64,000 nucleotides of DNA, from assembly GCF_014696675.1 (NCBI RefSeq), contig NZ_JACJQN010000012.1:124001-188000 (forward strand), given 5' to 3'. Below, piece after piece: positions 1 to 64,000 of the stretch; the first letter of the stretch is position 1; the number at the start of each line of letters is the position of its first letter. A model generated the notes under the pieces. The model ran no database searches and was not told the DNA's origin. It saw nothing but the letters and a program-made list of their open reading frames with translations. The position numbers and the translations under genes are program-made. Source of the DNA: Phormidium tenue FACHB-1052. Lineage in GTDB: Bacteria; Cyanobacteriota; Cyanobacteriia; Phormidesmidales; Phormidesmidaceae.

Positions 1-2
1 AC

Positions 3-371
3 CTGGCCCACCGCTACCCGCAGCCCCTCAGCCTGGTGCTACTGCACCTAAGCCCTGATCTAGCCTCAGCAAAGGATTTAATGGTGGCGCTGGCGGCATT
101 GCTGCCGACCCTGACTCGCCGGGGCGATGCGATCGCCCGCTGGAGCAATCAAGAAATTTTGATTGGAGCGCTGGCCCCCACCTGGCCCTCCCCCCAGGAG
201 GCGCTGGGGCCACCCCTAGCCCAGTTCTGGGCCGATAGGCTACGCTCAAGCCCAGACAATCTGGGCCGGCCCCTAGGCCTACAGTTGGGCGCGGCCACCT
301 TTCCCACCGATGGCCATACCCTAGACCGCCTATACCAACAGGCGACTCACCGCCTGGTCTCCCTGGTCTAA
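3..371 (+). CDS. C-terminal part of a degenerate GGDEF-domain protein (partial)
   Basis: The frame is open to the left edge, so only the last ~122 codons are visible. The fold pattern fits the C-terminal half of a diguanylate-cyclase (GGDEF) domain: a GDAIARW segment followed by the hairpin where GGDEF should be, then G.ATFPTDG..LDRLYQQA, the usual closing strand and helix. The signature loop reads SNQEI instead of GGDEF, so the domain is predicted to be catalytically inactive and may bind a nucleotide or act as a pseudo-enzyme. The rest of the gene and any sensor or receiver domains lie outside the window. The GGDEF assignment is by pattern only. Confidence 0.6.
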   Translation: MAHRYPQPLSLVLLHLSPDLASAKDLMVALAALLPTLTRRGDAIARWSNQEILIGALAPTWPSPQEALGPPLAQFWADRLRSSPDNLGRPLGLQLGAATFPTDGHTLDRLYQQATHRLVSLV

Positions 372-494
372 ACGGGCGGTCTCTGGGGTGGGTCGAAACT
401 GTCTCTTTCGGCCTGAGGTGAGTCATGGCGCTGATGCAAAGGGGCATCGGCGGGTTGTATAGCAGCGAAGGGCTAAAAAGCTGAAATTGCATAA

Positions 495-530
495 AAAAGG
501 CGGGTCAGCACAACTGCTAACCCGCCTTTT
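495..530. terminator. Rho-independent terminator hairpin between convergent genes
   Basis: A stem of about 15 bp with one mismatch (left arm 497-511, right arm 516-530) encloses a short loop. A-rich and T-rich flanks on both sides let it serve both the GGDEF gene and the convergent desC gene. Confidence 0.8.
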
Positions 531-552
531 GACTACATTGAAACCCAGTGGT

Positions 553-1374
553 CTAGCCTTCGGCCAAGTTGCCCAGCTTAACCTTTTTAGCCAGGCCCAC
601 CTTTTCGAGCAGGCTGATTATCATCCAGGTCATGTCGATTTCCCACCACTCTAGGCCATGGCGAGCCGAATATTGGTAAGCATGATGGTTGTTGTGCCAG
701 CCTTCACCGTAGGTCAACACGGCTACCCACCAGCAGTTGGTGGATTTGTCGTCGGTGTCGTGGCTGCGGTAGCCAAACTTATGGGTGGCGCTGTTCACCA
801 GCCAGGTGCAGTGGTAAACCGCCACTAGCCGCACAAAGATGCCCCACAGCACAAAGGGCCAGCCGCCGATGGCATAGAGCACTACGCCAAGGCCAACTTG
901 CATTAGCAGAAAATACTTTTCGCAGAACATATAGAAGCGATCGTCTTTGATATCGCGGATGAAGCGATCGACTTCGTGGCGAGCGGGCACGTCGCGCAGC
1001 ATCCAGCCCATGTGGCTCCACCAAAAGCCCTTGTTAGAGTCGTGATGGTCGAGACTCTGGTCAGAGTAGGCGTGGTGGTGGCGGTGCAGGCCAACCCACA
1101 TAATCGGGCCATGCTGGCAGGCCAGGGTGCCGCAAAAGACAAAGAAATACTCTAGCCACTTGGGCACCGTAAAGCTGCGGTGAGATACCAGCCGGTGCCA
1201 ACCCAGGGTAATGCCTAGGCAGCCGGTAAACCAGTGGAGCAGCAGCGCTACCCCGATCGCCGCCCAGGAAAAATTAGCGGGCAGAAACGCCAGGGCCGCC
1301 ATGCTGTGGACAAAAATCATGAAGCCAAGGGTGACCCAATCTCGGGACAAACGCTCGGTAGTTACAGCAGTCAT
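553..1374 (-). CDS. desC: acyl-lipid delta-9 fatty acid desaturase
   Basis: This 273-residue integral membrane desaturase puts the first cis double bond at position 9 of lipid-bound C16/C18 acyl chains. The three histidine boxes of the di-iron site are present: HRLVSH at about residue 60, HRHHHAYSD at about 97, and HNNHH near 228. Hydrophobic segments around residues 15-55, 75-90 and 155-190 fit the four-helix topology. Length matches cyanobacterial DesC (~270). The ATG at 1374 gives a normal N-terminus. It is monocistronic, facing away from the PLP enzyme gene across ~140 bp that must hold both promoters. In cyanobacteria DesC acts with ferredoxin; no partner desaturase (desA/B/D) is in this window. 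Confidence 0.95.
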   Translation of the reverse strand: MTAVTTERLSRDWVTLGFMIFVHSMAALAFLPANFSWAAIGVALLLHWFTGCLGITLGWHRLVSHRSFTVPKWLEYFFVFCGTLACQHGPIMWVGLHRHHHAYSDQSLDHHDSNKGFWWSHMGWMLRDVPARHEVDRFIRDIKDDRFYMFCEKYFLLMQVGLGVVLYAIGGWPFVLWGIFVRLVAVYHCTWLVNSATHKFGYRSHDTDDKSTNCWWVAVLTYGEGWHNNHHAYQYSARHGLEWWEIDMTWMIISLLEKVGLAKKVKLGNLAEG

Positions 1375-1516
1375 GCAAAAATCTCAGAATTTTGGACAAG
1401 CGCCCTAGCAAGAATCCTCGGTAAGAATTTTGCTCAGGCAGAGTAAATGTAGGGGACAATAGTTACCCCTGTTTCTTAACGAAAAAATTTAACCATTGCA
1501 ACAATCAAACCTGATC

Positions 1517-2725
1517 ATGCCCCCCGACTCGACCCTTCTTCCGATTTTTTATGGAATTGACGCCCAGGTCAAGCAAAATCTAGCGCGAGTATTAGGGGCA
1601 TTTCGGCAGCATCGGGTGGGAAGTCATCACTTTAACAGTGTGTCGGGCTACGGCCACGACGATCTGGGGCGCGACACCCTCGATCGCGTCTTTGCCGACG
1701 TCATGCAGGCAGAGGCTGCCCTGGTGCGATCGCAGTTTGTCTCAGGAACCCACGCGATCGCCTGCGCCCTGTATGGCGCGCTGCGCCCTGGAGATGAAAT
1801 GTTGGCCGTAGCAGGCACTCCCTACGACACCCTAGAAGAGGTAATTGGTTTACGGAGCAAAGGCCAGGGATCCTTAGCAGAGTTTGGGGTGTCCTATCGA
1901 GAGTTACCGTTGACCGCTGACTACACCCTCGACTGGGATGCCCTAGCAACAGCAGTGGGGCCAAAGACCCGACTGGTGCACATCCAGCGATCGTGCGGCT
2001 ACAGCTGGCGGTCAACTCTCACCATAGCCGAAATCGAAAAAATCGTGGCTACAATAAAAGGCCAGAATTCCACCGTTGTCTGTTTTGTCGATAACTGCTA
2101 CGGCGAATTTTTGGAAGATCGTGAGCCTACCGCCGTTGGGGCCGATCTGATCGCCGGGTCGCTGATTAAAAACCCCGGCGGCACTATTGCCCCCACAGGC
2201 GGCTACGTCGCGGGCCGAGCCGATCTAGTGGCCGCCGCCGCCTGTCGCCTCACCGCCCCTGGCATTGGTGCCAGCGGTGGCTCTAGCCTCAACCTCAATC
2301 GTCTGCTCTACCAGGGGTTATTTTTAGCGCCCCAAATGGTCGGTGAAGCCATGAAGGGCAATTATCTGCTGGCGGCTACCTTTGCGGCCCTGGGGTACCC
2401 CGTCAACCCGGCCCCCAATGCGCCTCAGCGCGACGTCATTCAGGCGATTCGCCTGGGGTCGCCCGAGAAACTAATCGCCTTTTGTAAGGCCGTACAACAG
2501 TGTTCACCTATAGATGCCTACGTGGAACCCGTACCCGGAGCCATGCCCGGCTACGACAGCGAGCTGGTGATGGCGGGGGGCACCTTTATTGACGGCAGCA
2601 CCTCAGAGCTATCTGCTGACGGCCCCCTGCGGGAGCCCTACGTCGTCTACTGCCAGGGCGGTACCCACTGGACCCACGTAGCCCTAGCTATAGAAGCAGC
2701 AGTAGAGGCGATCGGCCCGTTGTAG
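1517..2725 (+). CDS. PLP-dependent methionine gamma-lyase / aluminium-resistance (Alr) family protein
   Basis: About 402 residues from the ATG at 1517; an in-frame TTG at 1496 would add seven residues, and neither start has a clear ribosome-binding site. The HHF..VSGYGHDDLGR segment, then QFVSGTHAIA, a PGDEML.VAG.PYDTLEEV stretch, HIQRSCGYSWR and SLIKNPGG (probable PLP lysine) are characteristic of the Met_gamma_lyase/Alr subgroup of fold-type I enzymes. Members are annotated as methionine gamma-lyase or cystathionine beta-lyase-like, but the physiological substrate in cyanobacteria is not settled. It stands alone, divergent from desC. Family assignment is strong; the exact reaction is not. 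Confidence 0.85.
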   Translation: MPPDSTLLPIFYGIDAQVKQNLARVLGAFRQHRVGSHHFNSVSGYGHDDLGRDTLDRVFADVMQAEAALVRSQFVSGTHAIACALYGALRPGDEMLAVAGTPYDTLEEVIGLRSKGQGSLAEFGVSYRELPLTADYTLDWDALATAVGPKTRLVHIQRSCGYSWRSTLTIAEIEKIVATIKGQNSTVVCFVDNCYGEFLEDREPTAVGADLIAGSLIKNPGGTIAPTGGYVAGRADLVAAAACRLTAPGIGASGGSSLNLNRLLYQGLFLAPQMVGEAMKGNYLLAATFAALGYPVNPAPNAPQRDVIQAIRLGSPEKLIAFCKAVQQCSPIDAYVEPVPGAMPGYDSELVMAGGTFIDGSTSELSADGPLREPYVVYCQGGTHWTHVALAIEAAVEAIGPL

Positions 2726-2923
2726 AACAGCTTTAGCAGCATCGGCCCATTTCGATTGGCTCGACTCCAGAACCAGACTACAAAAATAGATGGGAAGAGC
2801 AATTTTCCAATGGTACCGACCCTGGACTAACTGCCATCCCACAAGGCTTTAAAAAACGCTAGGGACGGTGGATTGCAGTCCATCGCCCCTGACGTTTGCA
2901 GCATACAAGTAACAGAAGGAGCC

Positions 2924-3406
2924 TTAGCTATGGCCGCCGCTAACTAAGGTGGTCAGAATAGGCAAATTAGCCGCCAGCAGGTAGGCGAAGGTAGCCCCGC
3001 CAATACCGCCGATTAAAAAGCTACCGGCAAACTCGCTCCAGCCTTCGTCTGTTTCGAGGCTAGCGGGAGGGGGGAAGGGGGTAGTGGCTCTAGTAACGGA
3101 GTGGTTAAGGCCAGAACCTGAGTAAATCGACAGGCAAGCGGTCAAAATCACCACCAGGCCCGCCGCGCTCAGCAGCCCAGCTAGGCCAGGGATTTCAGAA
3201 TCACGCAGGGGGCCGAGGAGGGCAAAGGGGCCATAGAGGAAATAGCCATGGGCCATGCCAATTTCTAAGCCGCGCCGCTGGGGGGAAAGCCCTTTGCGGT
3301 AGGCGGGCAGATTGCCAATAAAAGCCTTGGAAAACGCAGAGGAATTAATCGGCGTTTCTAGGTTGCCGATTTGTGGATCCCCAGCGGGCTGAATGAGGTC
3401 TGTCAT
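2924..3406 (-). CDS. psaL: photosystem I reaction centre subunit XI (PsaL)
   Basis: The 160-residue PsaL forms the contact surface between PSI monomers in trimers and tetramers. The sequence shows the conserved N-terminus (IGNLETPINSS.F.K.FI.NLPAYR.GLSP.RRGLEIGMAHGYFL.GPF), two hydrophobic helices in the middle (about 65-110) and a C-terminal helix (about 130-153). The loop between helices two and three carries a proline-rich stretch (TTPFPPPASLETDEGW). It is the third gene of a psaF-psaJ-psaL series on the same strand, separated from psaJ by ~125 bp containing a hairpin, so it may be co-transcribed or have its own promoter. No psaI was found beside it. Confidence 0.96.
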   Translation of the reverse strand: MTDLIQPAGDPQIGNLETPINSSAFSKAFIGNLPAYRKGLSPQRRGLEIGMAHGYFLYGPFALLGPLRDSEIPGLAGLLSAAGLVVILTACLSIYSGSGLNHSVTRATTPFPPPASLETDEGWSEFAGSFLIGGIGGATFAYLLAANLPILTTLVSGGHS

Positions 3407-3450
3407 GGGGGAAGTTTCTCCAACTCAAACAAGATCACAGCAAATAGATA

Positions 3451-3491
3451 AAGACGGTTTTTAGATGCCGTAGGTCTCCAAAAACCATCTT
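3451..3491. terminator. hairpin in the psaJ-psaL spacer
   Basis: Arms 3451-3462 and 3480-3491 pair over 12 bp with one mismatch, around a ~17-nt loop. It lies between psaJ and psaL on the strand they share and could attenuate or terminate read-through, or stabilise the psaFJ message. Role inferred. Confidence 0.5.
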
Positions 3492-3530
3492 CAGATTGTG
3501 CTCGCAAGGCAGCCCTCGCGAGGTCTTTCC

Positions 3531-3656
3531 CTAGGGATGCAGCAGCAAATCGGGAAAGAAGCGATTGAATTCAATCAAAATACCGGCGGTAACCACCATC
3601 CACACGGTGGCCAACACCGGGGCGGATGACAGGTACCGAAGCAGGCCGTTGTTCAT
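3531..3656 (-). CDS. psaJ: photosystem I reaction centre subunit IX (PsaJ)
   Basis: This is a 41-residue single-span membrane protein encoded just downstream of psaF. The translation begins [20 protein letters not shown] and continues with the family-typical ...[14 protein letters not shown] segment, matching the PsaJ pattern of a short hydrophilic N-terminus, one transmembrane helix and an E.NRFFPD motif that binds chlorophyll near PsaF. The ATG is preceded by an AGGAG ribosome-binding site about nine bases upstream. The spacing to psaF (~47 bp) indicates a psaFJ operon. Confidence 0.95.
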
Positions 3657-3703
3657 GGTCTAATTCTCCTGGGTCGTTTTCTGGAAATAAGTGAAAGATT
3701 GAC

Positions 3704-4204
3704 CTAGCGAGGAGATACGGTGATCTCTTCGTTTTTAGCAAACATGGCCCCGCTAGCAATGTCTTTGAAGGCAGTTAGCGGCCAGGCAAACCCAGTCAAC
3801 ATGCACTTGATGGCCAGGGGCACATCGATGATGATCTCCTTGTCTTCAGGATTCTTCTCACCACGTACCGTGATTAGGTAGGCGCGGCCTACCCAGCCAA
3901 TCCACCCAGCGATGTAGAGAAACAACAGGCTAGGAATCAAAAACTCGCCAGCATGGGCCAGATCGCCGTCTACTACCAGGTGGGGCAGGCCGTCGCTGCC
4001 GCACAGCAAGGTAGAGCTACCATAAAAGTCGAACCGAGCTTTGGCCGATTCGGTCTTGGCACCAGCGGCTCGCTTTAGAAAGGCCTCGTTTTGACCACAG
4101 GGGGTAAGGCCGGCTACGTTGTCGCCAGCCAGGCTAGCGGAAGCCGGGGAAGCAAACCCAAACCAGAGAAACACTACAAGCGCTACAGCAAAAAACCGTC
4201 GCAT
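3704..4204 (-). CDS. psaF: photosystem I reaction centre subunit III (PsaF)
   Basis: PsaF (166 residues) is the lumen-exposed PSI subunit. A cleavable signal peptide ends near residue 23 (SPASA), giving a mature start [13 protein letters not shown] that matches the family, with the conserved Cys pair typical of the lumenal domain (TPCGQ and [11 protein letters not shown]). A membrane helix follows at about 90-115 ([20 protein letters not shown]). First gene of the psaF-psaJ-psaL group; the ~220 bp to divergent tsaD must hold the promoter. No specific regulatory element was recognised. Confidence 0.97.
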
Positions 4205-4423
4205 AAACTGTTCCTTTTAATTAACCGAAGAAACTAGGGCGATTTGAACGCAAAGTTAAGTTTTTTGAACAAAAATTCACCCAACTTGGTCGCCATAATA
4301 CCTCGCGGTCGAACCCCCGTAAAGCTAAGATCGGTGGGGTGTTTACATCTCTACAAATTACGACGCGCCTTACTCTAATCAGCTTTCGCGGCTTACTCTA
4401 GTTCTCCTCTGACGACAACCCCC

Positions 4424-5482
4424 ATGGCGACGATTTTAGCGATAGAAACTAGCTGTGATGAAACAGCGGCGGCAGTGGTGCGCGATCGCACCGTTCTCAG
4501 CAACGTCGTTGCCTCGCAGATTGCCATTCACCAGCCCTATGGCGGCATTGTGCCCGAAGTGGCCTCGCGGCATCACGTCACCACCCTGGGGGAGAGCATC
4601 GGCGCGGCCCTAGAGCAGGCTGGGCTGGGCTGGGCCGCCATCGATGGGGTCGCCGCCACCTGCACTCCCGGTCTGGTGGGAGCCCTGCTGGTGGGGCTCA
4701 CGGCGGGCAAAACCCTGGCCATGGTGCATCGCAAGCCCTTTTTAGGAATCCACCACCTAGAGGGGCATATCTACGCCAACTATTTGGCCAGCCCTGATCT
4801 AGAGCCCCCCTACCTGTGCCTGCTGGTGTCGGGGGGGCACACCAGCCTGATCTACGTCAAAGGCTGCGGCCAGTATCAGACCCTAGGCCAAACCCGCGAC
4901 GACGCCGCTGGGGAAGCCTTTGATAAGGTAGCGCGCCTGATGGGGCTAGACTATCCCGGCGGCCCCATCCTTGACCAGCTAGCCCAGAGCGGCAATCCTC
5001 GGGCGTTTCCGCTGCCGGAGGGCAATATTTCGCTCCCTGAGGGGGGGGTTCACCCCTACGACTCCAGCTTTAGCGGGCTGAAAACGGCGATGCTGCGCCT
5101 GGTAGAAAAACTCAGGGCAGAGGGGGTCGATCCGTTACCGGTGGCTGATCTAGCCGCCAGTTTTCAGACCACGGTAGCCCGCAGTCTGACCCGCCGGGTG
5201 GTGGCCTGTGCCCAGGCCTACGGCCTCACCACGGTGGCGGTAGGGGGTGGGGTTGCCGCCAACAGCGGTCTGCGCCAGCACCTCCAGCAGGCGGCGATCG
5301 ATCACGGTCTGCGCGTGCTGTTTCCGCCCCTCAGTCTCTGCACCGACAATGCCGCGATGATTGGCTGCGCTGCCGCCGACCATTTCAACCAGGGGCACTA
5401 TTCAGGCTTTGATCTCGGTGCCCAGTCGCGCCTCGACCTGGCGCGGGTGATGGAGCTTTACGCGCCTATGGCTGTAGCTTGA
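4424..5482 (+). CDS. tsaD: tRNA N6-adenosine threonylcarbamoyltransferase
   Basis: TsaD (352 residues, normal length) transfers the threonylcarbamoyl group to A37 of ANN-decoding tRNAs, with TsaB/TsaE/TsaC partners encoded elsewhere. The ASKHA-fold phosphate motif [14 protein letters not shown] is at the N-terminus. The metal-binding histidines sit in SRHHVT (about 50) and HHLEGH (about 107), followed by the nucleotide-binding [22 protein letters not shown] and [11 protein letters not shown]. Divergent from psaF and followed by a perfect hairpin, so probably monocistronic. Confidence 0.97.
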
Positions 5483-5501
5483 CGCTACACTGGGGTTCAG
5501 C

Positions 5502-5535
5502 GGCGGGTGGTGGGGCGATCGCCCCACCACCCGCC
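5502..5535. terminator. perfect 15-bp inverted repeat downstream of tsaD, centred on GATC
   Basis: Arms 5502-5516 and 5521-5535 are exact reverse complements around a 4-nt GATC. The centre is a HIP1 octamer GCGATCGC. The stem is very GC-rich and lies 20 bp after the tsaD stop, but no T-run follows, so it may be a terminator or an mRNA-stabilising hairpin. Confidence 0.6.
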
Positions 5536-5559
5536 TAAGGGTTGTGTTGGTTAAGCGCT

Positions 5560-5979
5560 ATGGTTTCACTGCACCGCGATCGTTTTTGGCCTCAGCCCAT
5601 GCTAAATGTCTCCTGGTTAGGAGGGTTAGCGCTGGGTGTCCTACTGCTAGTCGGGTGTGGGCCTAAGCCTGCCCAAACGGTTACCGATGTGACCAGCTAC
5701 GAGGGCCAGCTAGCCCAGCACTTGGCTGATACCGGCAGCGTTATGTACGGGGCTTACTGGTGCCCCCACTGCGCCGACCAGAAGGCGATGTTTGGCGATG
5801 CTATGGAGCAGGTGCCCTACATAGAGTGTGCCGCCGATGGCGACAACCCGCAGCCAGAGTTGTGTGAGCAAAAGGGCATTGAGGGATATCCCACTTGGGA
5901 AATTGAGGGTCAGCTCTACCCAGGCGTTAAGTCTTTAGACGACTTGGCCAGCTTGTCAGGGTTTTCGCCGCCCCAGTAG
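5560..5979 (+). CDS. thioredoxin-like lipoprotein with CPHC motif (VKOR-associated type)
   Basis: About 139 residues. A basic N-terminus, hydrophobic core and lipobox (LLVGC) predict a lipid-anchored protein exported to the periplasm or lumen. After the Cys comes a compact thioredoxin fold with the redox motif YWCPHCADQK and the cis-Pro loop GYPTWEI. The pattern closely resembles the C-terminal thioredoxin domain fused to cyanobacterial VKOR proteins, so an oxidative-folding role as disulfide carrier or thiol oxidase is plausible. The ATG at 5599 would give a shorter signal peptide without basic residues; the ATG at 5560 is preferred because it supplies them. Confidence 0.75.
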   Translation: MVSLHRDRFWPQPMLNVSWLGGLALGVLLLVGCGPKPAQTVTDVTSYEGQLAQHLADTGSVMYGAYWCPHCADQKAMFGDAMEQVPYIECAADGDNPQPELCEQKGIEGYPTWEIEGQLYPGVKSLDDLASLSGFSPPQ

Positions 5980-6049
5980 GGCGATGTTAAGCAAGCGCTA
6001 ACGCTAAGCCAGCCACCTCCGTTCGTGTGTTATTCATTCTCAAATTCCA

Positions 6050-6397
6050 TTGCATAACCCTAGCCCCACCCCCCACTCTCACCTGCACGAGGTCGAGCCT
6101 ACCGGCGACACCAAGGCCCATCCCCACGTCCATGACCCGGAGTCGCTGCGGCGGATTGTCAACCGACTGGCCCGCATTGAGGGTCACATTCGCGGCATTA
6201 AGACTATGGTGCAGGAGAGTCGCTCCTGCCCAGATGTGCTGGTGCAGGTGGCGGCGGTGCGCGGTGCGCTCGATCGCGTCGCCCGCATCATTCTCGATGA
6301 GCACCTGACCGAGTGCATTGGTCGCGCGGCTGAAGACGGCAACATTGAAGAAGAAATCGCCGAGCTTAAGGCCGCACTAGATCGGTTTTTGCCTTAG
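6050..6397 (+). CDS. InrS/CsoR-family metal-sensing transcriptional repressor
   Basis: This is a 115-residue all-helical CsoR/RcnR-family (DUF156) DNA-binding repressor. The metal-site residues are Cys60, His85 and Cys89 (…RSCPDVL…LDEHLTEC…), and His28 lies 32 residues before the first Cys. These spacings equal those of the Synechocystis nickel sensor InrS (His21, Cys53, His78, Cys82 as I recall), pointing to nickel rather than copper. The N-terminus has six further His residues that may aid metal capture. No ATG exists before residue 50, so the TTG at 6050 is the likely start. No efflux gene lies beside it. Confidence 0.85.
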   Translation: MHNPSPTPHSHLHEVEPTGDTKAHPHVHDPESLRRIVNRLARIEGHIRGIKTMVQESRSCPDVLVQVAAVRGALDRVARIILDEHLTECIGRAAEDGNIEEEIAELKAALDRFLP

Positions 6398-6470
6398 CTC
6401 AAGGCGTAAGGTGCAGGGGTTAAGCTCAGAATCGCAAGCATTCATCCAAACCCTGCACCCCCCAACTCTC

Positions 6471-6884
6471 TTAGGCCGGAATAAATCGACTGTGCTCGCG
6501 CAGCAGGCGGCGCTCAAACTGGCGCACCCAATGGCTAAAGCGATCGCTCTCCTGGGCCGTAGCGAACACCAGGGGTTTGCGCGTCAGCAGGGCCACGTAC
6601 TCCTCTTTGGTGCGCACCACAAAGGCGGTTTGCTGGTCTAGCTCAATGCAGATGTGGGAGAACCCCTCTAGCTTCAGCGACGCCATCAGCAGCGATTTGA
6701 GCCCTAGGGCCTGAAATACTAGCTGCACCCAACCTGTGCTTTCGTTATCGGCGGTGATGAAATACTCGCGGGGCAAACCGCTGAAGTCAAAAATCGCCAC
6801 TCCGACAATATTCTCCAGCATTGCGTCTTGGGCGGAGAGCGGGGGCGCGGGCTGCGCCGGTACAGATGCCTTAGCCGTAGTCAT
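6471..6884 (-). CDS. conserved cyanobacterial protein, roadblock/LC7-like
   Basis: About 137 residues from the ATG at 6884; a longer frame to 7007 has no better start. After a Pro/Ala-rich tail, the core LENIVGVAIFDFSGLPREYFITADN followed by a helix and ...HICIELDQQTAFVVRTKEEYVALL has the strand-helix rhythm of small roadblock/LC7 dimerisation domains used as regulators of GTPases or in signalling. I recognise it only as a conserved cyanobacterial type; function unknown. It is convergent with the metal sensor and followed upstream by a cyclase remnant. Confidence 0.6.
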   Translation of the reverse strand: MTTAKASVPAQPAPPLSAQDAMLENIVGVAIFDFSGLPREYFITADNESTGWVQLVFQALGLKSLLMASLKLEGFSHICIELDQQTAFVVRTKEEYVALLTRKPLVFATAQESDRFSHWVRQFERRLLREHSRFIPA

Positions 6885-7025
6885 AGACCCATCACGTGGT
6901 GGCACAGGATACTGAAGCAACAAGCCATAGTGACACAGTAGGTATCGCTGGCTACCTAATAGAGAACTCCCTTGGCTTAGCATACCCGGCCAGCCAGCAC
7001 AAATCATGGTTTAGTTGACCAGTAC

Positions 7026-7347
7026 TTAGAGTGGCTTAGCCGCGATCGCCAAGCTTTTTTGCCGCAGAAGGTAGATGCGCATGGGCCCTTTGCCCTTGAC
7101 CCAGACCTCACCCCTCAGGTCAAAGTCGTAGGTGTCTTTGAGGCAATTGTAGGTCGCCTCGGTCACTTGCATCCGATCCGCTACCCCAAACGACTCCATG
7201 GGGCTGGCGGTATTGACGGTGTCGCCTCAGAGGTCGTAGATAAACTTTTTGGTGCCAATCACCCCCGCCACCACGGGATCAGTGTTAATGCCAATGCGCA
7301 GGCGAAAGGACTGGCCGATGCGATCGCTAGACTCCTGGCCATGGCAA
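7026..7347 (-). pseudogene. 3' remnant of a class III adenylate/guanylate cyclase with a nonsense codon
   Basis: Reading the minus strand from about 7347 gives DRIGQSFRLRIGINTDPVVAG, then VIGTKKFIYDL, a TGA stop, and GDTVNTASPMESFGV...QVTEATY...VKGKGPMRIYLL ending at a normal stop at 7026. This is the C-terminal half of a class III cyclase catalytic domain: RIGINTGPVVAGVIG, DLWGDTVN with the catalytic Asn and the missing Trp (TGG to TGA), and VKGKG at the end. The 5' part, including the metal-binding Asp residues, is absent or shifted. Thus a dead gene fragment. Confidence 0.85.
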
Positions 7348-8022
7348 CAATTAAGTAGCCCACCGCCACCGCCAAAACATCTAGTCACCGACGTCCTAAA
7401 CGACTGATCAACACCAATTGAGCCATAGATAATCCTGCGTTAAAGATGTGATCACCTGCTCAGCAAACTTGAGCGACCCGATCTCGACACGAGTCGGTTT
7501 CGCAGCAGTGATGGTTACTCTGATCAAATCAGTGGCAGCTTGAAAATTGGCTTCTCTACATCAAAGCTTGGGGTTATCTGGATACGGTGAGCCTAGCGGC
7601 ATGACCTCTGCAGCTATCGCCCTTGGGTTTAATCTTCGCGATAACGGCGATAAATTCCGCCCTATTTTAGCCACGCAAGCTCCAGAAACAGGGGACAGAG
7701 ATGCACTTAAACCGGTCACAAAACAGTTTTTGCCCAAAGCTGAACCGTTGACGTAGGACATTTAGGCAATCGAAAAGAGGTGGTTGGAGAAGCCCCCATC
7801 TCCTAAGGGTTAGCGTTCTTTGGACTTAGGTTCTGATTTTTGTCTAAACATTGCGGCAGATGACCATTTTTTCCCTTAGACAAGCGGCCCAAAAAACATT
7901 ACGGAAACCGTAAAGGCTGTGCAAAGGGCCACTAAAAATCGTATGGTTTTCAAGGGACGCCGCTCCTCTACAGCGGCTTTCGTCTAACGTTATTTGTGTT
8001 CGCAAGAGACTCAGCATTGTCT
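7348..8022. other. gene-free stretch between cyclase remnant and acs
   Basis: No convincing coding frame. Short open frames of ~66-69 codons on both strands around 7550-7760 overlap each other and show no recognisable fold. A small perfect palindrome (TTACGG AAA CCGTAA) at 7899-7913 lies ~110 bp ahead of the acs ATG and could be an operator. Probably decayed sequence plus the acs promoter. Confidence 0.4.
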
Positions 8023-9990
8023 ATGGCTTCCCCCACCATCGAATCGATTCTCCACGAAAACCGCCTGTTTTCGCCCGCCGATGGGTTTGTTCAAAACGCA
8101 TCGATCAAGAGCTTTGACGAGTATCGCGCCCTGGCCGAACGGGCGGCGGCAGACCCGGCTCAGTTTTGGGCAGAACTCGCCAGCCAGGAGCTGCACTGGT
8201 TTAAGACTTGGGATAGGGTGCTCGACTGGCAGCCACCCTTTGCCAAATGGTTTGTGGGGGGCAAAATCAATATTTCCTACAACTGTTTAGATCGCCACCT
8301 CACCACCTGGCGACGCAACAAAGCCGCCCTGATCTGGGAGGGGGAGCCGGGCGACAGCCGCACCCTGACCTACGCCCAGCTACACCGGGAGGTGTGCCAG
8401 GTGGCCAACGTGCTCAAGGGGTTAGGGGTGAAAAAGGGCGATCGCGTCGGCATCTATATGCCCATGGTGCCCGAGGCGGCGATCGCCATGCTGGCCTGCG
8501 CCCGTATTGGCGCGCCCCACACGGTCATCTTTGGCGGCTTTAGCGCCGAAGCGCTCAAAGATCGCCTCAACGATGCCGAGGCCAAGGTAGTGATCACTGC
8601 CGACGGCGGCTTTCGCAAAGACAAGATTGTGCCGCTCAAAGCTGCGGTCGATCAGGCGCTAGCCAACAGTGGGGTGCCCAGCGTGTCTAGCGTACTGGTG
8701 GTACAGCGCACCAAGGCCGAGATGACCATGGTGGAAGGCCGCGATCACTGGTGGCATGAGCTCCAGGCCACGGCCTCGGCCCACTGCCCCGCCGAAGAAA
8801 TGGACGCCGAAGATCTGCTGTTCATTCTCTACACCAGCGGTACGACGGGCAAGCCCAAGGGGGTGGTGCACACCACCGGAGGCTACAACCTCTACACCCA
8901 CACCACGTTTAAATGGACCTTTGACATCAAAGACACCGACGTCTACTGGTGCACCGCCGACGTGGGGTGGATTACGGGCCATAGCTACATTGTCTACGGC
9001 CCGCTGTCGAACGGGGCGACGACGGTGATGTACGAAGGGGTGCCCCGGCCCTCCAACCCCGGCTGCTTTTGGGATGTGATTGAAAAGTATGGCGTCACCA
9101 TTTTCTATACCGCTCCCACCGCCATTCGCGCCTTTATTAAGATGGGCGACGAGCTGCCCAAGGCGCGAGATCTATCGTCGCTGCGGCTGCTGGGCACCGT
9201 AGGCGAACCCATCAACCCCGAAGCCTGGATGTGGTATCACCAGGTAATCGGCGGCGAGCGCTGCCCAATTGTCGATACCTGGTGGCAGACGGAGACCGGC
9301 GGCTTTATGATTACGCCGCTGCCGGGGGCGATCGCCACCAAGCCCGGTTCGGCGACCCTGCCCTTCCCCGGCATTTTGGCCGATGTGGTCGATCTCGACG
9401 GCCACCCCGTGCCCGCTGGCGAGGGCGGCTACCTGGTGATCAAGCATCCCTGGCCGAGCATGATGCGCACGGTCTACGGTGACGACGATCGCTACCGCCG
9501 TACCTACTGGGAACACATTGCTCCAGTAGATGGCCAATATCTATACTTTGCGGGCGACGGTGCCCGTAAGGATGCCGACGGCTACTTTTGGGTCATGGGT
9601 CGGGTGGATGACGTGATCAACGTATCGGGCCATCGCCTGGGCACCATGGAGGTCGAGTCGGCGCTGGTTTCCCATCCGGCGGTGGCCGAGGCCGCCGTGG
9701 TGGGCCGCAAAGATGACCTCAAGGGCGAAGATATCTTTGCCTTTGTGATTTTAGAAGGCCACTATAGCGCCAGCGACGAGCTGAAACAGGAACTCAAACA
9801 GCACGTGGTGAATGAAATTGGTGCGATCGCCCGACCCGGCGAAATTAGATTTGCCGATGCCCTACCCAAAACGCGATCGGGCAAAATCATCCGTCGCTTT
9901 TTGCGCAATTTGGCCAGTGGTGAGGCGATCGCAGGCGATGCTTCCACCATGGAAGATCAAAGCGTGCTCGATCAGCTTCGCCAGGGTTAA
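8023..9990 (+). CDS. acs: acetyl-coenzyme A synthetase
   Basis: AMP-forming acetate-CoA ligase, 655 residues from the ATG at 8023; an in-frame GTG at 7996 would add nine non-conserved residues. Adenylation motifs are complete: [19 protein letters not shown] (P-loop-like A3), TWWQTETGG (A5), [31 protein letters not shown] (A7-A8 hinge), and the C-terminal [12 protein letters not shown], whose lysine is the site of acetylation control in the family. The [17 protein letters not shown]-terminus is typical of Acs. Cytosolic, converting acetate to acetyl-CoA. Monocistronic. Confidence 0.97.
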
Positions 9991-10036
9991 CACTCAGCCT
10001 CGGCACCTTTCATCAGGCCCAGCATTTCCCTGAGTA

Positions 10037-10079
10037 AAGGCGCGCCATTGCCATGCCTTCTGCGGGCATGGTGCGCCTT
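10037..10079. terminator. bulged hairpin downstream of acs
   Basis: Outer arms AAGGCGC (10037-10043) and GCGCCTT (10073-10079), and inner arms CCATGCC (10051-10057) and GGCATGG (10065-10071), form a bulged GC-rich stem ~50 bp after the acs stop. No T-run, so termination is only likely. Confidence 0.5.
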
Positions 10080-10692
10080 GCTCGCGCCAGTTTGTTTATC
10101 GGATTAATTGGATAACCTAGTACCTAGCCAAGGCAGCTTCCTTGGGAGAAAAAGCGGAATACTTACTCTGTCCCAACAACTCCAGCTAGGGTATTAATGC
10201 CTCTATCTAGAGACAGATTCGTGGCGACCTGCGCTAATTTTGGGCTGCTTACTTATAGAATTTGTGCTTCAAAGGGATCTGATAGCAGGTAGGGATGATG
10301 ATGGGCGATCGCGACACCGTATTTTTACGGTCAGCAGGTGGTTAGAAAACTGCTCACAACTCAGATTAAACAGCCCGATCAGGTTTTTCCAGCCTGCCCA
10401 TAACATGGCTTTAGCCTTTGCAGCAAACCTGTAGTGAGAGCTTGGCTAGGCTGATAGCCTGTAGCTAACACAGCTCTGGCATCGCCACTCACTTCTAACC
10501 CACAGGTGACCGCAGTTCTAACCCTCTAAGCAGGGGAGAATTTACGGGGCTAAGGGGTTTGATCAGGCTGGCCAATATTTTACGGCTAGCTTCAAAAGGC
10601 TTACCCTGGATACCAAAAGGTTGAGCGCCCTCCTAAATTACTCTTTTTAAAAGGCATTGAGTCTGCCCCCCTTCCTAAGGAGGGTCAGGAGG

Positions 10693-10724
10693 GGATCAGC
10701 CGTAACGAACATTACGGCTGATCC
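10693..10724. repeat. perfect 13-bp inverted repeat
   Basis: GGATCAGCCGTAA (10693-10705) and TTACGGCTGATCC (10712-10724) are exact reverse complements around a 6-nt loop. With a second hairpin 58 bp away it suggests a palindromic element or a decayed transposon end. Confidence 0.7.
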
Positions 10725-10781
10725 TCTTCCAACTGCCTCTTAGGTTCCTGAACTGCCTGCAATGGTCAACTGTCCTGAGCG

Positions 10782-10820
10782 CTATTCCTGCCTTTCCTAA
10801 AACGGGAAAGGCAGGAATAG
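10782..10820. repeat. perfect 16-bp inverted repeat
   Basis: CTATTCCTGCCTTTCC (10782-10797) and GGAAAGGCAGGAATAG (10805-10820) pair perfectly around a 7-nt loop. No T-run follows and no gene ends nearby, so it is more likely a palindromic repeat than a simple terminator. Confidence 0.75.
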
Positions 10821-11079
10821 TCTCTGCCTGGGCATTTAGCAAACCTAGCTCCGATAACAATGAGGTGAGCGAGTAGCGGAGAGAAGCGGGGATATCATTG
10901 GTCGTGAATCAAAAGCAATCGAGATGAACTGAAATAGTCATCCTATCCTCGAGGTAGTCTGCCCACTGAGCAATGGCAGAGTCTTAAACCCTGACTTTTT
11001 TGAAGCGGTTCTGTGCCTGTGATAGATAATGGGCACCGAATAAATCAGTAAAAGCCTATCCAAATCGTTTATTTTTTAG

Positions 11080-11109
11080 GTGACAAACTCTAATAACTTT
11101 GACTATAAT
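11080..11109 (+). promoter_or_regulatory. sigma-70-type promoter for the cyAbrB gene
   Basis: A -35-like GTGACA at 11080-11085 and a consensus -10 TATAAT at 11104-11109 are 18 nt apart. They sit ~137 bp before the cyAbrB ATG, which implies a long 5' leader. Confidence 0.65.
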
Positions 11110-11245
11110 TAGTTGTGCGAATAGGCAGATTTATTTGCTATTATTCTTTTGCTATTGCGCAATGGTCGCTGCCCTTACTCCAAAGGGTTGACCCACTGCT
11201 TTCCAGCATTCGACTTTACATATTACCCAAGGATTTTCCCTGACA

Positions 11246-11626
11246 ATGGCAGAAAAACCCAGTCCCCTGACCGGCAAAGCATTGCTTCAAAAGGTTAAAG
11301 ACCTATCTAACCTAACCAAGCGCGAAACCGCCAAAGAATGCGGTTACTACACTCTGACCAAAGACAATCAGGTACGGGTCAATTTATCTGGATTTTACGA
11401 TGCGCTGCTAGAGGCTAAAGGCATCAACCTTGATCCTGAAAGCAGCAAAGATGGACGCGGTCGTGAACCCACCTATCGGGTGAGCGTCCATAAGAATGGT
11501 CAGATCGTTATTGGTGCTACCTACACCCAAGAAATGGGTCTGAAGTCTGGCGATGAATTTGAAATTAAGCTGGGCTATAAGCACATTCATCTGAAGCAGC
11601 TTGACGCTGACTCCGACGAAGAATAG
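11246..11626 (+). CDS. cyanobacterial AbrB-type (cyAbrB) transcriptional regulator
   Basis: 126 residues. The sequence has the cyAbrB pattern: N-terminal PLTGKALLQKVKDL...TKRETAKECGYYT..KDNQVRVNLSGFYDALLEAKG, then a C-terminal AbrB-like beta domain (GREPTYRVSVHKNGQIVIGATYTQEMGLK.GDEFEIKLGYKHIHLKQ). In this family the AbrB domain is at the C-terminus, unlike Bacillus AbrB. cyAbrB proteins regulate carbon/nitrogen balance, hydrogenase and related genes. I cannot tell cyAbrB1 (CalA) from cyAbrB2 by eye. It has its own promoter in a long upstream region. Confidence 0.93.
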   Translation: MAEKPSPLTGKALLQKVKDLSNLTKRETAKECGYYTLTKDNQVRVNLSGFYDALLEAKGINLDPESSKDGRGREPTYRVSVHKNGQIVIGATYTQEMGLKSGDEFEIKLGYKHIHLKQLDADSDEE

Positions 11627-12524
11627 TACTGGCTTACTAAAAAACTCTGCTGGTGAATATGCCTGCGATCGCGCATCTAATTGTTTTTTTTTAAGCTGGA
11701 TCACGTTAGGTATTCCAGTTTGCTTATTGGTTGCGCGTGTGGCGCGCGTGCCGCTCACCTACCCCGTTGCCCCGCAGCACAAGCTGCCCCTGCTGCTGCC
11801 GTTATATCTGCTGGCCCCCATAGCGGTGGAGAGCCATCGTCGTCTCGCCGCTAGCACCTGGTCAGCCTACGGCATCGCTTGGGATTGGCCTTTTGCTAGG
11901 GCCGCCGCTGCCGGGTTTGGGGTGGCGGCGGGAGGCGTAGCCCTGCTCGTGGCATTACAGGTGGGGCTAGGCTGGCGGCGGTGGCACCCCCCTGGCCAAC
12001 CCGTTGACCCAGGAGGGGCGGCGCTTTCCCCGACGGGGCAAGCGAGCGTCAGCACCGACGATCAAACCCGATCTAGTCCTTCGCCAGGGGTGGTGCTGCT
12101 TGCAGTACTGCCCCTGGCGCTATTTGTAGGCTGGATTGAAGAACTGGTATTTCGTGGGGTTTTGGTGAATGGGCTAGGACAGGCGCTGCCGGTGGGGCTG
12201 ATGGCGATCGCCGTCTGCCTGATTTTTGCCGTTTCTCACCTGGTGTGGGATGGCCCCGCCGGAGCGCCCCAGTTGCCGGGGCTGGCGGTGATGGGGGCGG
12301 TGCTGCTGCTGGCTCGCTGGGCGGGGGGCGGCAGCCTAGGCTTGGCCTGGGGGCTACATGCTGGGTGGGTGTTTGCGATCGCCGCCATCGATGCCCTAGC
12401 CCTGCTAAAGCCCGGCAAAGATGGCCCAATTTGGCTAGTGGGGCTGCCCGATCAGCCGCTGACCGGGGTGCTGCCCCTGGGATTGCTGGTGCTCACAGGG
12501 GTAGGGGTTTGGGCCCTGAGGTAG
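11601..12524 (+). CDS. CPBP-family intramembrane glutamic endopeptidase
   Basis: Membrane protein of up to 307 residues with hydrophobic segments throughout. The CPBP/Abi (Rce1-like) catalytic pattern is visible: WIEELVFRG at about 178-186 (Glu-Glu..Arg), a SHLVWD His motif at ~215, and LGLAWGLHAGW with the last His. The start is uncertain: the TTG at 11601 overlaps the cyAbrB gene by 26 bp, while GTG codons at 11739 and 11748 would drop a possible first membrane helix. Between ~128 and 160 is a hydrophilic loop. Substrate unknown; probably co-transcribed with cyAbrB. Confidence 0.75.
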   Translation: MTLTPTKNSTGLLKNSAGEYACDRASNCFFLSWITLGIPVCLLVARVARVPLTYPVAPQHKLPLLLPLYLLAPIAVESHRRLAASTWSAYGIAWDWPFARAAAAGFGVAAGGVALLVALQVGLGWRRWHPPGQPVDPGGAALSPTGQASVSTDDQTRSSPSPGVVLLAVLPLALFVGWIEELVFRGVLVNGLGQALPVGLMAIAVCLIFAVSHLVWDGPAGAPQLPGLAVMGAVLLLARWAGGGSLGLAWGLHAGWVFAIAAIDALALLKPGKDGPIWLVGLPDQPLTGVLPLGLLVLTGVGVWALR

Positions 12525-12553
12525 GCAAACGGCGGTTGAATCGCCTGAGGGAA

Positions 12554-13810
12554 TTAGGGACGGTTCAGGGTGATGATGGTGATAGGGGTGAGCGGTTGCC
12601 AACGGGTCAGCGCCCCAACTTGAACTCCCTGCTGCACCTGAACTTGACGCAGCTCTACCGGCCAAGGAGAGCGATCGTCTGCGGTGCCGCTGGCCCAGGC
12701 CAGGGCCGTGCTGGTATGCTCTAGGGTCGCCAAGGCTAGAACAATGCGGCCCTGGGGCCGGAGGCGCTGGGCACCTAGGTCAAGAATTTCAACCAGGTGG
12801 CCGCCGCTGCCGCCAATAAAAATCCGATCGGGGTCGGGCAAGGCCGCCAAGGCCTCAGGGGCAGTCCCATAGATCGGGTGCAGGTTGGCGTTACCCAGAC
12901 GGCGCTGGTTTTGCTGAATTAAGCCATGACCAGCAGCGGTTTTCTCAATGGCATAGATCTGGGCTGTGGGGCAGAGGCGGTTGATTTCAACGCTGACAGA
13001 GCCAGTACCAGCTCCAACATCCCAAATAGTCTGCCCTGGTCTCGGGTCTAGGTCAGCCAAAATTTGAATGCGGATGTCGCGCTTGGTGATTAGGCCGGGG
13101 CGATCGCTAAAGGTGGCAAAGGCGCGATCGGGCAGGCCAATCAGCGGCAGGTTCTCTGGGTCGAGCCCTACCTCGCGCTGCCGCTGGAGCACTACTACAT
13201 TGAGCGCCGCAAAGGACTTTCCCGCCGTAGTTTCGGGCGTCAAACGGTGGATGGTTTCAGTGTCATCCCCCAGATTTTCACAGATCGTGAGGCTATAGCT
13301 ATAGGACAACCCCAGCGTGAGAATAAGCTGACCTAGAACGGTCGGATTGTGGGTCGGGTCGGTGAGTACTGCAATCAGCGCATCCCCTCGCCGTAGGGCA
13401 GTCGTAAGTTCTTCGGTCGATCGACCGTGGGCGCTGATCAGCGTTGCCCCCTGCCAGGGGAGTTTGAGCCGACTAAAGGCTAGCTGCACCGCACTCAGAT
13501 GGGGGTGAAAGGTCAGACTCTCGGCGGGCAAATGGTCTAACAGCAGCCGCCCTAGGCCAAAAAAGAGTGGATCGCCAGAGGCCAAAACTACGGCAATACC
13601 GGGTTTAGCGGTGTCTAGCCATCGGCGGAGGCGATCGAGGGTAGCCTTTAGATCGCCCAAGACCCAGGTTTCTGCCAACCCGTCAGGAAAGTAGCTGAGA
13701 TGTCGGGGGCTGCCCACCAGCACTGTCGCTTGGTCAATGAGTTGCAGCAGTTTGGGCGACAGCCCCTCTCGCCCATCCAACCCTACTCCCACCACTTGAA
13801 TTGAGGTCAT
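12554..13810 (-). CDS. cobL: precorrin-6Y C5,15-methyltransferase, decarboxylating (CobL / CbiET fusion)
   Basis: 418 residues from the ATG at 13810, which overlaps the cobH stop as ATGA. The N-terminal half is a CbiE-type tetrapyrrole methylase (VVGVGLDGREGLSP, LVGSPRHL, VLASGDPLFFGLGR). The C-terminal half is CbiT, a Rossmann SAM methyltransferase with IWDVGAGTGSVSVEINRL. The fusion methylates C5 and C15 of the corrin ring and decarboxylates the C12 acetate side chain. Operon cobH-cobL with translational coupling. Confidence 0.94.
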   Translation of the reverse strand: MTSIQVVGVGLDGREGLSPKLLQLIDQATVLVGSPRHLSYFPDGLAETWVLGDLKATLDRLRRWLDTAKPGIAVVLASGDPLFFGLGRLLLDHLPAESLTFHPHLSAVQLAFSRLKLPWQGATLISAHGRSTEELTTALRRGDALIAVLTDPTHNPTVLGQLILTLGLSYSYSLTICENLGDDTETIHRLTPETTAGKSFAALNVVVLQRQREVGLDPENLPLIGLPDRAFATFSDRPGLITKRDIRIQILADLDPRPGQTIWDVGAGTGSVSVEINRLCPTAQIYAIEKTAAGHGLIQQNQRRLGNANLHPIYGTAPEALAALPDPDRIFIGGSGGHLVEILDLGAQRLRPQGRIVLALATLEHTSTALAWASGTADDRSPWPVELRQVQVQQGVQVGALTRWQPLTPITIITLNRP

Positions 13811-14424
13811 AGCTGCTGCTCCCAGGCCAGCACCAGCAGGGCGTTGAGAATGGCCGCAGCGACAGGTGACCCACCCTTGCGTCCCTCCACCCGAATTTGC
13901 GGCACCGAGATCTGGGCTAGACGCTGCTTGGAGTCCTCTACCGCCACGAAGCCGACCGGAGCCCCGATGACTAAGGCAGGATGGGCTTGGTCTGAGGCCA
14001 TGCGATCGCACAGCGCCATCAGCGCCGTTGGCGCATTGCCAATCGCCACCAGCGCGTTAGGCTGCTCCTCTAAACACCGCAGCAGCCCGGTTTCTGTGCG
14101 AGTGCGGCCCTCCTCTGGCGGTTCTCCCACCGTCACGGCTGTCAGCAGCGGATTTTGGAACGTGCGCTCAACCATGCCCGCCACTCCCTGGCGCACCATC
14201 GTCACATCTACAATGATCGGGCCGCCTTTGGAGAGATGGTGGATTGCCGTTGCGATCGCCCCCTCACTAAACCTCACCAGTTCCTTAAACTCAAAATCGG
14301 CAGTGCTGTGAATGACCCGCCGCACCACCGCATACTCCGCCGGAGTGAACAGGTGATCGCCCACCTCGCGATCGATCAGCGCAAAACTTTCTTCTAAAAT
14401 AGGGCTCTGCCACAGCTGCGCCAT
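13807..14424 (-). CDS. cobH: precorrin-8X methylmutase
   Basis: 205 residues, normal for CobH/CbiC. It moves the methyl group from C11 to C12, forming hydrogenobyrinate or its cobalt form. The active-site His is in VVRRVIHSTADFEF; other family landmarks are the IVDVTMVRQG strand, IGNAPTAL and APVGFV.VEDSK. It is the promoter-proximal gene of the cobH-cobL pair, overlapping cobL by 4 bp. No cobalamin riboswitch was recognised in the ~100 bp between it and divergent holA. Confidence 0.96.
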   Translation of the reverse strand: MAQLWQSPILEESFALIDREVGDHLFTPAEYAVVRRVIHSTADFEFKELVRFSEGAIATAIHHLSKGGPIIVDVTMVRQGVAGMVERTFQNPLLTAVTVGEPPEEGRTRTETGLLRCLEEQPNALVAIGNAPTALMALCDRMASDQAHPALVIGAPVGFVAVEDSKQRLAQISVPQIRVEGRKGGSPVAAAILNALLVLAWEQQL

Positions 14425-14522
14425 AAAATCCCTAAACCGTCCCTAACCGTAACAACATCCCAAGCCAAGCCGCCCCATCATCCCACACCCCTACTCCCCT
14501 ACCTTCCCTACCCCCACTCCCC

Positions 14523-15509
14523 ATGCCCGCCTACTACTTCTGGGGCGACGACGACTTTGCCCTGCAAAAGGCCGTCCAAGCCCTGCGCCAGCGTACCCTC
14601 AACGAGGCCTGGGCCAGCTTTAATTACGATGTGGTGCCACCGGAGGCGGCCAGTGGCCCCGCCCAGGCTCTTAACCAGGCCATGACGCCTCCCTTTGGCG
14701 AGGGTCAGCGGCTGGTGTGGCTAGCCAATACCAGCCTGGGGCAACGCTGCCCAGACCCTGTCCTGGCCGAATTTGAGCGCACTCTGCCCCAGATCCCTAA
14801 CACCTCAGTGCTGCTGCTCACCAGCGCGGCTAAGCCCGACGGTCGGGCCAAATTTACCAAACTGTTTAAAACCTGGGGTGAGATCCGCGAGTTTGCTACC
14901 ATTCCCCCCTGGAAAACCGACCAGATTCATCAGCAGGTCGCCGCCGTGGCCAAGGAGCGGGGCATAAACCTGGAGGCTGGCACCCTCGATTTGCTGACCG
15001 AAGCAGTGGGTAACGACACCTGCCAGCTCCACCTAGAGCTAGAAAAGCTAGCGCTGTATTGGGGGGCCAACCCCCAACCCATTCCCCCCGCCGTGGCCGC
15101 CGAGCTAGTGACGGTGTCAACCCAGACCAGCCTCAAGCTAGCCCAGGCTCTCAAGCAGGGCGACACGCCCACCGCCCTGGGGCTGGTCAGCGATCTGCTC
15201 GATCGCAACGAGCCCGCCCTGCGCATTGTGGCCACTCTAGTTAGCCAGTTTCGGCTGTGGCTGTGGCTCAAGGCCCTGGCCGGGGTGGCCAGCGACGCCG
15301 AGGTGGCGGCGGCGGCGGAGATCGCAAACCCCAAGCGAATTTACTTCTTAAAACAGGAGGTGCGATCGCTGAGTCTCACCCAATTGCAACGGAGTCTGCC
15401 TTTGCTACTAGAATTAGAGTCTGATTTAAAGCAGGGCCGAGATGAACGCGCTACTCTACACACAAAAGTGATAGAACTTTGTCGGGTGTTTAAGCCCGGT
15501 GGTACCTAG
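14523..15509 (+). CDS. holA: DNA polymerase III subunit delta
   Basis: 328 residues. Clamp-loader delta subunit, which opens the sliding clamp. The N-terminus PAYYFWGDDDFALQKAVQ is the typical delta start (YxxxG-D), followed by TPPFGEGQRLVWL, the VLLLTSAAKPDGRAK segment and the alpha-helical lid WKTDQIHQQVAAVAKERG.... The C-terminal collar domain has RNEPALRIVATLVSQFRLWLWLKA. Cyanobacterial delta lacks a catalytic P-loop, as here. Divergent from cobH. Confidence 0.93.
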   Translation: MPAYYFWGDDDFALQKAVQALRQRTLNEAWASFNYDVVPPEAASGPAQALNQAMTPPFGEGQRLVWLANTSLGQRCPDPVLAEFERTLPQIPNTSVLLLTSAAKPDGRAKFTKLFKTWGEIREFATIPPWKTDQIHQQVAAVAKERGINLEAGTLDLLTEAVGNDTCQLHLELEKLALYWGANPQPIPPAVAAELVTVSTQTSLKLAQALKQGDTPTALGLVSDLLDRNEPALRIVATLVSQFRLWLWLKALAGVASDAEVAAAAEIANPKRIYFLKQEVRSLSLTQLQRSLPLLLELESDLKQGRDERATLHTKVIELCRVFKPGGT

Positions 15510-15590
15510 CCTCAAAGCTGGAACTCGCAGGGACGCTGTCCCGTCTGGGCTGTGAGATTCGAGCGATCGCGCCAAGGGTGGCGTTTACCC

Positions 15591-15623
15591 AAAAAGGGCC
15601 TTGCTTTAGGAGCCTTCTTTTTT
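15591..15623 (+). terminator. probable Rho-independent terminator after holA
   Basis: An A-rich left arm AAAAAGGGC (15591-15599) pairs, with one bulge, to GCCTTCTTTTT (15612-15622), followed by T residues. It lies ~80 bp after the holA stop and ahead of the DUF4168 gene. Confidence 0.55.
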
Positions 15624-15675
15624 GTTGGAGCACAGGGCCATTCTGGTTGATACCAGCACAGGAGCTATAAACATA

Positions 15676-16200
15676 ATGATTCACTTATTGACTTACCCTT
15701 TATCTGCTCACCGTCGCACTGCTTTGGCAGCGGCGATCGCTAGCCTGACCGTACTAGCCAGTGGCGCGGGCGTTTCTATTCCCACGGCCACGGGCAATGT
15801 CACCCTGGGAGCCGCGGCCCAGGCCCAAAACAGTTCGGTTTCCTCTGAGGAAGTAACGGCCTACGCCGCTTCAATTCTTGAGATGGAGGCCCCGCGCAAC
15901 GAGGCCTTGAGCCAAATCAAGACCTTGCTAACCGGCACCAGTCACGACATTAGCAGCATTGATATGTCCTGCACTGGCACCGCCAACCTCAACCAGTTGC
16001 CCCGCAACCTACGTGGCGACATCCGCACGATCATCGTCAACTACTGCAACCGGGCTAGCGAAATTGTGCAGTCCCACGGGCTACCAGGGCGACTGTTCAA
16101 CCGGATCACGGCCACCTATCCCCAAGATCAGGCTTTGGCTGAGCAAATTCGGGCAGCAATGATCCAGCTTCAGCAACAATCTGTCAACGGCGCCGAATAA
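15676..16200 (+). CDS. exported DUF4168 domain protein
   Basis: 174 residues from the ATG at 15676; an upstream TTG in frame would add non-conserved residues. A signal peptide with long hydrophobic core (about 18-35) precedes a linker rich in Ala/Thr and then the DUF4168 helical domain ([27 protein letters not shown] ... [37 protein letters not shown]). Two Cys residues (DMSC and NYCN) may form a disulfide. Function unknown; exported. Its stop overlaps the obg start by one base (TAATG), so the two are translationally coupled. Confidence 0.8.
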
Positions 16201-17246
16201 TGCAGTTTATCGACCAAGCTGAAGTTGAGGTCATTGCCGGCGACGGCGGTGATGGCGCTGTCGCCTTTCGGCGTGAAAAGTACGTTCCCGCTGGCGGGCC
16301 AGCGGGGGGCAACGGTGGCCCCGGTGGTTCAATCTATCTGCGGGCTACTCAGCAGCTCCAAACCCTGCTCGATTTTCGCTACGCCCACCGCTTTAAGGCG
16401 GACGATGGTCAGCGGGGCGGCAACAAAAACATGACCGGTGCTGCAGGGGTCGATCTATACCTCGACGTTCCCTGTGGCACTGCCATCTATGATGTCACCA
16501 CCGATCATCTAATGGGCGATTTAGTCGAGCCTGGCCAGCTGCTCTGCGTAGCTCAGGGGGGCAAGGGAGGGCTGGGGAACCGCCACTTTCTCAGCAACCG
16601 CAACCGCGCCCCAGAGCACGCCCTACCTGGACTGCCTGGCGAAGAGCGGCGGCTGCGCCTAGAACTCAAGCTGCTAGCCGAGGTCGGCATCGTTGGTCTG
16701 CCCAATGCGGGCAAGTCAACCCTAATTTCAGCCCTCTCAGCGGCGCGGCCTAAAATTGCCGACTACCCGTTTACCACCCTGATCCCCAATTTGGGGGTGG
16801 TGCGCCGGCCTTCAGGCGACGGCACCGTATTCGCCGACATTCCTGGCCTCATTGAGGGGGCACACCAGGGGCTAGGGCTAGGCCACGAGTTTTTGCGCCA
16901 CATCGAGCGCACCCGACTGCTGCTGCACGTGGTCGACGCCACCGCCGAGCAGCCGGTCGAGAACTTCAACACTATCCAGCAGGAGCTTGCCGCCTACGGT
17001 CGCGACCTAAGCGATCGCCCTCAGGTTTTAGCCCTCAACAAAGTCGATGCCCTCACCCCCGAAGATTTGGCCGAACTCATCCATCAGTTCGAAACGCTGG
17101 TGCCGGGGCCGGTGTATGGCATTTCGGCGGTGGCTGGTACGGGCTTAGGCCCCATGCTTCAGCAGGTTTGGGATCTGCTCGACCAAGCCAAAGCAGCGGC
17201 GGCGGCAGAGGCGGCGGCGACGGTCTTCGCCATACCCCAAGACTGA
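16200..17246 (+). CDS. obg: GTPase Obg / CgtA
   Basis: 348 residues. Essential ribosome-associated GTPase. The glycine-rich OBG domain comes first ([32 protein letters not shown]). The G domain follows, with G1 GLPNAGKST at about 165, switch [28 protein letters not shown], and G4 LNKVD. The C-terminus is short (no OCT domain) and Ala-rich. Coupled to the DUF4168 gene by a one-base overlap. Confidence 0.97.
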
Positions 17247-17391
17247 GCGCGATCGCAATTCAGCCCCTACGCCCGTACCCCAAGCCCCCTAACGGTACGC
17301 AAAGATACCGTTCTGCCCCGATCTACCGTTACTTCGGCCATCCCCTGCGGGCATGCTAAGCCTGTGTTTCAACAAGGGTTAGGCTTTGGCC

Positions 17392-18777
17392 ATGAGCGTT
17401 TCTGTGTTTTCAGTAGTGCCTGAGGGGAATGTGGCAAATAAATCGGCCATGTCCCCCCAGACCTGGCCCTGTTGTTCGCTTCAAAGGCTGTCTTGGGCGG
17501 AGCGTCAGCAGCGGCGCAGCCAGGCGATCGCCGCCCTTGGCCTCAGCTTGTCCAGCAGCATCCCCGCCTGGGAAGAGGCCGTTCAGATGGCAGCTCGCTT
17601 CCTCGGCGTACCCATTGCTGTAATTACCCTGGCCGACAGCCAGACCGAGTACGTGCGGGCTGCCTACGGCCTGTCATCGCTTGGCCTAGGCAACCCCCTA
17701 TCGCAGCAGCGCCAGATTCCCCTTACCGAGGGGTTAGGGGCCTATCTACTCGATAGCGAGCAGCCCCTAGTGGTGACCGACACCCTAGAAAACCCCGTCT
17801 TGGCCCAGAGTAATCTGGTCATGACCTACGGCGTCAGGGCCTACGGCGGAGTCCCGCTGATGACTAGCCAGGGCATCTGCATTGGCACCCTGGCCGTGAT
17901 GGATGTGCAGCCGCGATCGTTCACTGCCCAAGAGCTAGGGTTTCTAGCCATGGCCGCCCGTTGGGGCATGGGCGAGTACGAATGCCATCGGGCCACTCTC
18001 AGCGCGCCTCAGGTACCGTTAGCCTCTTTAGTCGGTGAGGTGCGTCTCAACCTGATTAGCCAACTCACCCAGGAATTGCGCAGCCCCCTGACCACGGTAC
18101 TCGGCATGACCACCATGCTCAGCCGGGAAATCTATGGCCCTCTGACCCCAAAACAGCGCGAGTACACCGACATTGTGCACCGCAGTAGCCAGATTCTAAT
18201 GGCTCTGGTCGAAGAACTCGTCGACCTCAACCCCCCAGAGGCAGAACGCGTTGATCTAGTGCCGACCACCGTTGATATTGAAGCCCTGGGCCAGCAGGTG
18301 CTAGACACCCTCGCCCCCCTCGCCGACGCCAGCGCCCAAACCCTCAACCTCTCCATAGAACCCGGCGCAAATCACTGGATTTTAGACCAGCGCGTGGTCA
18401 AGCAAATTCTGTATCACCTAGTCTTCAGCATCATGCAGGTCGCCGGAGACAATGGCAACCTGCGTATTCATGCCTGTCGGCGGGACAACAATCTAGCCTT
18501 GGCTTTGTGGCTATCCAACCCTTGGCTGGGGGAAGGGTTGCCCCACGAGGTGTTGACCGTGCTCCAGGCTTCGCCAGTGCCCTGTCAACCTCCCCACTCT
18601 TTGCTCGGGCTCTTGCTGGGCCAGCACCTCGTACAGCGCCACGGCGGACAGCTAACCATTCAGGGAAGTGAAGATAGCGACTGTCGGCTGATGGTGCTGC
18701 TACCAGGATTAGAGGGCACCAAAGCACGGTTGGAATTGGGCCATTCAGCCGAAGTTGAAGCCACCTGTCAACGTTAG
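17392..18777 (+). CDS. GAF-domain histidine-kinase-like protein lacking the phospho-acceptor His
   Basis: 461 residues from the ATG at 17392. Residues ~55-200 form a GAF domain (PIAVITLADSQTEYVRAAYGL ... YGGVPLMTSQGICIGTLAVMD). A HisKA-like helix hairpin follows, but the H-box reads LTQELRSPLTTVLG, with Gln (CAG) where the phosphorylated His should be. The C-terminal region keeps the length of a HATPase domain, but its N-box (KQILYHLVFSIMQVA) lacks the usual Asn and no DxGxG motif is visible. So it is probably a pseudokinase or scaffold. A response regulator lies 223 bp downstream on the same strand. Confidence 0.8.
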   Translation: MSVSVFSVVPEGNVANKSAMSPQTWPCCSLQRLSWAERQQRRSQAIAALGLSLSSSIPAWEEAVQMAARFLGVPIAVITLADSQTEYVRAAYGLSSLGLGNPLSQQRQIPLTEGLGAYLLDSEQPLVVTDTLENPVLAQSNLVMTYGVRAYGGVPLMTSQGICIGTLAVMDVQPRSFTAQELGFLAMAARWGMGEYECHRATLSAPQVPLASLVGEVRLNLISQLTQELRSPLTTVLGMTTMLSREIYGPLTPKQREYTDIVHRSSQILMALVEELVDLNPPEAERVDLVPTTVDIEALGQQVLDTLAPLADASAQTLNLSIEPGANHWILDQRVVKQILYHLVFSIMQVAGDNGNLRIHACRRDNNLALALWLSNPWLGEGLPHEVLTVLQASPVPCQPPHSLLGLLLGQHLVQRHGGQLTIQGSEDSDCRLMVLLPGLEGTKARLELGHSAEVEATCQR

Positions 18778-19000
18778 GCAGGATCAAGTTTACGCAAGCT
18801 TAACCAGAAGCCGATGTTTCCTTAAGCTAAGTCCGACAGGATAGCGGAGTGGTGCAGACGCCGATCCGCTAGCTGGGCGGCGAGCAAACGCTACGGTTGA
18901 CGATCGCTCCCTGGGTCACAAGCTAATCTCTAGGGGAGGCAATCGACCGTGGTGGGCCGTCTGCCTGCGTCTGTCCACGCTCCGTTAGGCTGGCTGTGCT

Positions 19001-19750
19001 GTGCAAAAAAATCTCCCTGGTCGATCGCCATCGGCGACGGTTCAAGAGCGCATTTTAATCATTGACGACGAAGATCTGATCCGTGAAACCGTAGCCCTGG
19101 CGCTGACAGAGCAGGGCTATCAGGTGGTCACCGCCGAGTCGGGCCACCGCGCCCTAGAGCTGATGTTTCCGGCGGCTGGGGATGGCCTCACTGGTCTAGA
19201 CATTGATTTAGCCATTGTTGACCTGATGCTGCCCGGCGTTAATGGGCTAGATATTTGCCGCATGATGCGCCATCACAATCTAGCCATGCCCATTATGATT
19301 TTGAGCGCCAAGGGCACTGAGATGGATCGGGTAGTGGGTCTAGAGGTAGGGGCTGACGACTACTTGCCCAAGCCCTTTGGCATGCGCGAACTGATTGCCC
19401 GCTGCCGCGCCCTGCTGCGGCGGCACCAGTGGTCAACGTCACAGCCCGACAGTGCTGTTTTGACCTATCGAGATATCGTGCTCCACGCCACGGAGTTTAG
19501 GGTGCTGGTGGCGGGGCAAGAGGTGAATCTCTCGCCTAAGGAGTTTCGCATTTTAGAGCTGTTTATGCAGAGCCCTAACCGGGTCTGGTCGCGGGAAGAG
19601 CTGATTCAGACGGTGTGGGGGGCCGATTTTGTGGGCGATCGCAAAACCGTAGATGTACACATTCGCTGGCTGCGCGAAAAAATTGAGCACGACCCGGCGC
19701 ACCCGCAATATGTGACGACGCTGCGGGGGTTTGGGTATCGGTTTGGCTAA
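19001..19750 (+). CDS. OmpR/PhoB-family response regulator
   Basis: 249 residues from the GTG at 19001. N-terminal receiver domain: ILIIDDEDLIRET (acidic pair), phospho-acceptor Asp in LAIVDLMLPGVNGLD, MILSAKG (Ser) and the KPF lysine. C-terminal winged helix: VNLSPKEFRILELFMQSPNRVWSREELIQTVWG...RKTVDVHIRWLREKIE...YVTTLRGFGYRF. DNA-binding regulator of unknown target. Its upstream partner in the window is the kinase-like protein without the His, so the cognate kinase is probably elsewhere. Confidence 0.93.
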   Translation: MQKNLPGRSPSATVQERILIIDDEDLIRETVALALTEQGYQVVTAESGHRALELMFPAAGDGLTGLDIDLAIVDLMLPGVNGLDICRMMRHHNLAMPIMILSAKGTEMDRVVGLEVGADDYLPKPFGMRELIARCRALLRRHQWSTSQPDSAVLTYRDIVLHATEFRVLVAGQEVNLSPKEFRILELFMQSPNRVWSREELIQTVWGADFVGDRKTVDVHIRWLREKIEHDPAHPQYVTTLRGFGYRFG

Positions 19751-19854
19751 GAGAGTGAGTGGGGGTAGGGTGTGAGGGTGTGAGGGGATGGATTCCCTGA
19801 GGGTGGCGCAAGGCGATATGATCGGTAGGGATCAAGCTGCAAGGGAGATATGCC

Positions 19855-20415
19855 GTGCGAGAAATTTTGATTAGCCTAGGAATTTTGGCGGCCTGCTGCG
19901 TGGTGCTGCTGGTGGCTCAATTTACCAGTCCTCAGCCTGAGGCTATGGCCGCAAATTTGGATGCCCCTCAGGTCGCCGAAGCGGTCATCGCTGAGCCCGT
20001 TGTCCAACTTGCCCAAGCTGCCGCTGACCTAATTCCCGCCGATGAGGATGCCTCGACTATGACACCCGAAGAGACTTTAGTAACTACTGACTCTGGCCTA
20101 CAGTACGTTGACGTGGTTGAAGGCACGGGGGCCATGCCTCAACCAGGGCAGCGGGTTACGGTGCACTACACCGGCACCCTCGAAGACGGGACTAAGTTTG
20201 ACAGTTCCCGCGATCGCGGTCGCCCCTTTACCTTTCAAATTGGGGTGGGCCAGGTGATCAAAGGCTGGGATGAAGGGGTTGGCACCATGCGAGTGGGCGG
20301 CCAGCGCAAGCTAGTCATTCCCTCGGAGTTGGGCTACGGCAGCCGGGGAGCTGGGGGGGTGATTCCACCCAATGCCACCCTGCTCTTTGATGTAGAACTG
20401 CTGCGTATCGGTTAG
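19855..20415 (+). CDS. FKBP-type peptidyl-prolyl cis-trans isomerase, membrane-anchored
   Basis: 186 residues from a GTG start at 19855. An N-terminal hydrophobic segment ([20 protein letters not shown]) suggests export with an anchor or signal peptide. An acidic linker follows, then a complete FKBP domain from about residue 80: [52 protein letters not shown], and [23 protein letters not shown]. The drug/proline pocket residues (Tyr, Asp, Phe, Val-Ile, Trp) are intact. Cyanobacterial homologues act in the lumen or periplasm. Confidence 0.92.
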
Positions 20416-20434
20416 ATTCAGCGCAAATTCACCT

Positions 20435-20476
20435 AAGCAAGCCCTAGGAAGCCACAAAGCGTTCTAGGGCTTGCTT
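20435..20476. terminator. 13-bp hairpin between convergent FKBP and nat genes
   Basis: AAGCAAGCCCTAG (20435-20447) and CTAGGGCTTGCTT (20464-20476) are exact reverse complements. The right half lies inside the last codons of nat. Likely bidirectional terminator. Confidence 0.65.
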
Positions 20477-21313
20477 TAGATCTAGGGTTTCAGGCACTCG
20501 CAGCCCAAATTCATCGCTCAACACATCATAAAGTTCGGTGGCGGTGGTCAACAGACGCTGCTCAGATCTGCCGTCAAGGTGGCGCGTGGTCAACTGATTG
20601 TTGAGCAGGGCAGAGCGGCAGCCATCCCCAGGGCGAGCCGCGATCAGCGCATTGACAAACAGCGATTGGGGATGGGTGGATACATACCAATTGCTCACTT
20701 CGTAGTCGCAACGCTGCTGCGCTTGCAGGTCAAAGCAGTACAGCGGTTTCCACACCTGGTTAAGCTGGGCCTTTAAGCAGTAGGTCTGTCCGTCCAGCGT
20801 CAGGCGGTAGGGTTCATGGGAGGTAGATTGCGATCGATCTGGCACTAGCGCCAGCGGTTCCGTCATCGTTAAACCGCCAAAGCCTACGTCGGCTAGGTAA
20901 GACGCTTCGTCAATATCCACTTTCAGCAGCATGTGGCTGCGGGGCGTGACGGTGCCCTCCGGCAGATTCCACCGCACGCGAGCGGCCAGGTTCGTCACCT
21001 GAAAGCCCAGGGCCACGAGCACCGATCGCAGCAGCAGATTTTGCTCAAAACAGTAGCCGCCCCGCTGGTCGTAGATCAGCTTTTGCTGGAGATCTACCAA
21101 CGCTAGGGAGACGGGTCGGTGAAAAAATGAGCTGAGATTCTCGAAGGCAATGGTGCTGGTGTGACCCCGGTGAATAGCTTTGAGGGTGTCTAGGGTAGGC
21201 GCAAGCGTGCCATTCTGGCTGGCCTGACCCAATGCACCACAGCCGATGCGCTCAAAATAAGCCTCTAGATCGAGCGCCGCTGACTCTGTGTTGTTGAGAG
21301 AATCCTGCGCCAT
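20444..21313 (-). CDS. arylamine N-acetyltransferase family protein
   Basis: 289 residues from the ATG at 21313; a TTG five codons earlier is possible. NAT enzymes transfer acetyl from acetyl-CoA to arylamine or hydrazine substrates. The Cys-His-Asp triad is visible: RGGYCFEQN (Cys), PRSHMLL (His) and YLADVGFGG (Asp). The N-terminal helix with LDLEAYFERIG and the IAFENL segment are standard. Convergent with the FKBP gene. Natural substrate unknown. Confidence 0.92.
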   Translation of the reverse strand: MAQDSLNNTESAALDLEAYFERIGCGALGQASQNGTLAPTLDTLKAIHRGHTSTIAFENLSSFFHRPVSLALVDLQQKLIYDQRGGYCFEQNLLLRSVLVALGFQVTNLAARVRWNLPEGTVTPRSHMLLKVDIDEASYLADVGFGGLTMTEPLALVPDRSQSTSHEPYRLTLDGQTYCLKAQLNQVWKPLYCFDLQAQQRCDYEVSNWYVSTHPQSLFVNALIAARPGDGCRSALLNNQLTTRHLDGRSEQRLLTTATELYDVLSDEFGLRVPETLDLKQALERFVAS

Positions 21314-21489
21314 AGCTGTCGCTCCCAAACTAGCTTAAAAACTTTTGCCTCATCATCCAACGGCTTGGCATTGGTCAGCGTCAGGCGATCACCCAGGACT
21401 GCTATAGGAATGCCGCTGCTCAGGCCAAAGTTATACACCAGCGCATCGCCTACGAGCTTGGGCATAGGGACAGTCGTAAGATGACAGTC

Positions 21490-21978
21490 CTATGGCCGTC
21501 GGCCAGAGTCCTTGGAGCGCTGGAAGTCTCGCAGAGCGCGCTGGGTTTTAGGCCCGGCTACCCCGTCTACTGGGCCGGGGTCATAGCCGCGCTTGGCCAA
21601 CTGCTGCTGCACCTGACGAGTACCCTCGGCCAGGCTTTCGTCTAGCTCTTCAATCAGCTCTAGGGCTTTGTCGCCGGGGTGGGCGGTGTGGGTCAGATCG
21701 AGCAGTTCGCGCAGCCTTGCCTTGAGGTTTTCGTTTACCGAGGCGTAGACCCGCGTGGCGCTGCCCAGGCCAATGGCGTGGTCGATAAAGTGGTCGGCTT
21801 CGTTGATCCAAAAGTCGAGGCGACCATCGTCTTCGGCTAGGGCAAGCAGCTCGTCAAGGCGCTGGCTTTCGGCATCGCTCAGGCTGGGGCGCGCCGCCAA
21901 GCGGCAGTATTCTTGCACCAGCGCCAAACAGTCGGCGTCGGCAATGCCGGGAATTTGCTGCGTTAACGATTCACCCAT
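21490..21978 (-). CDS. protein with C-terminal peptidoglycan-binding domain
   Basis: 162 residues. The N-terminal ~105 residues are helical and charged (DADCLALVQEYCRLAARPSLSDAESQRLDELLALAEDDGRLDFWINEADHFIDH) and were not recognised. Residues ~120-158 are a PG_binding_1-type fold: VQQQLAKRGYDPGPVDG, then VAGPKTQRALRDFQRS. No signal peptide is visible, unusual for a wall-binding module, so it may be a cytoplasmic variant. Monocistronic. Confidence 0.7.
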   Translation of the reverse strand: MGESLTQQIPGIADADCLALVQEYCRLAARPSLSDAESQRLDELLALAEDDGRLDFWINEADHFIDHAIGLGSATRVYASVNENLKARLRELLDLTHTAHPGDKALELIEELDESLAEGTRQVQQQLAKRGYDPGPVDGVAGPKTQRALRDFQRSKDSGRRP

Positions 21979-22088
21979 GGTCTGACTCGCCTGTGTCGGT
22001 ACGGTATCAACAAAGCATGCAACAAAGCTAGATCTGTAGTTTACCCGCTGCTAGACCGGCCCTACGAGGGGGGAAACCCCTAAGGACG

Positions 22089-23633
22089 CTAGTGGCCAGC
22101 CATCTTGTGGCCGATGTCGGCGATGTTAGCCTGCTCGACCGCGCTCTCGTAGACAAGCTGCCCTTCGCTGATCACCAAAATGCGATCGCTCAGGGCCAGC
22201 AACTCGTCGAGATCTTCGCTCACCAGCAGCACCGCCACGCCCCGGTTGCGGGCCTCTACCAGGGCGTTGTGAATCTGGTCTACGGCCTGAAAATCGAGGC
22301 CAAAGCAGGGATTGGCGGCAATCAGCAGGTTGATATCGGGGGACGATAGTTCCCGCGCCAGCACCGCCCGCTGCACGTTGCCCCCCGACAGGTTTTGAAT
22401 CGGGGTATCGGGGGAGGGAGTCTTGACCGAAAATGCCGCGATCAGCCCCTGAGCGGCCTCGCGGATGGCCCCAAGCATGAGCCACAGACGAGCGCGGGCT
22501 TGGGGAGGGCGATCGAAGGTGCGCAGGGCCATATTCTCGGCTACGGACATACCGGGCACGCAGGCGTTGCGCAGGGGTTCTTCGGGCAGGGTGCAGACGC
22601 CGTGGCTAACCATTTCGCTCCGGGTAGCCCGGTAGGGGTCGCCGTTGACCTCAATGTGGCCGTGGGTGGGCGATCGCTGCCCCGCCAGCACCTCCACCAG
22701 CTCGCGCTGACCATTGCCCGAGACCCCGGCAATGCCGACAATCTCGCCGCTGTGTACCGTCAGGTCGAGGGGGCCAAAGGCGGGTAGGCCATTGTCTTTG
22801 AGCGCCCCCAGGCCATGCACCGTCAGCACAGGGTGGTGCTCTGCGATTGGGGCTTTATCGACCGACTTAGTGACCCGTTCGGCCCCCAGCATCATCCGGG
22901 CCATATCGGCCACGGTCAAGTCGGCTACGGCTCCGTGGCCCGCCAGACGGCCCTTGCGCAGCACGGTCACCTCGTCGGTAAAGGCCAGCACCTCGCGAAA
23001 CTTGTGGGTGATCAGCAGCACGCTGAGGTGGCCGGCCTGCACCTCCTGGCGCAGCAGCCCCAGCACCTCGTCGGCCTCGTCGGGGGTGAGCACCGAGGTG
23101 GGCTCGTCGAGAATGAGAATGCGGCTTTGCAGGTAGAGCTGCTTGAGAATTTCGAGCTTTTGCTTTTGCCCTGCCGCTAGCTGACCCACAGGCAGGTCAA
23201 GGTCAACCTGGAAGGGCGATCGCTCCATGAAGGTGCGCAGGGCGGCATATTCGCGGTTCCAGTTGATGATTTGGGTGCGATCGTAGCGGCTGAGCACCAG
23301 GTTTTCGGCCACGGTCATGGCGGGCACCGAGGTGAAGTGCTGATACACCATGCCAATGCCGCAGCCGTGGGCATCCTTGGGGCTTTTAATCGAGTAGATT
23401 TCGTTGTCTACCAAAATTTGCCCGGCGGTGGGCGCATAAAAGCCCATGATGCACTTCACCAGGGTGCTCTTACCGGCTCCGTTTTCTCCCAGCAGTCCGT
23501 GGAAGGTACCGGGCTTGAGGGTGAGAGTGACATCGTCGAGGGCCACCAGGCTGCCAAACCGCTTAGTCATATTCACCACCTTGAGTTCAGGGGGTAGGTT
23601 GAGGTGCAGCAGGGGCCGGGCAACGGTGGTCAT
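22089..23633 (-). CDS. two-domain ABC transporter ATP-binding protein (simple sugar/nucleoside type)
   Basis: 514 residues with two tandem ABC domains. First: Walker A GENGAGKST, signature region LAAGQKQKLEIL (non-canonical) and Walker B LILDEPTSVLT. Second: a degenerate P-loop VSGNGQRE, signature LSGGNVQRAVLAREL, and INLLIAANPCFGLD where Walker B should be. This is typical of RbsA/YufO-type ATPases for BMP-binding-protein-dependent nucleoside or simple sugar importers. The permease and binding-protein genes usually adjacent are not here, so it is an orphan ATPase. Substrate unproven. Confidence 0.85.
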   Translation of the reverse strand: MTTVARPLLHLNLPPELKVVNMTKRFGSLVALDDVTLTLKPGTFHGLLGENGAGKSTLVKCIMGFYAPTAGQILVDNEIYSIKSPKDAHGCGIGMVYQHFTSVPAMTVAENLVLSRYDRTQIINWNREYAALRTFMERSPFQVDLDLPVGQLAAGQKQKLEILKQLYLQSRILILDEPTSVLTPDEADEVLGLLRQEVQAGHLSVLLITHKFREVLAFTDEVTVLRKGRLAGHGAVADLTVADMARMMLGAERVTKSVDKAPIAEHHPVLTVHGLGALKDNGLPAFGPLDLTVHSGEIVGIAGVSGNGQRELVEVLAGQRSPTHGHIEVNGDPYRATRSEMVSHGVCTLPEEPLRNACVPGMSVAENMALRTFDRPPQARARLWLMLGAIREAAQGLIAAFSVKTPSPDTPIQNLSGGNVQRAVLARELSSPDINLLIAANPCFGLDFQAVDQIHNALVEARNRGVAVLLVSEDLDELLALSDRILVISEGQLVYESAVEQANIADIGHKMAGH

Positions 23634-23720
23634 AGACAGCTCAGGAATCTCAACAGAAATCGCTAAGGGTAAAACTATCTAGGACTCAAGGACTTAGCCT
23701 GAGACCCAGCATTGGGGGCA

Positions 23721-24830
23721 TCATACCGCCACAGCTAGCCCCAGGGCTGTGAGCAAACGCTCATTTTCGCCAGCGGTGCGCACCGCCACCCGAAAGTAGT
23801 CTGCCCCCAGCGCAGGGAAACTGAGACAATCGCGAATCAACACCTGGTGACTGCGCAGCATAGCCTCTTGCAGTACCGGAGCTGGGGTTGTGGTGTGCAC
23901 GAGCAGGTAGTTGGCGGCCCCTGCCAGGGGCCGCAGCCCAGGGATGGCCTGCAACCCTTCGAACAGGGCGGTACGGGCAGGGGGAAGCCAATCCCAGGTG
24001 CGGTTTTGGAAAGTTTTATCTTGCACCGACGCGATCGCCGCCGCCGCCGCCAGGGCATTTACCGGCCAGGGGTCGCGCCAGTGCTGCCAGCGGCGCAGGC
24101 GGTCGGGGTGGCCCAGGGCATAGCCAATGCGCAGACCCGGCAGAGTATAAAACTTAGTTAGCGACCTGAGCACTACCAGATTCGGGTAGCGATCGAGTTC
24201 GACAATTAACGACTGCTGCCGATCCGGCGGCACAAAATCCATAAAGGCTTCATCCACAATCACGGTGTCAGCGCGATCGAGCAGAGGCTTGAGGTTATCT
24301 ATGCTAAATAAACGGCCAGTGGGGTTGTGGGGATTGTTGATTATGACACCTGCCACCTCGGCATCGGGCCAGGAGATAGCCTTTTGCAAGGTACCGTCCT
24401 CCCCCATCTCTAGGGAAAGTGGCCAGGGCTGAATCGGAACCCCGAAGGCAGCCAAGGCTCGCCCATAGTCACCAAAAGCCGGAGTCAGCAGGTGGCAGCC
24501 CGCTGCAGGCCCCTCGGCCAGGTCACGGGCTGCCCAGGTGAGCAGTTCAGCCGCCCCGTTACCTGGCAGCACCCAGTCGGCGGGCACCTGGTGGTGACTG
24601 GCCAGGGCGCGGCGTAGGGCGGCATAGTCGGGGTCGGGGTAGTGGCGCAACTGCCCCAAAGCCTCTGTCAGGGCCAGAGCCACCGACTCAGGCGGCCCTA
24701 GAGGGTTGATGCTGGCCGAAAAGTCAACGAGAGAAGCGGGGGAACAGTTGGCGACAGCCGCCGCCCAGACCAGATTTCCCCCGTGAACGGGTCGAATTGA
24801 AGCTGTGGGAGCAGAGGGGATGAAGGTCAA
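23721..24830 (-). CDS. cobD: L-threonine-O-3-phosphate decarboxylase
   Basis: 369 residues. PLP-dependent fold-type I enzyme related to histidinol-phosphate aminotransferase. It makes (R)-1-amino-2-propanol phosphate for the cobalamin side chain. Diagnostic features: N-terminal HGGN, VDFSASINPLGPP, VIINNPHNPTGRLFS, VDEAFMDFVP and LRSLTKFYTLPGLRIGYALG with the PLP lysine. The HGGN start and SASINPLGPP favour CobD over HisC. The gene ends upstream of the ABC ATPase; HU lies 8 bp upstream, on the same strand. Confidence 0.9.
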   Translation of the reverse strand: MTFIPSAPTASIRPVHGGNLVWAAAVANCSPASLVDFSASINPLGPPESVALALTEALGQLRHYPDPDYAALRRALASHHQVPADWVLPGNGAAELLTWAARDLAEGPAAGCHLLTPAFGDYGRALAAFGVPIQPWPLSLEMGEDGTLQKAISWPDAEVAGVIINNPHNPTGRLFSIDNLKPLLDRADTVIVDEAFMDFVPPDRQQSLIVELDRYPNLVVLRSLTKFYTLPGLRIGYALGHPDRLRRWQHWRDPWPVNALAAAAAIASVQDKTFQNRTWDWLPPARTALFEGLQAIPGLRPLAGAANYLLVHTTTPAPVLQEAMLRSHQVLIRDCLSFPALGADYFRVAVRTAGENERLLTALGLAVAV

Positions 24831-24838
24831 GGGAGTGG

Positions 24839-25129
24839 TTACTTGGCCACTTTCTCTTTGAACAGTTTGCCAGCGGAAAACGCAGGTACCTTGGTCGCCG
24901 GAATCACCATGGTGTCGCCGGTTTTGGGGTTGCGCCCTTCCCGCTCTTTGCGTTCGCGGCGCTCAAAGGAGCCAAACCCTACTAGGGTGACTTTTTCGCC
25001 TGTAGCAACGGCTTCCATAATGGCGTCAATGGTGGCCGTAATCACCGAGTCCACGTCTTTCTTGGTCATAGACTTATCGCCGGCAGAGGCTTTCTCAGCC
25101 ACCTTATCAACGAGTTCAGCTTTGTTCAT
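24839..25129 (-). CDS. hup: HU-family DNA-binding protein
   Basis: 96 residues, typical for HU. It begins MNKAELVDKVAEKA, has VTLVGFGSFERRERKEREGRNPKTGDTMVIPA with the beta-arm proline tip, and ends KVPAFSAGKLFKEKVAK. Nucleoid protein that bends DNA non-specifically. An AGGAG-like site precedes the ATG. The 8-bp gap to cobD suggests possible co-transcription, with HU probably the main product. Confidence 0.97.
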   Translation of the reverse strand: MNKAELVDKVAEKASAGDKSMTKKDVDSVITATIDAIMEAVATGEKVTLVGFGSFERRERKEREGRNPKTGDTMVIPATKVPAFSAGKLFKEKVAK

Positions 25130-25427
25130 AACTGTCTCCTATGGGCAAAGAACACTGGGATAGCAGCCGCAATTGGACGATAGACCCAGAGCACGTACAA
25201 CGGCTCCGGTAGCCAAAACGGCTGAAACCCCTGTCAATTCAGAATTTCACTGCCCCATTCTAAGGGCATCCCTAGAAAAGTGGATCGCCAAAACCTTTAA
25301 TTTATGTGGATTCCGGGGTTTTTTAAGAAATCTAAACAACTCAAAGCCCTAGGCCACGGCTGTTGAGCGACCCAGGGCAGCGGTCAAAAACCTTGTCTGT
25401 CAAGGGATACGGGGGTTGGGCCAGAGC

Positions 25428-26468
25428 TTAGCTCGCGGGGCTGCCCGACCAGTTAACCCAGTCCTGGGGCTTGAGAAAGACGTCGTACAGGCGCGCCTCG
25501 GGGCTTTCTGCCTCAGGGGTATAGCCATACTCCCACCGCACCAGCGGGGGCAGCGACATCAAAATTGACTCGGTGCGCCCGTTGGTTTGCAGACCAAAGA
25601 TCGTGCCCCGGTCATACACCAGATTGAACTCGACATAGCGGCCCCGGCGGTAGAGTTGAAACTGTCGCTGGTGGTCACTGTACGCCTCACTGTGGCGACG
25701 CTCAACAATAGGCACATAGGCGGGCAGAAAGGCGTTGCCGCAGTCGCGGGAAAAATTAAACAGAGCATCCCAGCTGCGGGGGGGCAGTTCGCCAATACCC
25801 TGGCTAGTCTGGTCGGCAGCTTTGCCCGCGTCGGGGCCTCGATAGAGCAGGCCCTGACCATCCTGGTAGTCAAAGAAAATGCCGCCTACGCCCCGGGTCT
25901 CGCCCCGGTGCTTGAGGTAGAAGTACTCGTCGCACCAGGGCTTGAAGACCTGGTAGTAGTTGGGGTTGTGGCGATCGCAGGTCTGCTTCAAGGTCTGGTG
26001 AAAGTGCACCACATCTTCGTCAAAAGGGTAGTAGGGCGTGAGGTCGATGCCACCGCCAAACCACCACACCGGGCCGGCCTCAAAGTAGCGATAGTTGAGG
26101 TGCACCGTGGGAATAAATGGGTTGCGCGGGTGCAGCACCATCGAGGTGCCGGTGGCATAAAAGCGGTGGCCCGCCGCCTCGGGGCGCTGCACCAAAATCG
26201 ACGGCGGCAGGTGGTCGCCCCACACTTCAGAAAAATTTACGCCGCCCTGCTCAAAGATCTTGCCCTGCTTGATCACGCGCGATCGCCCGCCGCCGCCCTC
26301 GGGTCGCTCCCAGGCGTCTTGCTGAAATTGGGCACCGCCATCGAGGGCCTCTAGCTGGTCACAAATGCTGTCTTGCAACTGCTTTAGCATGGCGCTGACG
26401 CGATCGCGAGAATCTGCCGGAGGTGCAGTGGTAGCAGCAGCGGGCTTAGATACAGGAGTGGTGGTCAT
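25428..26468 (-). CDS. hemF: oxygen-dependent coproporphyrinogen III oxidase
   Basis: 346 residues. Converts coproporphyrinogen III to protoporphyrinogen IX in haem and chlorophyll synthesis using O2. The core is unmistakable: GQGVNFSEV-like [40 protein letters not shown] (with conserved His), [30 protein letters not shown] and [30 protein letters not shown]. The N-terminal ~25 residues are Ala/Pro/Thr-rich. Normal length for a cyanobacterium. Confidence 0.97.
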
Positions 26469-26845
26469 GGGCGTGGAGAAAACAATATGTTATGTCGGCA
26501 CCGGGTCGAATATGTCACACTGTGGAATGGCCTAAACAGGACTTAGCGGATCCATTCTTCTCCTGCTGCCTGCTTTTTGACCGATGGCCGTCTAGAGCAA
26601 CTTGGCCTTAGGCAACACCATTCACGGTACCCAGTTTTCACACGCTACCGTGAAACCCGACCCAACACCAACCTCATCCGCCAGGTTGAGAAAAATGTTT
26701 AGAAACGCAACGTTCTGTAACGACAGTTCCGCCTAGCCCAGCTTTTTTGCCCCCGTAACGCCCACCATGATCGTCTCGCCAGCCCCCTTAATCCGTTATG
26801 GCCCCCAGGCTCAAGCCTGGCAGGCTAGCGATGGAGGGTGTCGCC
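26469..26845. other. divergent promoter region between hemF and the SRPBCC gene
   Basis: No gene recognised. It contains a perfect 9-bp inverted repeat (26621-26654) and must hold promoters for hemF (minus) and the SRPBCC gene (plus). Nothing else was identified. Confidence 0.5.
26621..26654. promoter_or_regulatory. 9-bp inverted repeat, possible operator
   Basis: TTCACGGTA (26621-26629) and TACCGTGAA (26646-26654) are exact reverse complements spaced 16 nt apart, ~150 bp upstream of hemF. The layout suits a dimeric regulator. No known motif recognised. Confidence 0.5.
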
Positions 26846-27376
26846 ATGTTTAGCGTCGAGCGTTTTCCCCGTCCGTTTTTGACCCTCTTGCATCTCATCC
26901 ATCGCTGGGTGCAGGTGCAGCAGCAGCTAGAAAAGTCTTACCTGATTGTGAGCACCGCCTCGGTTGAAACCCTCTGGCAGACGATCATGAACCTGGCAGA
27001 CGTCTCCTGGCACCCGCTACTGACCAGCACCAACGCGCCCCAGGGGCTCAAGCCTAAGCCGGGGCTGATTTACCGAGCCTTCACCAAAATTTGCCCCATT
27101 CCCGTGAAGATTTTCGTGGAACGGGTGCAGCCTCATGAGTTGATTAGCGTGCGAGTACTGCCCATTCCCGGACTGGAAGAGCGGGTCACCTACCACCTCA
27201 AATCCACCGTGCGGGGCACTCAGATTTCTTACTCGGTTACCCTGCGGGGGTGGCTGTCGCCCCTGGCCTGGTCGCTGCTGCGTCCCTACGCCGCCAAGGT
27301 GGCCTCGGCCCTGGCCGAAGCCGCTGAGCACCCCGATCTGCTCAGTGGATCTAACTCTCAATTTCAGGTTTGGTAG
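26846..27376 (+). CDS. SRPBCC (START-like) family protein
   Basis: 176 residues from the ATG at 26846, chosen because a GGAGG ribosome-binding site lies ~9 bp upstream; in-frame ATGs at 26798 and 26831 lack one. The middle has the SRPBCC rhythm: a strand with VSTASVETLWQTIMNL, then PGLIYRAFTKI, VKIFVERVQPHELISVRVLP and ERVTYHLKS..RGTQISYSVTLRGWLSPL. A polyketide-cyclase/START-like hydrophobic-ligand pocket is likely. Ligand unknown. Confidence 0.75.
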   Translation: MFSVERFPRPFLTLLHLIHRWVQVQQQLEKSYLIVSTASVETLWQTIMNLADVSWHPLLTSTNAPQGLKPKPGLIYRAFTKICPIPVKIFVERVQPHELISVRVLPIPGLEERVTYHLKSTVRGTQISYSVTLRGWLSPLAWSLLRPYAAKVASALAEAAEHPDLLSGSNSQFQVW

Positions 27377-27475
27377 CCCCGTTTGCCCTAAGCACTTGTG
27401 CTCAAGGGGCGACCGGGCAGATTAAGATAGGGGATGGTTTTCGTTCCTATTCGCTGGCCCACCTTCCTCAACTCC

Positions 27476-28540
27476 ATGAGCCTAACCCTCTCCGAAGCCT
27501 CTGTTTTAGACGTGCTGCGCCCGGTGCAAGACCCAGAGCTGCAAAAAAGCCTGGTCGATCTCAATATGATCCGCAATGTGGCGATCGCAGACGGCACTGT
27601 GAGCTTCACCCTGGTGCTGACTACCCCCGCCTGCCCCCTGCGCGAGTTCATCGTTGAAGACTGCCAGAAGGCGGTGCGCACCCTCCCCGGAGTTGAGACA
27701 GTCAACGTCGATGTCACCGCCGAGACGCCCCAGCAAAAGGCCCTGCCCGATCGCACTGGCATTGGCGGCGTCAAAAATATCATTGCGGTTTCTAGCGGCA
27801 AGGGCGGCGTGGGCAAGAGCACCGTGGCCGTGAACCTGGCGGTTTCTCTGGCGCAGATGGGCTCAAAGGTCGGTCTGATCGACGCCGATATCTATGGCCC
27901 TAACGCGCCGATCATGATGGGTCTGACCGAGGCCCAGGTGGTGGTCAAACAAGGGGAAGTGCTAGAGCCCGCCTTTAACCACGGCGTCAAAATGGTGTCG
28001 ATGGGCTTTTTGATCGATCGCGACCAGCCGGTGATCTGGCGCGGCCCCATGCTCAACGGCATTATTCGCCAGTTTCTCTACCAGGTGGAGTGGGGCGAGC
28101 TAGATTATTTAATTGTCGATTTGCCCCCCGGCACGGGCGATGCCCAGCTCACCCTGGCCCAGGCGGTGCCCATGGCCGGAGCGGTGATTGTCTCTACCCC
28201 CCAGTCGGTGGCGATTTCTGACGCGCGGCGGGGGCTGAAGATGTTTCAGCAGCTCCAGGTGCCGGTGCTGGGCATTGTCGAAAACATGAGCGTGTTTATT
28301 CCCCCCGATGCGCCGGAGAAGCGCTACGACATCTTTGGCTCCGGTGGTGGCGAGCTGCTGTCTAAGGAACTGGGGCTGCCGGTGCTGGGCTGCATTCCTC
28401 TCGAAATGGCGGTGCGCGAGGGCGGCGATGCGGGCATTCCCATTGTGGTACAGCACCCTGATTCTGAATCGGCCAAGGCGCTGCGGGCGATGGCGCAGCA
28501 GGTGGCGGCTCGGGTATCGGTGGCGGCGTTAACTTCTTAG
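27476..28540 (+). CDS. mrp: Mrp/NBP35-type P-loop ATPase, iron-sulfur cluster carrier-like
   Basis: 354 residues from the ATG at 27476; a frame from 27434 adds non-conserved residues. An N-terminal MIP18/DUF59 domain (VLRPVQDPELQKSLVDLNMIRNV...PACPLREF) is followed by a deviant Walker A SSGKGGVGKST and DLPPGTGDAQLT. Other members carry a CPxC cluster-binding pair after ENMS; here the stretch is ENMSVFIPPDAPEKRYDIFGSGGG with no Cys pair, common in cyanobacteria and possibly altering cluster transfer. Cytosolic. Confidence 0.93.
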   Translation: MSLTLSEASVLDVLRPVQDPELQKSLVDLNMIRNVAIADGTVSFTLVLTTPACPLREFIVEDCQKAVRTLPGVETVNVDVTAETPQQKALPDRTGIGGVKNIIAVSSGKGGVGKSTVAVNLAVSLAQMGSKVGLIDADIYGPNAPIMMGLTEAQVVVKQGEVLEPAFNHGVKMVSMGFLIDRDQPVIWRGPMLNGIIRQFLYQVEWGELDYLIVDLPPGTGDAQLTLAQAVPMAGAVIVSTPQSVAISDARRGLKMFQQLQVPVLGIVENMSVFIPPDAPEKRYDIFGSGGGELLSKELGLPVLGCIPLEMAVREGGDAGIPIVVQHPDSESAKALRAMAQQVAARVSVAALTS

Positions 28541-28552
28541 TCGGCGGAATTT

Positions 28553-28592
28553 GGGTTTCGGGATTTAGGGGCAAGCCCAAATCCCGAAACCC
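28553..28592 (+). terminator. 14-bp perfect hairpin between mrp and rodA
   Basis: GGGTTTCGGGATTT (28553-28566) and AAATCCCGAAACCC (28579-28592) pair perfectly, with an inner GGGC/GCCC continuation. No strong T-run, but it lies directly after the mrp stop and ~46 bp before rodA. Confidence 0.7.
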
Positions 28593-28637
28593 TTCCTCCT
28601 TGTCATAATCGATCGAGTGAACTGGTAGGCAACGGCA

Positions 28638-29897
28638 ATGTTTTTAACCGACGCGCAAAAGCAGTGGCGATCGCTGGCGGCGGGCTGGCAGGGTATTGAT
28701 TGGGTGCTGCTGGCTCTGCCTGTGGCGCTCACCGCCTTTGGGTCGGTGGTCATTCACAGCATTCAGCGCAACACCGATGACGGCCACTATGGCTTAAACC
28801 ATGTCGTGCTGGGACTAATTGGCCTGGCCATTGCCCTGTGGGTGTCCCGCAGCCGCTATGAACACTTGCGCAACTGGCAGTGGATTATCTACGGCATCGT
28901 CAATGTGCTGCTGGTGGCGGTGATGTTTATCGGTACCGTGGGCGGGGGTGCCCAGAGTTGGATTGCCGTCGGCAGCTTCTACGTGCAGCCCTCTGAGTTT
29001 GCCAAGCTGAGCATCATTATTACTCTGGCGGCGATGCTCAGCCGCCGCGATGCCTCTACGCTTTGGGGGGTCGGCAGTGCGATCGCCGTAATTATTCTGC
29101 CGTGGCTGCTGGTCTTCATTCAGCCTGACCTCGGGACTTCGCTGGTGTTTGGGGCCATTACCCTGGCGATGCTCTACTGGGCCAACTGCAACCCCGGCTG
29201 GCTGGTGCTGTTTATCTCGCCCCTGGTGGCAGCGATCATGTTTCACATGCTGCTGCCCGGCTGGCTGGTGTGGAGCCTGGCCATGGGTTTGATTGCCTGG
29301 TTTACGCTGCCCTGGCGCTGGTTTAGCACCGTGGTGGCCACGGCGATTAACCTGGTGTCGGGCAAACTGGGGGATGTGGTTTGGGGTCTTTTAGAAGACT
29401 ACCAAAAGGATCGCCTGGTACTGTTTCTCGACCCCGACAAAGACCCGCTGGGGGGCGGTTACCACCTGATTCAGTCGCGGATTGCCATCGGGGCGGGCAA
29501 GCTCTGGGGCCAGGGGCTGGGCCAAGGCACCCAAACCCAGCTCAACTTTATTCCTGAGCAGCACACTGACTTTATTTTTTCGGCGGTGGGTGAGGAGTGG
29601 GGCTTTGTGGGGTCAATGGTGGTGATTCTTGCCTACTGGCTGATCTGCTTTCGCCTGGTGATTATTGCCCAAAACGCCAAGGACGACTTTGGCTCGCTGC
29701 TGGTAGTTGGCGTGCTGGCGATGATTGTGTTTCAGGTGGTGGTCAATATTGGCATGACCATGGGCCTGGCACCGATTACAGGGATTCCGCTGCCGTGGCT
29801 GAGCTACGGGCGATCGGCGTTGCTGACGAATTTTATTGCCCTGGGCATGGTGGAGTCGGTGGCGAACTTCCGCCATCGGTTGAAGTTTACGGATTAG
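28638..29897 (+). CDS. rodA: rod-shape SEDS glycosyltransferase RodA
   Basis: 419 residues with about ten membrane helices. SEDS peptidoglycan polymerase working with class B PBPs in cylindrical wall growth. Family landmarks: GGAQSWIAVGSFYVQPSEFAKLSII, FIQPDLGTSLVF, DRLVLFLDPDKDPLGGGYHLIQSRIAIGAGKLWGQGL, QTQLNFIPEQHTDFIFSAVGEEWGF, and the RodA signature NIGMTMGLAPITGIPLPWLSYG. A decayed copy of the last region lies at 37274-37360. The plain SYGRSAL (not FtsW-like SYGGSS) supports RodA. Confidence 0.96.
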   Translation: MFLTDAQKQWRSLAAGWQGIDWVLLALPVALTAFGSVVIHSIQRNTDDGHYGLNHVVLGLIGLAIALWVSRSRYEHLRNWQWIIYGIVNVLLVAVMFIGTVGGGAQSWIAVGSFYVQPSEFAKLSIIITLAAMLSRRDASTLWGVGSAIAVIILPWLLVFIQPDLGTSLVFGAITLAMLYWANCNPGWLVLFISPLVAAIMFHMLLPGWLVWSLAMGLIAWFTLPWRWFSTVVATAINLVSGKLGDVVWGLLEDYQKDRLVLFLDPDKDPLGGGYHLIQSRIAIGAGKLWGQGLGQGTQTQLNFIPEQHTDFIFSAVGEEWGFVGSMVVILAYWLICFRLVIIAQNAKDDFGSLLVVGVLAMIVFQVVVNIGMTMGLAPITGIPLPWLSYGRSALLTNFIALGMVESVANFRHRLKFTD

Positions 29898-29952
29898 GCT
29901 CTGGCACTGCATTAGTTATCTCTAGTGGAAGCCTAACCTCGTCATGGCCATT

Positions 29953-31986
29953 CTACAGATTAATTTCTGGAGCAAAAAGGCTCTGTAATCGCAACAATTG
30001 ACCGCCACTTAAATAAAGCAAGTCGCCCTTACCCAGTAGGTTGACGGCTTCTCCCTGCTTACCGCCCAAGATAATCAAAGAATCTGCTTCGCTGGCTGTT
30101 TTCAGCGCTACCCGACCTGGCAGGTTGGAGCGAATCAGCGGAGTAACAACTTGGGCATCTGGGCGTTGGGTGGCGATGATTAAATGAATACCTGCGGCGC
30201 GGGCCATTGCGCCTAGCCGTTTAATACTTTGCTCAATGGCTGAGCGGCTTTCTTTCTCCGCCATGAAATCAGCGTATTCATCAAATATGCAAACAATGCG
30301 AGGCAACGGACTACTCGACTGCTGGTTGTAGCGAGTGAGGTCAGCACAGCGGTTTTTTTCAAAACGGCGGTAGCGCTGATCCATCTCGTTCATTAAAGAA
30401 TTCATCAGGGCGATCGCCCCTTCAGTATCTTTGACAATTGGCTGTAACAGCCAGGGAATATCTTCAAACTCGGGGAAGGTAACTCGCTTTGGATCTACCA
30501 GGGCAATCTGTAAATGCTTTGGAGGATGACGCTTGAGTAAGCTAAGCAAGAGCGATCGCAAAAATTCACTTTTGCCGCTACCAGTTGTACCGCCCACTAA
30601 AAAATGGCAGGTATTAGGATCAGATAGATCTGCTTCGACTAGATCACCCTCCAAATTAACACCAATGGCTATCCGTACCGGATCGGTCGGTGGCAAGGTC
30701 TGGATCTGAATATATTGCTTAAATAGAGCCGATTGCCGATCTGGACGAGGTAAATCGACGCTGACATAACCAGCCTGGGGAGCAATCATCGGCGAGGCCA
30801 TTAGACCCAGCTGCACGCGTAAATCGTCGGTTAGTCGCAGAATAGAATTGACTTTTACCCCTAGCTGAGGCTTTAGTTTCACCCGCAGAAAGGCTGGTGC
30901 TAGAGCAATCCCTTGTAAATCAACGCCGACGCCAAAAGACTCCAACGTACGAACAAGCTGGTTTGCAATTGCCTCCACTTCTGAGGAAGACGTGTTTTGG
31001 GGTGTCAAAGGCCGGTCTGTAGAGTTCGTTGTTTGGTTAGGTGCTGTAGATTGCTTGGTGCTCTCACTGGTCGTTGGTTTCTGACCTGCCAAGGCCATTG
31101 ATGTTGAAGCAGAGTTTGAGCTGAAATAGGTCTGGCACTTTTTGCGTTGAGGGCACATATCACACAGAGCCGCTTGTAGCGCTGCGGGCGGTGGCTCCCC
31201 CTGGTTTGGCTGCCAGGCGAGCCAATCGCGAATCTGTAGCAGCTTTTGGGGAATCAGCTGATGTACTGTGTTTTCTAGCTGTGCCCAGGAATAGACCTGC
31301 TCTTGCCAGTCAGGCAGCACGCTATAGACGGCAGAATCGATCGGAACACCAATCTTCTCCCGCAGCATGTAGCTGTAAAGAGCCACCTGGGCTAGCTGTG
31401 CTGACGGATCTGGAGACTGATAGGTCTTATACTCCACTACACAAAGACGGTGGTGGGTAAAGTCGTACACTAGGCTATCGAATCGCCCCTTCACTAACTG
31501 GTGACTGCCATCAGGCAGAGTGAATTCGTGTTTGACACTGAGTTCTTGGGCTAAAAAGGTTTTTTGCATCACCTCGTCAGCCTTGCAAAAGCGCCGATTG
31601 CTCACCAGCAGATCTGCCCAACGTTGAATTAGCCCTTTGAGGCCTTGCCAAAGTTGATGTAGAGCCTGAGCTTTTTCTGGCTTCTCGGCAATGGCCTGCT
31701 GTAGATAGGGAAAAAAGATGGACTGGTAGAGCCGTTGTTGAAACACTTGCGCGATCGCATCAGCCTTTAGCAATTCAGACTCAGCCATCAGCAGGAATTG
31801 AAATTCTGGCTCCGTACGCAGTTGGCGCACAAATTGGTCTGAGAGTTGGTGGAAGGCAGAACCAATACCCAATACTTTTTCAGCGGGAAGAAACATGGTC
31901 ATGCCGCCGGAGTGATGCCCCAGATAGAGCAACCGAGGGCATTCAAAGGCAAGGCGGACTTTACTAACGCTGAGGGAAGAAGTCAT
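29953..31986 (-). CDS. Cas4/AddB-like Fe-S nuclease domain fused to an FtsK-type DNA translocase
   Basis: 677 residues from the ATG at 31986, whose ATGA overlaps the stop of the preceding ATPase gene. Residues 1-285 look like a PD-(D/E)XK nuclease with an iron-sulfur site: Cys16 (AFECPRLLYL), Asp170 (GRFD), Glu185-Tyr-Lys187 (VVEYKTYQ), a Q..xY motif at 200-204, and Cys275, Cys278, Cys284 (CDMCPQRKKC). A Ser/Thr-rich linker (~290-335) follows. Residues ~370-677 match the FtsK/SpoIIIE motor: GVKVNSILRLTDDL, Walker A GGTTGSGKSE (465-473), Walker B IVCIFDEYADFM, and IIATQRPDAQVVTPLIRSNLPGRVAL. No membrane segments or gamma domain. Third gene of the operon. Probably cuts and pumps DNA; target unknown. 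Confidence 0.85.
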   Translation of the reverse strand: MTSSLSVSKVRLAFECPRLLYLGHHSGGMTMFLPAEKVLGIGSAFHQLSDQFVRQLRTEPEFQFLLMAESELLKADAIAQVFQQRLYQSIFFPYLQQAIAEKPEKAQALHQLWQGLKGLIQRWADLLVSNRRFCKADEVMQKTFLAQELSVKHEFTLPDGSHQLVKGRFDSLVYDFTHHRLCVVEYKTYQSPDPSAQLAQVALYSYMLREKIGVPIDSAVYSVLPDWQEQVYSWAQLENTVHQLIPQKLLQIRDWLAWQPNQGEPPPAALQAALCDMCPQRKKCQTYFSSNSASTSMALAGQKPTTSESTKQSTAPNQTTNSTDRPLTPQNTSSSEVEAIANQLVRTLESFGVGVDLQGIALAPAFLRVKLKPQLGVKVNSILRLTDDLRVQLGLMASPMIAPQAGYVSVDLPRPDRQSALFKQYIQIQTLPPTDPVRIAIGVNLEGDLVEADLSDPNTCHFLVGGTTGSGKSEFLRSLLLSLLKRHPPKHLQIALVDPKRVTFPEFEDIPWLLQPIVKDTEGAIALMNSLMNEMDQRYRRFEKNRCADLTRYNQQSSSPLPRIVCIFDEYADFMAEKESRSAIEQSIKRLGAMARAAGIHLIIATQRPDAQVVTPLIRSNLPGRVALKTASEADSLIILGGKQGEAVNLLGKGDLLYLSGGQLLRLQSLFAPEINL

Positions 31987-33992
31987 TGAGGCACATAGCA
32001 AATTAACTGCCCTTGACGACTGGCGTGGGGGTCTAAGACTTGCAGCCGATTTTTCTGACAGAGGGTTTGAATCACCTGGTCGATCTCCTGCTCGCCAAAA
32101 CTGGAGAACTGCTGTTGAGTATTCTCAATCAGCACCATCAACCCAACAAAGGATTGCGTGGCCATAAGGTTAATTATGTAGTCTGCCACAGCTTGAGTCT
32201 GGGATTCTTGGGTCTTACCTCCAGATATTTTGCCTGCAAACACAAGCTGTAAGTCCTGCAATAGGGGGCACTGTTCTAGCACTTTCGCCTCTCGTACCAG
32301 TGCCTGTAGGTCTTTGAGATGAGGCGTTTGGTCGCCTACGACTAGCTCCCCACCGCGAGCCGCACTGGCTAACTGATGATAGGTCTCTAAATACTGCACC
32401 GAGAGCAAATCAGGTTTGAAATGGGCATAGGAAGCTTTGCCGTTAAAAACCTGCTGATAGATTTGAGTGCCCTTTGCCCTTCCCTGACCTACGCTTCCGG
32501 CTCGGATCAGGTACAGGCGATCGCAGGCAGCCCGATCCACTACCCTTTGACACGCCTTCATCACATGAAAGAAGGTCATCATATTGGGGTCTTCATTCCA
32601 GACAATGCCTGTGAAGGCTCGTTTGTGCTGATGGGATAGGGAGTAGGAGGCAAACTTACCGGGTAAGAATTGAGTCGCGACCTGAGGTACCTCCAGTACT
32701 TCTAACACCTGCCCCAGCCGCCAAATCAGCTCAGGAGAGGTGAGCTGACTAATCCGAGTCACCCGCTGTTGTGCTGATTGAAACTCCTTATCCCAAATCA
32801 GCTTGAAGTTTGGTTTTGTCGGAGTTGGTTTTGGTTGTACTGGCGTTGGCTCACCCGGCTTAGGAATATCTGGTAGGCGGCCGTGCTGCTTGTAATGTGT
32901 AATTAGCTGTTGCCCCAGCTTAAGCGCATTGCGCGGCAACGTTCTATTACCCTGAAACGAATGCTCTAACCAATTACAAGATAGGGGAGCGATCGCATCT
33001 TTGGGTTTGGGTTTAACCTGAGCATGGAGGGGAGCCATACGCGTGGCCCAAAGCGCTGCGGCTTGATCTAAATTAATAGGTTTAAGTTGAAGAACTTGAT
33101 CAACTCGCGCCAAATCTGCCGGTTGAATGAATTTACGATTTTCCTGCCAAGTGCCCTTGACGAGGCTGATAAGCACTAAGAAGTTACGTAGCTTTTCGTT
33201 ATGAATGGTAGAGTTCAGGTTGAAAAGACTCTGCAAGTCGATTTTGCCGCTTTCTAGTTGAGGGATACTATCCAGATTGTCAAAACAGAGCACAATCGGC
33301 TGCGTAGAATTAGCAATGCGACCAATGTTATTCAACAGCTTTTGGGCAGCATCCTCAGAATCGATTGGCTTTTTGACCCGTAGGGCTTTAAAATCTTCCG
33401 CATCCAAATTGTCGCCCTTCAACCAGGCATAGGCCAAAGTTCGTAAATCAGGGTTAGTTGCCAAGTCGTAAAGTACACCAAAGAACTCTTTTCCGTTGTA
33501 GATACCTACTGGATAACTGGCCTGTAAGTTCTGGACAAAGCGTCCTCGCTCCCCGAGCACCCAATTAGTGAAACTCTGCTTTTGGAGGCTGGTTAGACCC
33601 TTAAGCCAGAGTAAAAGCTGCGACTCTGATGCTCCCTCTGGCACATGAATTAGGCTATCAATGGTATTGCGTAGCGTGTGCCGCCAGAGGTAGTCGCTAT
33701 CAGGCCAAGGCCCAATATAGGCAAAAAAAGCTTTGTTGTTGAGCTGACGCTTCAGTCGGCCTAGCAAGTAACTTTTACCTGCGCCAGAGTCTCCGGTGAG
33801 CAAGAGAGTACGGGTGGCATGGTCTTTGCCAATCTGGCTAATAGTTTGGTCAACCGCCGTTAGAACTGGGCCATGAATACCCTCGACTTCTAGAGCTATA
33901 TCGGGATTTTCTTGCCAAAAGTTACCGGGCCTAAATGTGTTGGGGTCAAACGGATTGAGATGATGCTGAATGAGTTGTTGAAGCGAAGTCAC
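31983..33992 (-). CDS. AAA-type ATPase of the nuclease-translocase operon
   Basis: 669 residues. A P-loop domain in residues ~40-330: Walker A LLLTGDSGAGKSYLL (Gly67-Ser74) and Walker B IVLCFDNLD (233-241), with Asn where a catalytic Glu is usual. An ORC/STAND-like arrangement is likely (ENRKFIQPADLARVDQVLQLKPI sensor region). A Pro/Lys-rich linker (~375-393, PKPGEPTPVQPKP) joins a C-terminal ~270-residue part that I cannot assign, ending in a winged-helix-like segment (SFGEQEIDQVIQTLCQKNRLQVLD). Starts 24 bp after the winged-helix gene stop and overlaps the nuclease-FtsK gene by 4 bp. Likely the loader or sensor of the module. Confidence 0.8.
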   Translation of the reverse strand: MTSLQQLIQHHLNPFDPNTFRPGNFWQENPDIALEVEGIHGPVLTAVDQTISQIGKDHATRTLLLTGDSGAGKSYLLGRLKRQLNNKAFFAYIGPWPDSDYLWRHTLRNTIDSLIHVPEGASESQLLLWLKGLTSLQKQSFTNWVLGERGRFVQNLQASYPVGIYNGKEFFGVLYDLATNPDLRTLAYAWLKGDNLDAEDFKALRVKKPIDSEDAAQKLLNNIGRIANSTQPIVLCFDNLDSIPQLESGKIDLQSLFNLNSTIHNEKLRNFLVLISLVKGTWQENRKFIQPADLARVDQVLQLKPINLDQAAALWATRMAPLHAQVKPKPKDAIAPLSCNWLEHSFQGNRTLPRNALKLGQQLITHYKQHGRLPDIPKPGEPTPVQPKPTPTKPNFKLIWDKEFQSAQQRVTRISQLTSPELIWRLGQVLEVLEVPQVATQFLPGKFASYSLSHQHKRAFTGIVWNEDPNMMTFFHVMKACQRVVDRAACDRLYLIRAGSVGQGRAKGTQIYQQVFNGKASYAHFKPDLLSVQYLETYHQLASAARGGELVVGDQTPHLKDLQALVREAKVLEQCPLLQDLQLVFAGKISGGKTQESQTQAVADYIINLMATQSFVGLMVLIENTQQQFSSFGEQEIDQVIQTLCQKNRLQVLDPHASRQGQLICYVPQ

Positions 33993-34016
33993 TGGCTTTT
34001 ACCGTCCCTACACATT

Positions 34017-34880
34017 TCACTTGGTCACACTGATGTAAAACAAAGCCCCGCCAATGTTCTGAGGAATCCCCGCAGCAACTTCAGTCTCGCTATAGTTGGA
34101 AACATCTTGCAGGGTGCTGAGCTCAATCAAATCCTGGCTCTGTAGGTCATATAGCAACCGATCTAAGGCTTCCCGGCTGTGAGAGGTTTGTAGCTTCTCT
34201 CGGAGATGAAAAATGGGTAAAAAGTTGTCAGCATCCAATTGCTGATCGAGCTGGCGAATAGCATCCAAAACTGCATCTGGTGTCAGGCTAGAATCTTTAT
34301 TGGATGCTGATTTCGTATTGGGCAACTCCTGGAAAGTAGCGACTGCTGCTCCCTTCTGTCCCAAGAACTGGCGTAGAAAGGTGAGGTAGTCACCCAATAT
34401 TGAGAATGTTAGGTTGGCCTCACCACTAGGTATACAGTCACTCAACAAATACTGAATGCCTTTAGGAGTTAGCCACACATCTTTAATTTGGCTCTTGCTA
34501 ACGGTAATTAGCCCTCGCTCTTTAAGCTGATTGAGCAATTGTTGGCGATCGCCTGCTGGAACTTTGTTAGCCGTACTTGGTATAACAGCTTTGGTTGTCG
34601 CCACTTTTAGTAGCGCTAACTCATTGGGGCCAACGAGTATGGGCAGCGTACTAGCATCCGACTTTAATAACGTTTTACCAGCGGCCGTTGTCTGATATCG
34701 ATAAATTTCTTCGATATACTCTACAAAGCCCTTACTACAAAGGCTGATACAGGCTTTGTTGCGCTCTGGTGTCGGGTTTTTACTTTTGCCTAGTTTAATC
34801 TGGCTGATCGGAGTGCGGTAATCAGGAGAATATTTCAACAACCGCAACAAAAACTTTAGCTCTGACGATTTCAACTCCAT
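34017..34880 (-). CDS. multi-winged-helix DNA-binding protein, first gene of the island operon
   Basis: 287 residues from the ATG at 34880; a TTG at 34946 is a weaker start. Three winged-helix-like segments are visible: ~20-75 (NKACISLCSKGFVEYIEEIYRYQTTAAGKTLL), ~105-150 (QQLLNQLKERGLITVSKSQIKDVWLTPKGIQYLL) and ~220-285 (HLREKLQTSHSREALDRLLYDLQSQDLIELSTL). No enzymatic motif. I do not recognise the full protein. As the promoter-proximal gene, it may recognise DNA for the ATPase/translocase or regulate the operon. Base composition is visibly AT-richer than that of surrounding core genes. Confidence 0.7.
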   Translation of the reverse strand: MELKSSELKFLLRLLKYSPDYRTPISQIKLGKSKNPTPERNKACISLCSKGFVEYIEEIYRYQTTAAGKTLLKSDASTLPILVGPNELALLKVATTKAVIPSTANKVPAGDRQQLLNQLKERGLITVSKSQIKDVWLTPKGIQYLLSDCIPSGEANLTFSILGDYLTFLRQFLGQKGAAVATFQELPNTKSASNKDSSLTPDAVLDAIRQLDQQLDADNFLPIFHLREKLQTSHSREALDRLLYDLQSQDLIELSTLQDVSNYSETEVAAGIPQNIGGALFYISVTK

Positions 34881-35261
34881 AGGAATAGTATTTAATAAAC
34901 GTAACAATAAGTAACTTAGATGTAGCTTTGAAGCATGGTTTGTCAAGAGAGATCCCTGGTTAAGGGTTCTTATGTCTCTAGCTTAATGATGGTTCCCATC
35001 TCCCAAGACGCTCTTCACAAAAGCTACAAGATTGCGGCATCAAAGATACCTGCCCCCTTCGCTAGCCTTCAGCACCACGAATTCAGCAGCAATCCAAGCA
35101 ATGTTCTAAAGCTGTTCCGCAACCGTTTTCGCCAAACACATCTACAGAGGACGGGTGCCTTTGCCCTTTAGCCAATATCTCAGTCAAGCCTCAGGCACCA
35201 TCCCCTGGCCAGACATCCTCTACATCAAGATTCAAACGCCTCTACATCAGGAGGCCCCGTC
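34881..35261. other. spacer between island operon and the PIN toxin gene
   Basis: No gene recognised. Only short shadow frames. The promoter of the minus-strand three-gene operon should lie at its left end, in an AT-rich stretch near 34885-34950. Confidence 0.4.
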
Positions 35262-35672
35262 TCATCGAATGACCTGAATCTCAATACCAATATTGAGCTT
35301 GGCCCAAGCTTTATCTGCGGTTACCACCAAGCACTGAGTTTGCAACCCCAAAGCCAAACAGGCCCGATCGCCCAGAGACAGCCCCAAATGCTTAGTCACA
35401 GCCCGCAAATAGCCTGCAACCAGCCCCTGCTCCTCATCGAACGGCACCACCGTCAAATTCAAAGCCGCCAAAATCTCCTGAATCTCACCTTCAGGCATGC
35501 CCTGGTCAGTCAGCTTTGCCACCAACTCGCTAGCATTCACCGCGCTAACCAGCGACCGTGACAGCAGCTCCGCCACAACATCTTGCCCCAGCTCCTGATT
35601 GACCAGCGCCAACAGAGCTGACGCATCTAAGACAACCCTACTCACGCTCGGCCTCAGCTCGGCGATCGGCAA
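35262..35672 (-). CDS. PIN-domain (VapC-like) ribonuclease toxin
   Basis: 136 residues. PIN-fold acidic residues are visible: VVLDASALLAL (first Asp), NASELVAKL (Glu), LSLGDRACLALG (Asp), and VVTADKAW (last Asp). Type II toxins of this class cleave RNA. It overlaps the antitoxin gene by 35 bp (a GTG at 35648 is an alternative start) and is downstream of it on the same strand, the normal toxin-second order. A plasmid- or island-stabilising or defence accessory role fits the setting. Confidence 0.88.
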   Translation of the reverse strand: MPIAELRPSVSRVVLDASALLALVNQELGQDVVAELLSRSLVSAVNASELVAKLTDQGMPEGEIQEILAALNLTVVPFDEEQGLVAGYLRAVTKHLGLSLGDRACLALGLQTQCLVVTADKAWAKLNIGIEIQVIR

Positions 35673-35928
35673 TCAGTTCATCCACTAGAGATCGTCCCTC
35701 GGGGACATATCTTCGAACCATGGCCTGAATCTTGGCGATGGTGCTTTGCCCAGCACTCTCTGCTTCATCCACAGCTAAAACCTGGGCGGGTAGAGATGCA
35801 ATGGGCTCAGACTGGGGAGCCAAAAGCACAATTACCTGAACATCTACACCTTCAGGGCATTCTGGGGCAACCAGCTCAATTTTGCCGCCAGCACCGACTC
35901 GAACCGTTTGTTGTAGCGCTTTCAGCAT
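35638..35928 (-). CDS. antitoxin of the PIN toxin (AbrB/VapB-like)
   Basis: 96 residues. The N-terminal MLKALQQTVRVGAGGKIELVAPECPEGVDVQVIVLL is the beta-rich segment of cyanobacterial AbrB/VapB-type antitoxins that binds operator DNA. The rest is a flexible, acidic-basic tail (IQAMVRRYVPEGRSLVDELIADRRAEAERE) that would wrap the toxin. First gene of the pair. It should autoregulate from the ~130 bp upstream. Confidence 0.8.
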   Translation of the reverse strand: MLKALQQTVRVGAGGKIELVAPECPEGVDVQVIVLLAPQSEPIASLPAQVLAVDEAESAGQSTIAKIQAMVRRYVPEGRSLVDELIADRRAEAERE

Positions 35929-36121
35929 GCTTCGCTCTAGAAAAACCCATTTCTAAGATACCGAATGCCTACAGCTCGTGGGCACCAGTTACCCCCAGCA
36001 TTAGGGGTCAGGTGCACTGGGTACTGCGATAGATAACTGTTATGGCTTAATAAGGTACATGACTGGCTCCTTAGATTCTTTGCTCTGCGACCTCTCACAG
36101 CCCTATTGTGCAGCGCTCCAT

Positions 36122-36270
36122 CATTAGTGAGTTACCGCGCAATGGCTCTGTCAGCCCCAACACCTTTAATGCAGCACCGCAACTCTCTACTGCCGGGGCT
36201 GCATACTTTAGTGTGTAGCCGCAATCCTTTAGTGCAAAGCCGCAACATCTTAAGTTGCAGCGCGGCAATG
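36122..36270. repeat. degenerate 21-bp tandem repeats
   Basis: Units resembling CTTTAGTGCAAAGCCGCAA start near 36122, 36164, 36206, 36227 and 36249, i.e. at multiples of 21-22 bp, with a decayed unit in between. Clear at 36206-36248. Confidence 0.7.
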
Positions 36271-36298
36271 CTGCTGCGATCGCGCAACCCTTCAAGTA

Positions 36299-36392
36299 GT
36301 CAATACACAGTACTTCTGTCATAGAGCAACTTCGAATAGTCGCCTGCTGCACGCTTACCTGCTCAATACACAGTGCTGCTGTCATAGCAGCA
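36299..36392. repeat. direct repeat pair
   Basis: A TCAATACACAGT...CTGTCATAG...GCAA segment occurs at 36299-36328 and again at 36363-36392, 64 bp apart, with a few differences. It may mark a duplicated sequence or repeat-element ends. Confidence 0.7.
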
Positions 36393-36708
36393 AATCAATC
36401 ATTTCGGCCCTGCATCACGACTGTTGTGCCACACTTAGCTTCGACCTGCTGCAACATTCATCCGGGCTTTATCAAAACCGCTGGTGTGGGGTCACAATCT
36501 TTCAAATTGAGGCCGCGATCGCCCCTTTGCACCGGGCAATCTTGGCAATAGACGAGACAACTCGACGCTGCGCCCCAACCGTCGTCTCCCATCGCCTGCC
36601 CTGAAACCTTTCGTCGCTCCCCCAAACCTCCGTCACCATTCCTGAACCTTCTTCAGGCAGGCTATTTGATCGTGCCCGTATACAAACCATTACCCAAGGT
36701 GTATCACC

Positions 36709-37068
36709 ATGCCCGTTGTCAACATCGCCCGTCGTCTGCCCGTTAAAACCATCAGCAACGACATCGACTCCCTCAACGGCCTCGGCACCGTCGAAGGCTA
36801 TCTTCCCGTTCGCACCGATGCGTCGCCCGAAGCCCTCAAGGCTAATTTTGACGCCATGCTGGCCATGCAGCAAAAAGAAACCGAGCTGCAAGTGATGGTC
36901 AAAGCCGCCGCCGATGCCGCTCGCCAGGCCGAATGGGAGTTTCATAACTCCATTTTGGGCATGAAAGAAGCTGTGCGGGCGCAGTTTGGCCCCGACAGCA
37001 ACGCCGCCCAGGCGATCGGCTACAAGAAAAAGTCAGAGCGCAAGCGCCCTCGTCGCCGCAGCGCCTAG
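36709..37068 (+). CDS. small conserved-looking protein of unknown function
   Basis: 119 residues. Body: N-terminal MPVVNIARRLPVKTIS, a long helical, charged centre (FDAMLAMQQKETELQVMVKAAADAARQAEWEFHNSILGMKEAVRAQFG) likely to form a coiled coil, and a strongly basic tail (KKKSERKRPRRRSA) typical of nucleic-acid or nucleoid association. Followed by a good terminator and preceded by the repeat region, so monocistronic. I recognise the type as a cyanobacterial small protein but not a function. Confidence 0.65.
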   Translation: MPVVNIARRLPVKTISNDIDSLNGLGTVEGYLPVRTDASPEALKANFDAMLAMQQKETELQVMVKAAADAARQAEWEFHNSILGMKEAVRAQFGPDSNAAQAIGYKKKSERKRPRRRSA

Positions 37069-37116
37069 CGATGCGTCCGTGTCGCCGCCGCGAACGTTAA
37101 CAAAATACCCTCCTAG

Positions 37117-37146
37117 AGACCTGTGGCCCAGCCACGGGTCTTTTTT
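37117..37146 (+). terminator. Rho-independent terminator
   Basis: AGACCTGTGGC (37117-37127) and GCCACGGGTCT (37131-37141) form an 11-bp stem (one G-T wobble) with a 3-nt loop, followed by six T residues. Serves the 36709 gene. Confidence 0.9.
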
Positions 37147-37273
37147 GCTCGCTAGTCACCTCTGGGCGCACTGCCTAGCAACATCGGTTGAGAGCATAGC
37201 GGGGCATGCGTAACTTCTGAAAAACTTTCTCTCCTGGTGGCAGTGCCCACCCTACGGTGGCTACGGTCACCTG

Positions 37274-37360
37274 CTCACCATTGGTGTGACCCTTGATCTG
37301 GCTCCCGTTGCCGACATTCCGCTGCTGTGGCTGGAGCTACGGGCTATCGGCGCTGCCAAA
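37274..37360 (+). pseudogene. decayed fragment of a rodA-like 3' end
   Basis: The reading TIGVTLDLAPVADIPLLWL, then after a one-base insertion SYGLSALPN, aligns to the RodA signature [29 protein letters not shown] encoded at ~29742-29826. By hand count roughly three quarters of bases match. Same strand as rodA, on the far side of the accessory block. A frameshift and lost glycines show it is not functional. Confidence 0.8.
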
Positions 37361-37376
37361 CATTTAGACACAGCGG

Positions 37377-37649
37377 CTAGCGCTCAATGGTGAACCCATC
37401 GAAATGAGCTGATCCTACATAAGGTTCAGTCTCTACTCCGATAACTCGGGCACCCACTGGTCCTTGATGTGCCCAGTGCAGTAGAGCCTTGAGCTGGTCG
37501 CTCGTACCCATTGCCACAATTTCAACGGTGGCATCTGGCTGGTTGCGTACAAAGCCCTTAACCTTTAGCTGTTGGGCTGTCTGGCAAGTGTGATAGCGAA
37601 ACCCAACTCCCTGCACAGTCCCATGAATCACCGCTCGAATTTGTTCCAT
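37377..37649 (-). CDS. acyP: acylphosphatase
   Basis: 90 residues, exactly the family size. Catalytic Arg in VQGVGFRYHTCQTA and Asn in KGFVRNQPDATVEIVA are present, within the ferredoxin-like fold. Hydrolyses acyl phosphates such as carbamoyl- or acetyl-phosphate. ATG at 37649. Cytosolic. Not in an operon with neighbours. Confidence 0.95.
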   Translation of the reverse strand: MEQIRAVIHGTVQGVGFRYHTCQTAQQLKVKGFVRNQPDATVEIVAMGTSDQLKALLHWAHQGPVGARVIGVETEPYVGSAHFDGFTIER

Positions 37650-37986
37650 AGTCCCTGGTCTGTAGGTTGATCACGCCAAGATTTTCCCATAGCGCGTTTG
37701 CTCTACTCCGTATCCCTCACGCCCTGGCGATCGCAACCGCTGTCTCGAAACGCGCCTCAGCCCACCCGACTGAGGGCCACCGATATCGAGATTGATGCGA
37801 TCGCGCCCTTCTGCACAAATATCTGACCCAGTTAGCTTCGCAATCTGCAATCATCGGTCAAAATAGAAGTTTGGGATATTTGTAAGCTCCCAGGGTCGTG
37901 CATCGCTTTGCGGATGCACCCTACGGTTGCTTCCCTGACTCACCTACCCATCCACCCCCTTACCCATCCACCCCTTCCCCCGTTCC
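37650..37986. other. spacer upstream of alaS
   Basis: No gene recognised. It has a REP-like hairpin (37893-37921), and short C-rich direct repeats (TACCCATCCACCCC) just before the alaS ATG. A promoter for alaS is expected here but was not identified. Confidence 0.5.
37893..37921. repeat. REP-like palindrome
   Basis: GTGCATC (37898-37904) pairs with GATGCAC (37913-37919), framed by GGG and CCC, followed by CTACGG. A CACCCTACGG motif also occurs at 37246-37255, suggesting a dispersed genomic repeat. Confidence 0.55.
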
Positions 37987-40638
37987 ATGGCAAAGTCCCC
38001 CACCTCTTCCACTACGATGACCGGCGCAGAGATTCGCCAGACGTTTCTGGAGTTTTATGCGGCGCGGGGGCACGCCATTAAACTGAGCGCATCCCTGGTG
38101 CCCGAAGACCCCACGGTGCTGCTCACCATCGCAGGCATGCTGCCCTTTAAGCCGATCTTCCTCGGCCAGCGTCCGGCGGATGTCGATCGCGCCACCACCT
38201 CGCAAAAGTGCATTCGCACCAACGACATTGAGAACGTGGGCCGCACGGCGCGTCACCACACCTTCTTTGAGATGCTGGGCAACTTCAGCTTTGGCGACTA
38301 CTTCAAGGAGCAGGCGATCGCCTGGGCCTGGGAACTGTCTACCGAAGTGTTCAAACTGCCCGCCGATCGCCTGATAGTGAGCGTCTTTCGCGAAGACGAC
38401 GACGCCTTTGCCATCTGGCGCGACCAGATCGGCATCCCCGCCCACCGCATTCAGCGCATGGATGAGGCCGACAACTTCTGGACCTCTGGCCCTACTGGCC
38501 CCTGCGGCCCCTGCTCAGAGATCTACTACGACTTCCATCCCGAGCTGGGCGACGACAAAATTGACCTCGAAGACGACTCGCGGTTCATCGAGTTCTACAA
38601 CCTGGTGTTTATGCAGTACAACCGGGACGCCGAGGGCAACCTGACGCCGCTGCAAAACCAAAACATTGACACCGGCCTGGGCCTAGAGCGCATGGCGCAG
38701 ATTTTGCAACAGGTGCCCAACAACTACGAAACCGACCTGATCTTGCCGATCATCGACGCGGCAGCGGGGCTGGCCGGTTTGGACTACGGGAAATCTGACG
38801 AGAAAACCAAGGTCTCCCTCAAAGTAATCGGCGACCACGTGCGGGCTGTCGTCCACATGATCGCCGACGGCATTACCGCCTCTAATGTGGGTCGAGGCTA
38901 CATTCTGCGACGGCTGATTCGTCGGGTGGTGCGCCACGGGCGGCTGATTGGCATTGAGGGCGCGTTCATTAGCAAGGTGGCGGAAAGCGCCATTCAGCTA
39001 GCGGAGGAACCTTTCCCCAATACGCGGCAGCGCGAAGTCCAGATCAAAGCCGAACTCGATCGCGAAGAATCCCGCTTTCTCGAAACCCTGGAGCGGGGCG
39101 AAAAGCTGCTGGCTGACATTCTCAAGCGCGAGGGCCAGTCGAAGACCCAGCAAATTTCGGGCACCGATGCCTTCGTGCTCTATGACACCTACGGCTTCCC
39201 CCTAGAGCTGACCCAAGAGATTGCCGAAGAGCAAGGGCTGACGGTAGACGCCGACGGGTTTGAAACGGCGATGGAGGAACAGCGCCAGCGATCGAAGGAT
39301 GCTCATGAAACCATTGACCTGACGGTGCAGGGCAGCTTGGATTCCTTAGCCGAACACATTCACTCGACGGAGTTTTTGGGCTACAAAGACACCACCAGCG
39401 CCAGCAAAGTAGAAGCACTACTGGTCGGCGGGAAGTCGGTGGATCGCATTGAGGCTGGGCAGGAAGGGCAGGTGGTGCTGAACCAGACGCCGTTCTACGC
39501 GGAGTCGGGCGGTCAGGTGGGCGATCGCGGCTACCTCTCCGGCGACGACTTACTGATCCGCGTCCACGACGTCAAAAAAGACGGCGATTTCTTTGTTCAC
39601 TTTGGCCGGGTCGAGCGGGGTGCGCTAGCCGTGGGCGACCAAGTCACAGCCCAGATCGATCGCGCTTGCCGTCGTCGAGCCCAGGCCAACCACACCGCCA
39701 CGCACCTACTGCAAGCGGCGCTGAAAAAGCTGGTCGACCCCGATATTTCCCAGGCCGGTTCTCTAGTGGCCTTCGATCGCCTGCGGTTTGACTTCAACTG
39801 CCCCCGTGCCCTAACCGCTGACGAAGTGCAGCAGGTTGAAGAACAGGTGAATAGCTGGATCGCCGAGGGCCACCATGGGGAGATCACCGTGATGGCGCTG
39901 GAAGAGGCCAAGGCCAAGGGCGCGATCGCCATGTTTGGCGAAAAATACAGCGCCGAGGTGCGGGTGATCGACTTCCCCGGCGTGTCGATGGAGCTGTGCG
40001 GCGGCACCCACGTCAGCAACACCGCTGAAATCGGCCTGTTCAAAATCATCTCTGAGGCCGGGGTGGCCTCCGGCACCCGCCGCATTGAGGCCGTCGCTGG
40101 CCCCGCCGTGCTGGAGTACCTCAACGTGCGCGATGCCGTAGTGCGGGATCTGAGCGATCGATTTAAGGCTAAGCCTGAGGAGTTGAGCGATCGCGTCACC
40201 ACCCTGCAAACCGACCTTAAGACTGCTCAGAAAGAGCTAGAGGCGCTGAAGTCTGAGCTGGCGGTGCTGAAGTCCGATCAGCTGCTGGCCAATGCCGAAG
40301 CCGTGGGTTCCCTCAAAGTGATTGTGGCCGAGCTGGAAGGCGTCAGTGCCGAAGCGCTGAAAACCGCCGCCGAGCGCCTGCTACAAAAGCTAGGGGCTGG
40401 AGCCGTGGTGCTGGGCTCCGTTCCTGAACCTGAAAAAGTCAGCCTAGTCGCCGCGTTTAGCCCAGAAGTGATAGAGCAAAAGCTGCAAGCGGGCAAGTTC
40501 ATTGGCGGCATTGCCAAGCTCACTGGCGGCGGCGGTGGCGGGCGGCCCAACCTGGCCCAGGCGGGTGGACGCGACGCCAGCAAGCTGCCCGAGGCGTTGG
40601 CGAGTGCTAAGGCGCAGCTGCTAGAGACGTTGGTCTAG
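37987..40638 (+). CDS. alaS: alanyl-tRNA synthetase
   Basis: 883 residues. Class II synthetase domain first ([70 protein letters not shown]), then the editing domain with its zinc-site motifs HTATHLL and CGGTHV, and a C-Ala domain with [18 protein letters not shown] at 37987; a second in-frame ATG is at 38017, close to the conserved [10 protein letters not shown] start, so the true start may be the latter. Probably monocistronic. Confidence 0.97.
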
Positions 40639-40676
40639 CGCTAAGCTCGTAGCGGCAGTCTATTAGGGCAACACCC

Positions 40677-41621
40677 ATGGGCGATCGCAAAGCCTCAGCC
40701 GACCTCGGAACCACCGAGGACTCTGACTCCTTCAAAAAAACGAAAAAAGACAAAAAGAAGGCAAAGAAGCAGCGTAAAAAAGATCGGGCGAAAGGCCTGG
40801 AGCCCCCTGTCTTTCACCATCTGTCTGAGGCAGAGGGCAGCTCTAAGCTAACCAGCAAATTCTATGAGAAGGAGCTGGCTCGCCTTCAAGTAGAGCTGGT
40901 AAAAATGCAGTACTGGGTGAAGCAGACTGGCACCCGGATCGTAGTTTTGTTTGAGGGTCGCGACGCGGCGGGCAAGGGCGGCACCATCAAGCGCCTCACC
41001 GAGCCGCTCAACCCGCGCGGCTGCCGAGTGGTGGCGTTGGGGACGCCGAGCGATCGCGAAAAAACCGAGTGGTACTTTCAGCGCTACGTGGCCCACCTGC
41101 CCGCCGCTGGTGAAATTGTCTGCTTTGACCGCAGCTGGTACAACCGGGCCGGGGTCGAGCGGGTGATGGGCTTCTGCACTAATGAGCAGTATGACGAGTT
41201 TATGCACACCTGCCCTGAGTTTGAGCGCATGCTGGTGCGATCGGGCATCATTCTGCTGAAGTATTGGTTTTCGGTGAGCGATGACGAGCAAGAGCGGCGG
41301 TTTCAGTCGCGGATTACTGACCCGGCCCGTCGCTGGAAGCTCAGCCCGATGGATCTGGAGTCGCGCGATCGCTGGGTGGAGTATTCTCAGGCCAAAGACG
41401 CCATGTTTGCCCACACCAACATTCCCGAAGCGCCTTGGTTCACCGTCGAAGCCGACGACAAAAAGCGGGCGCGGCTCAACTGCATCAGCCACATTCTCAG
41501 CAAGATCGACTATGTCGATATGACCCCTGCTCCCCTGGAGCTGACCCCGCGCCGCAGTGCTCCAAAGGACTATGAGCGGCCCCCGATCAACGAGCAGTTT
41601 TTTGTGCCCCAGCGCTACTGA
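40677..41621 (+). CDS. ppk2: polyphosphate kinase 2
   Basis: 314 residues. Uses polyphosphate to phosphorylate nucleoside diphosphates or monophosphates. Walker A FEGRDAAGKGGTIKRL at about residue 95, lid and Walker B CFDRSWYNRAGVERVMGF, and SRITDPARRWKLSPMDLESRDRW. Residues ~18-45 form a striking Lys-rich tail (KKTKKDKKKAKKQRKKDRAK), possibly polyphosphate-binding. Subclass (nucleotide preference) cannot be fixed by eye. 38 bp after alaS on the same strand, with a terminator not seen between them. Confidence 0.93.
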   Translation: MGDRKASADLGTTEDSDSFKKTKKDKKKAKKQRKKDRAKGLEPPVFHHLSEAEGSSKLTSKFYEKELARLQVELVKMQYWVKQTGTRIVVLFEGRDAAGKGGTIKRLTEPLNPRGCRVVALGTPSDREKTEWYFQRYVAHLPAAGEIVCFDRSWYNRAGVERVMGFCTNEQYDEFMHTCPEFERMLVRSGIILLKYWFSVSDDEQERRFQSRITDPARRWKLSPMDLESRDRWVEYSQAKDAMFAHTNIPEAPWFTVEADDKKRARLNCISHILSKIDYVDMTPAPLELTPRRSAPKDYERPPINEQFFVPQRY

Positions 41622-41645
41622 GCGATCGGTAATCGCCGTTAAGGG

Positions 41646-42533
41646 CTACAGTTCGGCGATCAGGGCTTTGATGTCGGGCACCTCAAAGAAGGCGCTGGTG
41701 GAGGCGATCAGGCGATCGCCCCAGAGGTTGGTTTTCAAAAATTCGACATCGGCATAGCGGCTGTCCTGCTCTAGGGCTTCGGTGCCCAGGCGCAGGGCCT
41801 CCTGACAGGCGGCGCTACTGGCTCTGACCACCGCCACTCCGCAGTTTTCCTGGGCGTGCAGGGCTGCTGCGATCGCCAGCTTTGGTTCGGGCTCGTTGGC
41901 CGCTAGCTCCAGGCTAGAGCGCCAGTATTCCACAGCCCGCTGGGCCTCGCCCTGCTCGTAGAGCACCAGGCCAATGTTGTTTACCGAGGGCCAAAAGTCG
42001 GGTTCCGCCGCCACCGACTGCTCAAACCGGGCGATCGCCTGGGGATATTGGCCCAGTTTGAAGTAGGTGTTGCCCAGGTCAAACAGTGCACTGGGGTTGT
42101 TGGGCTCAATCTGTAGCCCCTGCTCTAGGAAGCTGGAAGCCAGCTGAGGATTGTCTTGTTGAAGGTAGGCCGAGCCCAGGGCAAACAGTACCCGCGCATT
42201 GTCGGGCAAGAGAGTGCGGGCCTTTTCTAGGAGCGGTAGCGCCTTATCAACCTCGCTGTTTTGCAGGTAGAGACCGCCCAGCAGGGCTAAGACCTGGCCA
42301 TCGTTGGGGGCGAGCTGCGCCGCGAGCTGCGCCAGGGCCAGCGCTCGCCCAAACTGCTGAAATTCTGCTAGCTGCTGAGCCTCGTTGGCAAGGAACAACC
42401 CCTGCTCGGTCATCAGGTCATAGTCAAGGGGCAGCACATAGGGGGTCAACGCCTGGGATTGGGCTGGCAGGGCAGCGCCAAGCAATCCACAGAGGGTGAG
42501 CAGGGGCAAGAGAGAGCGTTTTAGCACGGGCAT
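41646..42533 (-). CDS. exported TPR-repeat protein
   Basis: 295 residues with a signal peptide (LLPLLTLCGLLGAALPAQSQA). At least six tetratricopeptide units follow: FGRALALAQLAAQLAPNDGQVLALLGGLYLQ, DKALPLLEKARTLLPDNARVLFALGSAYLQ, LASSFLEQGLQIEPNNPSALFDLGNTYFK, YPQAIARFEQSVAAEPDFWPSVNNIGLVLYE and others. Such repeats mediate protein-protein contacts in the periplasm or at a membrane. Partner unknown. Convergent with ppk2; queG lies 35 bp upstream. Confidence 0.88.
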   Translation of the reverse strand: MPVLKRSLLPLLTLCGLLGAALPAQSQALTPYVLPLDYDLMTEQGLFLANEAQQLAEFQQFGRALALAQLAAQLAPNDGQVLALLGGLYLQNSEVDKALPLLEKARTLLPDNARVLFALGSAYLQQDNPQLASSFLEQGLQIEPNNPSALFDLGNTYFKLGQYPQAIARFEQSVAAEPDFWPSVNNIGLVLYEQGEAQRAVEYWRSSLELAANEPEPKLAIAAALHAQENCGVAVVRASSAACQEALRLGTEALEQDSRYADVEFLKTNLWGDRLIASTSAFFEVPDIKALIAEL

Positions 42534-42568
42534 TCGCAGGTAGCAGAACTATATAGAGTGTACGTTGG

Positions 42569-43549
42569 TTACGGGTTAGCGCTATGGTCACCCGACCACT
42601 TCTGAGCGGCTCGGGCATTGCGCCGCCACATGGCCGGTTTGATGCGCCGCAGGGCCGAAGCCTGAAATCGACTGTCCCAGTCCGCTTCTGATAGGTTAGC
42701 TAAGTCGTCTAGGTTTGGGGTTAGGTTCCCAGGCCGAGGCTGAAAGTCATCGACGGTGGTGGGCTGGGCAAAGCGCTGGTTCCAAGGGCAGACATCTTGA
42801 CAAATGTCGCAGCCCGCCACCCAGTTTTGCAGGTGGGGCGCGATCGCCTCCGGCAGCGCCGCGTCCCGATTCTCGATGGTGTGGTAGGCAATGCAGCGGT
42901 TAGCGTCCACCACGTAGGGCTGGGTAATCGCTCCGGTGGGGCAGGCCTCTAGGCAGCGGGTGCAGGTGCCGCAGTGGCTAGTCTGGGGCGCGTCTGGGGC
43001 CAGGCTTAGAGTGGTAATCAACTCTCCCAGAAACACCCAGGAGCCATACTGGCGGGTGATCAAGTTGCCGTTCTTAGCTATCCACCCCAGGCCCGCCTGC
43101 TGCGCCCATGCCTTATCTTGCACCGGGCCAGTGTCAGCGTAGTAGCGCACCTGAACCGTTCCCTCACCAGCGGTCGTCAGCCAGTCAGATAGAGCCTTGA
43201 GGCGCTTGTGCAGCACCCGGTGGTAGTCGCGGCCCCAGGCGTAGCGCGAGATTTTGCCGTGGCTCGGGTCGTCGGAATGGCGGTGGGGGGTGTAGTAGTT
43301 GAGGGCCACGCAGATCAGCGATCGCGCCCCCGGCAGCACCTGGCGAATGTCTTGCCGTCGGGGGTTTGCCATCCAGTCCATGTCGGCTTGGTGGCCCTGG
43401 TTGAGCCAGGTTTGCAGGTGGCCCACGGCAGCGGTTTCAGCCGGGCTCGGCTCAGGCTCCACCGCCGCAATACCCACCCGGTGAAACCCCAGGGCTAGAG
43501 CCTGGTCAATCACCACCTGGCGATCGGGCAAACCAGCCGCTTGAGCCAT
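42569..43549 (-). CDS. queG: epoxyqueuosine reductase
   Basis: 326 residues. Cobalamin- and Fe-S-dependent enzyme that reduces epoxyqueuosine in tRNA to queuosine. Two 4Fe-4S cysteine sets: [16 protein letters not shown] and [11 protein letters not shown]. Other landmarks: [42 protein letters not shown], and the C-terminal [14 protein letters not shown]. Slightly short compared with forms carrying C-terminal HEAT repeats. The cobalamin need fits the cob genes in the window. Downstream TPR gene is 35 bp away, so possibly co-transcribed. Confidence 0.95.
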
Positions 43550-43808
43550 TTACAGGTTCATCCTCAAAATCCTAGAGTCCTCTAATCTTAGCGACTGACT
43601 GGCCTTTCTCAGGACGGCCTACGACTCAGCCCCAAGTCACTTAACCCAGGCCACCTAGGTTGCGAATCACGAATGCCCCTTGACAAGGTTAGGAACAGAG
43701 CATAGTTTGTACCATGCTGTAGTTAGCATTGGCATCGGGTGCTGCCCTCTATATCTGTTATTGTCGGTTCAATTACCGTCAGCCCAACTCACCCAGGCAA
43801 GGGCGTTT

Positions 43809-44711
43809 ATGTTTAAGCTTCTCACCAAGTTCGACTACCTGCTGCGCGAAACCTTTCTGGGGCTGCGGCGCGGCGGCTGGATGAACTGGGCGGCCATCAG
43901 CACCATCACCGTGCTGCTGTTCTTATTTGGCATTAGCCTGCAATCGACCTGGCAGCTAGAGCGGCTGCTCAACCAGTTTGGTAGCCAGCTTGAGGTATCG
44001 GCCTATTTAGAAAGCGGTTTTCAGGCCAGCGATCTACAGCCGATAGTCGAGGGCTTCCCCAACGTAGTGGCGGTCACCCCGGTAACCAAAGAGGCGGCTT
44101 GGGAGTCTCTGGTGGTCGACCTAGGCCTGTCTGACATTACAGGGGCCACTGACCAGCTCAAGGGCAATCCCCTGGTTGACGAGCTCAAGGTCAAAGCCAA
44201 GGATTCTGAATCGGTACCGGCGATCGCCACTCAGCTCCAAAGCCTCGAAGGTATCGACGAGGTGCGCTACGTCGATGAAGCCGTCACCCGCCTGGCCCAG
44301 CTCAACGACGGCCTCAAGTGGACGAGCCTGTTTGTGATCACGATTCTCACCCTCACCGCCACCGCCGTCATCACCACCACCATTCGCCTGATTGTGCTGG
44401 CTCGCAAGCGCGAGATCGAGGTCATGCAGCTAGTCGGAGCGACCCGCGTTTGGATCTATCTACCCTTCATTTTGCAGGGGGCAACTTTTGGTCTGGCCGG
44501 GGCCACCGTAGCCTGGGGGCTATTGTTTGCCATTCAGCGCTTTTTAACTGAGTTGGCCACCCAACAGGCTGATTTCATTCAATTTGTGGTGCAGGGGCTG
44601 AGGCTAACCCCTCAGCAGCTCATTCTGCTGCCTGCGTCACTGCTGGGCCTGGGTACCCTAGTGGGGCTAATGGGCAGCTTGCTGGCAGTGCGCAAGTTTT
44701 CGCTGCGATAG
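43809..44711 (+). CDS. ftsX: cell-division protein FtsX
   Basis: 300 residues from the ATG at 43809; a longer frame begins at 43680. A cytosolic N-terminus with LLRETFLGLRRGGWMNWAAISTITVLLFLFG (first helix), a periplasmic loop (EVSAYLES...FQASDLQPI...FPNVVAVTPVTKEAAW), and three C-terminal helices with ARKREIEVMQLVGATRVWIYLPFILQG. FtsX normally pairs with the FtsE ATPase to control peptidoglycan hydrolases; ftsE is not beside it, as is common in cyanobacteria. Confidence 0.93.
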   Translation: MFKLLTKFDYLLRETFLGLRRGGWMNWAAISTITVLLFLFGISLQSTWQLERLLNQFGSQLEVSAYLESGFQASDLQPIVEGFPNVVAVTPVTKEAAWESLVVDLGLSDITGATDQLKGNPLVDELKVKAKDSESVPAIATQLQSLEGIDEVRYVDEAVTRLAQLNDGLKWTSLFVITILTLTATAVITTTIRLIVLARKREIEVMQLVGATRVWIYLPFILQGATFGLAGATVAWGLLFAIQRFLTELATQQADFIQFVVQGLRLTPQQLILLPASLLGLGTLVGLMGSLLAVRKFSLR

Positions 44712-44827
44712 CTATGCCCTAGACCCTCTACAAAGCCGTCCCCAAATAAAGTGTTAGAGTCTGCCCAAATTGGCCATAATAGCTACGGAGCAATGGGCGG
44801 TCTGCATACCGTCAGCGAGGCATCGGT

Positions 44828-45190
44828 ATGAGTACAGTGCTAATTGTGGATGACAGCTCGACCCTGCGAGAAATGATCGCCGGGCTGCTGATTAAGGCGG
44901 GCCTAACCGTAGTGGAAGCCAAGGACGGCGTCGAAGCCCAGGAGATGATTCAGGCGACGCCTCCCGATCTGGTGGTGCTCGACATTGTCATGCCCAATAT
45001 GAACGGCTACGAACTCTGCCGCTGGATCAAAAACACCGCCGCTACTCAAAATATTCCCGTCATTATTTGCTCTAGCAAGGCCGAAGAGTTCGACCGCTAC
45101 TGGGGCATGAAGCAGGGGGCCGATGCCTATATCACCAAGCCCTTTCGCCCCGCCGATATGATTAGTACTGTCAGGCAGCTGCTGCGCTAG
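44828..45190 (+). CDS. single-domain CheY/PilH-like response regulator
   Basis: 120 residues, receiver domain only: VLIVDDSSTLREM, phospho-acceptor Asp in LVVLDIVMPNMNGYELC, a Ser switch in IICSSKA and Lys in AYITKPFRPADM. Resembles PilH/PixH-type regulators of type IV pilus motility and phototaxis, but no chemotaxis genes lie beside it. ATG at 44828. Monocistronic. Confidence 0.85.
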   Translation: MSTVLIVDDSSTLREMIAGLLIKAGLTVVEAKDGVEAQEMIQATPPDLVVLDIVMPNMNGYELCRWIKNTAATQNIPVIICSSKAEEFDRYWGMKQGADAYITKPFRPADMISTVRQLLR

Positions 45191-45258
45191 GGTTCAGCGA
45201 TTGAGAGTTTCACCCAAGCTATAGGGAGTCACCCCTGGCTAGCGTGAACCACTGACAG

Positions 45259-45867
45259 TTACGCATCCTCAGCGGATATTTCTTCTTCAAGATTTTCTTT
45301 TAGCGCCTCCAGCACCGCCAGGGGATCGGTGGAGAGTTGCATCATGGCTGCCTCGTGGTCGTAGCGCTGGGCAATATCGGGCAGATCTTCGCGCAGCTCT
45401 TCTAGCAGGGCAATGATCTTGGCGATTTTCTTCTCTGATAGCAGGTTGAGCTGAAGCATGAGCTGGGTGCGCTGTTCGGCAAAGCTTTCCTGGCGGTTTT
45501 GGCGAATCAGCACCCCGGTTGAGATCAGTAGCGCCGCTGCGTCTAACCCCTGATCTGCCCAGCTAAAGGTAGGTAGCTGAAAAGGCAGCAGGCTGGTGTG
45601 ATTCAGCGCGTCGCCACCGAGCCAAAAGCCTAGACTCAGCAGCAGCAGGTACAAGAACCCAGGCCGACTAAACCACGACGCCACTGCCTCTAACATTCGC
45701 TCGGTGGCCGAGGCCTTCTCGGCTTCCTGGCGGTGAAGCGTAATAATAGCCTCGATGTTCTCGGCAATGGGGTCAGGCAGCGGAGCCGTCAAAATGCGCT
45801 GCTGGGGACGACGGCTAAACCAGGTCTTTGACGATGGAGTGGCAGCCGGCTCGGTGGAATTAGCCAT
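45259..45867 (-). CDS. DUF1003-family membrane protein
   Basis: 202 residues from the ATG at 45867. A cytosolic N-terminus, two transmembrane helices (FLYLLLLSLGFWLGG and LDAAALLISTGVLI) and a C-terminal coiled-coil/hydrophilic part (FAEQRTQLMLQLNLLSEKKIAKIIALLEELRED...). The ISTGVLIRQNRQ spacing after the second helix is typical of DUF1003. Function unknown; acidic C-terminus. Confidence 0.78.
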   Translation of the reverse strand: MANSTEPAATPSSKTWFSRRPQQRILTAPLPDPIAENIEAIITLHRQEAEKASATERMLEAVASWFSRPGFLYLLLLSLGFWLGGDALNHTSLLPFQLPTFSWADQGLDAAALLISTGVLIRQNRQESFAEQRTQLMLQLNLLSEKKIAKIIALLEELREDLPDIAQRYDHEAAMMQLSTDPLAVLEALKENLEEEISAEDA

Positions 45868-46230
45868 GGGAAACAGGATAAACGGTAAGAGCAATCAGCG
45901 TTCTATCTCGGCAGAGCGATTTTGGGGCCACAGCCGACTATGGCATGATGCTATCGCCAGGGGGCTGCCAGGGGCTGATCTCAACCGGGGTGGCTGTATT
46001 TTATCAGGGGGTCGGGGGATGGGCGGAGGTAGGCAACGAGGTTTTTAGAGAATGGGGCAAATCTGGATATGCTGTTCGAGCAAGCTTGCAGTACTATTCC
46101 GTAGGTTGGCGCGTTGGCGCGGCTTGGCGAAACGAGCATAGCAGCGTTTGCTCTGGCTGATCTATCCTCAAAAATCTGGGTAGACAGCTTGCTAGAGGCT
46201 TTGGTCGCATCTCCTGAGGAGGAACTTTAA
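45868..46230. other. intergenic region between the DUF1003 gene and parA
   Basis: No gene recognised. Short G-rich stretch (GGGGGATGGGCGGAGG) and a strong ribosome-binding site (GAGGAGGA) just before the parA TTG. Both promoters are divergent. Confidence 0.4.
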
Positions 46231-46872
46231 TTGGCTAGCCCGATTGTGTTAGCGGTGTTTAACGGCAAGGGAGGGGTGGGCAAAACCACCACCGCCGTTA
46301 ATTTGGCAGCGGTGTTTGCGGAGACGCGATCGGTGCTGCTAGTCGATGCTGACCCCCAGGGGTCGGCCCTGTGGTGGACGGGCCGCAGCCCGACGGAACT
46401 GGGCTTTGAGGTGAAGTCAGAACTTAACCCAGCTCGGTTAAAACGGCTCAGACAGGAGCACACCCATGACCTGATCGTAGTGGATACTCCGCCAGCACTG
46501 GGGTCAGCGACTCTGGCGGCGGTGATTCCAGCGGCGGATTATTTGCTGCTGCCTACACCACCGGCCCCCATGGATCTGGCCGTGCTAATTACTACAGTGA
46601 ATGAAGCGGTATCGCCCAGCGGGGTATCCCATCGAGTATTGTTGACGAAGGTGGATTCCCGCAGCGTCGGCGAAGCCATTGAAGCCCAGAACACCCTGCT
46701 GGAGCTAAAAATTCCCGCCTGTAATGCGTTTATTCGTGCCTACAAAGCTCACGAGCGGGCCGCATTAGAGGGGCTGCCGGTGCTCAAGTGGCGCGGCAAA
46801 AACAGCCAGGAGGCCCGTTCTGACTACTGCCGAGTTGCCGAAGAACTACAGCGAGACTGGACCCAGCCATGA
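46231..46872 (+). CDS. ParA/MinD-superfamily ATPase (McdA-like)
   Basis: 213 residues from a TTG start preceded by GAGGAGGA, a strong Shine-Dalgarno. Deviant Walker A FNGKGGVGKTTTAVNL with the signature lysine, LLVDADPQGSALWW (switch I) and LIVVDTPPALGSATL (Walker B/switch II). Short for ParA (no N-terminal helix-turn-helix), so it is a cargo-positioning type rather than a plasmid ParA. It overlaps its partner by ATGA. Such ATPases position carboxysomes, chemoreceptors or plasmids on the nucleoid. Confidence 0.88.
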   Translation: MASPIVLAVFNGKGGVGKTTTAVNLAAVFAETRSVLLVDADPQGSALWWTGRSPTELGFEVKSELNPARLKRLRQEHTHDLIVVDTPPALGSATLAAVIPAADYLLLPTPPAPMDLAVLITTVNEAVSPSGVSHRVLLTKVDSRSVGEAIEAQNTLLELKIPACNAFIRAYKAHERAALEGLPVLKWRGKNSQEARSDYCRVAEELQRDWTQP

Positions 46873-47585
46873 CGAAAAAAAGCCTCTCCGATCTGCTCAA
46901 AGAAGAAGTGAATAAGGCTGACACCCCAGACCCTGCGATCGCCCCCCAAGCTGAAGCTGACGAAGCGCCCGCTGCACCCAAGGCTACGCCGAGCCGCCGA
47001 GCTTCCCGCTCTGGCTCCTCTCGCCGCACTGCTGGCAAAACGACGCCCGCCCCCAAGGCTAAAGCGGAGGTTGCTGCGGCTAAGCCCCAGGCCAAGGCGG
47101 AGGTTGCAGCCGCTAAGCCCGAGGCCGAAGCAGAGGCTCCGATCGCCCCCGATGTTGACCTAGCCCAGCGGGTGAGTGCCCTCGAAAAAGACCTGGCCAC
47201 CGCCGAGAAAGACAAGGCCCAGATGGAGAAAACCATTGCCGGGCTGCAAAAAGATCTCGAAACCCAACAGGGTCGGCTATTTGAGCTAAAGGATAGTCTC
47301 GCTCAGGCGGAGGCAGCCACCAAGACCAAGGCTGACGCTTTGACCAAGACCCAGGCCGACTTGGAAGAGGCCAAGAAAACCATTCTGAAGCTGGCCGAGA
47401 CCCCGGCCCCCGCTGCGGCTCCGGCTCCAGCAACGCGTCGCATCTCTGGGGCAGACATTACGCCCCGTCGCCCCATGGAAGCCAAGGATAGGCCCACCTA
47501 CCATCGGGGGGTGCCGGAGTATACCATTCAAACAGGGCAGCCCAACCCGATGCTGACCGATGCCGACATTGGCTGGGTTGATTAG
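46869..47585 (+). CDS. disordered/coiled-coil partner of the ParA ATPase (McdB-like?)
   Basis: 238 residues. Residues 1-95 are Lys/Ala/Glu/Pro-rich, with an imperfect repeat (AKAEVAAAKPQ / AKAEVAAAKPE). A coiled coil spans ~98-180 (LAQRVSALEKDLATAEKDKAQMEKTIAGLQKDLETQQ...). After an Ala-Pro linker comes ISGADITPRRP... and an end reading TDADIGWVD, with a Trp three residues from the end. McdB proteins share basic disordered ends, a coiled coil and a conserved C-terminal Trp, so this is a plausible adaptor. Similarity judged by pattern only; overlaps parA by 4 bp. Confidence 0.7.
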   Translation: MTKKSLSDLLKEEVNKADTPDPAIAPQAEADEAPAAPKATPSRRASRSGSSRRTAGKTTPAPKAKAEVAAAKPQAKAEVAAAKPEAEAEAPIAPDVDLAQRVSALEKDLATAEKDKAQMEKTIAGLQKDLETQQGRLFELKDSLAQAEAATKTKADALTKTQADLEEAKKTILKLAETPAPAAAPAPATRRISGADITPRRPMEAKDRPTYHRGVPEYTIQTGQPNPMLTDADIGWVD

Positions 47586-47599
47586 GGCCAGCAGTCTTA

Positions 47600-47638
47600 G
47601 GGTTTGAGGGATGACGTTTAGGGTTGCCCCTCAAACCC
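47600..47638. terminator. 11-bp hairpin after the ParA operon
   Basis: GGGTTTGAGGG (47600-47610) and CCCTCAAACCC (47628-47638) pair perfectly over a 17-nt loop, 15 bp after the coiled-coil gene stop. No T-run. Confidence 0.55.
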
Positions 47639-47689
47639 AGGGCGCAGGCGATCGCAGTCCAGGCGGCGGGCAGCGGGCCTGACTTGTCG

Positions 47690-47905
47690 CTAGACCGTGT
47701 AGTCAAACAAAGCATCGAGGTAGATGCGGTTGACGTCGCGATCGCATTTACTATCCTGCATTAAAAACAGGGATAGGGCCGCGCAGAAGACGCGGTGCTG
47801 ATTCCAGGCGGGGTTGCCATCTAGGTAGACCTGAAGCGCGTTGTAGAGGTCTTCGGGCACTTCGGCCATCAGGCTAACCTTGGGAGTGCTCATGTTAAGG
47901 GTCAT
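47690..47905 (-). CDS. DUF2811-family small protein
   Basis: 71 residues from the ATG at 47905, with a second ATG four codons on (47893). The VSLMAEVPEDLYNALQVYLDGNPAWNQHRVFCAALSLFLMQ pattern, ending in a NRIYLDALFDY segment, fits the short cyanobacterial DUF2811 family, resembling ribbon-helix-helix-like proteins. Function unknown. Convergent with the ParA operon. Confidence 0.75.
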   Translation of the reverse strand: MTLNMSTPKVSLMAEVPEDLYNALQVYLDGNPAWNQHRVFCAALSLFLMQDSKCDRDVNRIYLDALFDYTV

Positions 47906-48553
47906 AGGGCGCTGCCTTCATAAGGGGACATGAACTGTAGCGATCGCGGCGGGACGCAACCCAGCCAACCGGCGTTGAAGCCAGCTGTGGGGATAGGCGG
48001 CTATAAAGCCACCCATAGTAGCCAGGCAGGAAAAACTCAACGCCTGCCAATACAACATTCTGTTTGGTAAAAGAACATAGGAACCAACCTGAGCTAACTC
48101 TGCCCAGGGCAAAACTGGAGTGCTATAGGTCAACCTGGAGAAACCCAGAGGTCGGCCTTTCGGGCCGGGGAGCGCGGTACTCGGCTCTGCCAGTCGCATC
48201 ATTTTGCCGAACTCCTCGGATACTGTCAATCTTGCCTTATGGGCCTGTTTGAGCTAGTGCCCCTAGGGTACCCACGATAGAGTGGGAGTTCTGGCGATCC
48301 CCAGGCGGCGACAGGTGGGCAGGCACCAGACTAGGCGATCGCCGCTGGCGAAGATACCGTTTTCCCCAGGGCAGCTCAAGCCTATGTTCCAATGTAGAAC
48401 TCTGGGGAAAACCTGGGGAAAAGTCGGCTAAGCCTGGGGAAAGCCTGGGGAAAATTCCCGCAGAATATTTTTTTTTGTAACTTTTTAGCGGCATGCCTAT
48501 TGACAATAACCTGAGGCACTGCTCTAGCCGACGATTCGGCCCTTTGGGCGATA
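47906..48553. other. gene-free region with phased CTGGGGAAA repeats
   Basis: An open frame at 47918-48229 (minus) has no recognisable features and is not called. The right part holds the phased repeats. The stretch may contain a promoter for the DUF2811 gene. Confidence 0.4.
48361..48453. repeat. helically phased CTGGGGAAA repeats
   Basis: CTGGGGAAA occurs at 48402-48410, 48413-48421, 48434-48442 and 48445-48453, so starts are 11, 21 and 11 bp apart, close to whole helical turns. One inverted copy TTTCCCCAG is at 48361-48369. Suggests cooperative protein binding on one face of the DNA. Confidence 0.75.
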
Positions 48554-49108
48554 TTAATCCTTTGTATCAATTGCGCGACGGGCGGGCACCGCGCCATCAA
48601 GGGCCAGGGGAGAGGGGGCCACAGGGGGCCAGCGCACGTCCCATAAGGCCCAGCTGGCGGACAGCAGCAGCAGCCCAATCACCAGGGTGCGCCAGGGCAG
48701 GACGCTGCCAGGGCTAGACCAGCTCAGGCGGGGGCTGCCCTCGCCTGCGACAAACTGGCGCAGTTGCTCGTTTAGGGCCGCCGCCGACAGCGGTGTACGC
48801 ACCTCTGGCAGCGTGATCTGATGATTTGCTCCCAGCAGCGTTAGCCGGTGACAAAAGCGCACGCCGCCGTGGGGATTGTTGTCGCACAGCTCTGAAGCTA
48901 TGGCTACATCGTCGAGCAAAAAGCTTTGGCTCAGCAGCCAGGCCCAGGGGGGCGGCAGGGTGGCTCGGCAGTAGACTTGACTGGGAGCGGCGCGATCGCA
49001 CACCACAGCGCTAGGGGCGGGCCAACTCGCGCCCCACAGCCCTAGCAGCAGCAGGCAGAGCACCACCACCACCGGTATCTGCCGTAGTCTCAATCTCCAG
49101 TTGCCCAT
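48554..49108 (-). CDS. membrane protein of unknown function with two predicted helices
   Basis: 184 residues from the ATG at 49108. A hydrophobic segment near the N-terminus (IPVVVVLCLLLLGLWGAS) and another at ~135-150 (TLVIGLLLLSASWALW). Between them is a Cys-containing domain (VVCDRA, VYCRA, SELCDN, RFCHR), four Cys that could form two disulfides outside the cytoplasm. Not recognised. Confidence 0.6.
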   Translation of the reverse strand: MGNWRLRLRQIPVVVVLCLLLLGLWGASWPAPSAVVCDRAAPSQVYCRATLPPPWAWLLSQSFLLDDVAIASELCDNNPHGGVRFCHRLTLLGANHQITLPEVRTPLSAAALNEQLRQFVAGEGSPRLSWSSPGSVLPWRTLVIGLLLLSASWALWDVRWPPVAPSPLALDGAVPARRAIDTKD

Positions 49109-49274
49109 TGTGGTTTTTTCCTGCACCCTAGTTTAGGGCTTGTCTGTACCCCTTTATTTCATCCTGACATAGGGTCAGCCGCCCGCCCCTTGCGCCCACG
49201 GCCAGATTAGGGCATGCTCAGCCATAGTTTGGGGCAAAATCCCCGATCGCACTATCCTTTAGCGCAGATACACC

Positions 49275-49955
49275 ATGGGCAAGCACATCGTCATCACCGG
49301 AGTAAGCCAGGGGCTGGGTCGAGCTATGGTCGATGGCTTTGTCGCGGCGGGCCATCGGGTATCGGGCTGTGCTCGCCGGGCCGAGGCCATCGCTGAGCTG
49401 ACGACGCAGTACCCTGCCCCCCATCACTTCACGGCAGTCGATATTCGCGACGACGCAGCGGTAGCCGCCTGGGTTGGGGATGCGATCGCCGCCAATGGCC
49501 TGCCCGACCTAGTGATCAACAATGCGGGTCTGGTCAACCATCCAGCCCCGTTGTGGAGCGTGCCCGCCGCCGAGTTTGAGGCGGTGATTGCGGTCAACCT
49601 CAACGGCACCGTCAATGTCATTCGCCACTTTGCGCCGCCCATGGTCGAGCAGCGATCGGGCATTTTCGTCAACTTCAGCTCCGGCTGGGGGCGCTCGACC
49701 TCGCCAGAGTTTGCCCCCTACTGCGCCACCAAGTGGGGAGTAGAAGGGCTGACCCAGGCTTTCTCGCAGGAGCTACCTGAGGGTATGGCGGCAGTAGCCC
49801 TCAACCCCGGCATCATTCACACCGCCATGCTCGAAACCTGCTACGGCGACGATGCCGCTACTTATACCCCCATTACCACCTGGGTCAAGGCAGCGGTGCC
49901 CTACATCCTCAGCCTTCAGCCCTCGGACAATGGGCGCGCGTTGACGGTGCCTTAG
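49275..49955 (+). CDS. short-chain dehydrogenase/reductase
   Basis: 226 residues. Classical SDR fold: cofactor loop ITGVSQGLGRAMV (TGxxxGxG), NNAG in LVINNAGLVNHP, Ser in NFSSGWG and YCATK with the catalytic Tyr-x-x-x-Lys. The catalytic Asn is in VNLNGT. NAD(P)-dependent oxidoreductase with unknown substrate; the short C-terminus suggests a small substrate loop. Monocistronic. Confidence 0.9.
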   Translation: MGKHIVITGVSQGLGRAMVDGFVAAGHRVSGCARRAEAIAELTTQYPAPHHFTAVDIRDDAAVAAWVGDAIAANGLPDLVINNAGLVNHPAPLWSVPAAEFEAVIAVNLNGTVNVIRHFAPPMVEQRSGIFVNFSSGWGRSTSPEFAPYCATKWGVEGLTQAFSQELPEGMAAVALNPGIIHTAMLETCYGDDAATYTPITTWVKAAVPYILSLQPSDNGRALTVP

Positions 49956-50028
49956 GGGAGTGGGGGAGTAGGGGGGTGAAAAGATTTGGCCCTGCCCGGA
50001 TTTTCTCTGCCTCGCTCACTGTCTCGGC

Positions 50029-51990
50029 TCACTCGCTTTCACAGCGGCCCAGGCTGACCTGGCGGGCCAAACCTGCTTGCCGATGGGTCTTAGGCTTCAG
50101 CGCTTCATCGACAACTTGAAGTAGTTCGTCAACGGTGTAGGGCTTGGGTAGAAAACTTTGAGTTTCGAGCACAGAAGAGGTCGGCTCAGCATTGGGATGC
50201 GGCAGGCCGCTGACCGCAATTATCTGCACCTGAGGATTGAGTTTGTGCAGAATTCGGCAGGTGGTAGCCCCGTCTAAAGCGGGCATCATTAAGTCCATGA
50301 TCACCAGGCGAATGTCGGATTGATGTTGAACGTAGAGGGCGATCGCATCGAGACCATCACAGGCCGTTACAACACGATAGTTGTAGGCCTCTAGGGTGGC
50401 TTTAGTCACCTCCCGAATGGGGGCTTCATCATCGACGACCAAAATCAGCTCTTGATTGCCGATCCAGACTTCAGCAGGACTCTGCGCTGGGGGGTCAGCA
50501 GCCATCACCGCCGGCAGGAAAATTTTGAACTCAGTGCCTTGATTGGGCAGGCTGGAGACGGTAATAAAGCCGTGATGGCTCTTCACAATTCCTAGCACGG
50601 TTGACAGACCCAACCCGGTACCTTTGCCAATTTCTTTAGACGTGAAGAACGGTTCAAAAATGCGATCGAGCAGCTCAGGCGCAATACCGCAGCCGCGATC
50701 GGCAACGGTAATGGCAACATAGTTTCCGCTTTTAGCATCCAGATTGGTGCGGGTGTAAGCTTCGTCTAAGGTCAGGTTTTCTGCCGCGATTTTCAGGGTT
50801 CCCCCCTGGGGCATGGCATCGCGGGCATTAACGCATAAATTCATCAGCACTTGGTGAAGTTGGGTGGCGTTGCCCACAACGGGCCACAGATCCCTACAGA
50901 TATCTACCCGCAGCTCAATAGATTTAGGAAACGTGCCGCGAATAATCTGTTGAATTTCGCGAATTAAATGTCCCGATTGCAAAATCGTATTTTTGCCTTC
51001 ACCTCCCCGAGCAAAGGACAACACCTGCTTGATAATATCGCCACCGCGTCGAGCATTGATCTCTAAAAGCTGGAGCAGTTCTAGGCTGCGTTCATCCTGA
51101 TGGAATGCCTCCATCTGTAGGAGTTGAGAGGTGGCTAAAACGGGAGTTAAAATGTTGTTGAGATCGTGGGCAATGCCGCTGGCCAAGGTGCCGATACTCT
51201 CTAGGCGCTGGGCGCGAAAAAACTGTGCCTCTAGCTGTTTTTTGCTAGTAATGTCGGTGCTAACCACCAGAATGAATTGGGGTTGACCGTCATCATCGCG
51301 CACCAGAGTCCATCGACTTTCAACGATGATGGCTTGCCCGGTTTTAGTAACTTGATTGAGTTCTCCGTGCCACTCATGATCGAGCATGAGCTGCTGCTGA
51401 ACCTGCTGTATTTGCACCAGATTATCGTCAGCATAGAGCAGCTCGGTGGTTTTTTGCCCCAGGGCCTCTGCCGCCGTCCACCCGTACAGCCGCTCAGCAC
51501 CCCGACTCCAAAACAAAATCTGGTTTTGTGGGTCGCGAACGAGAATAGCGTCGGTGGCAATATCGAGCAGCGCCGCTTGCTCGCGGATTTTTTGCTCTGC
51601 CCGTTTGCGTTCAATAGCATAGCGAATGGAGCGCACCAGCAGCTCGCCAGTGATCTGGCCTTTGACTAGGTAATCTTGGGCTCCGGCCTGCACAGCGTTA
51701 AGCGCTAAGGTTTCGTCATTGAGACCGGTGGTGACGATGATCGGGGTCTTGCGCTCCTGCTGGTGCAGCTGGGTGAAGGTGGCAAACCCTTGACTGTCGG
51801 GCAAAAAAAGGTCTAGCAGCACAACGTCAAAGGTAGTCTGCTTGAGATACTGCATGCCCTGACTTAAGCTGTCGGCGTAGTCGAGCTGAATGGCAACCGA
51901 AGTCACCTCCCGCAGCAGCTCTTGCATCAGCCGTCGATCGCCGGGGTTATCCTCAATCAGCAAAACGTGGATGGGGGCTTGGGAAACCAT
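50029..51990 (-). CDS. hybrid sensor histidine kinase (REC-PAS-HisKA-HATPase-REC)
   Basis: 653 residues. N-terminal receiver ([18 protein letters not shown]...[14 protein letters not shown]), a PAS domain at ~140-250 ([27 protein letters not shown]), HisKA with [15 protein letters not shown] (the His), HATPase (N-box [50 protein letters not shown]), and a second receiver ([11 protein letters not shown]...[14 protein letters not shown]). Last gene of the four-gene operon, 3 bp after the response regulator. Confidence 0.92.
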
Positions 51991-51993
51991 GGG

Positions 51994-52446
51994 TCACTCC
52001 GACGGCAGTTCAACGGCAGACAACCAGAAGTCTTCAATGGACTTGATGCTTCGACTAAACTGCTCCAGATCGATGGGTTTGGTGATATAGCAGTTGGCGT
52101 GGAGGTCGTAGGCGCGATTGATATCGTCCTCGGCCTGGGAGCTGGTAAAGACAATCACCGGAATGTGCCTGAGCACAGCACTGGTTTTAATTATCCTCAG
52201 CACATCTAAGCCGCAGCGGCGGGGTAGGTTTAGATCCAGCAGCACCAGGTTGGGATGGGGCGCATGGCGGTAGGGAGCCATGTGGTTCAAAAATGCGATC
52301 GCCTTCTCACCGTCATCCACCACGCTCAGGTGATTGCGAATCGAGCCTTCCTTCAGCACTTCCTGCATCAGCCGGATATCGCCGGGGTTATCTTCCACGA
52401 GCAAAATTTCGATGGGATGTACCACGCTTCTGGACGGCACCATCAT
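51994..52446 (-). CDS. Rcp1-type response regulator
   Basis: 150 residues, single receiver domain of the phytochrome-associated Rcp1 kind: ILLVEDNPGDIRLMQEVLKE, LVLLDLNLPRRCGLDVL with phospho-acceptor Asp, IVFTSSQAEDDINRAYDLHANCYITKPIDLEQF. ATG at 52446 overlaps the stop of the preceding histidine kinase gene as ATGA, so it is probably its output. Confidence 0.9.
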   Translation of the reverse strand: MMVPSRSVVHPIEILLVEDNPGDIRLMQEVLKEGSIRNHLSVVDDGEKAIAFLNHMAPYRHAPHPNLVLLDLNLPRRCGLDVLRIIKTSAVLRHIPVIVFTSSQAEDDINRAYDLHANCYITKPIDLEQFSRSIKSIEDFWLSAVELPSE

Positions 52447-54134
52447 GTCATGCCTCCCTGGGAAATGGTGAAGTAGAAGGTTGATCCTTGGTTCAACTCA
52501 GCCTCCACCCAAATTTTACCGCCGTGCCGCTCCACGATTTTTTTGCACACCGCCAGCCCAATGCCCGTGCCTGGATAGTGAGTGCGGTTATTGAGCCGTT
52601 GAAAGATGACAAAGATCTGGTCAGCGTACTGGGGGTCGAGGCCAATGCCATTATCCTGGACGGAAAACAGCCAGGCATCTTCCATTTGGCTGACCGCAAT
52701 CGCAATGCGAACGGGAGCCTCACCGCGAAACTTAATCCCATTGCCGATCAGATTTTGGAATAGCTGGATTAGCTGGGTGGGGTCAGCCTGGAGCTGGGGT
52801 AAGTCTGGGTAGGTGACGACGGCTCCACTTTCGTCGATCGCGAGCTTGAGATTGGCGATCGCCTGCTCAACGGCAGCAGTGCAGCTAGTGAGTTCAAAGG
52901 CGTGCCCCCGAGTGCCAATACGCGAATAGGTCAGCAGGTCGTTGATCAGGGTGCGCATCCGCAGGGCCCCATCGACGGCAAACTGAATAAAGTCGTCGGC
53001 GTCGGCGTCAAGCTGGCCTTTGTAGCGGCGCTCCAGCAGTTGTAGGTAGCTGGTGACCATGCGCAGCGGCTCTTGCAGATCGTGGGAGGCAATGTAGGCA
53101 AACTGCTGGAGTTCAGCGTTGGAGCGGGCTAGCTCTTGGCGCTGGAGGGTCTCCTGTTCTAGGAGCTGGGCCTGGGTGAGGGCGATCGCAATTTGGTCGG
53201 CAAGCTGCTGGAGCAACTCGGTTTCAAAAACCGTCCACTGTCGGGGGCCAGCACATTGGTGAGCAATCAGCAGGCCCCACAGGTCGCCCTGGGCGAGAAT
53301 AGGCACCACCAGCTTGGCCTGCACCGCCAACTGCCGCAAAAAATCGACCAGGCAGGGCGCGACGTGATCTTGGGCCACATCGACTAAGCTGCGGATCCGC
53401 CCCCGGCGGTACAGTTCCTTAGATTCGATCGGGAACACCTCTTGGGGAAACACCATGCCGAGAACCTGGGGAAAACCGGGCTGCACCGCCTCAGCCACGC
53501 CGCTGCCGGTGCCATCGGGCCAGAGGCGATAGATCAGCACTCGGTCGGCCTGGAGAATGGTTTTAACCTCGGTGACCGCCGTTTGCAGAATGTCGTCGAT
53601 CTGCAAGGACTGGCGAATCTTGAGGGTGACATCGGCGAATAGGTGCGATCGCTGATTTTGGCGCTGCAGGGCGGCCTCGGCCTCGGTGCGCTCCTGCACT
53701 TCGCGCTCTAGCTGCATGTTTTGGGCTTGCAGCAGTTGAGTCAGGCTCTGGAGGCGCAGGTGGGTCTTCACCCGGGCCAGCACCTCTTCGTACTGTAACG
53801 GTTTGGTGATGAAATCCACTGCCCCCAGGGCCAAACCTTTTACCTTGTCCGTGGTTTCCGTCAGGGCAGTCAGAAAGATGACCGGAATGGCGGCGGTGGT
53901 TTCCTGCTGCTTTAGGCGACGACAGGTTTCAAAGCCATCCATACCCGGCATCAAAATGTCGAGCAAAATTAAGTCTGGATCGGCGTACTGGGCCTTTTCC
54001 AGGGCGCTTTCGCCATCCTCAGCAAACAGGACTTTGAACCCGGCATTGTTCAAAAAATCGAACAGCACATCTAGGTTGGTCGGGGTGTCATCCACTACAA
54101 GAATGGTGGCGGTTTTGGCGGTGTCCTCGCTCAT
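52443..54134 (-). CDS. hybrid REC-GAF sensor histidine kinase
   Basis: 563 residues. Receiver ([19 protein letters not shown]...[17 protein letters not shown]), a coiled coil ([26 protein letters not shown]), a GAF domain (~170-320, with [18 protein letters not shown] typical of phytochrome-like GAFs, though no chromophore Cys was identified), HisKA with [14 protein letters not shown] (His), and HATPase (N-box [43 protein letters not shown]). Overlaps both neighbours by 4 bp. Confidence 0.9.
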
Positions 54135-57100
54135 GCCGGTGGTTGGTAGCGTTTAATCAGGTCGATGGCCTGTCTTCCCTTATAGCTTAGGGCTAACTGC
54201 TTGAGCTGAGTGGTAAACGGAGCCCACTGCTGCTGCTGCTGTTCAATGCGCTCGGCATAGGCCACGACGCCTTTGAGATCTCCCATCAGAGCGAGGTTGA
54301 GCAGGGTGTCGAGTTCAGACTCGGGGGGAATAGCGGTGGGGGAGAGGGGGGAAGAGGGGAACTGGGTTAGAGCAGCGGGCAGGGTGGGGGGTAGGGGGTG
54401 GGGGGTGGGGTCGTATAACCATTCCAGACCCAGGTGGAGCTGGAGCTTTGCCAGCAGGGCCGGTTCATGGATGGGCTTGGGCAGAAAATCGTCGCAGCAG
54501 GCTAGCTGGCTCTGGCGATAGTCAAATTCCATCACGCTGGCGGAAATGGCGATCACAACAACGGATTGCAACGCCGGAATTTGTTTTAACCGACGGGTCA
54601 TTTCAAACCCATCGATCAGCGGCATCACCAGGTCGACCAGTACGACATCGGGCTGGTGCTGCACCGCCTGGGCCAGCCCCTCCTGGCCATTGGCCGCCTC
54701 CAGCAGATGAAAGCCGAGGGGGGCCAAAAAGTCGATGATCACGGCTCGGTTATAGTCCTTGTCGTCTACCACCAAGACGGTGCGGCGATCGCCCCCATAG
54801 CCGACGATCACCTGCCCGGTGGTCAGGCTGGTCGTCTCGCCCGGCTGAGAGGCCGCCAGGTCGAGATCGAACCAGAACCGGCTGCCCTGACCCAGGTCGC
54901 TGCTGACGCAGATGTCGCTGTCCATCAGCTGCACCAGCTGACGACTAATCGCTAGCCCCAACCCTGTGCCGTCGGTGTGTCGCCCCGACTCGGGCGTGCG
55001 GTGAAACGGGTCGAAGATCTGCGCCAATTGTTCAGGGGCAATGCCCATGCCCGTATCGACAATTTCAAAGCGAATCAGGTTAGCGGTAGAGGGCGCGGCA
55101 TGGGCTGCTTCCTGGCGATCGGCCTCCACATCTCCTCCCCTATCGCCCTTGGGGAACCAAGCCTGGAGAGGGCCGACCTTAAGCGAGACCTGCCCCGCCT
55201 CAGTAAACTTGACGGCGTTGCCCAATAAGTTCAGCAGCACCTGCTGAAGCCGCTTTTCATCGGCATAGACGTACTCGGGCAAGGGCGCGATCGCCTCGTA
55301 GGTCAACAAAATCTGCTTCTGGTTGGCGCGAACCCGGCAGATTTCTACCAGGTTTTCGAGAAAACGGGGCAGGTGAAAAGTCTCCGGGTGCAATTCCATT
55401 CTGCGCGCTTCGATTTTCGACAGATCGAGCACATCGTTGATCAGCGTCAGCAGGTACTCACCGCAGCGATGAATGACATCGATGCCCTGCCGCTGCGGCT
55501 CGGTGAGGGTCTGGTGCTTTTTGAGCACCTGGCTATAGCCCAAAATACCGTTCAGGGGGGTGCGCAGCTCATGGCTCATGTTGGCGAGAAACTCACTCTT
55601 GGCTCTGTTAGCGACCATGGCTGCCGCTTCGGCCCGCTGCCGCTCCTGAATCTCCTGCTGCAACAGGACGTTCTTGTCCCGCAGTTCTAGGGTGCGATCG
55701 CCCACCTTAGCTTCCAAGGTGCGGTTGGCCTCCTCCAGATCGGCGTAGAGGCGGGCATTTTCAATCGAAATGGCGGCTTGGGCCGCCAGCAGCTGCAAGA
55801 CCTCCAGCCGATCTGGAGTGAAGGCACCGGGGGTGAGGTTGTTCTCCAGGTACAGCAGCCCCGTCAGCTTCCCCTGGTGCAGAAGCGGGGCACAGAGAAC
55901 GGATTTGGGTTGCTGAGCCAGGATGTAGGGATCGGTGGCAAACAGGTCTTCGGCGGTGGCATCGCTGAGCACCAGGGCGGTCTGGGTTCTGGCGACATAG
56001 TTGACCACCGACAGCGGTAGGGGTAACGGAGCGCTACTGTCTCGATCGCTCCCGAGTCCGGCCTCACCCTGCTGCACGGCCACCCGGTCATCATCCCCCG
56101 TTCCCGAAACGTCACCCGAGACTTGGCCCGAGGCGGCGATCGCCAACTGTCCATCAGTATCCAGCAGTAAAGCTCCTTGCTCCGCCCCGGCATTTTCCAG
56201 GACAATCTGCATCAGTTTGGTGAGCAGATCGCTCAGCACGATTTCCCCGGACAGGGCTTGGGAGGCCTTGATGACGGTGGCAAGATCAAAGCCTTTGAGC
56301 CCGCTCGTAGATACCGAACTGCTGGTAAGCGAGGCGGTCGTCGGGCCGGGCTCTTGCCTGGATGTTTGGGTGCCCAGGGCGGGATGCTGGGCCTTGAGCG
56401 CCTGAGCCTTGGCGATCGCACCCCAGCGCAGGTAGCCGTAGTAGGCCTCGGCCCGGTAGACCTGGGCCACTTTGTCGCGGCCCTGAGCCTGGTAAAATTC
56501 GGCAGCTCGCTCGTTGGCGATCGCCTCCTCTTGCACATAGCCCTGCTCTCGGGCACCGGCGATGGCGCGATCGTAGTGCTCCATCGCCAGCCAGGGCTGA
56601 CCCAGCAGGCGGGCCTGCTCCGCCTCCACCAGATCCAGCTTGTGCTGAAAATTCATCGGCGCATACTGGGCCGATCGCCGCAGGGCCGCCTGGTTCTGCT
56701 CAACGCGGCTGAGCACGCTGTCGAGCGGCAGTTCTCCCGCCGCGACCAGAGCTAGCCTAGCCAGCGAATCGTAGAACTGGAACACCGGCACGACTAAAAA
56801 TCCCTTCACCCCATCTAGATACTGTTCAGCCAGGCCCGCGTCCTCTAGAGCCTGGTCATAGTAACCAAACAGGTAGCTGAGGATGAGTTTGTTGAGGTAG
56901 AAGTAGTGCAGGCCGGTGCGATCGTTACCGGCCTTGAGCAGGGGCAGGGCTACCGCCTCCTGGTAAGCATCGCCCTGAAGGTGGCTCGGGTGCTCCGGCG
57001 AGTCCATCAAATTCAGCACCGATTGCTGCACAATTTGGTTCCAGCCCAGGGCGTTGTCCTGCTTGAGCTGGGCCAGGGTGGTGCTAATCGTCGCCATCTC

Positions 57101-60100
57101 AGCCGCAAGTTTGGGCAGTTCTTGACCCATCAAGTAGGCATGGTGGCAGCGCTGAATCGCCGCATAGCCGCCATATTCTAGCTGGCCGTTTTCGAGACCG
57201 CTTTGGTAACCCTCCCACAGCAGCGTCAGGGTTTCGCGCACGTGGATCTTGCCGTGCAGGGTGCAGGCCCCACCGATAAAGCTAACGCTGGCTTTTAGAT
57301 CCACCGCGTTAAACTTTTCGACCACCTGGAGGGCGAGCTGGCCAAACCGATAGGCCGCTTCACTGTCTTGCAAAATGCCGTTGAGAATCACCCCGTAGCA
57401 CACGTAGCTGTAGGCGGCAAAGGGCGAATTACCATAGCGCAGGGAGAGATTGATCTGCTCGCAGATCACCAGCGGAAACAGCATCGGTGCGGCCTGATAA
57501 CAGGGCGAGCCCAGGCTCGTAAGCATGCGAATGGTGGCGAGTTTCTCGGCGTCGCTAATGGGAGGGAGGTTGAGCAGGTCAGCGGTGCTTTTGCCCTCCA
57601 GATGACCTGCGGTTTGGGCCAGCACCCGCTGAATGTCGTCTAGGGTGGGCGATGCCGTCAGGCTCACCCCCAGCCGTTCCAGCGCCTGCAACCCCAGGTG
57701 TACCGCTTCTAGCTGTTTTACCTGGGCCATACAGGCCTGAATTTTGACCTCGTAGACGGTCATGGTGTCCAGGGGCGATCGCCCCTGACGCAACACGATC
57801 GCCGCCCAGGCCTCCATCTGGTCAAAGCCACCGTTCAGGTAGGCCGCCTCAACGGCGGCATTGTGCAGGGCCAGGGTGAGGTCATACTGCTGCTGCCAAC
57901 TGGTGTCTGGTAACAGCTCCAGGCCCAAGCTCAGGTAGCGCAGGGCCGAGTCGTAGGCGGCAGCGGCTTTGGCCTTTTGGCCCGCCACCCGGTTGATCTC
58001 AGCGATTTGGTAGGCTTCGGCCTCCGAGGCCAGCAAACCGACGCCGTAGTTGAGCTGATTGGCGATCGCAAAAATGTTGTCATTGCGCTCTGCCGCCGGA
58101 ATATTTTGCAGCAGCAGTTGACCAATTTTGAGATGGGTTGACTGCCGTTGCGCCTCTGGAATTAACGAGTAAGCGGCCTGCTGCACCCGGTCGTGCAGAA
58201 ACCGGTAGACAATCTGAGCGATGGTTTTTTCTGCCGCTTGCTCAGCCAACCCTTCATCAGGAGTTTTGTCTAAATCCAGCACCAGGGGAATTTTGTAGGC
58301 CTGGGTGAGGGGCATCACAAATTCCGCTTGTAGGGCTTCCCACAGATCGACAGCCGTTTCTGTTTGAGAGGCTTCGTTCACGATCGCCAGCATATCCAGG
58401 GAAAATTTATCCCCAATGCAGGCCGCCAACTTTAACACCTGCTGGGTCTTGGCAGAGAGTTTCTGGATCTGATTCACCATCAGTTCCACCACGTTCTCCG
58501 TTATGTCAACGCTCTGCAACACCGCTTCATCCCAGCACCACTGGCCCTGGTCAAAATCGAACCAAAGCAGCCCGTCCTGGTGCAGCGATTTCAAAATCTG
58601 GGTGACAAAGAAGGGGTTGCCCTGGGTTTTCTTAAAGATCAGCTGGGCCAGAGATTGGGCTTGAGCTGCGTCAGTGTGGAGCGTATCGGCCACCAGCTGA
58701 TTGACCTCGGGCTGCTCCAGCGGTTGCAGCACAAGATTGCGCACCGTGGCCCCAGCGGCTTGCATCTGCTCCAGGGTGTGCATTAAGGGGTGGGCTAAGC
58801 TCACCTCGTTGTCGCGGTAGGCACCCAGCAGCAGCAAATACTGGCTCTCCGGATTCGTCACCAGCAGCTCGATCAGCTTTAGGGAAGGCAGGTCGGCCCA
58901 CTGCAAGTCATCCAAAAAAATGACCAGTGGATGCTCCGGCTGGCTAAACACCCCAATGAACTGCTGGAAAACCCGATTAAACCGATTTTGCGCTTCCGAG
59001 GCCCCCAGTTGGGGCACCGCCGGCTGAGGCCCGATGATCCGCTCAACCTCCGGAATCACCTCCACCACGATCTGGCCATTCGCACCCAGCGCCGCCAGCA
59101 GCTTGGCTTTCCACTGGGCGACCCGGTCGTCACTTTCGGTCAGCAACTGCCGCATCAGTTCTTGAAAGGCCTGGGTCAGCGATGCGTAGGGGCTATTGCG
59201 CTTGAACTGGTCAAACTTACCGGCAATAAAATATCCCCGCTGCCGAGCAATGGGCTTATGAACTTCCTGCACCAGAGAGGTTTTGCCAATCCCCGAATAT
59301 CCGCTCACCAGCATCAGTTCCGCCGCTCCGGCACTGACTTGCTCAAACGCGGCCAGCAGGGTGGACACTTCGTTTTCCCGACCGTAGAGAGTTTGGGGAG
59401 TAAGAAACTGGCTAAAACAGTCGAGTTGACCAATGGGGAAAGGGGCGATGGTGCCCGACTCCCGCAGTTGTTGCTGACAGCGCACCAAGTCGGCCTTTAG
59501 CCCCAGCGCACTCTGGTAGCGGTCTTCTGCTGTTTTCTCCAGCAGTTTCATCACCAGATCGGCCAGAGCGGTGGGCAGTTCGGGACGGAGTTGGTCGGGG
59601 GCAGCGGGGGTTTTGGCGATGTGGCAATGCACCAGCTCCAGCGGGTCACTGGTCGGAAAGGGCAGCTGCCCAGTCAGCATTTCGTAGAAGGTCACCCCCA
59701 GGGAGTAAAAATCGGCGCGATAGTCGATCGTCCGATTCATGCGCCCGGTTTGTTCCGGCGAGAGATAGGCTAAGGTTCCTTCGAGCAGTGTGGGACGGCT
59801 CGCGGTTGGGTTTTCTCGAGACAGGCGCGAGGCAATGTCAAAGTCAATCAGTTTGACCTGTCCACTGGCCGGGTGAATCAGGATGTTGCGAGGGTTGATG
59901 TCTTTGTGAACAATCTGGCTCTGGTGTAGTGTCGCCAGCGCAGCGGTGAGCTGGAGGGCAATGGCAAGAAATTCATTGCTGCTCAGCAGACGTTGCTCTA
60001 GGTAGTCGCTTAACGCAATGCCGCCAAAGTCTTCTAGCACCAGCGCGAGCCCATTTTGGTAGGGCTCTAGCGCCAGCGCCTTGATAATCTCTGGGCTATC

Positions 60101-60283
60101 TAAGCCATCGAGGATGCTGAACTCGTGCTTAAGACGCGTGATCTCTTCCAGCGAGGGATAGTCTGCCTTGAGCAGCTTGACCACCACCGGCTGCTCGCCC
60201 GACTGGGTCACCCCAGCATAGACCCGGGTGCGCGCTCCCTCATGGATGGCCCGTTGGAGGGTATAGCCTGCAATATCCTGCAA
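54131..60283 (-). CDS. giant Ser/Thr kinase - ATPase - GAF - histidine kinase - receiver hybrid
   Basis: 2050 residues from a TTG start at 60283. Domains in order: protein kinase (~1-270) with Lys36, HKDINPRN (126-133), DFD (147-149) where DFG is usual, and SPEQ; AAA/STAND ATPase with P-loop [10 protein letters not shown] (327-336); a long alpha-solenoid of ~700 residues; GAF (~1310-1480); HisKA with [16 protein letters not shown]; HATPase with [13 protein letters not shown] and [13 protein letters not shown]; and a C-terminal receiver with [14 protein letters not shown] and [15 protein letters not shown]. First gene of a four-gene operon with ATGA couplings. Integrates Ser/Thr and His phosphorylation. 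Stimulus unknown. Confidence 0.93.
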
Positions 60284-60786
60284 AACCGTTGAAGAGTCCT
60301 TAGCGATCGCTCCAAAAATGCCGCTGCCGATGGGTGCGAATGGTTACGCACTCAGCACCAAAATCTTCTATATCTCTCCAGATTGGACGGACAGTGCTCT
60401 TGGCTCGATCCTTTGACAAAAGCGCTTGGCGATCATGGTATCACCGGAACAAGGGGAGCCACAGAAAGGAAAGCAACCTACACATTCTGCTTCAAAACGC
60501 CTGCCTGGACTCAAACTCAATGGGCGCTCTATTGATAATCACTGGTGTGACAGTAGTCAAAGATGATCTCCTCCTCCTCACAGGCACCGATGCTCACCCA
60601 GCTAATCGAGCCGTCTTCCCAGTGGTAGAACAACCCCTGTTGCTAAGTGTGCTCAAGCTAGTACCGCTGCGCAGAGTTCAAAATGCAAAATTCAACGTGA
60701 AAAATCTCTAGGGGTAGAGGTGTTTCAAGCCTTCTGAACAGTAGGGTGATTTCTGCCTCAGCGTACTAGCCCTTTAAGAAAACTGG
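60284..60786. other. intergenic region upstream of the giant kinase gene
   Basis: No complete gene. A short minus-strand frame looks like a protein fragment (60529-60642). The plus-strand open frame of 125 codons here is not convincing. The promoter of the kinase operon should lie here. Confidence 0.4.
60529..60642 (-). pseudogene. possible gene fragment
   Basis: A 37-codon stretch reads QQGLFYHWEDGSISWVSIG, followed by acidic EEEEIIFDY and CHTSDYQ, then stop. The aromatic/acidic composition looks protein-like, but it has no start codon and an upstream in-frame stop. Origin unknown. Confidence 0.3.
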
Positions 60787-61035
60787 CTACAGCGTCAGGT
60801 TTCCAGAGGATTGAGGCGGGGCGATCGCACCACCAGAACTAGGGCCATCGGATAAAGCGCCATCCTCTGCTGGAATTTCGCTTAAGACTTCCTCAAGCAC
60901 CTGAATGGCTCCACCAATGCGGAGCAGCGTTTGCTGTAGCTCGGCTCGCTTGGTATCTAATTCTACTAGCATTTTTTGCCCTGTCTCAAATTCAGTTTTG
61001 AGGGCTTGAAGGCGCTGTTGAAGTTTATCTTTCAT
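60787..61035 (-). CDS. small coiled-coil protein of the tail-fibre locus
   Basis: 82 residues from the ATG at 61035. The N-terminal half is a coiled coil (LQQRLQALKTEFETGQKMLVELDTKRAELQQTLLRIGGAIQVLEEVL) and the C-terminus is Ser/Gly/Pro-rich (DGPSSGGAIAPPQSSG). Its start overlaps the fibre gene's stop by 11 bp, so it is translationally coupled and may be a fibre chaperone or tail-assembly factor. Not recognised. Confidence 0.6.
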   Translation of the reverse strand: MKDKLQQRLQALKTEFETGQKMLVELDTKRAELQQTLLRIGGAIQVLEEVLSEIPAEDGALSDGPSSGGAIAPPQSSGNLTL

Positions 61036-63514
61036 GGGAGTTTTTCCTGGAAGGTTGGTGGGCACTGCCCACTTTGCGGATTTGAGAGGTGCTAATTTTG
61101 GATTTGAGTTGGTGAACTTCTGCTTGTAGATTTGTCAGAATCTTATACATTTCTTGGGTTGCAGAAACATGAAGCATGGACAGCGCTTCGTAGTCTACTA
61201 CATGAAAATCATCAACCTCTCGGCCATAGACAAAGATTTTTCCAAAATGGCTGACTGGCACTTTAAAGCTATCTAAAGTTACAGCTTCTACCGTACAGAT
61301 GACCGATTCTCTCTCCTCCCAGAGTAGTTTGACTCGCTCACCAACCTGCAGACCATGCTTAGATAGGCTAACCCAGGATTCCTTTATAAAAGCAATTTGA
61401 AATATGTCGGGGACGACATCAGCAAGCTTATTAACGGCCTGAGGATAAACGTCAAAAACTTGCTGACCAATGATTTTCTTTGCAAATTTTTCATTGAAAG
61501 CAATTTTATCTTTATAACTATAATCAACCACTTTCAATTTAAGTAGAGTTTGTAAATCAGTCCTAGCATTGCTAGGTCTTATATTGTCTTTTATCCTTAC
61601 ATCTGAAAAAGCGTAAAATCCAGAAGCTGCAATTCCATCGCTAGCGTAAAGCGAGTACTGGGTAAGTTCTGGCCTAACTCTATATGGATTCCCACCTTGG
61701 TGATGATAGTTAGCTCCTTTGTCAATTGTGTAGAATACCTCTCCCCTAATTTCAACCAGCCCTTTATTAGGTGTATTAGTTCCAATACCAACCCTGCCAT
61801 CACTTCTAAGAGTCATTACCGTATTGTGAGTATTGAAGCTACCATCGGTAAGATTAATATCTAATTGAGTTTGCGAGTCAGAACTTGTTCCTGTCAAATA
61901 TCTGCCCAAGGCAAAGGAGGCTTTATTAGCATAAGACTCACCACTAACTCCCTCCCTAACTAAGTGTAAGATATCTCGTGTGTCCCTTCTTGTATTGCCA
62001 CCGTTGTGAACGGCTTCAAAAAGAGTCAGAGGGCAGGCTCCAAAACTAAAAGAACCAACATTTTGAGCAACTGAATTAATAGAAACATTGCCTTGTCCAT
62101 TAACAACTAGCCCACCTGTATTACTAGCAGAACCTCTAAGATAAACTTGGCTATTGACTGTAAGATCACCTGCTAACCTACTTGTTCCTGTAGCCAGCAG
62201 TGGGCCATTAAAGGTAGCACTACTGCGGGTAGATAATGGGCCTTCTAGAATTGTCGATCCATATACCCAAAGCGTATTACCATAGCCCGTCATCTGAATC
62301 GAGTTATTAACTATTAAATTTCCATTAAAAGTACTGGAGCCAGTGACAGTTAGCAAGCCACCTACTGAAGCATTTCCAGTTGCTAATGTACTAACAGATG
62401 TATTCGTGGCAGCTAGGGTACCAACAGAAGTGTTTCCAGCAGTTAGGGTACCGCCGATAGCAGCATTACCACCCACTTGTAGAGCGCTTGTGATTCCAGT
62501 TAAAGAAACCGAATTATTGACGGTTACACTTTCCCTAAAGATACTGGTACCTTTAACTAGTAATGTACCGTCTAGGGTCGTATCGCCATCAACAGTTAGG
62601 TTGTTATCTCCTGGGTCAGAATCGCCGCCAACATGTACGCCACCATTGATGGCTAGGGCTGCGCTAGGGGTCATAGTGCCAATGCCGGTTTTGCCGTCAC
62701 TTTGTACTGTTAGCCGCCAAGCACCTCCAGCATAAAACCCAACTTTATTGGCACCATGACCGCCAATAAACCTATTTGATGTTACCCAAAGGCCGCCGTT
62801 TTCGTTGTCAGATTTTAGGCATCCGTTAACTGTAAGATCGGCCTCAACACCGTCTTGACCAACCATGCTTAGGCCACCGTTGAGAATGGCTAGGGGTAAA
62901 TTCCCACTGTTACTAGATCTCAAGGTTAGTGCTGTTACAGCACCAGGAGTGGGCAGGCGCAGGCCGGCATATTGGCGGACGCTAAAATCAAGGTTGGTGC
63001 TAATGTTTTGGTTGGTTACGGTGAATTTGGCCAGAGCAATAGCGGCGTAGCGCTCATGGTTAGGATTAAGAACCTGCTGGTTGAAGTCACTTAATGTAGT
63101 TTTGGCTAACTCAATGCGAGGCATTTCGCTAGTGCGTGTCTCGGTGCCTTTGTCGCCTTGAGGAGCAGTGGCTTCTTCTCGATACTGAATAAAGAGTATC
63201 CAGTCGCCCTGGGGGGTAGGAGGCACTGTAATTTGCGTGACAGGACTATCGCTGAGCAACACGATCGATCTGCCTTCAATGTCAAAGGCAGTGCCCGCCG
63301 AAACACTAAACCGGACATCTGCGATGGAGGTCTTCCCCTGATTGATGGCCGAGGCTTCTTTCCAATTCAAACCTTCAGCAATGCCTGAAATATGGAGCAG
63401 GCGATGGTGTCGCTGCTGGCGATCGCGGTGGTAAGCCTGCTCATCGCTGAAGTCGGTGTCTTCTAGATATTGCCCCTCAAAATAGCGGGGGCGTTGAGTC
63501 GGGTCGTAAGCCAT
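61025..63514 (-). CDS. tail-fibre-like protein with C-terminal S74 intramolecular chaperone
   Basis: 829 residues. The N-terminal ~170 residues (RPRYFEGQYLEDTDFSDEQAYHRDRQQRHHRLLH) resemble an attachment domain seen in contractile-injection and tail loci. The middle (~200-620) is a repetitive, Thr/Ser/Gly/Asn-rich beta region with LTV.G...G, typical of a trimeric fibre. At ~665 the FSDVRIKDNIRPS motif marks a peptidase S74 chaperone, whose Ser-Asp dyad self-cleaves after trimerisation; the rest (IIGQQVFDVYPQAV...) fits this domain. Lower GC than neighbours. Likely a receptor-binding fibre; target unknown. Confidence 0.8.
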   Translation of the reverse strand: MAYDPTQRPRYFEGQYLEDTDFSDEQAYHRDRQQRHHRLLHISGIAEGLNWKEASAINQGKTSIADVRFSVSAGTAFDIEGRSIVLLSDSPVTQITVPPTPQGDWILFIQYREEATAPQGDKGTETRTSEMPRIELAKTTLSDFNQQVLNPNHERYAAIALAKFTVTNQNISTNLDFSVRQYAGLRLPTPGAVTALTLRSSNSGNLPLAILNGGLSMVGQDGVEADLTVNGCLKSDNENGGLWVTSNRFIGGHGANKVGFYAGGAWRLTVQSDGKTGIGTMTPSAALAINGGVHVGGDSDPGDNNLTVDGDTTLDGTLLVKGTSIFRESVTVNNSVSLTGITSALQVGGNAAIGGTLTAGNTSVGTLAATNTSVSTLATGNASVGGLLTVTGSSTFNGNLIVNNSIQMTGYGNTLWVYGSTILEGPLSTRSSATFNGPLLATGTSRLAGDLTVNSQVYLRGSASNTGGLVVNGQGNVSINSVAQNVGSFSFGACPLTLFEAVHNGGNTRRDTRDILHLVREGVSGESYANKASFALGRYLTGTSSDSQTQLDINLTDGSFNTHNTVMTLRSDGRVGIGTNTPNKGLVEIRGEVFYTIDKGANYHHQGGNPYRVRPELTQYSLYASDGIAASGFYAFSDVRIKDNIRPSNARTDLQTLLKLKVVDYSYKDKIAFNEKFAKKIIGQQVFDVYPQAVNKLADVVPDIFQIAFIKESWVSLSKHGLQVGERVKLLWEERESVICTVEAVTLDSFKVPVSHFGKIFVYGREVDDFHVVDYEALSMLHVSATQEMYKILTNLQAEVHQLKSKISTSQIRKVGSAHQPSRKNSHER

Positions 63515-63560
63515 GGTGATGTTCTGGAGAGGGGGGGAAACTGGGTGAATAAACTGGGGT

Positions 63561-64000
63561 TTAGGGGTTGGCGTTCAGGCTGGGTTCATCGGTGCCCAAG
63601 AAGGTATTGCCAGTGTCATTGAGTCTCCCTCCCTGAGGATCTTTCTCTGGAAATTGCAGGCCAGGAGCCAGGGTAAAGGACTGGGGGGTAGCTACGGTGC
63701 CGTTGGGATAGGTGACTGTCAGGGTGCCTTGAATGCGATCGCGGCTGAGGTTGACGAGGCCCACCTCCCAATTCAGCCCCGATTCGCTGACCGTCGCCGC
63801 TGCACCTAAGGGGCCTGAACCTCGCTGTTGCGCCATGACCCGCTGCCCCTGGCGTAGCTTCAGCGATAGCCGAGTCGCCCTAGCCGCACGAGGTGATGCG
63901 TCACCTCGACTGACTTGAAGGTTATCTACCCGAGCGGCGAGCGTCCCCGTTCCGGCTACAGCACCCAGAGCGTACACCTGCCCAGGAATTTGCATGGTGC
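63561..64000 (-). CDS. C-terminal part of an exported/tail-locus beta-rich protein (partial)
   Basis: The frame runs open through the right edge, so the 5' end may be missing; an ATG lies at 63995. Visible ~144 residues contain a beta-rich, Gly/Ala/Asn-rich sequence: GQVYALGAVAGTGTLAARVDNLQVSRG looks like the end of a jelly-roll or LamG-like domain, followed by a second beta domain (VSESGLNWEVGLVNLSRDRIQGTLTVTYPNGTVA). Ends with an acidic, Pro-rich tail. Located 46 bp upstream of the fibre gene on the same strand, so one operon. Not recognised. Confidence 0.45.
   Translation of the reverse strand, partial: TMQIPGQVYALGAVAGTGTLAARVDNLQVSRGDASPRAARATRLSLKLRQGQRVMAQQRGSGPLGAAATVSESGLNWEVGLVNLSRDRIQGTLTVTYPNGTVATPQSFTLAPGLQFPEKDPQGGRLNDTGNTFLGTDEPSLNANP

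What the first reader, a model, noticed from the sequence alone, without database searches (positions are those of the whole stretch)
61025..64000. Edge of a contractile-injection or phage-tail-like locus
An S74-chaperoned fibre with an RPRYFEGQYLEDTDF-type N-terminus, a coupled coiled-coil protein and a further beta-rich protein form one operon at the right end. In cyanobacteria such fibres occur in thylakoid-linked or extracellular injection systems as well as prophages. The base composition seems lower in GC than neighbours.
Basis: partly seen in the sequence, partly recalled or inferred. Interest (0 to 1): 0.55.

Follow-up and report, generated by a model that had tools for sequence, protein, structure and literature searches.

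The report
Cyanobacterial injection machine with swapped fibre
The right end of this cyanobacterial window is the tail-fibre end of a near-complete contractile injection system (a phage-tail-like molecular syringe), whose fibre tip looks acquired from elsewhere and is followed by a small helical partner protein shared by fibre genes in bacteria and archaea.

Summary
The window is contig C4:124001-188000 of a cyanobacterial genome. Upstream of the fibre, beyond the window edge, lies a near-complete contractile injection system (CIS) on the same strand: sheaths, tubes, LysM, hub, spike, PAAR, gp25, two baseplate-J proteins, Tail_P2_I, cap, AAA+ ATPase and a DUF4157 protein with a nuclease domain. 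The "further beta-rich protein" is only the C-terminus of Tail_P2_I, cut by the window edge.

It does not look like the Anabaena thylakoid type. Sheath and wedge proteins are closest to Streptomyces coelicolor CIS, which lacks fibres. Here the wedge protein is duplicated and there is a fibre with a TssK/receptor-binding-like anchor. The distal fibre (GC 39-43%) ends in a predicted self-cleaving S74 chaperone found in 2 of 386 sampled genomes, while the anchor occurs in 15, so the tip looks swapped in.

The small coiled-coil protein belongs to a family unnamed in Pfam, PHROGs and NCBIfam, found in many phyla including archaea, usually just after a fibre gene (60 of 80 loci; control 11 of 329 ORFs). 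Best guess: fibre-assembly chaperone or fixed fibre partner, untested. Verdict: new variant of a known kind.

The parts
61025..63514 (-). CIS tail fibre, 829 aa
   Evidence: NCBIfam CIS13_fam partial match residues 7-118, 57.8 bits, below its cut-off of 370
62870..63514 (-). Fibre N-terminal baseplate-anchor domain (aa 1-215), TssK / phage RBP / Anabaena Cis19-like fold
61607..62899 (-). Fibre shaft (aa 206-636), low GC from about aa 331 onward
61025..61606 (-). S74 intramolecular chaperone (aa 637-829) starting at SDVRIK (Ser637/Lys642), with an inserted segment about aa 702-760; GC 39%
60787..61035 (-). Small coiled-coil protein (about 82 aa) coupled to the fibre; one 52-residue helix plus disordered tail
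63561..64000 (-). C-terminal part of the 378-aa Tail_P2_I (Cis12-like) baseplate wedge protein; the gene continues to 64697 outside the window

Best explanation
This is the 3' (fibre) end of one contractile injection system locus of about 24 kb in a cyanobacterium. SHOWN by sequence: a near-complete CIS gene set in one orientation, ending ...baseplate-J (1109 aa), second baseplate-J-like (429 aa), Tail_P2_I (378 aa), fibre (829 aa), coiled-coil protein (about 82 aa). INFERRED mechanism: a sheath-tube syringe assembles on a baseplate whose wedges pair the two baseplate-J proteins with one Tail_P2_I protein, where S. coelicolor uses two copies of one Cis11 plus Cis12. The TssK-like N-terminus of the fibre docks on Tail_P2_I. 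The fibre chain trimerises with help from its C-terminal S74 domain, which then cuts itself off just before Ser637, leaving a mature fibre of about 636 residues that binds a target. The small helical protein most likely acts on the fibre as an assembly chaperone (in the manner of T4 gp57A) or a fixed coiled-coil partner. The DUF4157 plus nuclease protein is the likely cargo. The distal fibre was probably acquired by recombination onto a resident anchor.
For: Gene set. Conserved order in relatives. Sheath nearest S. coelicolor 8bky (319 bits) versus Anabaena tCIS 143 bits; both baseplate-J proteins and Tail_P2_I nearest S. coelicolor 9gtp, whose wedge is two Cis11 plus one Cis12 (PMC12237407 passages). 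31 of 36 loci having this fibre anchor and Tail_P2_I (within 80 fetched loci) carry both baseplate-J forms. Anchor fold: Foldseek TssK 5y0e E 1e-4, Anabaena 7b5h E 8e-4; VIA-align Z 8.8 phi812 baseplate and phage 1358 RBP, 8.0 TssK, 7.8 7b5h. Module swap: anchor in 15 of 386 genomes, S74 module in 2 of the same 386; same module, 54% identical, on a different anchor type in viral-collection contig L133; GC break inside the gene. Coiled-coil protein: 52-residue helix pLDDT 95-98, heptad core positions hydrophobic in 309 of 364 cells versus 99 of 934 elsewhere, fibre-like ORF within 1.5 kb upstream in 60 of 80 loci versus 11 of 329 control ORFs; of 386 genomes, 15 have it, 15 have the anchor, 13 have both.
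Against: Nothing shows expression, assembly, release or target. The contig ends about 1 kb upstream of the effector gene, so the upstream boundary is unseen. The S74 Pfam score is close to its cut-off, and the related G338 S74 scores below it (17.5 versus 22). The S74 segment of own versus G338 (53-56% identity) is no more alike than several core genes (43-73%), so that pair alone does not prove recent transfer. Anchor Z-scores near 8 are in the range where a merely common arrangement is possible (note). The coiled-coil protein has no detected sequence relation to a phage chaperone, and 20 of 80 loci showed none of my fibre signs upstream; some of these are cut by contig ends or look fibre-like by eye, others (e.g. 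L067, L118, L119) have no fibre next to it.
Confidence: 0.75

Rival explanations
1. Thylakoid-anchored CIS (tCIS) of the Anabaena type: the fibre-like proteins hold the particle in the thylakoid membrane and it acts on stress or cell death.
For: Host is a cyanobacterium; the fibre anchor shares its fold with an Anabaena tCIS baseplate chain of 7b5h, the crown protein by the literature; mode of action is hard to predict from sequence (PMC12998442 passages).
Against: No membrane-spanning stretch in fibre, Tail_P2_I or baseplate-J proteins by a simple hydropathy scan (best 19-residue means 1.06-1.34), whereas Anabaena Cis13 has one (PMC8894136 passages). Sheath and wedge proteins are much nearer S. 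coelicolor. Loci with the tCIS crown type are reported to lack Tail_P2_I (PMC12923769 passages); this one has it.
Confidence: 0.1
2. Cytoplasmic, self-directed CIS as in Streptomyces, acting in the producer's own death programme.
For: Closest structural relatives by sheath and wedge are S. coelicolor proteins.
Against: Streptomyces CIS lacks tail fibres and has a membrane protein, CisA, at this gene position (PMC12237407 passages); here that position holds a long S74 fibre and no membrane protein was seen.
Confidence: 0.15
3. Remnant of a contractile prophage or an R-type tailocin.
For: Fibre matches PHROG tail-fibre families; S74 fibres are common in phages (general knowledge).
Against: AAA+ ATPase, Pvc16_N cap and eCIS_core effector candidate present; no capsid, portal, terminase or lysis family among the 22 sequences scanned in Pfam; similar gene order in cyanobacteria, Chloroflexi, a myxobacterium and archaea.
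Confidence: 0.03
4. The small coiled-coil protein is not a fibre chaperone but a structural piece of the particle (for example a clamp between fibre and baseplate), or it merely sits last in the operon.
For: Very high conservation of one stretch (LLRISGAIQVLEE) and an invariant glycine in the core suggest a fixed binding partner; in several loci another gene lies between fibre and this gene.
Against: It follows fibres of different anchor and tip types, which points to a general fibre function rather than one baseplate contact; no DNA-binding family found.
Confidence: 0.45

Closest known systems
Streptomyces coelicolor CIS (subtype IId; PDB 9GTP, 8BKY)
   Same: Nearest solved sheath, baseplate-J and Tail_P2_I relatives; Tail_P2_I-type baseplate.
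   Different: Streptomyces has no tail fibre and one Cis11 used twice per wedge; here two baseplate-J paralogues, two sheath genes, and a fibre with a coiled-coil partner.
eCIS with eBAP3-type fibres (PMC12923769)
   Same: About 200-residue shoulder-like anchor resembling TssK and the tCIS crown, downstream of Tail_P2_I; S74 reported among eBAP3 partners.
   Different: That survey, as read in passages, places eBAP2/eBAP4 in cyanobacteria and eBAP3 mainly in Bacillota and Actinobacteriota, and says eBAP3/5 loci largely lack Afp12; here a second baseplate-J-like gene accompanies Tail_P2_I. The eBAP3 profile itself was not available to test.
Anabaena thylakoid-anchored CIS (PDB 7B5H)
   Same: Cyanobacterial host; fibre anchor fold similar; DUF4157 effector candidates.
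   Different: Different baseplate type and sheath lineage; no membrane segment found here.
T6SS baseplate TssF-TssG-TssK
   Same: Fibre anchor fold like TssK; Tail_P2_I is compared with TssG in the literature.
   Different: The protein continues into a long S74 fibre; no T6SS membrane-complex family appeared among the proteins scanned.
T4 gp57A fibre chaperone
   Same: Small (79 aa), no cysteine or proline, serves several trimeric fibres (PMC3004832 passages); here 67-90 aa with no cysteine or proline in the core.
   Different: No sequence similarity found in phage records or PHROGs; chaperone activity here is only a hypothesis; the present family has a conserved aromatic (25 of 26 cores).

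Membership tests
Extracellular contractile injection system (eCIS) | Sheath, tube, gp25, hub/spike, LysM tube initiator, baseplate-J genes together | tested here: met
Extracellular contractile injection system (eCIS) | AAA+ ATPase (Afp15-like) and cap protein Pvc16 | tested here: met
   AAA 113 bits, Pvc16_N 97 bits
Extracellular contractile injection system (eCIS) | DUF4157 (eCIS_core) associated cargo candidate | tested here: met
   PF13699 100 bits plus Endonuclea_NS_2 27.5 bits (cut-off 27)
Extracellular contractile injection system (eCIS) | Tail fibre downstream of the baseplate genes | tested here: met
Extracellular contractile injection system (eCIS) | Release from the producing cell and action on a target cell | not testable with these tools
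   needs microscopy and culture work
Subtype IId (Streptomyces-like) CIS | Sheath closest to Streptomyces sheath among solved structures | tested here: met
   no tree was built
Subtype IId (Streptomyces-like) CIS | Absence of tail fibre (Streptomyces cytoplasmic form) | tested here: not met
Thylakoid-anchored CIS | Membrane-spanning segment in a fibre or baseplate component | tested here: not met
   simple hydropathy scan only
Thylakoid-anchored CIS | Cis19 crown protein | tested here: inconclusive
   anchor fold similar to a 7b5h chain (VIA Z 7.8) but no sequence match to 7b5h at E 0.1
eBAP3 fibre | Match to the published eBAP3 profile | not tested
   profile not available; only indirect signs
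eBAP3 fibre | Tail_P2_I adaptor present and no second Afp11/12-type gene | tested here: inconclusive
   Tail_P2_I present, but a second baseplate-J-like gene is present; whether it is an Afp12 homologue was not tested
Peptidase_S74 self-cleaving fibre chaperone | S74 domain with Ser and Lys at the cleavage site | tested here: met
   (25.4 bits, cut-off 22); SDVRIK aligned to the S74 region of 7dc3; role of the residues recalled, cleavage itself not testable
Prophage | Capsid, portal or terminase genes | tested here: not met
   none among 22 sequences of the window end and the 26 kb extension in Pfam; contig ends upstream
T4 gp57A-type chaperone | Sequence relationship | tested here: not met
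   (sequence searches only; no direct comparison with gp57A)
T4 gp57A-type chaperone | Needed for fibre trimer formation | not testable with these tools
   needs co-expression

The most novel reading that the evidence does not exclude
The coiled-coil protein is a general, separately encoded tail-fibre cofactor (assembly chaperone or locking helix) shared by contractile injection systems of bacteria and archaea and some phage-like loci, kept constant while fibre anchors and tips are exchanged; and this lineage uses a split, two-paralogue version of the Streptomyces-type wedge together with target-binding fibres.
Probability: 0.4. Interest if true: 0.65.

Novelty: new variant of a known kind. 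Interest (0 to 1): 0.5.

Why it matters
Cyanobacterial CISs are mostly discussed as thylakoid-anchored. This locus shows a second, fibre-bearing lineage in cyanobacteria that is related to the fibre-less Streptomyces machine, so one can ask directly what gaining or losing a fibre does to the mode of action. The small helical protein is a compact, testable candidate for an undescribed assembly factor of CIS fibres, which would matter for understanding how such particles are built.

Tried and rejected
Rejected: that the 144-aa beta-rich ORF is a separate protein (it is the end of Tail_P2_I). Rejected: prophage (no head or packaging family). Disfavoured: tCIS (see rivals). Tried without result: PDB sequence search with the 121-aa and the 464-aa proteins of the locus (nothing); PDB profile search with the coiled-coil family gave only designed or generic coiled coils; tblastn of one coiled-coil protein against phage records: no match; S74 tip against phage records: one short weak match; promoter and terminator scan of the window end: no more than chance; no tRNA in the window. 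Literature: searches, with passages read in PMC8894136, PMC12923769, PMC12998442, PMC13277306, PMC8213781, PMC3004832, PMC12237407, PMC10066040, PMC10598620 and PMC12210884, found no mention of this coiled-coil family; the word 'coiled' does not occur in the main text of PMC8213781, PMC12923769, PMC10598620 or PMC12210884. Chen et al. 2019 was not held, so an earlier mention there cannot be excluded; supplements were not readable.
Full report
Place. The window is G000:C4:124001-188000 of a 5.8 Mb genome. I extended the contig to its end.

What the fibre operon belongs to. All CIS genes are on the minus strand and read towards the window. In order of transcription they are: a 785-aa eCIS_core (DUF4157) protein with an Endonuclea_NS_2 domain; AAA+ ATPase; Pvc16_N cap; two sheath proteins (598 and 430 aa); gp19 tube; a 121-aa protein; second gp19 tube; a 464-aa proline-rich protein; CIS_tube plus LysM; GPD hub; Phage_base_V spike; PAAR/DUF4280-like protein (both Pfam scores below cut-off); gp25; baseplate-J 1109 aa; baseplate-J-like 429 aa; Tail_P2_I 378 aa; fibre 829 aa; coiled-coil about 82 aa. 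The 429-aa protein is below the Pfam cut-off for Baseplate_J (17.4 versus 21.1) but matches the NCBIfam baseplate-assembly model at 132 bits, below its cut-off of 155.8, and matches the S. coelicolor Cis11 chain at both ends (residues 1-74 and 173-305). A CIS with a DUF6519 fibre on contig C2 is a second, different system in the same genome.

Lineage. By sequence against solved structures the sheath is nearest S. coelicolor 8bky (319 bits), then 8bl4 and 9ezm, with Anabaena tCIS at 143 and AlgoCIS at 136 bits. Tail_P2_I and both baseplate-J proteins are nearest S. coelicolor 9gtp. The hub does not discriminate: a VgrG of 9rce, S. coelicolor 9gtr and Anabaena tie at 73-75 bits. PMC12237407 (passages) describes the S. 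coelicolor wedge as two Cis11 and one Cis12 and reports no tail fibres. I infer that the two paralogues here take the two Cis11 positions. No tree was built.

Relatives. The fibre anchor (first 205 aa) occurs in 15 of 386 sampled genomes of the phylum, own included. I fetched 15 neighbourhoods from the other 14 genomes. Two (L044, L045) are CISs of another subtype with weak anchor matches, L033 holds two fibres next to a DUF4157 protein at a contig end, and the other 12 share parts of this gene order and all carry a coiled-coil homologue. Among 80 loci fetched with the coiled-coil family, 36 have this anchor type with Tail_P2_I and 31 of these have both baseplate-J forms; of the five others, at least L124 is cut by its contig end. 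The 31 include cyanobacteria, Chloroflexi, Minicystis, Ruminiclostridium, Azospirillum and archaea. So this baseplate combination is not private to this genome.

Fibre. AlphaFold2 on 27 aligned anchors gave pLDDT 75.8, pTM 0.75. Foldseek's best matches are TssK and chains of the Anabaena baseplate 7b5h (E 1e-4 to 1e-3); VIA-align gives Z 8.8 for the phi812 baseplate and phage 1358 receptor-binding protein, 8.0 for TssK, 7.8 for 7b5h and 7.3 for the major tropism determinant. These agree in kind (baseplate-attached trimeric fibre anchors), though single Z values near 8 can arise from a common arrangement. The C-terminus is Peptidase_S74 from residue 637. Its SDVRIK aligns with the S74 region of myelin regulatory factor in 7dc3; that Ser and Lys are the catalytic pair is recalled. 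Only 2 of 49 anchor-type fibre ORFs in the 80 loci carry an SDx[RK]xK motif.

Evidence that the tip was swapped. (a) GC falls from 52% (aa 1-205) to 39-43% (aa 331-829) within the gene, while the other structural genes have 50-61%. The effector gene is also low (43-46%), so low GC in this locus marks the genes expected to vary. (b) The S74 tip is in 2 of the same 386 genomes against 15 for the anchor. (c) The tip is 54% identical to that of a fibre with a different N-terminus on contig L133 of the viral collection. Against: between own and G338 the tip (53-56%) is no more alike than core genes (43-73%), and the shafts hardly align, so timing and direction are unknown.

The coiled-coil protein. 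No Pfam, PHROG or NCBIfam family matched above cut-off (the best Pfam, ANG-1 at E 0.0024, is below its cut-off). A scan of one genome per species found 245 loci encoding relatives; the best 80 were kept, from cyanobacteria, Chloroflexi, Myxococcota, Proteobacteria, Acidobacteria, Planctomycetota, Bacillota and archaea. Twenty-six aligned members share the core LLRISGAIQVLEE at a mean column identity of 50%. The model is one 52-residue helix (pLDDT 95-98) with a poorly predicted tail. Fourteen successive heptad core positions are hydrophobic in 309 of 364 cells against 99 of 934 elsewhere; an invariant glycine and a mostly polar residue interrupt the core; no proline, cysteine or tryptophan occurs in the 26 cores. 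A fibre-like ORF by any of six sequence signs ends within 1.5 kb upstream in 60 of 80 loci; the same signs mark 11 of 329 control ORFs further than 3 kb away. The signs were chosen after seeing some upstream genes, so this contrast is somewhat favourable. Nearest neighbour only, 52 of 80 carry a sign, 24 do not and 4 have no ORF in range; in several of the 24 a 141-144 aa ORF, the length of the spike-tip protein found in L036, lies between. Some loci (e.g. L067, L118, L119) show no obvious fibre next to it. In the 386 genomes the family is in 15, the anchor in 15, both in 13 (Fisher p 2e-20, which ignores shared ancestry); the sheath family is in 71, of which 14 have the coiled-coil protein. 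G312, with the protein but no sheath hit over the limit, is a decayed locus with a sheath fragment. So in this phylum it tracks one fibre lineage, not CISs in general. Five viral-collection contigs also carry it; two (L126, L127) are this same CIS type, and in L128 it follows a long fibre-like gene in a phage-like context.

Mechanism proposed. Baseplate wedges of two baseplate-J paralogues and Tail_P2_I; TssK-like fibre anchors on Tail_P2_I; trimeric fibre folded with its S74 domain, which is then shed; the small helix assists or locks fibre assembly; firing delivers the nuclease-bearing DUF4157 protein. The gene set is shown; all interactions, cleavage, cargo status and target are inferred.

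What is known and what differs. S74 in eCIS and modular fibres are in print (PMC8213781 and PMC12923769, passages). What I did not find in print in the searches listed is the coiled-coil family and the pairing of duplicated baseplate-J with Tail_P2_I and a fibre in cyanobacteria. Chen et al. 2019 could not be read. Hence: new variant of a known kind.

Noticed in passing
G000:C2 about 36.8-67 kb (L012/L013): A second, different CIS in the same genome, with a DUF6519 (eBAP5-type) fibre with beta-helix and two eCIS_core proteins, one with a peptidoglycan-binding domain.
   Followed up: partly
window 29953-34946 (-): Low-GC (0.44-0.50) three-gene block: PD-(D/E)XK plus FtsK/HerA fusion protein (PADLOC SspH and Mad8 models), an AAA_16 ATPase and a possible winged-helix protein; candidate defence module.
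   Followed up: partly
window 54131-60283 (-): 2050-aa protein joining Ser/Thr kinase, AAA_16, GAF, histidine kinase and receiver domains, the next minus-strand gene downstream of the CIS operon.
   Followed up: no
L003:2632-4989 (-): eCIS_core protein with an Endonuclea_NS_2 domain just over its cut-off, low GC (43-46%); likely cargo of this CIS.
   Followed up: partly
L003:5061-5585 (-): 174-aa ORF near the contig end whose start recalls a serine recombinase; no PADLOC or Pfam family.
   Followed up: no
L034, L036, L040, L042 between fibre and coiled-coil genes: A 142-aa ORF sits between fibre and coiled-coil gene; the one in L036 is a CIS_spike_tip protein (PF19267), while the own locus has a PAAR-like gene near the spike instead.
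   Followed up: partly
L135 (G312:C1:954000-972000): Decayed CIS remnant: sheath fragment, probable transposase ORFs by eye, and an intact coiled-coil gene.
   Followed up: partly
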